Counted from the stretch's first letter, positions 1-36,640 are shown. The stretch is 36,640 bases of DNA from an uncultured Flavobacteriales bacterium (GCA_937873385.1 CALMYC010000099.1:1-36640), one strand, 5' to 3'. Made by a program: numbers and translations. The notes: generated by a model not told the origin, from the letters alone.

Positions 1-159
1 TACAAGGAGGCCGGTGCCGTGGTCACGGAACGCACGGTTGCGGACGATGGGCAAATGGTGACCTATAAAAAGGTGGTTCACCCGTGGGGTCAAACCTTTT
101 ACTTCAAGGACGGGCGTTCCATTCCCGCACGTGCGTGGAATGAACGGTTCAAGGAGTAG
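1..159 (+). CDS. C-terminal end of an unknown protein (partial)
   Basis: An open frame runs from the first base of the window to a TAG at 157-159 and encodes the last 52 residues of a protein whose start lies outside. The tail is polar and ends in Trp-Asn-Glu-Arg-Phe-Lys-Glu. I recognise no family, so no function is offered. Its stop lies inside the 3' end of the opposing SiaC-like gene, so the two genes converge and share 11 bases. The coding sense of the frame up to that overlap supports a real gene over a chance ORF. Confidence 0.55.
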   Translation, partial: YKEAGAVVTERTVADDGQMVTYKKVVHPWGQTFYFKDGRSIPARAWNERFKE

Positions 160-535
160 CACGGGCGATCAAGCGCACGGGCATTTCCAGCAGGGACCTG
201 TAGTCCTGTCCTGCTTCCTGCATGTCCAGGTCGTCCGGCTCAAAAGACCATTCCAATGAAACCACGCCCTTGCCGGAAGTGTGCAGGTCATCGATCAGGC
301 GAAGCAGGTCCAGGATATATTTGGAACTGCTCGAATTGAAATACGCAAGGGCCAGGCGTACCGTGGTCTGTGGCGCGGGTTCCTTGCAATACCGGTCCAG
401 CAGGTCGAACAAGGGAGCGTAAAACTTGTCCGCATCCTCGGGAATGGAGCAGCCCCGCATGTCGAACAGTCCGGCCACTGGATCAAAGGTGACCTCCGGT
501 GTTTTGTCCGTGCGGCTCAGGTGTAGGGCGGGCAT
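149..535 (-). CDS. SiaC-like regulatory phosphoprotein (DUF1987)
   Basis: A 128-residue protein of the SiaC/DUF1987 family. The family hallmarks are visible: a Gly-Cys-Ser-Ile-Pro-Glu segment near residues 28-33, and AYFNSSSSKYILDLL at about residues 64-78. In Pseudomonas aeruginosa, SiaC is a partner-switch protein that is phosphorylated at the Thr of the equivalent FNTSS motif and, when dephosphorylated, activates a diguanylate cyclase (family knowledge). Here a Ser occupies that position. The ATG at 533-535 is chosen because homology starts there and a TAACTTCA -7 element lies 8 bases upstream; longer in-frame versions read through that promoter. No SiaA phosphatase, SiaB kinase or SiaD cyclase gene is adjacent, so the partner is unknown. 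Confidence 0.8.
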   Translation of the reverse strand: MPALHLSRTDKTPEVTFDPVAGLFDMRGCSIPEDADKFYAPLFDLLDRYCKEPAPQTTVRLALAYFNSSSSKYILDLLRLIDDLHTSGKGVVSLEWSFEPDDLDMQEAGQDYRSLLEMPVRLIARATP

Positions 536-543
536 ACAGGGTG

Positions 544-551
544 TGAAGTTA
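544..551 (-). promoter_or_regulatory. -7 promoter element of the SiaC-like gene
   Basis: TAACTTCA on the minus strand resembles the Bacteroidota -7 consensus TAnnTTTG. It ends 8 bases before the ATG, so the transcript would have almost no leader. Confidence 0.4.
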
Positions 552-622
552 GGAGGTGCAGTGATCCCTTGTCCCGTTCTGGCCGAAATCAGGGGATAGC
601 TTGCCCTCCCGTTGTTTCGGCT

Positions 623-630
623 TAACTTCA
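623..630 (+). promoter_or_regulatory. -7 promoter element of the universal stress protein gene
   Basis: TAACTTCA, 23 bases before the ATG at 654. It overlaps the alternative ATG at 630 and so argues for the later start. Confidence 0.4.
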
Positions 631-653
631 TGCCGGTCCAGATCCATACTGCC

Positions 654-1454
654 ATGGCCATCACCAACATCCTCGTGCCGTATGATTTCTCCGATTGCGC
701 AACGGATGCCTTGCGCGTGGCGGCCAAGCTCGCCCGCAATACCAAGGCGAACTTGCACTTGGTGCATGTCTATGAGGACATGACCGACTTCCACTCGAGC
801 AACCAAAAGAAACGCGAGGACATCGAACTCCGCCTGGACAAGGTACCGGAGCTTCCGTTCCTGGCAGGGATCCCCATGAAGCGGTTCATGTTGCGCCAGT
901 TCGGCATCACCGAAATGTTCCGCAACAAGTACCTGCAGGACATGGACCTGATCGTGATGGGCAGCAATGGAGCGCGCGGGCTGCGGAGCGTAGTAGGGTC
1001 CAACACCCAGCGTGTGGTGCGCATTGCCCCCATGCCGGTGCTGGTCATCAAGCACCGCGTGGACGATTTTGACGTGAAGGACATGGTGTATGCGTCCAAC
1101 TTCACACCGATGGACATCGCGAAATTTGAAGCATTCCTGCCCATGGTGGAACTCTTCGAGCCCAAGATCCACCTGCTGAAAGTGAACACGCCCGGCAGTT
1201 TCCAGCGCAGTGCGGACACCTACAAGGCCATAGACAGCTTCCTGAAGAGCCACGACCTGCGCAAATTCACCACCACCATCTACAACGACCTGAGCGTGGA
1301 GGAGGGCATCCTGGATTTTGCGCGCGGCATCGATGCGGACATGATCGCCATGGCCACCCACGGGAGAAAGGGATTCTTCCACGTGGTGAACGGCAGCGTC
1401 ACGGAGGACATCGTCAACCGGACCACGTTCCCCGTGCTCAGTGTAAAACTCTGA
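654..1454 (+). CDS. Universal stress protein, two tandem UspA domains
   Basis: A 266-residue cytoplasmic protein made of two UspA folds. Domain one (about residues 1-135) starts with a typical ITNILVPYDFS strand and carries the ATP-binding Gly-x2-Gly-x9-Gly-Ser pattern at residues 103-116 (GSNGARGLRSVVGS). Domain two (about 140-266) ends with the equivalent ATHGRKGFFHVVNGS at about 234-248, which has Asn where the first domain has Gly-type spacing but keeps the terminal Gly-Ser, so nucleotide binding there is plausible but less certain. Such proteins bind ATP and support survival under starvation or stress; the target is usually unknown. The start at 654 is preferred over 612 and 630 because a -7 promoter element covers 623-630. 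The gene appears to be transcribed alone. Confidence 0.9.
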   Translation: MAITNILVPYDFSDCATDALRVAAKLARNTKANLHLVHVYEDMTDFHSSNQKKREDIELRLDKVPELPFLAGIPMKRFMLRQFGITEMFRNKYLQDMDLIVMGSNGARGLRSVVGSNTQRVVRIAPMPVLVIKHRVDDFDVKDMVYASNFTPMDIAKFEAFLPMVELFEPKIHLLKVNTPGSFQRSADTYKAIDSFLKSHDLRKFTTTIYNDLSVEEGILDFARGIDADMIAMATHGRKGFFHVVNGSVTEDIVNRTTFPVLSVKL

Positions 1455-1486
1455 GCCACTGCGCGCACAAGCATCCGGCACGGCAT

Positions 1487-1494
1487 TACTTTAG
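1487..1494 (+). promoter_or_regulatory. -7 promoter element of the DUF1883 gene
   Basis: TACTTTAG, a TA-n-TTT variant of the Bacteroidota -7 box, 23 bases before the ATG at 1518. Confidence 0.35.
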
Positions 1495-1517
1495 CAGGAC
1501 CAACCAGATACCCGTAC

Positions 1518-1871
1518 ATGAAATTCCTCTACAGGAAGTATGCCGCCAAGAAAGGCCAGTGCATCGAGGTGGAGCTGAGCTCACCCGCAGTGGTAAAATT
1601 CATGACTGCCGCGGAATTCAAGCATTACGCCGGTGGCCGTACCCACACCTACTTCCGGGGTCGCTTGGACGATGCCACCGTGCGCATCGCCCTCCCTTTT
1701 GACAGCGTATGGCATGCCGTGGTGGAAAGCGGCCGATCGGGCATTACCGCCAGCAGCCGGCTGCGTGCATCCGCCCCTGAACTACTGCTCGGCACCTACA
1801 ATGAAGAACCGGGCCCCGATGCGGACCTTGAGCTGCAGAACCAGAGCCGGGGCAACCACAGTGAGGGGTAG
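1518..1871 (+). CDS. DUF1883 domain protein
   Basis: A 117-residue protein whose residues about 1-85 match the DUF1883 family. They include an EVELSS strand after a Lys-Lys-Gly turn, a KFMTAAEFKHYAGGR stretch and a Ser-Val-Trp-His-Ala-Val-Val segment, where the family usually has Gly-His-Trp-His-Val-Val. The last 30 residues are acidic and probably disordered. There is no signal peptide or membrane segment. In other bacteria DUF1883 proteins occur alone or fused to TIR-type domains, and their function is not established. The gene lies 20 bases upstream of the membrane protein gene at 1892 and probably shares its transcript. Confidence 0.75.
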   Translation: MKFLYRKYAAKKGQCIEVELSSPAVVKFMTAAEFKHYAGGRTHTYFRGRLDDATVRIALPFDSVWHAVVESGRSGITASSRLRASAPELLLGTYNEEPGPDADLELQNQSRGNHSEG

Positions 1872-1891
1872 GCAACCCAACTTGAAGAACC

Positions 1892-2599
1892 ATGCCGCAC
1901 ACCGGTGAAGATGAGCTGATCCGCCTCCTGCGCGGGCAGGATGCCCTTGTGCAGGAAGTCTATTCCATTCTGGAGGAGGAGGAGAAGAAGGATGATATCC
2001 TCAGGGCAGTGGTGTTGTCAAGCACGAAACCTTGCACCAATGTGCTCACCGGGATCGACCATCGGCTGGTCTTTACGTTGGATGCGATCCGCACCGTGTG
2101 CATCAAATACCGGCTGCGGTTCCTGCCGGCAGGGCGGTTCAAAGGCCATTTACCTGCTGAAGCCCTTCAGGCCATACGGCGGATCGAGGCGGGTTCCGGT
2201 GCCCCGCTCGGCGGCTTCATGGTATTGGCGTCCGCCAAGCATTTCAAGCTCCGCGATTGCGAGGCGGACCCCATGCTGTTCGTGCCAATGGGCGGTGACG
2301 AGTACTACTTGGTACACCGCTGGGGCAGGGACATGCGGACAACCCGGGCCGTCTTTGGATGGCCGATGCGGAGCTGGGGCCAGTTAGCGGCCGTGGTCAT
2401 CGTGCTTGCTGCGCTGGTGGCAGCCTTGGTGCCATCGGCGTGGTTGTCCACGGAACCCCGACCTGCTTGGTTTAGTCTGAACCGTTTCGCGCTGTTCATC
2501 TGTGTAACGCTGTTTTTGAGCGCTGCCACATCCTATGCTTGGCTTGCCTTTTTTGGCCAGTTCAGCAAGGAGGCGTGGAATAGTTCCACCTTCAATTGA
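1892..2599 (+). CDS. Hypothetical protein with two C-terminal membrane segments
   Basis: A 235-residue protein I do not recognise. Residues 1-155 form a mixed, apparently soluble domain that starts with a charged helix rich in Glu and Lys (about 20-36). Two hydrophobic segments follow at about 163-186 and 198-221, joined by a short Pro-rich loop, so the N-terminal domain would be anchored to the inner membrane with both ends probably cytoplasmic. It starts 20 bases after the DUF1883 stop and is likely co-transcribed with it. Its stop overlaps by 8 bases the end of the opposing small gene at 2592. Consistent coding composition and the hairpin topology support a real gene. Confidence 0.7.
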   Translation: MPHTGEDELIRLLRGQDALVQEVYSILEEEEKKDDILRAVVLSSTKPCTNVLTGIDHRLVFTLDAIRTVCIKYRLRFLPAGRFKGHLPAEALQAIRRIEAGSGAPLGGFMVLASAKHFKLRDCEADPMLFVPMGGDEYYLVHRWGRDMRTTRAVFGWPMRSWGQLAAVVIVLAALVAALVPSAWLSTEPRPAWFSLNRFALFICVTLFLSAATSYAWLAFFGQFSKEAWNSSTFN

Positions 2600-2807
2600 T
2601 GCGGTTTTCCGGGATGCCCGCCCCTGGTTGGCCGGTATCCCCCACCCTGCACAAGCAGGAAGAGCGGAACCATTGCTTCAGCTTCTCCCGCTCCTCCGGC
2701 ACCAGGCGCTTGAATGTTTTGCGCAGCTCTTTCCGGAACACCGCGCGGTCCGCGAAGCTGATCTTCGACAGCACGTCCTGATAATAGGTGATCAATGATG
2801 TAGCCAT
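2592..2807 (-). CDS. Small hypothetical protein, 71 residues
   Basis: The frame encodes 71 residues from the ATG at 2805-2807. Most of it is predicted amphipathic helix (Tyr-Tyr-Gln-Asp-Val-Leu-Ser-Lys-Ile, then Lys-Glu-Leu-Arg-Lys-Thr-Phe-Lys-Arg-Leu and Pro-Glu-Glu-Arg-Glu-Lys-Leu). A Cys-Leu-Cys pair lies near residue 55 and the tail is Gly/Pro-rich. The longer in-frame version starting at 2942 would run across the terminator hairpin and has no protein-like character, so the internal ATG is preferred. I cannot assign a family. It converges with the membrane protein gene with an 8-base overlap. Confidence 0.5.
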   Translation of the reverse strand: MATSLITYYQDVLSKISFADRAVFRKELRKTFKRLVPEEREKLKQWFRSSCLCRVGDTGQPGAGIPENRIN

Positions 2808-2909
2808 GGTACCGATGGATACGTGCAACACATTTGCGTTGTTGCACGCACCGGGAATATGCAGCAGGTTGACCGTTGCGTCCTCTGACGCGCAATCCGG
2901 GTGGCACGC

Positions 2910-2939
2910 AAAGGGGCAGGCCAGTGGGCCTGCCCCTTT
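2910..2939 (-). terminator. Transcription terminator after hsp20
   Basis: A perfect 13-base-pair stem (2910-2922 with 2927-2939) closed by an AGTG tetraloop, flanked by A and T runs. It lies 16 bases beyond the Hsp20 stop and its symmetry would allow bidirectional function. Confidence 0.8.
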
Positions 2940-2954
2940 CACGGTCCGGTGCGT

Positions 2955-3395
2955 TCAGGCTATGCTGATCTCCTTGGATGTCGGCACCTCCACAGCCTTC
3001 TTCGGGAGCTTCACGGTCAGCACCCCGTTGACGTGTTCCGCCGTGATCTTCTCGGCTTGCACCTGCTCCGGCAGCCGGAATTGGCGCTGGAAGGCATGCC
3101 TGGAAAATTCACGCCGCGTGTAGCGCTCGTTCTCCTCCAGTTTATCGGTTTCCTTCTCCGAGCTGATCGTGAGCACATCCTTTTCCATGTGCAATTTCAG
3201 ATCTTCCTTGGAAAAGCCTGGGGCGAGCAGCTCCAGCGTGTAACCGTCCGACTGTTCGGTAATGTTCACGCGCGGAGCCGACCTTGGCAGTTCGTCGCGT
3301 CCTTGAAACTGGGCCAGATCTTCCAGGATCTGTGAAAACATCCCGTTGAACGGGCGGAAAGGCACGGTGTGCAGTTGTTGCTTTAAGTGGTTCAT
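2955..3395 (-). CDS. Hsp20/alpha-crystallin small heat-shock protein
   Basis: A 146-residue small heat-shock chaperone that holds unfolding proteins in the cytoplasm. The alpha-crystallin domain covers about residues 40-146: an APRVNITEQSDGYTLELLAPG strand pair, a KEDLKLHMEKDVLTIS block, the FSRHAFQRQFRLPE segment typical of bacterial Hsp20, the conserved Asn-Gly-Val-Leu-Thr-Val-Lys-Leu-Pro-Lys motif, and a C-terminal I-S-I like tail (Glu-Ile-Ser-Ile-Ala). The ATG at 3393-3395 is used. An in-frame ATG at 3417-3419 would add 8 residues and sits within a TTGGTTCA/TGAACCAA inverted repeat (3411-3418, 3433-3440), which may be regulatory. A strong terminator follows, so it is probably monocistronic. 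Confidence 0.93.
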   Translation of the reverse strand: MNHLKQQLHTVPFRPFNGMFSQILEDLAQFQGRDELPRSAPRVNITEQSDGYTLELLAPGFSKEDLKLHMEKDVLTISSEKETDKLEENERYTRREFSRHAFQRQFRLPEQVQAEKITAEHVNGVLTVKLPKKAVEVPTSKEISIA

Positions 3396-3538
3396 GGCTG
3401 GTTTGTGAGGTTGGTTCATGGAACGCCCGCCTTGAACCAATCCGGTGCCGATCCAGTTTTCATGTCGCCGGGTGCACGGAAATCAAAAATTCAATGCCAA
3501 AACGACCACTACAGCCGCAGGCTCTCTGCCGAAATGAC

Positions 3539-4303
3539 CTACTGCGCAAGAAAGATGTATGTAATGGTGCCGCGCTGGGGCTGCTCAGCAATGGACGAGC
3601 TGGTGAAACGCGCACCGCGGGCGGAGATCAACGCATTGTCCACCATGCAGGCATCCGTGGTGGTGCTGGCAGATGCGTCGAGGTCGGCTTTGTTCATGCG
3701 GCCATCCCGGTCCACTGCTACACGGACCACCACCTTCCCGTGGCCTTTGCACAGGTAGGCCGGCACTTCCAACACCAGGTCCGTGCGGCCCCGCAGGTCG
3801 TAGGAAACGGTGGTGAGCCCTTCCACCTTCACCGGCTTGGGCGTCTTGTCCATGTAATTGCGCTTGTTGAACTTGGTGGTGTCCAACGTGGGCACTTCGA
3901 TGTCCCTGCCTTGTGCCGTGCGTTCAGCTGCCAACCGGGCAAATTCGCTTTGCTCCATGGCATGGAGGTCCTGGTCCACTTGCTGCGCCATGCGCTCCTG
4001 GGCGCTGCGTGACATTGGCCTTTCCGCATTCAGGTCCGCCGTGGTGTTGCTGGCCAGGTTCTTTACGTTCGGGTTGGCCGCATCTTCTTGTCCCGGTTTC
4101 ACCGCAGCTTCTTCCTGGGGTTCCGGCTTGGGCATGGCAAGTTCCAGGTCCAGCTCCATGTTCTGGGGCGGTGGCTGCGGATAGCGGTCACCCACGCTGC
4201 TCAGGCTGAACACGGCCATCAGCAGCGTGTGCAGCATCAGCGTGCCGATCACGCCGTATTTGTGCCGATCGAACCAGTCCAGAAATCGGTCGTACGCGGA
4301 CAT
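3539..4303 (-). CDS. TonB-family energy transducer
   Basis: A 254-residue protein with the TonB layout. It has a short cytoplasmic start, one membrane helix at about residues 17-36, a Pro-rich periplasmic stretch (Tyr-Pro-Gln-Pro-Pro-Pro, then Pro-Lys-Pro-Glu-Pro), a charged helical spacer of about residues 95-135, and a C-terminal TonB-like domain from about 165. That domain holds VVVRVAVDRDGRMNKADLDA, two cysteines (185 and 219) and a final Gly-Thr-Ile-Thr-Tyr-Ile-Phe strand. Such proteins pass proton-motive energy from ExbB/ExbD to outer-membrane receptors; no exbB or exbD is in view. The ATG at 4301-4303 is chosen because a TACTTTGC -7 element lies 7 bases upstream. It follows the rRNA methyltransferase gene by 23 bases but seems to have this promoter of its own. 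Confidence 0.8.
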   Translation of the reverse strand: MSAYDRFLDWFDRHKYGVIGTLMLHTLLMAVFSLSSVGDRYPQPPPQNMELDLELAMPKPEPQEEAAVKPGQEDAANPNVKNLASNTTADLNAERPMSRSAQERMAQQVDQDLHAMEQSEFARLAAERTAQGRDIEVPTLDTTKFNKRNYMDKTPKPVKVEGLTTVSYDLRGRTDLVLEVPAYLCKGHGKVVVRVAVDRDGRMNKADLDASASTTTDACMVDNALISARGARFTSSSIAEQPQRGTITYIFLAQ

Positions 4304-4310
4304 AGTTCCT

Positions 4311-4318
4311 GCAAAGTA
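4311..4318 (-). promoter_or_regulatory. -7 promoter element of the TonB-family gene
   Basis: TACTTTGC on the minus strand, 7 bases before the ATG, in the 23-base gap after the upstream methyltransferase stop. Spacing predicts a leader of only a few bases. Confidence 0.5.
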
Positions 4319-4326
4319 ATCAGCGT

Positions 4327-5682
4327 TCAACGCATGCGGATGCGCCAAGGAGCGGGCCAGCGGTTGTTGTAGCGCCTGCCAGCCCCATTGGCCCAACCCA
4401 GGGGCAACCCTTCATGGCACACAAGCACGGTGCCCACCGCATTCATTGCAGGAAGCGCTTCGCCGCGCAAATAGCCCAGCACCGCCTGCAGGTCCAGGTC
4501 CAAGCGGCCAAAGGGCCTTGGGTCGAGCAGTTCATTCAGCGCAAGCGCAGGATGCGGCAGCCAGCCCCCTCCCTTTCGCTGGGCAACGGGAATGCCGGGG
4601 ATGCACCCGGGGAGCTTGTCCATCATCGCCTCTACGAAGTGCGCCCAACCAAGGGCCACCGCATACAATACGCCATCCCGTTCAGCCAGGTGCTGCTCCG
4701 TGCCTGTTCCGAGCCAATCACGCACGGGCGCTGCCACTTCCGAACCGCTTGTATGCCGGGCCATTTTCAGCAAGGATGGGTTGCCGGATCCCGGCTTCCT
4801 GACCAAGGCGATGAAAAACCCCTCCCCCCGCACCCGGTGCGGGTAACAGCGCAGACCAAGGTCACTTGCCTGGATGCCCCAAGCCGGATCGACAGCGATG
4901 GGGATCACCTGCCCACCAAGCCCGGCAAGGCGTTGCACCTGATCTTCATTCTCGCAGGTTTCCCATGTGCAGGTGCTGTAGATCAAATGGCCGCCTGGCT
5001 TCAGTACGGCCCATGCCGCATCCAGGATGTTCCGCTGGCGCAGCACACAGCCTTCCACCAAATTCGGTCCCCATTGGGCCCGAGCATGGGGGTCCTTGCG
5101 GAACATGCCTTCGCCGGAACACGGCGCATCGACCAGGATGAGGTCACAAACGGGGCCCAACGCCGTGAACGCCCAGGGGTCCGCACCCGTGACCACCACA
5201 TTTGCGCGCCCCCATTTCCACAGATTCTCCGTCAGGGCGGCCTTGCGGGCATGCACGGGTTCGTTGCCCACGAGCAACGCATCCTTCGGGATCAAGCTTG
5301 CCAGGTGCGTGGTTTTCCCTCCGGGCGCAGCGCAGAGGTCCAGCACCACCGCCCCCGGGGGCAACGGATGCACGGCCCTGTATGCCTGCTCCAACAACAT
5401 GCTACCGGCCTCCTGCACATAGTATGCCCCGGCGTGGAACAACGGATCCAGTGTGAACACGGGTCGTTTCTCCAGGTAGCGCCCGTGGGCACTGCACCAG
5501 GGAACAGGGGTGCCGGCGATCGCCGAAGGCTTCAGGGGATTGGCACGGATGCTTGTTGGCGCAGGTTCTTCCAAGGCCGCCAGCAACGCTTCCGCGTCGG
5601 TGCCGAGCAAGGCGCGCACGTGCGGTGGCAGGTCCAGTGGCACATCGGGCAGACCGCGCGGAGGTACACGCTTGCGCCCCAT
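4327..5682 (-). CDS. RsmF/NOL1-NOP2-Sun family rRNA m5C methyltransferase
   Basis: A 451-residue SAM-dependent RNA (cytosine-5) methyltransferase, probably acting on 16S rRNA. Visible motifs are LDLCAAPGGKTTHL (SAM binding, about 115-127), DAPCSGEGMFRKDP (185-198, with the family Cys at 188) and STCTWETCENE (236-246, with the second active-site Cys at 238). The N-terminal part carries the family SIRANPLK block and Tyr-Tyr-Val-Gln-Glu-Ala-Gly-Ser-Met. The extra C-terminal region of about 160 residues, ending in a small Gly-Trp-Ala-Asn-Gly segment, matches the RsmF/YebU-type extension and not the shorter RsmB. The ATG at 5680-5682 is preferred; a TTG at 5692-5694 would overlap the purA stop by four bases. 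It is the last gene of the fur-STAS-purA run. Confidence 0.9.
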   Translation of the reverse strand: MGRKRVPPRGLPDVPLDLPPHVRALLGTDAEALLAALEEPAPTSIRANPLKPSAIAGTPVPWCSAHGRYLEKRPVFTLDPLFHAGAYYVQEAGSMLLEQAYRAVHPLPPGAVVLDLCAAPGGKTTHLASLIPKDALLVGNEPVHARKAALTENLWKWGRANVVVTGADPWAFTALGPVCDLILVDAPCSGEGMFRKDPHARAQWGPNLVEGCVLRQRNILDAAWAVLKPGGHLIYSTCTWETCENEDQVQRLAGLGGQVIPIAVDPAWGIQASDLGLRCYPHRVRGEGFFIALVRKPGSGNPSLLKMARHTSGSEVAAPVRDWLGTGTEQHLAERDGVLYAVALGWAHFVEAMMDKLPGCIPGIPVAQRKGGGWLPHPALALNELLDPRPFGRLDLDLQAVLGYLRGEALPAMNAVGTVLVCHEGLPLGWANGAGRRYNNRWPAPWRIRMR

Positions 5683-5690
5683 GTGGTAGA

Positions 5691-6968
5691 TCAACCGGCC
5701 GGCACTTCCGCCTTGCGCACCAGCGTGGCCACACGGTCCGGGCCTATGGAAACGATGCGCACCGGTACACCGGTGGCATTTTCGATGAAGGCAATGTATG
5801 CCTCCGCCTCAGCAGGCAATGGTTTGGCGGAATCCAAGGCACCCCAGCCCTTGAGCGTCGTGTAGACCGGTTCCACGCCTTCGTCCAGGTCAAACGGGAA
5901 ATGGGCAATTTCCTTCCCGCGGATGCGGTAGGCGGTGCAAACCTGCACGTTGCCAAAACCGCTCAGCACATCAGCCTTCATCATGGCCAGCTCGGTAATG
6001 CCATTGATCATCACCGCATAGCGCAGTGCGGGCAGGTCCAGCCAGCCGCAGCGGCGCGGCCTGCCGGTGGTGCTGCCAAACTCGTTCCCTGCGGTGCGGA
6101 TCCGCTCCCCCATGTCATCCTGGAGCTCCGTAGGGAACGGCCCGCTGCCCACACGGGTACAATAGGCCTTGAATATGCCGATCACCTTGCCGATGGACGC
6201 CGGACCGATGCCCAGGCCGGTGCAGGCACCGGCGCTCACCGTATTGCTGGAGGTCACGAACGGATACGTGCCGAAATCGATGTCAAGCAAGGTGCCTTGG
6301 GCGCCTTCGGCCAGCACGGCCTTGCCAGCCGCCAGCTGCTCCTGCAGCCATTGCTCACTGTCCACCAGTGTAAAACTGCGTAGTTGCTCCACGGCATCCA
6401 GCCATTCCTGTTCCTTGCTCTTCCACTCCACGTGTGCGTCGTAGATGGAAATGAGGCGCTCGTGCTTGGCGGTGAGGGCATCATAGTGTGCACGGAAATC
6501 CGGGCGTTCAATGTCGCCCATGCGCAGGCCGTTGCGCCCGGTCTTGTCCATGTACGTGGGCCCGATACCCTTCAACGTGCTGCCGATCTTGCCTTTGCCC
6601 TTGTCGGCTTCGCTGGCCGCATCGAGCGCGCGGTGCGTGGGCAGGATCAGGTGCGCACGCCTGCTGATCAGCAGATGCCTGCGCACATCGATGCCCGCCG
6701 CCTCCAGGTCGCGCACTTCGCGCAGAAAGATCACCGGATCGATCACCACGCCGTTGCCCACCAGGTTCCACACGTCCTTGCGGAACACCCCGCTGGGAAT
6801 GGTGTGCAGCACGTGCTTCTTCCCGTCGAATATCAACGTGTGGCCCGCGTTCGGGCCACCCTGGAACCGCGCGATCACCGCGTAGTGCGGTGCCACCACG
6901 TCCACCACCTTGCCCTTGCCCTCATCGCCCCATTGGGCACCGAGGATCACATCCACTTTGGCCTGCAT
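5691..6968 (-). CDS. purA: Adenylosuccinate synthetase
   Basis: A 425-residue enzyme that makes adenylosuccinate from IMP, aspartate and GTP, the first committed step to AMP. The catalytic P-loop GAQWGDEGKGK is at residues 10-20, with the conserved GGPNAGHTL at about 37-45. GSTLKGIGPTYMDKTGR, the EGAQGTLLDIDFGTYPFVTSS block and TTGRPRRCGWLDLPALRYA all follow in the expected order. Length and motifs are complete. The gene begins 3 bases after the STAS protein stop and its own stop abuts the methyltransferase gene, so it appears to be expressed from the fur promoter. A Fur-family regulator beside purA is an arrangement I recall from other Bacteroidota. Confidence 0.98.
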   Translation of the reverse strand: MQAKVDVILGAQWGDEGKGKVVDVVAPHYAVIARFQGGPNAGHTLIFDGKKHVLHTIPSGVFRKDVWNLVGNGVVIDPVIFLREVRDLEAAGIDVRRHLLISRRAHLILPTHRALDAASEADKGKGKIGSTLKGIGPTYMDKTGRNGLRMGDIERPDFRAHYDALTAKHERLISIYDAHVEWKSKEQEWLDAVEQLRSFTLVDSEQWLQEQLAAGKAVLAEGAQGTLLDIDFGTYPFVTSSNTVSAGACTGLGIGPASIGKVIGIFKAYCTRVGSGPFPTELQDDMGERIRTAGNEFGSTTGRPRRCGWLDLPALRYAVMINGITELAMMKADVLSGFGNVQVCTAYRIRGKEIAHFPFDLDEGVEPVYTTLKGWGALDSAKPLPAEAEAYIAFIENATGVPVRIVSIGPDRVATLVRKAEVPAG

Positions 6969-6971
6969 GGT

Positions 6972-7346
6972 TCACGCACGCAACTTGGCCAGCGCCTGGT
7001 CCACCGAACCCAAGATGGGGAACCCCGTATCCAATTTGGTGACCACGAAGAGTTGACGGACGCCATGGGACATGCCCGCCAGCAGCACCTGGCCGCCCGC
7101 TTTGCGGGTGCGGGTGAGCACGCTGATCATGATGTTGAGGCCGGTGCTGTTCATGTACAGCAAGTGCGCCATGTCCAAGATGACATGTACGCCCTCACTG
7201 CCCTCCAGGTGCTTGTCCAGCACGGTCATCAAATGGTCGGCCTGCTGCTGGTCCATCAGTCGGCCTTCCAGGTGGAACACCTTGGCACCATCCTGCTCGC
7301 TGACGTGCAGTTGGAAGATGGGCTTGTCGGTTGCGGTATTGCTCAT
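6972..7346 (-). CDS. STAS-domain protein (anti-sigma factor antagonist type)
   Basis: A 124-residue stand-alone STAS domain. It has the SpoIIAA-like order: an N-terminal strand pair (VFHLEGRLMD), the VHVILDMAHLLYMNSTGLN core at about 53-71 with a Ser at 67 in the position usually phosphorylated by an anti-sigma kinase, then a KAGGQVLLAGMS strand and a C-terminal helix. Family members switch an anti-sigma factor or related partner by phosphorylation. No kinase or PP2C phosphatase gene is nearby. Its ATG (7344-7346) overlaps the fur stop as ATGA, so translation is probably coupled to fur. The longer frame starting at 7490 lies inside fur and is rejected. Confidence 0.88.
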   Translation of the reverse strand: MSNTATDKPIFQLHVSEQDGAKVFHLEGRLMDQQQADHLMTVLDKHLEGSEGVHVILDMAHLLYMNSTGLNIMISVLTRTRKAGGQVLLAGMSHGVRQLFVVTKLDTGFPILGSVDQALAKLRA

Positions 7347-7804
7347 TTCGTCCGTTGTTCGTTGGTGCAATCGGGGCAAAGCCCGTAAATGTGCAAGGCG
7401 TGGTGGCTTACCTGGAAGCCCATCACATCGGCCACGGTGCTGCGGATCTGCTGGATCCTCGGATCGCAGAATTCCATCACCTTGCCGCAATTGGTGCAGA
7501 TCAGGTGGTCGTGCTGCCGGTAGTTCTGGGCACGCTCAAATTGTGCGTGGGTGCCGCCAAAGCGGTGCTTGCGGACCAGCTTGCATTCCAGCAACAGGTC
7601 CATGGTGTTGTACAGTGTTGCCCGGCTCACACGGTACTTTTTCCGCTTCATGCACACGTAGAGGCGCTCAATGTCGAAATGCCCGTCCTGTGAATAGATC
7701 TCACTGAGGATGGCGAAGCGCTCCGGTGTTTTGCGATGGCCCTGCTGCTCAAGGTAGTCGCTGAAGATGTGTTGTACGTTCTGCTGGATCTCCGTGGCCG
7801 TCAT
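7343..7804 (-). CDS. Fur-family metalloregulator
   Basis: A 153-residue Fur superfamily repressor. The winged-helix DNA-binding half (about 1-85) includes RKTPERFAILSEIY and the recognition helix YRVSRATLYNTMDLLLE. The dimerisation half carries HDHLICTNCGKVMEF and two structural zinc pairs, Cys103/Cys106 and Cys143/Cys146 (CPDC). Residues alone do not separate Fur, PerR and Zur; in the Bacteroidota this type is often annotated as Fur or PerR. The ATG at 7802-7804 is 7 bases from a TAACTTCG -7 element. It heads an apparent operon with the STAS protein, purA and the rRNA methyltransferase, so autoregulation would couple metal or redox status to purine synthesis (inference). Confidence 0.93.
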   Translation of the reverse strand: MTATEIQQNVQHIFSDYLEQQGHRKTPERFAILSEIYSQDGHFDIERLYVCMKRKKYRVSRATLYNTMDLLLECKLVRKHRFGGTHAQFERAQNYRQHDHLICTNCGKVMEFCDPRIQQIRSTVADVMGFQVSHHALHIYGLCPDCTNEQRTK

Positions 7805-7811
7805 GGCGAGG

Positions 7812-7819
7812 CGAAGTTA
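7812..7819 (-). promoter_or_regulatory. -7 promoter element of the fur operon
   Basis: TAACTTCG on the minus strand, 7 bases before the fur ATG, giving a predicted near-leaderless transcript. Confidence 0.45.
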
Positions 7820-8516
7820 GCTTCTGCCTTGGCTCATGACGCAAATCCGCCACTTCGGAATTGCGAAGCCATCATTCCGGAGTTCGCGACGAAGTTGCGC
7901 GGCCCGGCCAACCCCGCACACGTGTAGCGTTGCAGGCTGCCACAGTTCTTTTCGGGCATGTCCATGGACCGGGGCGGCCCCCATGGTTCCCTCAAAGGCC
8001 ACATCCCCATGAAGGCCTGGACCAAACCAATATCCGGCAGCATGCTGTTCTTCAGGAACCCGCGAACCTGATCAGGTGAAGCATACAGTCCCCGCCGTGC
8101 GCGTGATGTGCTTCACCTTGCCCCATCCCGGCGCTCGGCTGTTTGCCGAGTGCCTGCCCTCTCGAGGCCTCCGGCCTATTCATCGCTCATCATAAACCAT
8201 TTTCAACCGGCCCTCCGGATGGGCACTGCGGTGTAAGTCTCCGGCCAACCACCGTACGTGTGCAGAAATATGACACACCCGGAACGTGAGCTTTCAGGTG
8301 TTCGCTCATGGAAAGACGAAGGTAGCGGGTGCCCGCCGGAGGCGGATGGAACGGCAGGCACTCGGGGTCGCGCCGCAGGTAAATGGAAGCTCAACCCGAA
8401 CGCCGGGTGTAGGTTAGGGCCTCGCGCCGATACCCGAGCGGCGGGAGGGTTTGAACACCCGCGTGGCGAACGCGGCTGAGGGTGGGCCTTATACCCTTTT
8501 GCACGTACTCCAAACA
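7820..8516 (+). other. Gene-poor region with hairpins
   Basis: About 700 bases without a convincing gene. It contains a 12-base palindrome ACCTGATCAGGT (8066-8077), 10-base inverted arms AGGTGAAGCA/TGCTTCACCT (8074-8083 and 8109-8118) and a hairpin with a 10-base-pair stem and 5-base loop (8130-8154, one G-T pair). The overlapping frames of 60-104 codons look like chance: odd composition, no recognisable domain, no shared start. A short minus-strand frame at 8190-8309 has a promoter-like box and is listed separately. I could not match the region to RNase P RNA, tmRNA or SRP RNA. Confidence 0.5.
8190..8309 (-). CDS. Candidate 39-residue small ORF
   Basis: ATG at 8307-8309, stop at 8190-8192. 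A TACCTTCG -7-like element at 8317-8324 lies 7 bases upstream, the same geometry as several real genes in this window. The peptide is basic, has two Cys and no membrane segment, and resembles nothing I know. With no homology and only a promoter match it may equally be a transcript start for a non-coding RNA, or chance. Confidence 0.2.
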   Translation of the reverse strand: MSEHLKAHVPGVSYFCTRTVVGRRLTPQCPSGGPVENGL

Positions 8517-9533
8517 CTACTGCACCACTATGCGGCAGGAACCTTGCTGGCCATGGTCGTCAGTAACCTGCAAAAAGTAAATGCCCGCAGGCAAGTCGTG
8601 GACATCCATGCCTGCCTGTTGAATGCCGGCAACAGTGGTGATCTTCCGCATTCCGCTGACGCGGCGGCCCAGTCCATCGAACAATTCCAGTTGCACGTGG
8701 TGACCGCCGGCCAGGCCAAAAGTGACATTCACAACATCGCGGGCGGGGTTTGGCCAGGCCTCCACTCCAATGGCTTGTGCCCGGTCCTCGTGGATTCCGG
8801 CGAACATTGACTCGGCCAGGTACGAAATGCCCCCACCCTGCTGCGGTGGTGCACCGTTCACGCTCTGGCTGAGGTGTGTGGCGGCAAGCACATAGTAATG
8901 AACCCCCGGCTTGTAGAAGTACACCTGGTCGATGGCGGTGACATAGGATGTTCCCGGGATTGCCTCGGATACGGTGTCGGTGCCGGAAAGCTTGAGCACA
9001 TTGTGGATCGTGTCAAAAGGAAGGATCAAGCTTCCAAACCCGTCTGCCACGTAGACACCGTGCCCTCCCCCGTTCACCGTTCCGCCCGTATAGCTGTACG
9101 AGTAGGTGTATGGATCGGAAAACTGCGTGCCATAGGTGCATGGGTACGGCAACATGAGCTGCTCGTCCGTCATGTGGATCTGGAGGGCTTGCGCCCCGAC
9201 CTGCTTGTATACACCCACGGCGTACAGGCCCGTTGCATCGGCTCGGATGTAGGTGATCACATTGCCCGCGTCCAGGGCCAACGTGGCCGATGGATACTGG
9301 TTGCCATAGGCGGTGGCTGAAGCAGCCTCACAAGGCAGGTTGGTAGCGGCTCCGGTGCCAATGCCCGATAGGTCCCAAACCACGTTTGCTCCGGATTCCG
9401 TGACCGGGACATAGCCCGTGGCGATGTAAGGAAACACGTCCCCTTCCTGGGGTGCATCCACTTGATCGATCACCGGTTGTGCCACAAGTATGGCGGAAGT
9501 GGCCATGGCCGCCGATAAGAGAATTGCTTTCAT
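8517..9533 (-). CDS. Secreted protein with T9SS type A sorting domain
   Basis: A 338-residue exported protein. The first 19 residues are a signal peptide ending Leu-Val-Ala-Gln. The middle (about 20-250) is a beta-rich domain with many Gly, Tyr and Thr residues and the pattern LPYPCTYGTQFSDPY. The last 75 residues are a type IX secretion C-terminal domain: EAWPNPARDVVNVTFGLAGG, then LELFDGLGRRV, and a final DLPAGIYFLQVTDDHG before the closing strand. It is therefore exported across both membranes and anchored or released at the surface. The function of the middle domain is unknown. The gene is a paralogue of its upstream neighbour at 9604, with the same layout and shared motifs. The ATG at 9531-9533 is set by the signal peptide. 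Confidence 0.88.
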   Translation of the reverse strand: MKAILLSAAMATSAILVAQPVIDQVDAPQEGDVFPYIATGYVPVTESGANVVWDLSGIGTGAATNLPCEAASATAYGNQYPSATLALDAGNVITYIRADATGLYAVGVYKQVGAQALQIHMTDEQLMLPYPCTYGTQFSDPYTYSYSYTGGTVNGGGHGVYVADGFGSLILPFDTIHNVLKLSGTDTVSEAIPGTSYVTAIDQVYFYKPGVHYYVLAATHLSQSVNGAPPQQGGGISYLAESMFAGIHEDRAQAIGVEAWPNPARDVVNVTFGLAGGHHVQLELFDGLGRRVSGMRKITTVAGIQQAGMDVHDLPAGIYFLQVTDDHGQQGSCRIVVQ

Positions 9534-9551
9534 GTTCTTCCGGGGAAACGG

Positions 9552-9584
9552 ATGGAAGCCGAAGGTATCAACTCCGGCTTCCAT
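9552..9584 (-). other. Inverted repeat between the two T9SS cargo genes
   Basis: Perfect 10-base arms ATGGAAGCCG (9552-9561) and CGGCTTCCAT (9575-9584) around a 13-base loop. It sits 19 bases after the stop of the upstream cargo gene and could be its terminator. The TACCTTCG -7-like box of the downstream gene (9560-9567) overlaps the first arm and loop. Confidence 0.5.
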
Positions 9585-9603
9585 GCATGTTCGGAACGTT
9601 GCT

Positions 9604-10659
9604 TCAGCGCACTACCGCCAAGCGATGCACGCTGCGCATGCCGCGGCCATCGGTCAACACTGCTTGGTACAGGCCCGGTGCCCAGTTGGAAACATCAATG
9701 GTTTCCACGGCAGGGCCGGTTCCGTTCAAGGGTTGGTCCAGCACCACGCTGCCGCGGGCATCCAATACGTGCAGGGTGAGCTTGCCCTTGGCGGCATTCA
9801 GGTAGGCCAAGTTCATGCTTTGTGCACCGGGGTTGGGGAACAACTTCACCGCCCATGGGTTGGCCTGTGCATCAGCAATGCCCACGGCGCCGGCATCCAG
9901 CCATTCGGTGTAGGCCACCTGCTGGGTAAAGCCCATGGCGCTCAATGAGTCGGAGACCACCCGCAACACGGGAAACTTCCCCCAAAGCGGATAATAGGCC
10001 CATTCATTGTTCACGTGGGCGACATTCACCGGCAACCCGAGATTCAAGGGTATGGTCTCTGAGACCCGTGTCTTCACACGCAAAACTTCCACGGTATCCG
10101 CACCTCCGGGGAGGATCAACCGGCCCCATGCATCAGCCTGTCCCGTTATGGCTCCATTGCGGGTTGTGGTGTTGCCGTCCACGGTGTATGACCCACTGAA
10201 CAAGTCCGTCCAGGGGGCCGAACCGTAGGTATATGGGAGAGGCAATTCCAGCATCGAATTGCTGTACACGGTCGTTCCATGGTACGGTGTAGTTCCCACC
10301 ATGATGGTGAGCGCGTCGCCCACCCGCTCCAATCCACTTGCGGTGGAAGCATAATAGAGCGTGTCCGTGCCCCCATTGGTGAGCGCATACTGGGCACCGG
10401 TGTACATGGCGCTGTTCGGCAACCCGGACGGGGCCTGCCATTGATAGGTGGAGCTGGTGGCCGGACTGGTTGCACTGTAGTCGAAAAGCATGTCCGCACC
10501 GCCCGCGCCAGGGGTGGCATAGGCTCCCTTGTGGATCAGGAACGAAGTACCGTTTGCAGGCACATTGCCGGGGGCCACCAAGGTGATGGGGGCTTGGGCA
10601 ACGCAGGCCAGCACCAACGGGAAGGAGGCGGCAATGGCAGCGTAGCGGTTGATTTTCAT
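9604..10659 (-). CDS. Secreted protein with T9SS type A sorting domain, paralogue
   Basis: A 351-residue exported protein with a signal peptide of about 22 residues (basic start, hydrophobic run, Val-Ala-Gln-Ala). The beta-rich middle carries LPLPYTYGSAPWTDLFSGSY and a WGRLILPGGADTVEVLRVK block, which corresponds to FGSLILPFDTIHNVLKL in the neighbour. The C-terminal about 75 residues form a T9SS sorting domain: VKLFPNPGAQSMNLAYLNA, then LHVLDARGSVV and NWAPGLYQAVLTDGRGM. The shared order of motifs and the tandem position show that the two cargo genes arose by duplication. The ATG at 10657-10659 is supported by the signal peptide and by a perfect TAGGTTTG box 21 bases upstream. Longer starts read through that box. 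Confidence 0.87.
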   Translation of the reverse strand: MKINRYAAIAASFPLVLACVAQAPITLVAPGNVPANGTSFLIHKGAYATPGAGGADMLFDYSATSPATSSTYQWQAPSGLPNSAMYTGAQYALTNGGTDTLYYASTASGLERVGDALTIMVGTTPYHGTTVYSNSMLELPLPYTYGSAPWTDLFSGSYTVDGNTTTRNGAITGQADAWGRLILPGGADTVEVLRVKTRVSETIPLNLGLPVNVAHVNNEWAYYPLWGKFPVLRVVSDSLSAMGFTQQVAYTEWLDAGAVGIADAQANPWAVKLFPNPGAQSMNLAYLNAAKGKLTLHVLDARGSVVLDQPLNGTGPAVETIDVSNWAPGLYQAVLTDGRGMRSVHRLAVVR

Positions 10660-10680
10660 GAAATTGTTGGTTTGGAGTTG

Positions 10681-10688
10681 CAAACCTA
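10681..10688 (-). promoter_or_regulatory. -7 promoter element of the T9SS cargo gene
   Basis: TAGGTTTG on the minus strand is an exact TAnnTTTG match, 21 bases before the ATG at 10659. Confidence 0.6.
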
Positions 10689-10752
10689 AGACAAGACCTG
10701 AGCCATGAACGTTGCCCGTCTCCTGATCAGGGCGAATTTGCGGGATCCTTCG

Positions 10753-10760
10753 TCTCTTTG
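10753..10760 (+). promoter_or_regulatory. -7 promoter element of the nitroreductase gene
   Basis: TCTCTTTG followed by CACCC, one mismatch to TAnnTTTG, 20 bases before the ATG at 10781. It is divergent from the T9SS cargo promoter. Confidence 0.4.
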
Positions 10761-10780
10761 CACCCGTGTACAACCCCACC

Positions 10781-11368
10781 ATGCGACACAGCATCAGCGA
10801 GATCACCGAGATCATCCGCGACCGGCGGAGCATCCAACCCAAGGACTACAGTCCGCGTGAAGTTCAGCGCGACATCATTGACCACGTCCTGGGCAATGCG
10901 GTCTGGGCCCCCACGCATGGCATGACGCAGCCATGGCGGTTTGTGGTGTTCACGAGCGGGGCCCGCGATCGGCTTTCGCTATTCCTGGGCGAGGAATACA
11001 AGCGCACGACCCCGCCGGAAAGGTTTCTGCAACGCAAATACGACAACCATGTGCAACGCCCACTTCAAAGCAGTGTAGTGGTGGCACTGGGCCTGGTGCG
11101 TGACCCCCATGGCAAGATCCCGCTTCAGGAGGAACAGTATTCCATGGCCTGCGCGGTCCAGAACATGCACCTCACGTGCACAGCTTACGGGCTCGGCGGC
11201 TTCTGGAACACGGGCCCGGTGATCACCGGGCCGGAAATGGTCCGTTTTCTCGGCCTCGGCCCGGATGACCAATGCCTGGGTCTGTTTTACATGGGCTATC
11301 CGGCCGGGGAATGGCCAAAGGGCTACCGCAAGCCGTTGCCCGACCTGGTGAAGTATGTCGTTGCCTAG
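10781..11368 (+). CDS. Nitroreductase family protein
   Basis: A 195-residue FMN-dependent oxidoreductase of the nitroreductase superfamily. The N-terminal FMN-phosphate binding Arg-Arg-Ser motif (RDRRSIQPKDYS, residues 13-24) and APTHGMTQPWRFVVF (about 43-57), which lines the flavin site, are clear. The C-terminal part has the LGLGPDDQCLGLFYMGYP segment typical of the fold. Members reduce nitro compounds, quinones or enals with NAD(P)H; the physiological substrate cannot be read from sequence. The ATG at 10781 is used because the GTG at 10766 lies at the predicted transcription start. It has no co-directional neighbour and converges with the OstA-like gene. Confidence 0.9.
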   Translation: MRHSISEITEIIRDRRSIQPKDYSPREVQRDIIDHVLGNAVWAPTHGMTQPWRFVVFTSGARDRLSLFLGEEYKRTTPPERFLQRKYDNHVQRPLQSSVVVALGLVRDPHGKIPLQEEQYSMACAVQNMHLTCTAYGLGGFWNTGPVITGPEMVRFLGLGPDDQCLGLFYMGYPAGEWPKGYRKPLPDLVKYVVA

Positions 11369-11370
11369 CC

Positions 11371-11471
11371 GGAATGGGGTTGGCTGCATCGGCACAGGCA
11401 ACGATGACCACCGTACTGTTTGGTTCAACAGGGAAGACAAGATCGTCGGTTGAACATGCGCACCCCATTCC
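11371..11471 (+). other. Nested inverted repeats between convergent genes
   Basis: Outer arms GGAATGGGGT (11371-11380) and ACCCCATTCC (11462-11471) are perfectly complementary. Inner arms GTTCAAC (11423-11429) and GTTGAAC (11449-11455) nest within them. The element begins just after the nitroreductase stop and faces the end of the OstA-like gene. It may act as a structured terminator for one or both, although no T-run follows either arm. Confidence 0.4.
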
Positions 11472-11525
11472 ACGTGCCTTGGGGTTGAAATCGGCATTCC
11501 ACTGTGCAGGCAGCGCCTGTTGCCG

Positions 11526-13088
11526 TCAATCCTTTGGCACACTGGTGAAAACCGGCTCCGGCGTAGTGCGGAATATGTCGTCCAGGTTTACCGGCCTGGC
11601 GGCGGAATACCACAAGAACCCTTCAAACCGCAGGGCATCGTCCGGGACTTTGTCCAATGGGTACATGACGCCGTCCGGCTGTGTGATGAAGCTCACATTG
11701 GTGACCTTCCCGCTGTCCAGGTCCACGGTGATGCGGCTGCAATCTGTCCGGTTCACACCGGTGACCTGCTCGGTGCCGTCCCGCTTTTCGCGGGCGAAGT
11801 AGATGGTACGGCTGTTCCCTTCCGCGATCAGCTTCCGGATCTCGTCATCGCTGAACAAGCCCGTAAGCGTGGTGCCCGCAACCTGGTTGAACCGTGTGCT
11901 GTCCACCTGTTCGATCATCAATGCCGCGCCGTTCACCGTGAGCTTTTCAGCCTGGCCATTGCGCAACTGGATGAAGACGGTGTCGCCGGAGAGCTGGCTG
12001 CCCTTGCTCCAGATGAACGGCTTTCCGCGCAAGGCGATCAGACTGTCTGCACCGCTGTACGTCATGGTGTCGCAGACCCCTTGCAGGTCTTCCTTGAAAA
12101 AGCGGACGTTGCGCCGGGCCGTGATGTGCTTGCGTTCCGCACTGTCGCCCCGGGCAAAGAGCGTATCGGCATGCAGGAACAAGGAATCTTTTCCCATCAG
12201 CATCACCAGTTCGGCACGGCCGGTGATCATGGCATCGCCGCCTGCCTGCCTGTGCACACCGTAGTTGCCGCGCACCACCGCATGGTTCAGGCTGTCCGTT
12301 ACGGCGACATGGCCCCAGCCGGTGCCAATGCCGGAGTTGCGGTCGTAGTGCAGGCTGTCGCCGGTAAGCACTTGCGCCCCGGAGGTGATGCGCCCCGCTT
12401 GGGTGAACCGCCCGAACCCGGTGCGTGTATTGTAGCTGCCCCTCTCGCAGTACATGATCGTTGCGCCTTGGGCAATGTGGGTTGGCCCAAGGAACATGGC
12501 GGTGCCGGTGGTGGTGGCGTATTGAAGTGTATCGGCAACCACGGTGCGGTCCGTGTTTTCCAGGCGGACGTTCCCGCTGAACGTGAACAAATGGCTTCCG
12601 GCGTGGTACGTTCCACGTGTACTGGTGAGCACATTGCCTTCCCGTTTGTCCGTGATCCGTGCACCCGTGGTGTATTCGGCCTTCCGTTCACGGACGTTGT
12701 AGGTGAGCGCTTTCGTCCTGAGCTCCATGCCGGGATCGGTGAGCACCACGTCGCCCTCGATGCGGGCCGCATGGTCCTTGCCGGAGAACATCAGCTGGTT
12801 GCCGGTGATGCGCAGCGTATCACCCTGGCGCAAGTCCACGTTCCCATATGCGCTAACGCGCTGGTCCGCGTACAACCATGCGCTGTCGCAGGACATGATC
12901 GCATTGTCCTGCCGGAAACGCACATGCCCGGTGAGGCGTTGTGCCCCGGTGGCCACTTCCTTGCTGAATTCCCAGCGGTCCGCATTGAGGATCTCCACGC
13001 GATCGCTGGTGGAACCGCCGGTCTGTGCGGACACCTTGCAACCAAGGCCCGTCAATACCGCAACGGCGAGGAACCGGATCATGCTCAT
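11526..13088 (-). CDS. OstA-like protein (LptA/LptD N-domain type)
   Basis: A 520-residue secreted protein with a signal peptide of about 22 residues ending Val-Ser-Ala-Gln. The rest is a long series of OstA/LptA-like beta strands. Repeating units include RLTGHVRFRQDNAIMSCDSAWLY, ARIEGDVVLTDPG and NVRFFKEDLQGVCDTMTY, the pattern of a beta-jellyroll that binds lipopolysaccharide in LptA and the LptD N-domain. The protein lacks the large LptD barrel, so it probably acts as a periplasmic bridge or outer-membrane partner in LPS transport (inference). Such OstA-like proteins are common in Bacteroidota. It lies 60 bases downstream of an OmpH/Skp-like gene on the same strand, which fits a shared role in outer-membrane assembly. 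Confidence 0.85.
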   Translation of the reverse strand: MSMIRFLAVAVLTGLGCKVSAQTGGSTSDRVEILNADRWEFSKEVATGAQRLTGHVRFRQDNAIMSCDSAWLYADQRVSAYGNVDLRQGDTLRITGNQLMFSGKDHAARIEGDVVLTDPGMELRTKALTYNVRERKAEYTTGARITDKREGNVLTSTRGTYHAGSHLFTFSGNVRLENTDRTVVADTLQYATTTGTAMFLGPTHIAQGATIMYCERGSYNTRTGFGRFTQAGRITSGAQVLTGDSLHYDRNSGIGTGWGHVAVTDSLNHAVVRGNYGVHRQAGGDAMITGRAELVMLMGKDSLFLHADTLFARGDSAERKHITARRNVRFFKEDLQGVCDTMTYSGADSLIALRGKPFIWSKGSQLSGDTVFIQLRNGQAEKLTVNGAALMIEQVDSTRFNQVAGTTLTGLFSDDEIRKLIAEGNSRTIYFAREKRDGTEQVTGVNRTDCSRITVDLDSGKVTNVSFITQPDGVMYPLDKVPDDALRFEGFLWYSAARPVNLDDIFRTTPEPVFTSVPKD

Positions 13089-13148
13089 CTGCTTGGGTTG
13101 GCAAAGCCCCGCGAAACTATCCGGCGATGCCCCACGTTCCTCCCGCGC

Positions 13149-13811
13149 CTATTTGGCCCCTGACTTTCGCGCACGGTGTTGCGCGTTGAGGCCAGCCACC
13201 ACCGCCGGTGTGATGTCCAAGCCCTTGTTGCCCACCCAGATCTGTCCGGCATCCTGGATGCTGAAGATGTAATCGTACTTGGCCGTCTCGTTGTACTTCC
13301 CGAGAAATCCCTTGATCTGCCCGGAGATGTCCCTCAACATGTCCGTCTGCATCCTGTCCAGGCGGTCCTGTGAATTCGAACGCATCTCCTGGATCTTGTC
13401 ACCCAGCTTTTCCAGCTCGTCCTGATCGGCCTTCAGCTCCGCCTGTGTGCTGTAGGTATGGTCCTTGGACATCAACTCATTGTACCGCGCCTGGGCTTTG
13501 GCCATTTCCTGCTGCAAATTGCCTTCAAGGCGTTGGCCCTCGCTGCGGACACGGTCCGCGCTTTCCTTCACCAGTTCATACCGTGCCTGAACGGAATCCA
13601 TGAAGAAGAACGCGATCCGGCCCTCGGGCCTGTGCATGGTGTCCACTTCCACGGCAAGTGCAGGCAGCGGATCCACCGGATCGCCGATCGCGGTGAGACG
13701 TTCCTTCAACTGGCGCTCCGGTATGCGCGCACGCGTCAACGACCAGATCACAGCACCCGAAAGCAGGGCATTCCAGAAGAGAAGCAGGATGAGCAGGGAA
13801 CGTTTGGACAT
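13149..13811 (-). CDS. OmpH/Skp-like periplasmic chaperone
   Basis: A 220-residue protein with one N-terminal hydrophobic segment (about 5-25), serving as signal or membrane anchor. It is followed by a Skp-like arrangement: a strand with GRIAFFFMDSVQARYE at about 67-82, a long charged coiled-coil hairpin (about 85-165, rich in Gln, Glu, Lys and Arg) and a closing strand with the family-type Gly-Leu-Asp-Ile-Thr-Pro-Ala-Val-Val. Skp holds unfolded outer-membrane proteins in the periplasm. The uncleaved-looking anchor is less usual. The ATG at 13809-13811 is supported by a perfect TACCTTTG box 18 bases upstream; the longer frame is not protein-like. It is co-directional with the OstA-like gene and probably co-transcribed. 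Confidence 0.78.
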   Translation of the reverse strand: MSKRSLLILLLFWNALLSGAVIWSLTRARIPERQLKERLTAIGDPVDPLPALAVEVDTMHRPEGRIAFFFMDSVQARYELVKESADRVRSEGQRLEGNLQQEMAKAQARYNELMSKDHTYSTQAELKADQDELEKLGDKIQEMRSNSQDRLDRMQTDMLRDISGQIKGFLGKYNETAKYDYIFSIQDAGQIWVGNKGLDITPAVVAGLNAQHRARKSGAK

Positions 13812-13829
13812 CGGTGTGCAGGGATGGCG

Positions 13830-13837
13830 CAAAGGTA
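13830..13837 (-). promoter_or_regulatory. -7 promoter element of the Skp-like/OstA-like pair
   Basis: TACCTTTG on the minus strand, an exact TAnnTTTG match, 18 bases before the ATG at 13811. Confidence 0.6.
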
Positions 13838-13873
13838 CGCCCCGCGCCTTCCGCAATGCCCGTGCCGGAAATG

Positions 13874-14584
13874 TCACAGACTCATCAGTTCCTTGAATCG
13901 CAGGGCCTGCCTTCTGCTCACCTCGATCGTTTCCCCCGTGGAGAGCATGCAATTGAGCCCTCCGCTGAACCAGGGCTCGATCTTTCCGACCCAGGCCAAG
14001 TTGATGATCTGCTTCCGGTTGGCGCGGAAAAACACATGCGGGTCCAGCTTTTTCTCCAGGTTGTTCAGGGAACGCAGCACCAAGGGCTTGCTGTCGCCGA
14101 AACGCACCCTGACATAATTGCCCTCGCTCTCAAAGAGCCGCACGTCCTTCAAGGCCACGAACCAGCACTTTTCACCATCCTTGATAAAGATGCGGTCCTC
14201 GGCCATCAAACTGTCACGCGTGCCTTTGACCTCCTTGGGCAACCGGGAGAGCTTATCCACGGCCATGCCCAGGCGTTCCGGGTCGATGGGTTTGAGCAAA
14301 TAGTCCAGTGCGTTCACCTCAAACGCTTGGACGGCATGCTCATCATAGGCGGTCACGAAGATCACATGGGGCGCCAACTCCAGGGCCTCCAACAACTGAA
14401 AGCCGTCGCGGCCCGGCATGTTGATGTCCAGGAAAAGGAGGTCGGGATGCAGCTCGGCGATCTGTTTCTCCGCCTCATCGGCGTTGGCGGCTTCGCCCAC
14501 CACCTCAATGCCGGGATGTTCCTGCAACAAACGGGTGAGTTCATTCCGCGCCAGACGTTCGTCATCGATGATCAATGCTTTCAT
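13874..14584 (-). CDS. LytTR-family response regulator
   Basis: A 236-residue two-component regulator. The receiver domain (1-120) has the acidic pair Asp7/Asp8, the phospho-acceptor Asp53 in LLFLDINMPGRDG, a conserved Thr in FVTAYDEHA and Lys98 in YLLKPID. The C-terminal LytTR DNA-binding domain (about 135-236) shows DVRLFESEGNYVRVRF and FFRANRKQIINL, the usual arrangement. It binds direct-repeat promoter sites, which I cannot predict here. Its ATG overlaps the stop of the sensor kinase gene by four bases (ATGA), so the pair is translationally coupled. Confidence 0.95.
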   Translation of the reverse strand: MKALIIDDERLARNELTRLLQEHPGIEVVGEAANADEAEKQIAELHPDLLFLDINMPGRDGFQLLEALELAPHVIFVTAYDEHAVQAFEVNALDYLLKPIDPERLGMAVDKLSRLPKEVKGTRDSLMAEDRIFIKDGEKCWFVALKDVRLFESEGNYVRVRFGDSKPLVLRSLNNLEKKLDPHVFFRANRKQIINLAWVGKIEPWFSGGLNCMLSTGETIEVSRRQALRFKELMSL

Positions 14585-15666
14585 GGCTCAAGTTCGTTCA
14601 TTGTTTGTTGCGTGCCCTCCATCACCATGGGGAGGTGAAGTTCGCACACCACCATGCTCCCCTCATTGAAGATCCGCAGTGATGCGCGCCTGCCGTAGAT
14701 GTGTTCCAGCCGCTGCTCCGTATTGCGCAAACCGATGCCGCCCCGTTTGCTGACTGCAGGGGTGAAGTGCCCGGAGTTGCGTACTTGGATCACTGCGGCA
14801 TCATGGTCCTGCCTGGCCTCCACGCACACTTCCCCACCTTCCTTGAGTTTGGCAATTCCATGCCGGACGGCGTTCTCCACCAGTGTTTGCAGCATCATGG
14901 GCGGCACCGGGAAGCGCTCCAGCCCTGGGTCCACATCAAAGGATATGCGCAAGCGCTCCTCGTAGCGCATGGCTTCCAGGGAAAGATAGGAACGCACCAT
15001 GTCGATCTCCTCGCCCAGGGGCACCGTTCTGCGCTTCACGGTGGACATGGCATTGCGCAGAATGGCACTGAGCAGTGTAATGGAGCTTTTGGCGCGCTCG
15101 GGATCCTCCCCGATCAATGCGCGGATGCTGTTGAGCGCATTGAACATGAAATGCGGATTGAGCTGACTGCGCAAATTCGAGAGCTGCCCCTCGCGGTTGG
15201 CCGCTTCAAGGCGTAAGGAGCGCAACTCTTCCAAGCGGCTCCGCACAATGTAATGGTATGCGGCATAGATCACTTCCCAAATGAACAATTGCAGCACCCA
15301 GCCCAGCATCACTTCCACCAGCCTCAACCCCGTGCCCCCCAACCAAGGTTCCGCTGCGCGGAAAAATGCGTCGTGGAGGGCTGCTTGCAGAAGGCCCGCC
15401 ATTGAGCCCAGCACCAGCGCACCAAGCAACATCCGCAGTAAGAGTGGCAGCATGGGCTGGTCCAGCCATCCCCACTCCTTGAAGCACATTCGCAGGGCGT
15501 GGCTGCTGACAATGCCGATGCAGGCCATGAGCACGCTCACTTGTGCCAATTTCCAAGTAAAGGAGCCTTCCAGCCAGCCGGGCAAGCCCAGCAACAACAT
15601 ATAGGCACCCCACCCCACGACCTGTGTGGTCCAATAAAGGATCAAATTGCGGCGCCGGGCGGACAT
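14581..15666 (-). CDS. LytS/YehU-type sensor histidine kinase
   Basis: A 361-residue inner-membrane kinase. Hydrophobic helices lie at about 8-30, 40-57, 72-96 and 116-140, with no large extracellular sensor domain. The His_kinase motif QLNPHFMFNALNSIRALI carries the phosphorylated His172, and the ATPase domain follows with the N-box ENAVRHG (Asn265) and the G-box RGGIGLRNTEQRLEHIYG (about 308-325). This is the standard Bacteroidota partner of LytTR regulators, and the response regulator follows with a 4-base overlap. A TAATTTG box 5 bases upstream of the ATG (15664-15666) predicts a leaderless message. The signal sensed is unknown. Confidence 0.94.
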   Translation of the reverse strand: MSARRRNLILYWTTQVVGWGAYMLLLGLPGWLEGSFTWKLAQVSVLMACIGIVSSHALRMCFKEWGWLDQPMLPLLLRMLLGALVLGSMAGLLQAALHDAFFRAAEPWLGGTGLRLVEVMLGWVLQLFIWEVIYAAYHYIVRSRLEELRSLRLEAANREGQLSNLRSQLNPHFMFNALNSIRALIGEDPERAKSSITLLSAILRNAMSTVKRRTVPLGEEIDMVRSYLSLEAMRYEERLRISFDVDPGLERFPVPPMMLQTLVENAVRHGIAKLKEGGEVCVEARQDHDAAVIQVRNSGHFTPAVSKRGGIGLRNTEQRLEHIYGRRASLRIFNEGSMVVCELHLPMVMEGTQQTMNELEP

Positions 15667-15671
15667 GGGGC

Positions 15672-15678
15672 CAAATTA
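15672..15678 (-). promoter_or_regulatory. -7 promoter element of the LytS/LytTR pair
   Basis: TAATTTG on the minus strand, 5 bases before the kinase ATG; divergent from the acpH promoter. Confidence 0.35.
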
Positions 15679-15768
15679 CCGGTGATGCCGGCGTTGACCG
15701 CCCTCCGATCCATGGACGGCAAGATTTGCCGCTTTCCCGGCCTGACCGGTACCGCACGACCTGCGCGG

Positions 15769-15776
15769 TACCTTTC
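15769..15776 (+). promoter_or_regulatory. -7 promoter element of the acpH-mltF pair
   Basis: TACCTTTC, one mismatch to TAnnTTTG, 11 bases before the ATG at 15788. Confidence 0.45.
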
Positions 15777-15787
15777 CGAACGCATAG

Positions 15788-16372
15788 ATGAACTTTTTAG
15801 GCCATCTTCTCGTATCCGGGAATGACCCCTTGGTGATCGTTGGCAATTTCATGGCCGACACTGTCAAAGGGCGTGACTTGTCCGGCTGGTCCGCCGGGCT
15901 TCAAAGGGGAATCCGGATGCATCGCATGATCGACAGCTACACGGACAACCACCCGCTCACCTTGATCGGCCGGGAGCGCTTGCGTGCGCACTGCGGAAAA
16001 TATGCGGGCGTGGCATTGGACCTGTTCTATGACCATGTTATAGCCAGCCAGTGGGGGCTGCTGGGCCCGGAGCCCCTGCCCGCCTATGCCCGGCACATGT
16101 ATGCGTTGCTGGAAGAACATGTCCAGGAGATGCCCGCCCGAGCGCAACACTTGTTGGGTTACATGTCCCGCAATGATTGGTTGGGCTCCTATGCCACGAT
16201 CCCCGGCATTGCCCGGGCGCTTTCCGGCCTTTCCGTGCGCGTGCCCGGAGGAGAAGTTCTCCAAGATGCCGAAAGCGTCCTCATTGCGCACCGATCTGAA
16301 TTTACGGAAGAGTGCATGCAATTCCTTCCTCAACTGCAAGCCCACTTAACCGAAGCAAATGCGTACGGCTGA
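15788..16372 (+). CDS. acpH: Acyl carrier protein phosphodiesterase
   Basis: A 194-residue member of the AcpH family, which removes the 4'-phosphopantetheine arm from acyl carrier protein. The order of metal-site residues fits the family: VGNFMADTVKGR (Asp24), GIRMHRMIDSYTDNH (His45, Asp49, His55) and LDLFYDH (Asp78, Asp82, His83). The N-terminus MNFLGHLLVS is also typical. Family members belong to the HD-like metal-dependent phosphohydrolases. Bacteroidota copies are often annotated this way without direct proof of ACP as substrate. The 3' end overlaps the transglycosylase gene by 14 bases. Confidence 0.9.
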   Translation: MNFLGHLLVSGNDPLVIVGNFMADTVKGRDLSGWSAGLQRGIRMHRMIDSYTDNHPLTLIGRERLRAHCGKYAGVALDLFYDHVIASQWGLLGPEPLPAYARHMYALLEEHVQEMPARAQHLLGYMSRNDWLGSYATIPGIARALSGLSVRVPGGEVLQDAESVLIAHRSEFTEECMQFLPQLQAHLTEANAYG

Positions 16373-17762
16373 ACTGATCGGTACAGGCTTGTTCGCCGCC
16401 TTGCTCGCCGTGCCTGCGGCGTGGAAGCCCGCGAATACCGGGCAGTTGCACCGGGATGAGAGCACCAAGCGGCCGCACGTGGCCAGGGACCTCGGTGAGA
16501 TCAATCGCGATACCCTTCGTGTGCTTGTGATCCGAGATCCGTTGACTTGGGAAGTGCGCACCGGAGCGATGACAGGCTTGGAATGGGAGCTGTTGGTGCG
16601 CTTCGCGAAGCGGCGGCATGTTCCGATCAAGGCAGTGCCCGTGGCCAGCCGCGATTCCATGCTGCTGATGCTGCAGAACGGGCAGGGCGACGTGATCGCC
16701 GCACAGCTTTCCGCCAACGGCTGGGCTTCGCCGAACTGTCATACAACGCAGCCATACCGCCGTGTGGCCCACGCCTATGCCAGGCCCCGCCCGGATGCGA
16801 AACAGGAAGGCCGAAGCGCAGGGGTTGATACGATCACCGTAAGCGCCTGGTCTTCATTTTTGGACAGCGCCGGGCGCTTGGCATTCGGGGAAGGCAAGGT
16901 TCCTTACCGGATCGTGGACAGGCTCCCTGCGGAGCTGCTGATCGCGACCGCGTTGGGCGGGCATGGGCCCTTGCTGGTCAGTGATGCGACCGCGGCGATG
17001 GAGGCCAAGCGGTTGCCCTTGGTGCAATTCGGGCCCCGGGAAGGAAGGTCTACTGCGCTGGTGTTCGCGGTGCGGACCAACGCACCCCACTTGCAACATG
17101 CACTGGACACATGGCTTGCCTCCGGCAAGGAGAAAGCGGCCCGTGATGCACTGATCGCCGCATACGACAACGGTTTGGACACCCGCGGGCCGCAACGTTC
17201 CTTCCGGGCCTTCACCATGGGCACCGACACCATTTCACCGTACGACAGCCTTTTCCAGGTCCATGCGGACAGCTTGGCGTGGGACTGGAAATTGCTTGCG
17301 GCCGTGGCATACAAGGAATCACGGTTTGACACTGCCGCAGTTTCAAAGGCCGGTGCGGGTGGCTTGATGCAAATGATGCCCACAACGGCAGCGCTGATGG
17401 GCGTGGCCAGCAGTGGCGGGGTTGATGCGCATATTCAAGGTGCTTCACGCTACTTGGCACGCCTGGACCGGATCTGGCAAGCCGACATCCCCTCTTCCAG
17501 CCAACGCTTGAAGTTTGTATTGGCGGCCTACAACGCCGGTCCTGGCCATGTAAAGGATGCCCAGCGCCTGGCAAAAGAGCTTGGCCTGAACCCATTGCGC
17601 TGGGACGACAATGTGGAGCGGGCCATGGTGCTGCTGAACCGCCCGGCCTATTTCAACCAACCCGGTGCCCGATCGGGGTATTGCCGTGGACAGGACACGT
17701 ATTGGTATGTACGTGACGTACTGAACTTGTTTGCCTGGCTGCGTGGCAAGCAGCCTTCCTGA
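16359..17762 (+). CDS. MltF-like membrane-bound lytic transglycosylase
   Basis: A 467-residue exported enzyme that cleaves peptidoglycan glycan strands with formation of 1,6-anhydromuramic ends. After a signal sequence (about 4-21), residues 50-275 form a solute-binding-protein-like domain (LRVLVIRDPLTWEV, then ELLVRFAKRRHVPIK), as in MltF. The SLT catalytic domain follows at about 295-455. It has LLAAVAYKESRFDTAAVSKAG with the catalytic Glu320, GGLMQMMPTTAALMG, and AAYNAGPGHVKDA. No lipobox is seen, so it may be soluble in the periplasm. The ATG at 16359 lies inside the acpH 3' end in another frame. A strong terminator follows 19 bases after the stop. Confidence 0.92.
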   Translation: MRTAELIGTGLFAALLAVPAAWKPANTGQLHRDESTKRPHVARDLGEINRDTLRVLVIRDPLTWEVRTGAMTGLEWELLVRFAKRRHVPIKAVPVASRDSMLLMLQNGQGDVIAAQLSANGWASPNCHTTQPYRRVAHAYARPRPDAKQEGRSAGVDTITVSAWSSFLDSAGRLAFGEGKVPYRIVDRLPAELLIATALGGHGPLLVSDATAAMEAKRLPLVQFGPREGRSTALVFAVRTNAPHLQHALDTWLASGKEKAARDALIAAYDNGLDTRGPQRSFRAFTMGTDTISPYDSLFQVHADSLAWDWKLLAAVAYKESRFDTAAVSKAGAGGLMQMMPTTAALMGVASSGGVDAHIQGASRYLARLDRIWQADIPSSSQRLKFVLAAYNAGPGHVKDAQRLAKELGLNPLRWDDNVERAMVLLNRPAYFNQPGARSGYCRGQDTYWYVRDVLNLFAWLRGKQPS

Positions 17763-17781
17763 ACAAGGAGGTGCCATGAAA

Positions 17782-17809
17782 AAGCCCCTTCCGATGCCGG
17801 AAGGGGCTT
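17782..17809. terminator. Bidirectional terminator between convergent genes
   Basis: A perfect 12-base-pair stem (17782-17793 with 17798-17809) with the loop ATGC, preceded by an A-run and followed by TT. It serves the transglycosylase gene on the left and the LPP20-type lipoprotein gene on the right. Confidence 0.85.
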
Positions 17810-17832
17810 GTCCTTTGCACACCTTGCGGTAC

Positions 17833-18426
17833 TTAGTGTGCCATCTTCTCCATTTCCTTGTCAAAGGTCTCCTTGAACTTCTCGTAATCATAGTCGATCT
17901 TCAGCTTGTCATCCTTGCTGAGCCGGTCGTTGTAGGCGGCCAACAGGTCCTGTGCACTGAGCTCGATGGCCACATAGCACTTGTAGTTCCCCGTGGTGTT
18001 CACCTTCATCATCTTTTCACAGATGGTCTTGGTTCCGGTGAGCTGCTGGTTCACCACCTCGCGGGCGAGGCTCTCATAGCGCTCTGCAGCCTCTTCCTTG
18101 TTGTTCATTTCGCGGCTGTTCACATAGTTGTCGACCACGGCTTTCACCTGGGTGTTGATGGCGCTGGCCATGTCGGCACGGGCATTGGAGAGCGCCTTCT
18201 TCTTGGCTGTGGCCTGGTCCATGCTTTCGCCCAGGTTGTTGGCACGGAAATTTTTCTCATCCGTAAAGAATTCAGGGCCTGAGCAGAGCACCTTCACTTC
18301 TGTTTCGCCACTGGGCGGGGCCGCGGCCTCAGCGGCTTTCTTCTTGCTTTTGCACGCGCTGAACCCGCCCACCAGCATCAGGGCGATCAGGGCGTAGCTG
18401 GAAAATTTGGCGGTAACGGTTTTCAT
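17833..18426 (-). CDS. Small LPP20-type lipoprotein
   Basis: A 197-residue lipoprotein. The signal peptide ends with the lipobox Gly-Phe-Ser-Ala-Cys (Cys25), followed by a basic Lys-Ser-Lys-Lys-Lys stretch and an Ala/Pro linker. The mature part contains a KALSNARADMASAINTQVKAVVDNYV helix region and a VNTTGNYKCYVAIELS segment, the pattern of LPP20/FlgP-like domains, where Ala-rich helices precede a short beta hairpin. The C-terminus is a charged helix. LPP20 proteins are outer-membrane lipoproteins; in Vibrio and Helicobacter relatives they assemble in rings or support motility (family knowledge). It is the last gene of the CsgG/LPP20 cluster but has its own TACTTTGC box 55 bases upstream. Confidence 0.72.
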   Translation of the reverse strand: MKTVTAKFSSYALIALMLVGGFSACKSKKKAAEAAAPPSGETEVKVLCSGPEFFTDEKNFRANNLGESMDQATAKKKALSNARADMASAINTQVKAVVDNYVNSREMNNKEEAAERYESLAREVVNQQLTGTKTICEKMMKVNTTGNYKCYVAIELSAQDLLAAYNDRLSKDDKLKIDYDYEKFKETFDKEMEKMAH

Positions 18427-18481
18427 GTTCTTCGTTTTAGGTGGTTTCCGGTTGTTGCTTTCCAAAGACGTGCCAAAGTGT

Positions 18482-18489
18482 GCAAAGTA
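18482..18489 (-). promoter_or_regulatory. -7 promoter element of the small LPP20-type gene
   Basis: TACTTTGC on the minus strand lies just before the stop codon of the upstream gene (18493) and 55 bases from the ATG, leaving a leader of about 50 bases, the longest in this window. Confidence 0.45.
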
Positions 18490-18492
18490 GCG

Positions 18493-19902
18493 TCAATGCC
18501 GGAGAACGGAATTGATCAATGCAGGCGCCACCTCATTCCGCATCTCCGCCGCGGCTTTCTTGTAGGCATCCAGCCCGGCCTTGGCATAATCCAGTTGAAT
18601 GCCCTTGAGCCCCTGTTTCCCCCCGGCATAGATCACTTCACTGGTCTTCCGGTCCCGGGCTTTCACGGTTTCATCCAACGCCACGGTGAAGAAGCCGTTG
18701 CTCTCCCCCATCCCGCGGGTGTCCGCGGAGACTTCAACGAGCAGGTCGGCATCCGCGTCACGGTCCACCTCGCGGAAGCCTTGGGCTGTCAGTGATTCCC
18801 TGATCGCCATGGCCAATGGGGCCTCTGCCATGGGCTTGCCCAAGTTGCTCTCACCGCCCCCCAACTTGAACTTCGGCATTACCCTTTCGATGGGCACCCG
18901 TGTCTCAGGAACGGTGAGGCTGCCGATCAGCGGCTTGGTGAACGAGGGATCAAGGTCTTTGCCCACCAGGGCTTCCGCATCCAACCGCACCACAAGTTCA
19001 AGGGTTCCAGTGCCGGCCTCGGGGCGCTCCACGGTGGTCCGGGCCCTGCCATCGGCATCCGTACTGCGGCTTTCGGAAAACTTGCCTCCCTGTCCGGGGT
19101 ATTCCACAGTGATCGGCAATTGTGCCAGGGGGGTTGAGCTACCGGTGAAGCTCGCGGTGATGAGCAACTGCCTTGCATAGCGGTTGGACCAATCCAGCAC
19201 GCACCGTTCAGGGATCACGGCAAGCCGTACGCCGCTGGCCATTTTCTGCAGTTCATTGAAGAGTTCGTTGGCCAAGGGGAAAGATCTCCCGTCCACCGTG
19301 GCCAGGTCGCTCTCGCCCCAATGATCCTTCATCGCCACCAGTCCGCGCAGGTCCAGGTCAAACGCACTTTTCAGGTCACCCATGGCCAAGGCGGTCTTCG
19401 CCCGGGAGTACATGTCCGTGGCCTGGTCCATGGCTTGTTGCTTGCGCTGTGCCTTGAGCCGGGCATATTCCGCCTTGTTGAGCCGGTAGTAGGTCCAGTA
19501 GGTGGTGCCGTCGTTGTAGCTGTCCACCAGCTCAAATCCTTCGATCCGTTCCTTGGTGCTCGTGGCAATGGTGCTGGTGAACTCTTCGTCAAACTTGTAC
19601 TTTCGGTCCAAGGTGTACAACAGGCTGTTTCCTTGCACGGTCACGCTGATCTCACTGGCCAGGTCGTTCAACGCATTTTTCTTGGCGGTTTCCTGGAAAT
19701 CCGCACGTGCCACCGGACAGGAACCGATACCGATGTAGTTCGCATCCGTAACAGGCCGCGACGTTACCCACGCCGGGCGGTCCGGTGCGGCAAGGACCTG
19801 TTTTTCCTCCTGGTGCAGGGCTTGCTTGGACCGGCAACCCGTGAAGGCCAGGAACAAGCCCACCCCAAGAAAAGCAAAATGGCCGGGGAACCTGCCTCTC
19901 AT
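18493..19902 (-). CDS. Large LPP20-domain lipoprotein
   Basis: A 469-residue lipoprotein with lipobox Ala-Phe-Thr-Gly-Cys (Cys23). Residues about 42-155 form an LPP20-like domain: RPAWVTSRPVTDANYIGIGS, then an Ala/Asn-rich helix (ETAKKNALNDLASEISVTVQ) and a WTYYRLNKAEY hairpin. About 155-230 is helical. The rest contains a carboxypeptidase-regulatory-like strand block at about 265-320 (PLAQLPITVEYPGQGG, then DADGRARTTVERP) and a C-terminal alpha/beta region with DADADLLVEVSADTRG. This architecture suggests an outer-membrane-anchored assembly factor, with no enzymatic residues visible. Its ATG overlaps the CsgG-like gene stop by four bases, so the two are translated together. Confidence 0.75.
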   Translation of the reverse strand: MRGRFPGHFAFLGVGLFLAFTGCRSKQALHQEEKQVLAAPDRPAWVTSRPVTDANYIGIGSCPVARADFQETAKKNALNDLASEISVTVQGNSLLYTLDRKYKFDEEFTSTIATSTKERIEGFELVDSYNDGTTYWTYYRLNKAEYARLKAQRKQQAMDQATDMYSRAKTALAMGDLKSAFDLDLRGLVAMKDHWGESDLATVDGRSFPLANELFNELQKMASGVRLAVIPERCVLDWSNRYARQLLITASFTGSSTPLAQLPITVEYPGQGGKFSESRSTDADGRARTTVERPEAGTGTLELVVRLDAEALVGKDLDPSFTKPLIGSLTVPETRVPIERVMPKFKLGGGESNLGKPMAEAPLAMAIRESLTAQGFREVDRDADADLLVEVSADTRGMGESNGFFTVALDETVKARDRKTSEVIYAGGKQGLKGIQLDYAKAGLDAYKKAAAEMRNEVAPALINSVLRH

Positions 19903-21281
19903 GGCAATTTGGCCGCGAGCTCCTGTTCAATGGTTTTCGCCATCGCCGAGGAAGTGTTGCGGAGCAATTGGTTGCCCAAGTCCAGGGTGGACTTCACTGT
20001 TCTGGGGGCGGCCAGTAGAGCGTTCAGTTCGCGCCGCGCCGAGCCGTTGGTGTTCACGGTGCCGTTCTGCATGGGGAGCAGCGCGGAAGCATTTCCATCA
20101 TAGGTCGCATACCAGGCGTGGTCGTCAGCTTGCTGGTCCACCACTTTGCTGAGCAGCACTTGGCCGGTTTCCAGTGAAACCAATTTGTAGCTGAAGGAGA
20201 TCTTCGCCTTGTTTTCCTGGTACAGCTCCGTGTATTTCACGGGGCGGTACTTGGTGAGGTAGGTGACCTCATTGGTTTCCTTGTCCACTTCCTTCACCTG
20301 GTAACTCTCATAGCCGTCCTTGGTGCTTCTGCGCAGCCGACCGGCATCCTCCCCGTAGGCCATCACATTGCCCATGACCACAGCCTTCGCCCCGAGGAGT
20401 TTACCGGCACTGACCGCCGTGGATTCATCCACTACACCGCTCATGCCCAACTTCTGTTCATCGAGGATCTTTTGCATGTTATCCCGGTCCACCACCTGGA
20501 TGAATGGATCATTGGCATCCACGATCGCGGAGATGACGTAGGCCTGCAATGTGGCGGCCTGCGCGGTCAAGGCCGGGCTTGCACCAGGAACACTGAAGGG
20601 CAGCACCGCAATGGCGTACCGGCCCTTGTCCACGCATTGCTGCTTCAGTGCCGCAGCATCCTTGTACACTGCGTTTGCGGCTACCACATTGTCAAATTTG
20701 CCGTAGGCCAAACGGAATTGCCCGGAAGCCAATGCTTGCTTACCAGCCAGGTAGAGAGGCTCCAAATAGGCGATCTGCTGCAGGCTGCCCGCATCCTTGT
20801 ACCCCGGTTCCAACTTCGCGATCTTGCCGAAAACGGTTTCAGCGGCGGCGTAGTCCTTCCCGTCCAGCAGGTCGTGCCCTTGGGTGTACAGTTGAACAAG
20901 GTACTCGCCCTTCACCTGCTTGTAATCCTGTGCGTAGCTATCCGGGACCTCCAACATAACGCCGGCCCGCTGCACCCGGTCCTGGTAGTCTTTGGCGGCC
21001 AAGTACGCATTGACAGCGGCCTCTTTGTCGTCCCCCACGCCAAATGCCTTGAAGAAGTTGCCCAGCTTATCGTTCAGCACCATCTGGCCGGTTTTCTTGA
21101 GGCCTACTTTGGCATCGATGTTCCGGGCGTTGCGTACGGCACTTTGCAAGTACATGTCCGCAGCCTCGGCATACATGCCGGCCTGGTCCAGTTTGGAAGC
21201 CTTTTTGGAAAAGGACCTGGAGCCTGAACAGGCAGCCAGCACCAACACCCCTGCGGCCAATGCGAAATACGGCGCTTTCAT
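19899..21281 (-). CDS. CsgG-domain lipoprotein
   Basis: A 460-residue lipoprotein with lipobox Val-Leu-Ala-Ala-Cys (Cys18). Residues about 25-215 are helical and repeat-like (AEAADMYLQSAVRNAR, AAETVFGKIAKLEPGYKDAG, AYGKFDNVVAANAVYKDAA), resembling tetratricopeptide units. From about 220 the CsgG/HfaB-type domain begins: GRYAIAVLPFSVPG, VDRDNMQKILDEQKLGMSG and SAGKLLGAKAVVMGNVMAY, followed by a beta-rich part with Thr/Tyr-rich strands. CsgG forms the outer-membrane secretion pore of curli; many distant relatives are accessory lipoproteins with no secretion role. No curlin gene (CsgA/CsgB) or CsgE/F is visible. The gene starts 27 bases after the DUF4476 gene and leads the two LPP20-type genes. 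Confidence 0.85.
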   Translation of the reverse strand: MKAPYFALAAGVLVLAACSGSRSFSKKASKLDQAGMYAEAADMYLQSAVRNARNIDAKVGLKKTGQMVLNDKLGNFFKAFGVGDDKEAAVNAYLAAKDYQDRVQRAGVMLEVPDSYAQDYKQVKGEYLVQLYTQGHDLLDGKDYAAAETVFGKIAKLEPGYKDAGSLQQIAYLEPLYLAGKQALASGQFRLAYGKFDNVVAANAVYKDAAALKQQCVDKGRYAIAVLPFSVPGASPALTAQAATLQAYVISAIVDANDPFIQVVDRDNMQKILDEQKLGMSGVVDESTAVSAGKLLGAKAVVMGNVMAYGEDAGRLRRSTKDGYESYQVKEVDKETNEVTYLTKYRPVKYTELYQENKAKISFSYKLVSLETGQVLLSKVVDQQADDHAWYATYDGNASALLPMQNGTVNTNGSARRELNALLAAPRTVKSTLDLGNQLLRNTSSAMAKTIEQELAAKLP

Positions 21282-21308
21282 TCGCTGGTGGGCGGTTTCC
21301 GTAGCGGA

Positions 21309-22286
21309 TCAACGGCTTTGGATGTACTTGTTCAGCTCATCCACGGAGCTGGAGAATCCGAACGCGTCGTTCACCTTGTAATAGTTGTTCCGGTCGCTAA
21401 CATGGTCATAGGCGAATTTGGCGAAATCCAGCTTGCTGTCCTCATAGCCAAAGAGGCCCATGATGGCCTTCACTTGGGCGGATGAGAAGCAGTTGCTGCC
21501 ACCGACCTGCTTGGCCAGGGTAAGCTTGGTATCCTCAAATCCCTTGTCACTGATGCTGGCCACGGCTTCGTTGAATTCCGCCGCGGTCATGGGCTGTGTG
21601 CATCCTGATCCGAAAGGCGGAGCATCAACCACCACCGGACCGGGTGCAACCTGCTCCTGAACGGAGTTGAACGAGGAGGAAGAGCTTGTCGTGGTGGTGG
21701 TCGTTGTCGTGGTCATCGTACTGGTTGCGGTTCCGCCCATGCCGTCGTTCACGGCCAAGCTCACCCCCGTTCCGTTCACATCCATGTTGACGTTGACATT
21801 CCCACCGGGCGTGCCGCTGGTGGTGGTAACCGAGGTGGTTTGCTGCACCGACCGGCCCGTCACCGGGTCCGTGCCGATGACTTCCGCATTGGCAGGCGCA
21901 TCATCCTTGAAATTGGTGGGCACGGGCCTATCCGACGCACTGGAGGGCGATGTGCCCAACGGAGCCTGTCCCTGCATGCGCAACACGCGTTGGCCTTTTT
22001 TATTGGTGGTAATGCGCAGGGTGTATTCCAAGCCGGGTTCCATCCACCCGTTTTGCTTCAGTGCAGGAATGGCCGGATCGGAGAAATTCACCACCAACAA
22101 AGGCGTGGCGTTCTTGATCCCCCGGGCTTCCACCCGTGCGGCTGGCTGGGCATTCCGGGTTACGCCGTCCACCAAAAGTGTGAACGTCTCCCCTGCGTCG
22201 GAGAATACGATGATATCGCTTGTTTGCGCCAGCAGACCGGGGATGTTGAGGAGCGTTGCAAGTGCGAGGGCGGAAAAATGCTTCAT
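21309..22286 (-). CDS. Secreted DUF4476-domain protein
   Basis: A 325-residue protein with a 20-residue signal peptide ending Gly-Leu-Leu-Ala before Gln-Thr-Ser. Residues about 23-105 form a beta domain that includes DIIVFSDAGETFTLLVDG and PLLVVNFSDP, typical of the N-terminal part of Bacteroidota DUF4476 proteins. A low-complexity linker (about 150-215) is rich in Asn, Thr and Ser and contains nine consecutive Thr followed by five Ser. The C-terminal DUF4476 domain (about 233-325) has FEDTKLTLAKQV, VKAIMGLFGYEDSKLDFAK and FAYDHVSDRNNYYKVNDAF. Function is unknown. It is probably the first gene of the CsgG/LPP20 cluster and has a TACTTTCG box 19 bases upstream. Confidence 0.86.
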   Translation of the reverse strand: MKHFSALALATLLNIPGLLAQTSDIIVFSDAGETFTLLVDGVTRNAQPAARVEARGIKNATPLLVVNFSDPAIPALKQNGWMEPGLEYTLRITTNKKGQRVLRMQGQAPLGTSPSSASDRPVPTNFKDDAPANAEVIGTDPVTGRSVQQTTSVTTTSGTPGGNVNVNMDVNGTGVSLAVNDGMGGTATSTMTTTTTTTTTSSSSSFNSVQEQVAPGPVVVDAPPFGSGCTQPMTAAEFNEAVASISDKGFEDTKLTLAKQVGGSNCFSSAQVKAIMGLFGYEDSKLDFAKFAYDHVSDRNNYYKVNDAFGFSSSVDELNKYIQSR

Positions 22287-22305
22287 CAGGTGGATCGTTG
22301 GTTTG

Positions 22306-22313
22306 CGAAAGTA
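22306..22313 (-). promoter_or_regulatory. -7 promoter element of the DUF4476/CsgG cluster
   Basis: TACTTTCG on the minus strand, 19 bases before the ATG at 22286; divergent from the ABC operon promoter at 22520. Confidence 0.5.
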
Positions 22314-22519
22314 ACGTTGTCCCCCATAGGCAAGTGTTGTGCCACAGACCCCGGGGCGCGGGCGGCAAGCAATGACGCGCGATCCGCCAGGTCTCCTTGC
22401 AATCCATGCCAGCACTGAACTTCCGGCGCCGGGTCCACCGGTGCCAAGGCCTCCCCTGCCGCCGGAACCATGCACCGACCGTTCATGTAGGGCACCACGT
22501 GCAACGGCCCGGTCCGGAA

Positions 22520-22527
22520 TACTTTCG
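22520..22527 (+). promoter_or_regulatory. -7 promoter element of the ABC efflux operon
   Basis: TACTTTCG followed by CACACC, 13 bases before the ATG at 22541. It excludes the longer in-frame start at 22397. The 200 bases between it and the divergent promoter hold no gene I can support. Confidence 0.5.
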
Positions 22528-22540
22528 CACACCGGTCAGC

Positions 22541-23242
22541 ATGCTGCAATTGAAGAACATCCGGAAGGCCTACCGCATGGGGGCCAATACCCTCCACGTG
22601 CTCAAAGGCATTGACCTGCATGTGACCACGGGGGAAATGGTGAGCATCATGGGTTCATCCGGCTCCGGAAAAAGCACGTTACTGAACATCATCGGGTTGC
22701 TGGACAATGCGGACAGCGGGGAATACCTGCTGGACGGCATGCCGATCCGGGACTTGACCGAAACACGCGCCGCTGAACTCCGCAGCAAATACATCGGATT
22801 CGTGTTCCAGAGCTTCAATCTCATCTCCTTCAAGAATGCCATGGAGAATGTGGCCTTGCCGCTCTACTATCAAGGAGTAAGCAGCCGCAAGCGGAACGAG
22901 ATGGCCGTGGAAATGCTGGCCAACGTGGGCCTGAAGGACTGGGCACACCACATGCCCAACGAAATGAGCGGCGGCCAGAAACAGCGGGTGGCCATAGCGC
23001 GCGCCCTGATCTCCAACCCGAAGGTGATCCTGGCGGACGAACCCACGGGAGCACTGGACAGCACCACGAGCGCCGATGTCATGGACCTGCTTGGCAAGGT
23101 GAACAAGGACCTGGGCATCACGCTGGTGATCGTGACCCACGAACCCGAGGTGGCGAGGCTCACCCAGCGTGTGATCCGCTTGAAGGACGGCGAGATCGAG
23201 AGCCATGACGGTGAACCCTTGATCGAAGAGGCCCATGTTTGA
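22541..23242 (+). CDS. MacB-type ABC transporter ATPase
   Basis: A 233-residue ATP-binding subunit of the MacB/LolD-like class. The Walker A motif GSSGSGKST (about 38-46), Q-loop region FVFQSFNLIS, ABC signature MSGGQKQR, Walker B VILADEPTGALDS and the switch His in IVTHEPEVA are all present, so it should be active. The DEPTGALD form is characteristic of the MacB/LolD group. These ATPases drive mechanical pulling by their permeases, either to push substrates through an outer-membrane TolC channel or to extract lipoproteins. The gene overlaps the first permease by 8 bases and heads a four-gene operon. Confidence 0.95.
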   Translation: MLQLKNIRKAYRMGANTLHVLKGIDLHVTTGEMVSIMGSSGSGKSTLLNIIGLLDNADSGEYLLDGMPIRDLTETRAAELRSKYIGFVFQSFNLISFKNAMENVALPLYYQGVSSRKRNEMAVEMLANVGLKDWAHHMPNEMSGGQKQRVAIARALISNPKVILADEPTGALDSTTSADVMDLLGKVNKDLGITLVIVTHEPEVARLTQRVIRLKDGEIESHDGEPLIEEAHV

Positions 23243-24479
23243 CCGCGAGAAATGGGCGGAGATCTTCGACACCATCGGCAAGAACAAATTGCGGACGGTG
23301 CTCACGGGGTTCAGCGTCTTCTGGGGCATCTTCATGCTCATCATCCTGCTGGGCACGGGCCAAGGGCTCAGCAACGGCTTCAGCTACAACTTCCGCAACA
23401 CCGCCAAGAACACCATCGACCTTTGGGGAGGGCAGACCACCAAACCCTGGCAGGGGCTGGCCGTGGACCGGGACATCCAGCTTGACATCCACGATGTGGA
23501 GGCACTGCGCTCGGCCATTCCCGGGCTGAAGCACATCACGGGCAATTTGCGCGTGTGGCGGGGCCAGAGCCAGTTGAGCAGGGGGGAGAATTACGGCAAC
23601 TTCACCATCAGCGGGATAACGCCCGAGTTCACCCAACTCCAGGACCAGGTGATCGTGCAAGGGCGGTTCATCAACCAGATGGACCAGCTCCACACCCGCA
23701 AGGTGATCGTCCTGGCGGAAGATTCACGCGATGCCCTGTTCAAAGGGGAGGACCCGATCAACCAGTGGGTGCAGGTGAACAACATCCCGTTCCAGGTGGT
23801 GGGCGTGTACCGTTTCGAAAGCAGTGGCCGCGGCATGAACCAGAACAGCCAGGTGTTCATTCCGTTGAGCGTGGTGCAGCGCGTTTTCAACGCCCAGCAG
23901 AACGTGGACAAGATCACGTTCAGTTTTACCGACGGGTCCCTTGCAGGCTCGGAGCAGGCGGAGAAGAGAGCGGTGGCCGTACTGGCCGCTCGGCACCGTT
24001 TCGACCCCAAGGACGACCGCGCGGTATACGTGAACAACAACGTGGAAAATGCGGAAACCTTCGGCAAGGTGTTCGGCGGCATCAATGCCTTCCTATGGAT
24101 CATCGGCATCGGCACCATTGTGGCGGGCATCGTGGGCGTCAGCAACATCATGTTGATCACCGTGCGTGAACGCACCAAGGAGATCGGCATCCGCAAAGCG
24201 CTGGGGGCCACCCCAGCCAACGTGGTGGGCCAGGTGATCATGGAAGCCGTGTTCGTGAGCGCCATGGCGGGCTACTTTGGCCTGGTGTGCGGGGTGGGCC
24301 TGTTGGAATTCATCGCCAGCCATGTGCCGGGCAGCCAGATGTTCCGCAACCCGTCCGTGAACCTGGGCACCGCGCTTTGGGCCACGGCCGTGCTGGTGGT
24401 GGCAGGTGCGCTGGCGGGCCTGATCCCGGCGCGCAAAGCGGCTGCCATCCGCCCCATCGAAGCCTTGCGGGATGAATGA
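23235..24479 (+). CDS. MacB-type ABC transporter permease 1
   Basis: A 414-residue permease of the MacB/FtsX superfamily. An N-terminal amphipathic stretch and first membrane helix (KLRTVLTGFSVFWGIFMLIILLG) are followed by a large periplasmic MacB-like domain of about 220 residues. Three C-terminal helices close the protein (about 285-310, 335-360 and 375-400). RERTKEIGIRKALGATPANV, the coupling helix that contacts the ATPase, lies between the second and third helices. The C-terminus IPARKAAAIRPIEALRDE is typical. It overlaps the ATPase gene and is a paralogue of the next permease, with which it probably forms a heterodimer. Confidence 0.93.
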   Translation: MFDREKWAEIFDTIGKNKLRTVLTGFSVFWGIFMLIILLGTGQGLSNGFSYNFRNTAKNTIDLWGGQTTKPWQGLAVDRDIQLDIHDVEALRSAIPGLKHITGNLRVWRGQSQLSRGENYGNFTISGITPEFTQLQDQVIVQGRFINQMDQLHTRKVIVLAEDSRDALFKGEDPINQWVQVNNIPFQVVGVYRFESSGRGMNQNSQVFIPLSVVQRVFNAQQNVDKITFSFTDGSLAGSEQAEKRAVAVLAARHRFDPKDDRAVYVNNNVENAETFGKVFGGINAFLWIIGIGTIVAGIVGVSNIMLITVRERTKEIGIRKALGATPANVVGQVIMEAVFVSAMAGYFGLVCGVGLLEFIASHVPGSQMFRNPSVNLGTALWATAVLVVAGALAGLIPARKAAAIRPIEALRDE

Positions 24480-24543
24480 GGAAGAAGAAATGAAAAGCGA
24501 AAGCCGAACGTTGAAACAGGAAGGTTGACAGAAGGAAGCCGTG

Positions 24544-25788
24544 ATGTTCGATAGTGAGCGCTGGAACGAGATCTGGATGACGCTGAGCCGCAACAAGCTG
24601 CGCAGCGGGCTCACCATGTTCGGGGTGTTCTGGGGCATCTTCATGCTGGTGATCATGCTGGGCATGGGCAAGGGCCTGAGCAATGGCGTCATGGGCGGAT
24701 TCAGCGGCTGGGCCACCAACAGCTTCTTCATGTGGACCCAGAGCACCTCGATGCCCTATGCGGGATTCAAGCGTGGCCGGCACTTCAACTTCGACAACGG
24801 CGACATTGCCGCCATCAAGTCCGTTCCGGGCGTGGACAAGGTGGCCCCGCGGTTGCAGCTCGGCGGCTATCGCGGAGCCAACAACGTGAACTACAAGAAC
24901 AAGTACGGTGGCTTCAGTGTGAACGGCGACCTGCCCGATGTGCAGTTTTTCAAGCCCTCCACCATGGCCACCGGGCGTTTTCTCAATGCCAAGGACATCC
25001 ACGATGAACGCAAGGTGTGCGTAGTGGGCCCGGATGTGGTGCAAACCCTTTTCGGCCTGGAGGACCCCTTGGGCAAGTACATCCGGATCCAAGGCGTCTA
25101 CTTTGAAGTGGTGGGCATCTTCAAGCCCTCGGCCAGTGCCATGCATGATGACGGCGAGGGCAGCACCATCTACATTCCGTTCTCCACCTTTCAAAAGGCC
25201 TTCAACAGCATGAACCAAGTACACTGGTTCAGCATAAGCGCAAAACCGGACGTAAAGGCCGCCGTGGTGGAGGAGCGGGTAAAAGAGCTGATGGCCAAGC
25301 GCCACAAGGTGGACCCCAACGACCCGCTTGCATTCGGCGGCTTCAACCTGCAGGACATGTTCGACCAGATGAGCATGCTTTTCGTCGCCATCACCGCATT
25401 GAGCTGGTTCGTGGGCATCCTCACCTTGGTTGCCGGCGTGATCGGCATCAGCAACATCATGCTGGTGATCATCAAGGAGCGCACCAAGGAGATCGGTATC
25501 CGCCGGAGCCTCGGGGCGCGGCCATCCAACATCACCGGACAGATCATGCTGGAAGCCATGACGCTCACTTTCATTGCAGGCTATTTCGGGTTGGTGGCCG
25601 GTGTCGGGGTCCTGCAACTCATCAACGGCATGCACATCAGCTCGGGATTCTTCACCAATCCGGAAGTGAGCCTGCGCGTGGCGCTGACTGCATTGGGCGT
25701 CCTTATTGCCAGCGGCCTCATTGCGGGCTGGGTGCCTGCCCGCCGCGCCCTTAGCATCAAACCCGTGGACGCGCTCCGCGCCGAATAA
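24544..25788 (+). CDS. MacB-type ABC transporter permease 2
   Basis: A 414-residue paralogue of the preceding permease, of equal length. The two share the first helix motif (KLRSGLTMFGVFWGIFMLVI), the coupling helix (KERTKEIGIRRSLGARPSNI) and the C-terminal PARRALSIKPVDALRAE. The periplasmic domains are more diverged (FKPSASAMHDDGEGSTIYIP in this copy), as expected for two halves of a heterodimer with different partners. The ATG at 24544 is preferred over the GTG three bases earlier. It lies 64 bases after the first permease, and that gap holds only a 12-codon frame. Confidence 0.93.
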   Translation: MFDSERWNEIWMTLSRNKLRSGLTMFGVFWGIFMLVIMLGMGKGLSNGVMGGFSGWATNSFFMWTQSTSMPYAGFKRGRHFNFDNGDIAAIKSVPGVDKVAPRLQLGGYRGANNVNYKNKYGGFSVNGDLPDVQFFKPSTMATGRFLNAKDIHDERKVCVVGPDVVQTLFGLEDPLGKYIRIQGVYFEVVGIFKPSASAMHDDGEGSTIYIPFSTFQKAFNSMNQVHWFSISAKPDVKAAVVEERVKELMAKRHKVDPNDPLAFGGFNLQDMFDQMSMLFVAITALSWFVGILTLVAGVIGISNIMLVIIKERTKEIGIRRSLGARPSNITGQIMLEAMTLTFIAGYFGLVAGVGVLQLINGMHISSGFFTNPEVSLRVALTALGVLIASGLIAGWVPARRALSIKPVDALRAE

Positions 25789-25821
25789 ACCAACCGATCA
25801 TCCGCGAAAAACGGAAACCGC

Positions 25822-26940
25822 ATGAAACGCATCCTCAAATACGTGATCCTGGCCCTGCTCGCATTTTTATTCATTTGGACGCTCTGGTTCCTCTACCAAA
25901 AAAGCGTGACCAAACCGGCGGACTTCCAGGTTGTGAAGCCCAGGACAGCCACCATCGTGAAGAAGACGGTGGCAAACGGGACCATTGAGCCGCGGCAGGA
26001 AATCGACATCAAGCCCGTGGTGAGCGGCGTGATCCGCGAACTGTTCGTGGTGGCGGGGCAGAAAGTGCAGAAGGGCGATCAGCTGGCCACGATCCAAATC
26101 GTGCCGGACATGCTCTCACTGAGCCAGGCTGAGAGCCGCGTGAGCAGCGCGGCGATCGCGCTGAACAATGCACAACTGAACTACGACCGCAACAAACCGC
26201 TTGCGGACAAGGGCGTGATAGCGGCCAGTGAAATGCAGACCTTCGACATGGCGCTGCGCAACGCCAAGCAGGAGCAGGATGCCGCGCAGGATGCCTTGCA
26301 ACTGGTCCGCGATGGGATCAGCAAAAGCAGCAAAGGAGCAACCAACACCATCGTGCGCAGCACCATCACCGGCATGGTGCTGGACGTGCCGATCAAGGTG
26401 GGCAGCAGCGTGATCGAGCGCAACAACTTCAACGAAGGCACCACCATCGCCACCGTGGCGGACATGAACGACCTGATCTTCAAGGGCAACGTGGACGAGA
26501 GCGAGGTGGGCAAGGTGCGCATCGGCATGCCCGTGGTGATCACCGTCGGCGCCATCGACAGCGCCACCTGGGACGCCAACCTGGAATACATCGCGCCGAA
26601 AGGCGTGGAGACCAACGGCGCCATCCAGTTCGAGATCCGCGCCGCAGTCAAGGTAAAGGAAGGCCAAACGCTCCGCGCCGGATACAGCGCCAATGCGGAC
26701 ATTGTGCTGGCCAGGCGCGACAGCGTGCGGTCCATACCGGAAAGCGTGATCGAATTCAATGAAAAGGGCGACAGCGCGTTTGTGCAGGTGAAGGATGGGA
26801 AAGCGTGGAAGAGAACCTACGTCCATACCGGCCTTAGCGACGGGGTGAACATCGAGGTGCTGGGCGGCGTTGCAGACACCACCACGCTTAAAGGGGCCCT
26901 GAAGATCGCGGAGGAGGAACACCATGGGCCGCGGATGTAA
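25822..26940 (+). CDS. MacA/HlyD-type periplasmic adaptor protein
   Basis: A 372-residue membrane-fusion protein. After a membrane anchor (about 5-25), the domains follow the usual order. They are a barrel-sandwich/lipoyl half (VVSGVIRELFVVAGQKVQKGDQLATI), an alpha-helical hairpin (about 97-160, Gln/Asn/Ala-rich with LADKGVIAASEMQTF), the second lipoyl half (RSTITGMVLDVPIKVGSSV), a beta-barrel and a C-terminal membrane-proximal domain. It would link the inner-membrane permeases to an outer-membrane channel; no TolC-like gene lies in the window. Its position after the ATPase and the two permeases completes a MacAB-like efflux set. The substrate is not readable from sequence. Confidence 0.93.
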   Translation: MKRILKYVILALLAFLFIWTLWFLYQKSVTKPADFQVVKPRTATIVKKTVANGTIEPRQEIDIKPVVSGVIRELFVVAGQKVQKGDQLATIQIVPDMLSLSQAESRVSSAAIALNNAQLNYDRNKPLADKGVIAASEMQTFDMALRNAKQEQDAAQDALQLVRDGISKSSKGATNTIVRSTITGMVLDVPIKVGSSVIERNNFNEGTTIATVADMNDLIFKGNVDESEVGKVRIGMPVVITVGAIDSATWDANLEYIAPKGVETNGAIQFEIRAAVKVKEGQTLRAGYSANADIVLARRDSVRSIPESVIEFNEKGDSAFVQVKDGKAWKRTYVHTGLSDGVNIEVLGGVADTTTLKGALKIAEEEHHGPRM

Positions 26941-26969
26941 CACCGCCCTGCCGGGAAAGCCGATCATGC

Positions 26970-27651
26970 ATGCACCTCTTTCATTGCCCTGACCTTCGAA
27001 CCGCGAGCGTGGAGCTTCAGCAGGAAGAGGCGCACCATGCCCTGCACGTGCTGCGACTTTCCAGCGGGACGGTGATCGGCCTGCTGGACGGCCGCGGAGG
27101 CTATGCGGAAGCCGTGATCAACGCCACAGGCAGGCACAGTTGCACTGCGGAAGTGATGCGCATGGAGCAATCTCCTCCTGAACGCACATCACGGATCCAT
27201 CTGGCAGTGGCGCCCACCAAACAGATGGAGCGCTTTGAGTGGTTCCTGGAGAAAGCCACGGAAATAGGCGTTGACCGCATCACACCGCTGCTGACCCACC
27301 GTACGGAGCGGACCAAATTGCGGCACGACCGCATGGAGCGCGTGCTGGTGGGTGCGATGAAGCAGAGCCAACGGCGCTGGTTGCCCCAACTGGACAGCTT
27401 GACCGGACTGGACACCACAGCGGTACTTCGGGTGGTGTGCAGGCGAGCGCCCGGAGTTGCCCGTCACCTACCGGTCCGGCACTGATGCGCTGATGATGAT
27501 CGGACCGGAAGGGGACTTCACCACGGATGAAGCGGGACTGCTGAGCACGCACGGCTTCCAGGCCGTAGGGCTGGGCATTGCACGCTTGCGCACGGAAACC
27601 GCTGCCGTGGCCGCCTGCACATGGATGAATTTCGCACAATTGGCGGGGTAA
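26970..27651 (+). pseudogene. rsmE: 16S rRNA m3U1498 methyltransferase, frameshifted
   Basis: RsmE methylates N3 of U1498 in 16S rRNA. Two frames together make one gene of normal size (about 226 residues). The first (from 26970) has MHLFHCPDL, the HHALHVLRL segment, LAVAPTKQMERFEWFLEKATEIGV and MKQSQRRWLPQL. The second carries the SAM-knot motifs LMMIGPEGDFTTDEAG and LGIARLRTETAAVA. The switch is one frame over (one extra base or two missing), most probably within 27421-27445, where the first frame leaves the family pattern after Leu-Arg-Val-Val-Cys and the second offers Ala-Gly-Glu-Arg-Pro-Glu-Leu. Both halves look well conserved, so a sequencing indel is as likely as true inactivation. The stop TAA at 27649 is also the first part of the next promoter. 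Confidence 0.85.
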
Positions 27652-27656
27652 CTTTG
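27649..27656 (+). promoter_or_regulatory. -7 promoter element of the DUF4159 gene
   Basis: TAACTTTG, an exact TAnnTTTG match that begins at the rsmE stop codon and ends 4 bases before the ATG at 27661, which predicts a leaderless transcript. Confidence 0.6.
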
Positions 27657-27660
27657 CACC

Positions 27661-28344
27661 ATGTTGCGCAGCTCCCTGTTCACCCTGCTTGCCCTTTGTT
27701 CACTTGCCTCCGCAAAAGCACAAGGCACGTTTCAGATGGCCGTGCTGAAGTACAATGGCGGCGGTGATTGGTACGCCAATCCCACCGCAGTGCCGAACCT
27801 GGTGAAGTTCTGCAATGAGCAACTGGGCATGAACATCAACCCGGACGTACCATCCGTTGAAGTTGGCAGCCCGGACATTTTCACCTATCCCTGGCTGGAC
27901 GTCACCGGGCATGGCAACATCACCTTCAGCCCGCAAGAGGCGGAGAACCTGCGCAACTACTTGATCGGCGGCGGATTCCTGCATGTGAGCGACAATTACG
28001 GCATCGACAAGTTCCTGCGTCCGGCGATGAAGATGGTCTTCCCTGAACTTGAATTTGTGGAACTCCCCTTTTCCCACCCGGTGTACCACCAAAAGTTCGA
28101 TTTTCCGCACGGCCTGCCGAAGATCCACGAGCATGACGGATTGCCGGCACAAGGCTTCGGCCTGATCTGGAAGGGTCGCCTGGTCTGCTTTTACGACTAC
28201 CAGTGCGACCTGGGCGACGGTTGGGAGGACCATGATGTGCACAACGACCCGCCCGAATTGCATACGGCCGCCTTGCGCATGGGGGCCAATCTAGTGCAGT
28301 ATGTGTTTGGCGGCGTGGAGCCGGCCGGAGCAGCCGGGAAGTAG
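27661..28344 (+). CDS. Secreted DUF4159-domain protein
   Basis: A 227-residue protein with a 20-residue signal peptide (Ala-Lys-Ala before Gln-Gly). The rest is one DUF4159 domain with the family hallmarks: VLKYNGGGDWYANPTAVPNL, the DIFTYPWLDVTGHGNITFS block, LRNYLIGGGFLHVSDNYG, the FSHPVYH motif, GLPKIHEHDG, and DLGDGWEDHDVHNDPPE. The fold resembles a glutamine-amidotransferase-like/ThuA-type domain, but no clear catalytic triad can be assigned by eye. DUF4159 proteins are common in Bacteroidota, often near MoxR and von Willebrand genes, with unknown function. Here it follows rsmE and has its own promoter. Confidence 0.92.
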   Translation: MLRSSLFTLLALCSLASAKAQGTFQMAVLKYNGGGDWYANPTAVPNLVKFCNEQLGMNINPDVPSVEVGSPDIFTYPWLDVTGHGNITFSPQEAENLRNYLIGGGFLHVSDNYGIDKFLRPAMKMVFPELEFVELPFSHPVYHQKFDFPHGLPKIHEHDGLPAQGFGLIWKGRLVCFYDYQCDLGDGWEDHDVHNDPPELHTAALRMGANLVQYVFGGVEPAGAAGK

Positions 28345-28596
28345 TGCGTGGTCCGGGTCCGTGGTTGGCGGGTTCATGTTTCCGCACTACGGGGATGCCG
28401 GATGCCCCGTGCCTTCTACACCGCAGATCCGGTCATGTTCCTGCAGCGCCACCAGAACACTTGGTCCCGGTCCCGTTCGCACGGCACCACGTCAGCAGGG
28501 TGAAGCCTTTCCCTGGTGCCTGGCCGGGTGAAAGGCCAACACCGTTCCGAACATTGGCCAAGTACCATCCGACCTTCCCTTGGGGCCGTGCATTGC
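28345..28596 (+). other. Intergenic region without a gene
   Basis: About 250 bases between the convergent DUF4159 and hydrolase genes. The frames crossing it have no protein-like character. Short GC-rich inverted segments occur, but no clear terminator with a T-run. I see no promoter pointing into it. Confidence 0.4.
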
Positions 28597-29235
28597 TCAA
28601 GATGCCATGGCCGCACGGATGGCATCCGAAACTTCGGATGGATGGGCAAGCACCATGATGTGACGGCCACCCTTGACCACATGATCAACGGGAAAACGCA
28701 GCGGCGTCACGTGGTCCTTGTTCCCTTGGATCCGCACCATGGGCCCCTTCCACCGGGTTCCCTTCCAGTTCAATACGGCCTCCACACCATGACGGATCTT
28801 GGCCCCGGTCTGTTTCACCGCCATTCCATACAACAGCTCGTCCGTGGCCTTGTCGCGCTGGCCGAGGATCATCTTCAACGGCCAGGTGGCCCGCATGGTG
28901 AATCCACCGATGAGCCGGGCGAGCCCCAATGACTTGGCCAGACGTGCATACCGCGGAAATTCAATTGGCCCTGTCCAGGTGGAAATGAGAATGACCTTTT
29001 CCGGTTTGGTGAGCAACGCCAACTCCTGGGCCACCATGCCCCCCATGCTCACTCCCCCGAGGATATGCGGTTTGGAAGCATCCACCAAATGGTGCATTTC
29101 CCCTGCCAATTGCGCCAAGGTGCATCCCTTCGGGAATGGCGGCCATTCCAAGACTTTCACGTCCAACCCGGCAAGGTCCAACCGGCAAAACAGCCGGTGG
29201 TCGCAACCAACACCGGGCAACAGGTACAAGGTCAT
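28597..29235 (-). CDS. Alpha/beta hydrolase
   Basis: A 212-residue compact alpha/beta hydrolase. The nucleophile elbow GGVSMGGM gives Ser63. The acid is probably Asp174 in VRIQGNKDHVTP and the base His192 in KGGRHIMVL, so the triad is complete. The oxyanion region LLPGVGCDHRLF is near the N-terminus, and a short helical cap spans about 90-145. Esterase, thioesterase and lactonase roles are all possible; no substrate is indicated. A CATCTTTG box ends 5 bases before the ATG at 29233-29235. It lies 45 bases downstream of hutH on the same strand and could share its transcript in part. Confidence 0.88.
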   Translation of the reverse strand: MTLYLLPGVGCDHRLFCRLDLAGLDVKVLEWPPFPKGCTLAQLAGEMHHLVDASKPHILGGVSMGGMVAQELALLTKPEKVILISTWTGPIEFPRYARLAKSLGLARLIGGFTMRATWPLKMILGQRDKATDELLYGMAVKQTGAKIRHGVEAVLNWKGTRWKGPMVRIQGNKDHVTPLRFPVDHVVKGGRHIMVLAHPSEVSDAIRAAMAS

Positions 29236-29240
29236 CCGTG

Positions 29241-29248
29241 CAAAGATG
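29241..29248 (-). promoter_or_regulatory. -7 promoter element of the alpha/beta hydrolase gene
   Basis: CATCTTTG followed by CACGG on the minus strand, one mismatch to TAnnTTTG, 5 bases before the ATG. Confidence 0.35.
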
Positions 29249-29280
29249 CGCTGGCCGGACTGTGAAGAAAGCGGAAACGC

Positions 29281-30774
29281 TCAGGCGGCCGGAAGATCGT
29301 TTGAGCGCAGGAACTGGAGCGCGTCTTCCATCAGGTCGTGCATCACCACATCCTCTTCCACAAAGGCCACTTCCTTGCGGAATGCGGCATACAGGGCCTC
29401 AATGGCCTTGGAAGACCTCAGTGGCCGACGGAAGTCCAAGGCTTGCGCTGCATTGAAAAGTTCGATCGCGAGGATGCGCTCCACATCCTCGGCCACGGCC
29501 CAGGTCTTCAGCGCCGCGGCTGCGCCCATGCTCACATGGTCTTCCTGCCCGTTGCTGCTGTCGATGGTGTCCACGCTGTTCGGCATGCAACGCTGTTTGT
29601 TCGCACTTACCAACGCTGCGGCGGCATACTGCGGGATCATGAAGCCGCTGTTGAGGCCCGGATGCGCCACAAGGAAGGCGGGCAGGCCGCGCTGGCCGCT
29701 GAGCAGCTTGTAGGTACGGCGCTCGCTGATGCTGCCGAACTCGGCCAAGGCGATGGCCAAAAAATCCAAGGCCAGCGCCAGCGGTTGGCCGTGGAAATTG
29801 CCTGCGCTCACGATCAGGTCCTCATCATCAAAAACGGTCGGGTTATCGGTAACGGATTCCAGTTCACGCTCCACTACGCGCTGCACGTAGGCGATGGCAT
29901 CGCGGCTGGCACCATGCACCTGCGGCACGCAGCGGAAGGAATAGGGATCCTGCACGTGCTTCTTCGCGCGCTTGGCGATGGCGCTGCCTTTCAGCAGTTC
30001 GCGGATATGGCCCGCCACCGCGGCTTGTCCGGGATGCGGACGCACCGCATGCACCGAAGGATGGAAAGGTTCCATGCGCCCGTCGAAGGCATCGAGGGAA
30101 AGTGCCGCGATCACGTCGGCCCGGTGAGCGATGCGGTTTGCTTTCAGCGTGAGCAACGCAGCATACGCGCACATGAACTGCGTGCCGTTCAGCAAGGCGA
30201 GGCCTTCCTTGGGGCCGAGTTCGATCGGCGACCAGCCCAACTGCTTCAAGGCTTTGGCTGTGGCCATGCGCTTGCCTTTCAACACCACCTCGCCCAAGCC
30301 GATCAACGGCAGGGCCAAATGGGCCAGCGGCGCCAGATCACCGGATGCACCGAGCGATCCGCGCTCGTACACCACGGGCAGCATGTCCGCATTGTACATG
30401 TCCACGTAGCGTTGTGCGGTCGCCAAGGCCACGGCGCTATGCCCGAAGGCCATGTTCTGCACCTTCAGCACCAGCATGGCGCGGACGATCTCCGCAGGCA
30501 CCGGATCGCCCGTGCCGCAGGCGTGGCTCATCACCAAGTTCTTCTGTAGCTGCGCGAGCTTGTCCTTGGGTATGCTGGTGTCCGCTAGCGCGCCGAAGCC
30601 GGTGTTAACGCCGTAGATCGGCGCGTCGCTTTGTTTCAGGCGGTTGCGCAGGTAGGCATGGCAGCGCTTGATGGCGGCCACGGCGTCCTTGCCCAGCGCG
30701 ATGGGGCTGCGGGTGGACAAGATGTGGTCGAGTTCGGCGAGCTCGATGCCGATGGTGCCGATGGGATGGCTCAT
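29281..30774 (-). CDS. hutH: Histidine ammonia-lyase
   Basis: A 497-residue enzyme that deaminates histidine to urocanate. The Ala143-Ser144-Gly145 triad in ERGSLGASGDLAPLAH forms the MIO prosthetic group, and the APIYGVNTGFGALAD motif (about 51-65) carries the catalytic Tyr54. MSHACGTGDP presents a Ser-His pair at the substrate-selecting position, which favours histidine over Tyr or Phe (family knowledge). FHGQPLALALDFLAIALAE and SSNGQEDHVSMGAAAALKT follow in place. No hutU, hutI or hutG gene is in the window, so the rest of the pathway must lie elsewhere. Start ATG at 30772-30774. Confidence 0.95.
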   Translation of the reverse strand: MSHPIGTIGIELAELDHILSTRSPIALGKDAVAAIKRCHAYLRNRLKQSDAPIYGVNTGFGALADTSIPKDKLAQLQKNLVMSHACGTGDPVPAEIVRAMLVLKVQNMAFGHSAVALATAQRYVDMYNADMLPVVYERGSLGASGDLAPLAHLALPLIGLGEVVLKGKRMATAKALKQLGWSPIELGPKEGLALLNGTQFMCAYAALLTLKANRIAHRADVIAALSLDAFDGRMEPFHPSVHAVRPHPGQAAVAGHIRELLKGSAIAKRAKKHVQDPYSFRCVPQVHGASRDAIAYVQRVVERELESVTDNPTVFDDEDLIVSAGNFHGQPLALALDFLAIALAEFGSISERRTYKLLSGQRGLPAFLVAHPGLNSGFMIPQYAAAALVSANKQRCMPNSVDTIDSSNGQEDHVSMGAAAALKTWAVAEDVERILAIELFNAAQALDFRRPLRSSKAIEALYAAFRKEVAFVEEDVVMHDLMEDALQFLRSNDLPAA

Positions 30775-30792
30775 TGCTTATGTGCTTAATGA

Positions 30793-30812
30793 GGGCGGAT
30801 CATGATCCGCCC
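30793..30812. terminator. Perfect 20-base palindrome between hisS and hutH
   Basis: Two 10-base arms, GGGCGGATCA and its exact reverse complement, adjoin with no loop spacer. It lies 10 bases beyond the hisS stop and 19 bases before the hutH ATG. As RNA it can fold into a hairpin after hisS, but the T-run is poor, so an operator for hutH is an alternative reading. Confidence 0.5.
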
Positions 30813-30821
30813 TTGCGCATT

Positions 30822-32201
30822 TTAGGAAAGCAGCGTGATTAGTTCCCCCTCCTTCACCGCTCGCTGCTCCCCGCTCTTCATCTCCTTCATGGTCACGATG
30901 CCCTGCTTCATTTCGTTCTCCCCGATGATGGCCACAAAGGGGATGCCTTTGTCGTCGGCATATTTGAATTGCTTTGCCATTTTCACGGCATCGGGGTAGA
31001 GTTCGGCGGCAATGTCCGCTTCGCGCACTTGGCGCAGGAGCTTCAGGCAGTGCAGGGCTTCGTTCTCGCCGAAGTTGGCAAAGAGTAAGCGGGTGCTGCT
31101 GCCCAGCTCCGCAGGGAATTTGCCGAGTTCCAGCAGCACGTCGTGGATGCGGTCCGCTCCGAAGCTGATGCCCACGCCGCTCATGTCCTTGAGGCCGAAG
31201 ATGCCGGTGAGGTCGTCGTAGCGGCCGCCACCGGCGATGCTGCTTTGCAGGCTGCCTTCATTCGCTTTCACCTCGAAGATGGCACCGGTGTAGTAATCAA
31301 GGCCGCGAGCGAGCGTGGGGTCGAATTCCAGCACGGTCCCGCGCAGGTTGCCAGCCGTGCTGAACAAGGTGTTGAGGTTCTTCAAGCCTTCCTGTGCAAT
31401 AGGCGAAGCAGCCAGCCATTGCTGCAGTTGCGGCTGTTGTTCGGCCCATGATCCCTTCAGCTCAAACAGCGGCGCGATCTTCCCGATGGCTTCATCGGTG
31501 ATCCCCTTGGTGCGCATCTCCTCCTCCACCTTATCGCGGCCGATCTTGTCGAGCTTGTCGATGGCGGTCACCATGTCCACCACTTTCTCCGGCTGGCCGC
31601 TGATCTCGGCGATGCCGCTGAGCACCTTGCGGTCGTTCACCTTGATCACCACATGCAGGCCCAGTGCGGCGAACACTTCGGCGGTAAGCTCCACCAGTTC
31701 CACTTCGTTCAGCAGGCTCTTGCTGCCGATCACATCGGCATCGCATTGATAGAACTCACGGTAGCGGCCTTTCTGCGGGCGGTCGGCGCGCCACACGGGC
31801 TGTATCTGGTAGCGCTTGAAGGGGAAAGCGAGCTCATTGCGGTGCTGCACCACGTAGCGCGCGAAGGGCACGGTAAGGTCGTAGCGCAGGGCCTTCTCGG
31901 ACAGTTCGGCAGCGAGTCTTCCGCCAGTCACGTCTTCGCCTTCAGCCAGGCGCTTCTTCACTTCTTCACTCACTGCCTTCCACGCATCGCCGCTGTTGAG
32001 CACCTTGAAGATCAAGCGATCGCCCTCCTCGCCATACTTGCCTGTGAGGGTGCTGAGGTTTTCCATTGCGGGCGTTTCAAGCGGCAGGAAGCCATATTTC
32101 TGAAACACCTTTTCAATAGTCCCGAAGATGTACTTGCGGCGAAGCATCTCCACCGGCGAGAAGTCGCGGGTGCCCTTGGGGATGGAAGGCATGTTGGCCA
32201 T
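30822..32201 (-). CDS. hisS: Histidyl-tRNA synthetase
   Basis: A 459-residue class II aminoacyl-tRNA synthetase that charges tRNA-His. Class II motif 1 lies in the N-terminal part after [10 protein letters not shown]. Motif 2 is [30 protein letters not shown] in outline (key residues Arg-Ala-Asp, Gly-Arg-Tyr-Arg-Glu-Phe). The histidine-specific [16 protein letters not shown] and motif 3 [11 protein letters not shown] follow. The anticodon-binding domain covers about 365-459. The ATG at 32199-32201 is used; the in-frame ATG at 32190-32192 is equally possible because the TACTTTCG box ends 6 bases before the first. Confidence 0.97.
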
Positions 32202-32207
32202 GGGCCG

Positions 32208-32215
32208 CGAAAGTA
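32208..32215 (-). promoter_or_regulatory. -7 promoter element of hisS
   Basis: TACTTTCG on the minus strand, 6 bases before the first hisS ATG, in the 30-base gap after the flavin oxidoreductase gene. Confidence 0.5.
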
Positions 32216-32231
32216 AGTCGGCCCTGATGGC

Positions 32232-33266
32232 TCACTGCAGCAGCTCGCGCACCCGCGGCACCACCTGCGTGCCGTAGCGCTCAATGCTCTGCATCATGGC
32301 CTCGTGCGGCAACGTACCTGAACTGTACTTGAGGTCGAAGCGGGAAAGACCGAGCGGTCTTGCCGTGTTGGCGATCTTCTTTGCCACGGTTTCGGGCGCG
32401 CCCACGCAAAGCGCACCGGCCGGTCCCGTCAATTGATCGAAGGCCTTCCGCGACAACGGTGGCCAGCCCCGTTCCCGCCCAATGCTGGCGTGCATGGCCG
32501 CATAATGTGGAAAGAGCTCCTCGCGGGCCTGCTCATCCGTATCACCGATGTGGCCGGGGGAATGCACACCGATGGGCAATGGCCCCTTGCCGGCCTCCGC
32601 GAGTGCCCTTTTGTACAACTCCACGAAAGGCCGGAAGCCCAGTGGGTCGCCGCCGATGATGGCGAGCATCAGCGGAAAGCCGTATTGCGCGGCCCGCACC
32701 ACGCTCTGCGGTGTGCCGCCGACGGCCACCCAGGTTTTCAGGCGGCCGCCCTGCGTACGCGGGTACACGTTCTGCGCCTTCAGCGAAGCACGGGTCTGCC
32801 CGCTCCAGGTGACCGGTTGCTCGTTCAGCAATTCGGCGAAAAGGGCCAGTCTTTCCTTGAAGAGCAGCTCATACTGTTCCAGCGGGAACCCGAAAAGTGG
32901 AAAGGATTCGGTGAAGGACCCGCGCCCCGCGATCACTTCCGCGCGCCCATTGGAAAGCCCGTCCAGTGTGGCAAATCGCTCGTACACGCGCACGGGATCG
33001 TCACTGCTGAGCACAGTAACGGCCGTGCCCAAATGAATGCGCTTGGTGCGCCCGGCGATGGCGGCCAGCACCACCTCGGGGGCGGAGACCGCGAAATCCG
33101 GGCGGTGGTGCTCGCCCACGCCGAAAAAATCCAGGCCAAGTTGATCGGCCAGTTCAGCCTCGGCCACGATGTTGCGCAGCACCTCGGCTTGGTGCAGCGG
33201 CTTGCCGATGGCGTCAACGGTCACGTCCCCGAAGGTGTCAAGACCCATTTCAAGTTGCTGCGGCAT
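32232..33266 (-). CDS. LLM-class flavin-dependent oxidoreductase
   Basis: A 344-residue luciferase-like monooxygenase fold protein. It shows the family order: an ELGLDFFGVGEHHRPDF-like segment (Gly-Val-Gly-Glu-His-His at about 53-58), APEVVLAAIAGRTKRIHLGTAVTVL, YERFATLDGLSNGRAEVIAGRG, and a substrate/flavin loop with WVAVGGTPQSVVRAAQYG. The C-terminus has FDQLTGPAGALCVGAPETVAKKI. Members use reduced FMN or F420 for oxygenation or hydride transfer; Bacteroidota members presumably use FMN. The substrate is unknown. The ATG at 33264-33266 is supported by an exact TACCTTTG box 20 bases upstream; another ATG at 33246-33248 is six codons later. Confidence 0.9.
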   Translation of the reverse strand: MPQQLEMGLDTFGDVTVDAIGKPLHQAEVLRNIVAEAELADQLGLDFFGVGEHHRPDFAVSAPEVVLAAIAGRTKRIHLGTAVTVLSSDDPVRVYERFATLDGLSNGRAEVIAGRGSFTESFPLFGFPLEQYELLFKERLALFAELLNEQPVTWSGQTRASLKAQNVYPRTQGGRLKTWVAVGGTPQSVVRAAQYGFPLMLAIIGGDPLGFRPFVELYKRALAEAGKGPLPIGVHSPGHIGDTDEQAREELFPHYAAMHASIGRERGWPPLSRKAFDQLTGPAGALCVGAPETVAKKIANTARPLGLSRFDLKYSSGTLPHEAMMQSIERYGTQVVPRVRELLQ

Positions 33267-33286
33267 GCGGACCCTGTTTTGGTCCA

Positions 33287-33294
33287 CAAAGGTA
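33287..33294 (-). promoter_or_regulatory. -7 promoter element of the LLM-class oxidoreductase gene
   Basis: TACCTTTG on the minus strand, an exact TAnnTTTG match, 20 bases before the ATG at 33266. Confidence 0.6.
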
Positions 33295-33376
33295 GCGGGC
33301 CACTGAACCGTGCGTTCCGCCTGCAAGGCGTCGTGTCCGCTGAAAGTACCCCGAATACCCGCAGTGCGGGCCGCCT

Positions 33377-34498
33377 TTATGTTGCGGCACTGCCTGCGAG
33401 GGGTGGCCGGTACCGGCCGCGCATGCGCAGGAACCACGACTCGAAATACCGATGGGAGGCCCAGGCCACAAGGACGGTGAGCAACAGGATGAACGGGTAA
33501 GGCAACAAATCGGTTGAAAACCGCCAGTCCACAAAGAGTTGAAGCACCAGCATGGTGATGGCAATGTGGTAGACATAGATCCCGTATGAGATCCTTCCCA
33601 GGTAGCGCAGCGCTGGATTTTCCAGCAACCGGGCCAACCGTGGATTGGCGGCGAAATTGAGGACCAGCAGCCCGAAAAGAAGCGAATAAGCCCGATAACC
33701 CACCAGGCCCTTGGGATCAATGGCCATGGTGACCACGACGATCAAGAGCACCACCAGAAATAGACGTGTGTCCAACAGCACGCCCAACATCCTGCCTTGC
33801 CTCAAGTACAGCAAGGCCATGAAGGCCCCAACGGCCATCGTATCAATGTTGAAGTTCACCCAATACTTGAACAGGTACCACTGCACCGTACCGGGGGCCT
33901 CGAAGCCCGGCGCGAGCAGGCGGTAGATGACGGCATAGCCGATGAAGATGGCGATCATGAGCGCAGGGCGGTACCGCTTGAAAAGGAGCAGGAGCACGGG
34001 CCAGACCAAGTAGAAGTGCTCCTCGGTGCCGATGGACCACAGGTGCATGGCATCCGGAACGGGCCCCGCCATGGCCGTGACCCAGGAGGGCAGAAAGACG
34101 ATGAACAAGCCGAGCTTGGCCGGCCAATTTTCCAACACTGTTGCGGCCTCGGTACCGGGCAGGTGCAAGAGCGGGACAAAGGGCAGCACGAACATGGAGA
34201 GCAGGACCATGAGGAAGTACAACGGCCAGATCCGCAGGATGCGCCGCATCTGGAAATTCAGGATGCTGTACCGCCCCTGGCCGGCCTCCTCCCGCAGCAG
34301 CAGATACGTGATCAGGAAACCGCTGATCACGAAGAAGAGCAGCACGCCGAGGTGGCCGATCTGGTCCCACTGCTCCAGCCGGCCGCTGTGCGGCAACCCC
34401 AGCAGGGCCTTGCAATTTTCCGCATGGTGCACGATCACCAGGCATGCGGCCATGAAACGAAGGCCGTCCAGGTTCGGGAAGCGGGTGGTCGCGGGCAT
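33377..34498 (-). CDS. Acyltransferase family 3 membrane protein (OafA/YrhL type)
   Basis: A 373-residue integral membrane protein with about ten hydrophobic helices and no extra periplasmic domain. The start NLDGLRFMAACLVIVHHAE holds the conserved His24/His25, and LLFFVISGFLITYLLL and LWSIGTEEHFYLVWPVLLLL are the other two signatures of the acyltransferase-3 family. These enzymes transfer acetyl or other acyl groups to sugars of LPS, capsule or peptidoglycan. The acceptor is not indicated by the neighbours, which are unrelated. A TAGTTTCG box ends 5 bases before the ATG at 34496-34498. It is divergent from the symporter gene. Confidence 0.93.
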   Translation of the reverse strand: MPATTRFPNLDGLRFMAACLVIVHHAENCKALLGLPHSGRLEQWDQIGHLGVLLFFVISGFLITYLLLREEAGQGRYSILNFQMRRILRIWPLYFLMVLLSMFVLPFVPLLHLPGTEAATVLENWPAKLGLFIVFLPSWVTAMAGPVPDAMHLWSIGTEEHFYLVWPVLLLLFKRYRPALMIAIFIGYAVIYRLLAPGFEAPGTVQWYLFKYWVNFNIDTMAVGAFMALLYLRQGRMLGVLLDTRLFLVVLLIVVVTMAIDPKGLVGYRAYSLLFGLLVLNFAANPRLARLLENPALRYLGRISYGIYVYHIAITMLVLQLFVDWRFSTDLLPYPFILLLTVLVAWASHRYFESWFLRMRGRYRPPLAGSAAT

Positions 34499-34503
34499 CC
34501 CGG

Positions 34504-34511
34504 CGAAACTA
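34504..34511 (-). promoter_or_regulatory. -7 promoter element of the acyltransferase gene
   Basis: TAGTTTCG on the minus strand, 5 bases before the ATG, which predicts a near-leaderless transcript. Confidence 0.4.
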
Positions 34512-34624
34512 CCGTGGGAATGTCATCCGCATGCCCATTGCCCGCTTACGCGTTGAAAACTGGGCAAAGCGCCCAAAAGCAGATGCACAACTGGTGCCCA
34601 CCTTGCGCCCCATAGCACCTGCTG

Positions 34625-34918
34625 ATGAGCCCCACCCTCCTCCTCACCATCGTCTTCGGCTACTTCCTGGTGCTTCTGGGCATCGCCTGGTACACCTCGC
34701 GGGGGGCGGGCGAGCACAGCTTCTACAGCGGGGACCGCAAGAGCCTGTGGTACGTGGTGGCCTTCGGGATGATCGGCACCTCCCTCAGCGGGGTCACGTT
34801 CATCAGTGTACCGGGCTACGTGGACGCCAAGGCGTGGACCTATTTCCAATTGGTGCTTGGCTTTGCCATCGGCTATTGGGTCGTGGCGGGGGGGCGGCTG
34901 CCCCTCCCCGCCGCCTAG
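34625..34918 (+). CDS. Sodium:solute symporter, N-terminal fragment cut at the junction
   Basis: The frame encodes the first part of an SSS-family sodium-coupled transporter: a first membrane helix (about 4-22), then SFYSGDRKSLWYVVAFGMIGTSLSGVTF in outline and SVPGYVDAKAWTYFQLVLGF, all standard for the family's first two helices. The match holds to about residue 88 (Gly-Tyr-Trp-Val-Val-Ala, ending at 34,888). After that the frame reads nine foreign residues to a TAG at 34,916-34,918. A full member has about 480-580 residues. No remainder occurs downstream, and the following DNA belongs to another organism. The gene is therefore broken by the sequence junction, not by evolution. Confidence 0.85.
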   Translation: MSPTLLLTIVFGYFLVLLGIAWYTSRGAGEHSFYSGDRKSLWYVVAFGMIGTSLSGVTFISVPGYVDAKAWTYFQLVLGFAIGYWVVAGGRLPLPAA

Positions 34919-34961
34919 GCGCCCTTCGCGGCGGGAACCCCCCGGAACCCCGCACGAATAA
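34889..34961 (+). other. Chimeric junction between two genomes
   Basis: About 70 very GC-rich bases that fit neither the symporter on the left nor fumarase on the right. It holds an 8-base inverted repeat (34907-34914 with 34928-34935). Everything to the right differs in codon choice, ribosome-binding sites and gene families from everything to the left. Confidence 0.8.
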
Positions 34962-35462
34962 GGCTCGGGCCCGCGCGCGGGGCTCGGCGAGCTCGACCTG
35001 CCCGCGAACGAGCCCGGCAGCTCGATCATGCCGGGCAAGGTCAACCCGACCCAGTGCGAGATGCTGACGATGGTCGCGGCGCAGGTGATCGGCAATCATC
35101 AGGCGGTAACCGTCGGCGGGTTGCAGGGGCATCTCGAGCTCAACGTCTTCAAGCCGCTGATCGGCGCGAACGTGCTGCGCTCGATCGAGCTGCTCGCGAT
35201 CGGCATGGCGGGCTTCACCGAGCATTGCGTCGCCGGGATCGAGCCCAATCGCGCGCGGATCGACGAGTTGATGAACCGCTCGCTGATGCTGGTGACCGCG
35301 CTCGCCCCCGAAATCGGCTATGACAAGGCGGCGAAGATCGCCAAGCACGCGCACGAGAGCGGATCGACGCTGCGCGAGGCCGCGCTGGACCTCGGCACTG
35401 TCGACGCCGCGACCTTCGACCGCGTCGTCGATCCGCGCACGATGTTGGGGCCGGATCGCTGA
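34962..35462 (+). CDS. fumC: Class II fumarate hydratase, C-terminal part (partial)
   Basis: About 166 residues from the end of fumarase C, which interconverts fumarate and malate in the TCA cycle. Homology begins inside the protein at Gly-Ser-Gly-Pro-Arg, the loop before the family signature, and a TAA at 34,959 just upstream ends the frame on the left. The fumarate-lyase signature [15 protein letters not shown] is intact. [17 protein letters not shown] and the C-terminal [10 protein letters not shown] follow. About two thirds of the enzyme (N-terminal and much of the central helical domain) is missing at the junction. Its nearest relatives should be Sphingomonadales (inference from residue choice and context). 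Confidence 0.9.
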
Positions 35463-35508
35463 GCGGAACTCTTCGCAGCGTCCGGGGATTGATGGGGGAG
35501 GAAGGAAG

Positions 35509-35874
35509 ATGAAGATGATGGGACGGATCATCGGCGGCGTGATCGGCAGCGCCATCGGCCGGCAGAAGAACAACCACCCCGTCGCGGGCGCGGTGATCGG
35601 CGCGGGAACGCTGTTCGCGGCGCGGCGCCTGTTTCCGCAGCGCTATGCCGTGCTCGCCGCGACCGCCGCGGCCGCCTATCTCACCAAGAGATGGGCCGAC
35701 CGCGCCGAGGCGCGCAAGGCGGCCGAGGACGCGCATCGCACCGACCCCGAGCTGGTGAAGGCGGGTGTGGTCGATCCCTATGCCGGCACCGCGCCCGACG
35801 GCACCAGCCTCGGCGACGCGCTGCCCCCCGCGCTTCCCGTCGCGAGCAACGGACGCGGCGCGGCGATTCACTGA
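35509..35874 (+). CDS. Small protein with glycine-zipper-like N-terminus
   Basis: A 121-residue protein. Residues about 5-35 form a Gly/Ala-rich hydrophobic stretch (RIIGGVIGSAIGRQ and AGAVIGAGTLFAAR) like a glycine-zipper membrane segment, and a second hydrophobic helix lies at about 47-58. The rest is charged and ends in a Pro/Ala-rich tail. A strong Shine-Dalgarno run (GGGGGAGGAAGGAAG) stands directly before the ATG at 35509, in contrast to the genes left of 34.9 kb, which lack one. I do not recognise a named family. The longer frame from 35320 overlaps fumC and is rejected. Confidence 0.75.
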   Translation: MKMMGRIIGGVIGSAIGRQKNNHPVAGAVIGAGTLFAARRLFPQRYAVLAATAAAAYLTKRWADRAEARKAAEDAHRTDPELVKAGVVDPYAGTAPDGTSLGDALPPALPVASNGRGAAIH

Positions 35875-35883
35875 ATCATTGCC

Positions 35884-35959
35884 GTCATCCCGGCGAAGGC
35901 CGGGATCTCGACGTGGCATCATGGCGTGACGGCGAGATTCCGGCCTTCGCCGGAATGAC
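35884..35959. repeat. Alphaproteobacterial inverted repeat, probable bidirectional terminator
   Basis: Two 27-base arms (35884-35910 and 35933-35959) are reverse complements with two differences. Each arm alone is a palindrome around GGCGAAGGCC. The GTCATYCCGGCGAAGGCCGG form is a common interspersed repeat in Sphingomonadales genomes. It lies between convergent genes. Confidence 0.75.
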
Positions 35960-35968
35960 GACAGGTAT

Positions 35969-36541
35969 TTAACCGCCCGCCTGCCACTCCTTCACCGCCT
36001 CCACCGGCGAAACCAGCATCAGCACATTGAGCGTCAGATTGTCGCGGATCGCCCACAGGGTGAACAGCTCGAAGAAGAGCGCGATCCCCACGGTCGTCCA
36101 CCAGCGCATCCGGCTCGCGGCGAGGAAACCCAGCATCATGAAGGCGGCGTCGCAGACCGAGTTGAGGACCGAATCGCCGCTATAGCCATAGGCCATCGTC
36201 ACTTCGCGGTAGCGGTCGATGATGATCGGCGAATTTTCCAGGATTTCCCACCCGCCCTCGATCCCGATCGCGACGGCAAGCGCGGCCCACAAGGGCGCGC
36301 GCGGCATCAGCAGCCGCGACAGGCCGAAGAAGAGGAAACCGTGGATGATGTGGCTGAAGCTGTACCAGTCCGATATCTGCTGGCTGTTCTGGTTCGACTG
36401 GACGGTGCCGTGCCACAGGCTGACGGTGCCGCACGGGCAGATCGGCGGGCGACCCATCAGCATCAATATCGCCGCGAGCAGCGCCAGCCTTGCCGGCCTG
36501 CGCGCCGCGGTCAATGCCGGTATCGCGCTGACGCCGCGCAC
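35969..36541 (-). CDS. DUF2585 (UPF0314) membrane protein
   Basis: A 190-residue protein with the family core: [17 protein letters not shown] (about 29-45), [22 protein letters not shown] and [20 protein letters not shown], followed by [17 protein letters not shown]. About four membrane helices are predicted. The family is confined mostly to Alphaproteobacteria and its role is unknown. The start is uncertain: the GTG at 36539-36541 gives an N-terminal helix before the core, whereas ATGs at 36461-36463 and 36455-36457 would remove it. The first about 28 residues overlap a plus-strand frame that resembles a LysR regulator, so this end of the gene could be an artefact. Confidence 0.85.
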
Positions 36542-36640
36542 CCGGCGTTTTGCTCATTCCGGCATTGCGGAAGCGCCATTTGGGCTCGACCTGCCGTCAC
36601 TGCCCGTGGCCGACTTCGCCGTCCGGCTCGGCCGCCAGGC
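36456..36640 (+). CDS. Possible C-terminal part of a LysR-type regulator (partial, doubtful)
   Basis: An open plus-strand frame runs off the window. From about 36,474 it reads [30 protein letters not shown] and [19 protein letters not shown], the pattern of the effector-domain end of a LysR protein. Its left part would lie antisense to the N-terminus of the DUF2585 gene, which is biologically unlikely for two real genes. Either this is a chance frame, or a second junction lies near 36,455-36,475. No start codon can be assigned. Confidence 0.3.

Follow-up and report, generated by a model that had tools for sequence, protein, structure and literature searches.

Three lipoprotein genes clustered in the analysed window, a stretch of 36,640 nucleotides from an uncultured Flavobacteriales bacterium, are kept together across many families of flagellum-less Bacteroidota, which suggests that their products contribute to a shared envelope assembly that has not been described so far. 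We consider it probable that the trio, a CsgG-domain lipoprotein, a large LPP20 lipoprotein and a small LPP20-like lipoprotein, forms one such assembly. The best explanation of the data as a whole, which we hold with slightly less than even confidence, is a periplasmic assembly anchored to the outer membrane, possibly a ring or collar, while a ring shape of the shared assembly is a distinctly more tentative proposal. The parts belong to known families, and the gene set itself is without a published description that we could find: literature searches, with most subscription papers and preprints lying outside them, returned no account of the cluster, and in the passages considered from the Bacteroidota BAM paper CsgG was named solely in the reference list.

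Results

The cluster consists of four minus-strand genes transcribed in the order DUF4476, CsgG lipoprotein, large LPP20 lipoprotein and small LPP20-like lipoprotein. The first gene (21309–22286) encodes a secreted protein of 325 aa with a Sec signal and a C-terminal DUF4476 domain (Pfam PF14771, 2.1e-22). The next one (19899–21281) specifies a lipoprotein in which a TPR-like helical domain (residues about 19–220) precedes a CsgG/FlgT-middle/PelC-type domain (220–460; Pfam CsgG, 4.7e-14, and AlphaFold). The large LPP20 lipoprotein (18493–19902) is predicted to have four parts, an LPP20/SHS2 domain (41–154; Pfam LPP20, 4.7e-10), a helical hairpin (143–190), an Ig/MG4-like domain (223–341) and a CsgG/PelC/FlgT-like domain (342–469), as delimited in its AlphaFold model, and the cluster ends with the gene of the 197-aa small lipoprotein (17833–18426). 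The intergenic distances are 27, −4 and 66 bp in the order of transcription, the CsgG stop codon and the start codon of the large LPP20 gene sharing the ATGA at 19899–19902 in a 4-base overlap. A terminator-like stem-loop on the minus strand (17770–17832; −34 kcal/mol, z −5.4) follows the small lipoprotein gene and, lying between convergent genes, may serve both of them, even though it was missing from the results of a simple consensus terminator scan.

Three of the four family labels (DUF4476, CsgG and that of the large LPP20 protein) lie above the curated Pfam cut-offs, with 52.6 bits versus 20.8 for PF03783, of which the CsgG protein is the only match in the genome, and 40.2 versus 25.9 bits for PF02169 (LPP20) in the large protein. 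The small protein stays below the latter cut-off (17.1 versus 25.9 bits, E 0.0074). Its label rests on a profile–profile comparison (hhalign) with the LPP20 domain of the large protein (probability 83%, E 9.5e-6), in which it matched none of the other cluster domains, and it is thus probably a remote relative of this domain. The original prediction of four exported proteins in one leftward cluster was right in genes, boundaries and descriptions, and of the two LPP20-type lipoproteins it named, the large one stands, while the label of the small one is weaker than had been claimed.

The cluster faces an MltF-like lytic transglycosylase gene with a solute-binding domain (16359–17762, plus strand) and, on the other side, divergent plus-strand genes for an ABC-transporter-like ATPase, two MacB-like permeases and a membrane-fusion-type protein (22397–26940). 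Neither the divergent ABC/MacB genes nor the MltF gene were retained as candidate partners of the cluster, since of the 18 wide genus loci only about half have the ATPase/MacB flank, and about half the MltF/ACP-phosphodiesterase flank. A scan for defence systems found none.

All 18 wide genus loci contain the four genes in an unchanged order, while the flanking genes vary, and a CsgG protein match was detected in 44 of 45 genus genomes, one of which (G044) has only a paralogue-level match and a fragment. For the class, an even sample of 346 genomes was surveyed, where E of about 1e-20 or better was taken as a strong match. By this criterion 82 genomes carry the CsgG protein, 79 the small and 75 the large protein, while all three are present in 70 genomes, distributed over about 12 families. 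The conserved neighbourhood that the original prediction required was found within the genus, and the trio itself well beyond it. The CsgG and large genes were adjacent in 46 of 46 loci and the large and small genes in 80 of 83 loci where both members were seen, which, together with the invariant order in the genus, indicates that the clustering exceeds chance. Pairwise Fisher tests of co-occurrence gave p values of 1e-52 to 1e-68 (1e-42 to 1e-57 with the genus left out), but these are uncorrected for shared ancestry and therefore overstate independence. More telling is that in three families (f10, f11 and f67) all three genes are kept in the same genome though scattered on the chromosome.

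The latter observation bears on the possibility that there is no joint machine, and that these are separate envelope-maintenance lipoproteins co-transcribed for general outer-membrane integrity or stress. Their domains do have fold relatives such as TolB-N, LptE and GNA1162, and clustering of the conserved neighbours yielded mostly housekeeping genes (saccharopine dehydrogenase, RimM and succinate dehydrogenase), besides a divergent lipoprotein gene in Cytophagales. However, the very tight three-way co-presence even where the genes are unlinked argues for a joint function, and independent roles are, in our judgement, unlikely.

The make-up of the set is not fixed everywhere. The tightest pair is formed by the large and small proteins, which share 74 genomes. 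The CsgG protein stands alone in 10 of the sampled genomes, and in family f14 the LPP20 pair occurs without the CsgG protein, a pattern whose loci are mostly labelled Cytophagales or relatives; thus, a three-part composition is not universal. A PF03783 search detected no CsgG protein in two of the three f14 genomes with the LPP20 pair, but the same model fails to detect some true orthologues as well, for example in G257. The small protein is the most conserved member, with 57–65% identity across families (alignments A4 and A7); scanning genome contigs with its alignment retrieved hundreds of loci, and a phylum-wide scan indicated that it is essentially confined to the class. DUF4476 heads the cluster also in four loci of other families (L097, L098, L110 and L192) and adjoins the CsgG gene in 27 of the 99 loci examined, so it is a companion limited to the genus and a few other families and lies outside the core.

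Several further arrangements were seen during the survey. Thirty Cytophagales-type loci (e.g. L140:5829-6455) have no CsgG gene; upstream of their large LPP20 gene lies a conserved divergent lipoprotein gene, whose product of about 170 aa contains the motif PVHLHLG. A second, diverged small LPP20-like paralogue is present in the same genome (G000:C310:1488-1988, locus L212) and in many relatives, and the other trio genes were not adjacent to it in the loci looked at. Two MAGs with a Bacteroidales label (L195:6950-14979 and L156:7971-16102) have the small lipoprotein gene at the head of another series of genes with a comparable layout; in L195 this series encodes, among others, a DUF5683-like protein (sub-threshold match) and a protein with CARDB and caspase (C14) domains. 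A separate CsgG arrangement of the class was found in L116 (G065:C78), where two CsgG-domain proteins of about 509 and 699 aa are encoded back to back, and similar paired matches occur in families f15, f19 and f22.

Gliding relies on outer-membrane lipoproteins, and the trio could accordingly be part of the type IX secretion (T9SS) and gliding machinery; a gliding assembly was among the possibilities that the original prediction had raised. Nearly all trio genomes are SprA-positive. The converse does not hold, however, as SprA was found in 337 of the 346 genomes and the trio in about 70, so that most SprA-positive genomes lack it, and no T9SS gene occurs among the conserved neighbours. Since the distribution of the trio does not follow that of the nearly universal SprA, it is no core part of this machinery, and membership in it appears very unlikely.

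The position of the trio in the envelope can be predicted from the residues behind the lipid cysteine. The surface-export signal of Bacteroidota consists of acidic residues directly after this cysteine (PMC5080379). Among 88 orthologues of the three lipoproteins, a few of whose cleavage sites are mis-assigned by the simple rule applied, not one has two acidic residues at this place, and the small protein is lysine-rich just after the cysteine. Lacking the export signal, the lipoproteins should face the periplasm, and their predicted location is the inner face of the outer membrane. At the level of sequence, then, the trio is jointly encoded, carries lipoboxes, lacks the surface-export signal and is inherited together.

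Structures were predicted with AlphaFold as monomers, using the sequences of the window and of the fetched loci only. The model of the CsgG protein (pLDDT 87) contains TPR-like helices, in agreement with the repeat-like helices noticed originally, followed by a CsgG-type domain with long strands. The best structural relatives of this domain are XCC0632 (DUF330), FlgT (3w1e, Z 14.5), PelC (5t11, Z 13.3), CsgG (6lqh, Z 12.5) and TolB-N. In the large protein (pLDDT 83.5), fold matches were obtained to Lpp20 (5ok8, Z 11.0), CsgG (6lqh, Z 11.0), PelC (Z 10.6) and FlgT (Z 10.1), and its C-terminal domain is predicted to be CsgG/PelC/FlgT/LptE-like (Z about 10–11). Two of the three lipoproteins thus carry, by prediction, CsgG/PelC/FlgT-middle-type domains, the large one having an Lpp20/SHS2-fold domain as well. 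For a single modelled domain, Z near 11 is good, though not exclusive; the CsgG/TolB-N fold also occurs in TolB, LpoB and LptE, which are not ring proteins. Two conserved segments were poorly predicted (pLDDT <50), residues 267–295 of the CsgG protein (72% mean column identity) and about 89–117 of the large protein (61%), and this would fit segments that fold only in an oligomer.

The fold of LpoB, a peptidoglycan-synthase activator (4q6l) that is likewise an outer-membrane lipoprotein, is shared by the CsgG domain, and the cluster might therefore encode LpoB/LpoA-like regulators that span the peptidoglycan to activate cell-wall synthases or hydrolases. The TPR-like domain is reminiscent of LpoA, a lytic transglycosylase of the MltF type is encoded convergently next door, and the LpoB families PF13036 and TIGR02722 gave matches (0.015 and 0.0032, respectively). 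Both matches missed their cut-offs (15.6 versus 22.3 and 17.5 versus 110.55 bits), however, and the cluster protein is larger in architecture than LpoB. The MltF gene adjoins the cluster in 9 of 18 genus loci and does not recur as a conserved neighbour beyond the genus, while the LPP20 pair would be left unexplained. Regulation of this kind is an unlikely explanation, if one that deserves some weight.

The original prediction also allowed for a pore. In that case a CsgG-type outer-membrane channel, with accessory rings formed by the LPP20 proteins, could export a small protein such as DUF4476: the CsgG protein is above the Pfam cut-off, has the same core fold (Foldseek 7.8e-6 to CsgG 4uv2) and long predicted β-hairpin strands, and the gene directly upstream encodes a secreted protein. 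Comparison with E. coli CsgG (K-12 sequence) was less favourable. The hairpin equivalent to TM1 (residues 314–358), which is present in the AlphaFold model, has 16 charged residues of 41 (39%) as against 6 of 36 (17%) in E. coli CsgG and is 24–40% charged in the orthologues. Its best membrane-facing side scores 0.30 versus 0.56 in CsgG by a crude measure, in which some orthologues are higher, so that this comparison no more than leans against a membrane-spanning hairpin. On inspection, the constriction loop, the aromatic residues of which are Tyr51 and Phe56 in mature E. coli CsgG, is absent, the corresponding segment (PFSVPGASPALTAQAATLQAY) being shorter and devoid of the aromatic pair. In addition, the CsgG channel has no counterpart of the N-terminal TPR-like domain, curlin (PF07012) was not matched in the genome, the assembly of which is 95% complete, and DUF4476 accompanies the CsgG gene only in the minority of loci given above. 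The missing constriction loop, the charged hairpin and the lack of curlin make a curli-type channel unlikely, and we regard secretion through such a pore as quite improbable.

Discussion

Considering these results, the preferred explanation remains a periplasmic assembly of the trio anchored in the outer membrane. Its core would be formed by the large and small LPP20 proteins, a pair that some Cytophagales retain in the absence of the CsgG protein, and the TPR–CsgG lipoprotein would join this core as a partner. The modules may oligomerize, perhaps as a ring or collar like those of FlgT, FlgP or PelC, and the assembly may brace or dock an outer-membrane machine that is not encoded nearby, with the secreted DUF4476 protein as an accessory in some lineages. 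A ring or collar is the most attractive form that such an assembly could take, rather than a demonstrated one. The still more specific idea, that the trio builds a stand-alone outer-membrane ring or collar in Bacteroidia, independent of flagellum and curli and made from SHS2 and CsgG-like modules as in the H/T rings of Vibrio, is speculative. If it is true, rings of this kind exist as independent envelope machines that flagella have also recruited. Orphan outer-membrane complexes are visible in Bacteroidota by cryo-tomography, and a small, well-conserved and probably tractable set of ring-module genes without a flagellum would be a concrete candidate for them. The trio could also help to trace the origin of the accessory rings around flagellar motors.

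Independence from flagellum and curli, as envisaged originally, agrees with the data: besides the empty curlin search, the single flagellar marker searched for, FlgH, was not found in the genome, and the trio is conserved in about 12 families of the class. The suggested relatedness to ring proteins also held at the level of predicted folds, the parts resembling FlgT, PelC, CsgG and Lpp20, a group that includes several ring-forming proteins.

Among known systems, the Lpp20 operon of Helicobacter pylori, which holds HP1454 and HP1456 (PMC11756786), similarly combines a multi-domain LPP20 protein with a small LPP20 lipoprotein. The large protein matches HP1454 by PDB profile (4kzs, E 0.0011) and HP1456 (Lpp20) by fold (see above). 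In contrast to the cluster, the operon has no reported CsgG–TPR partner, HP1454 is said to be a secreted protein of three domains and the phylum is different. Deletion of Lpp20 caused no motility or barrier defect (PMC11756786), a caution against reading a ring from the Lpp20 fold alone. In Campylobacter jejuni FlgP, another fold relative, ring formation goes with a β-hairpin insert after the SHS2 helix (PMC12222027); at the corresponding site of the large protein (89–117) the monomer model has no confident hairpin.

PelC, which forms a dodecameric outer-membrane ring in the Pel exporter, resembles the domains of both the CsgG and the large LPP20 protein in fold, but is itself short, single-domain and part of a polysaccharide exporter, and no Pel gene occurs among the conserved neighbours examined. 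The closest parallel is offered by FlgT, the H/T-ring protein of Vibrio (3w1e, 8z5n). None of the cluster proteins matched the curated FlgT or FlgP family models (E up to 1), and, unlike FlgT, the large protein is a lipoprotein with an extra Ig-like domain in a host without FlgH. Nevertheless, the CsgG-like middle domain of FlgT was recovered in the fold comparison with both the CsgG protein and the C-terminal domain of the large protein, which gives the FlgT analogy of the original prediction structural substance, although its best fit is the large LPP20 protein rather than the CsgG protein. FlgT also has an SHS2 fold (PMC12222027), and the large LPP20 protein appears, by its model, to pair the same two module types that FlgT combines, an SHS2/Lpp20-like and a CsgG-like one.
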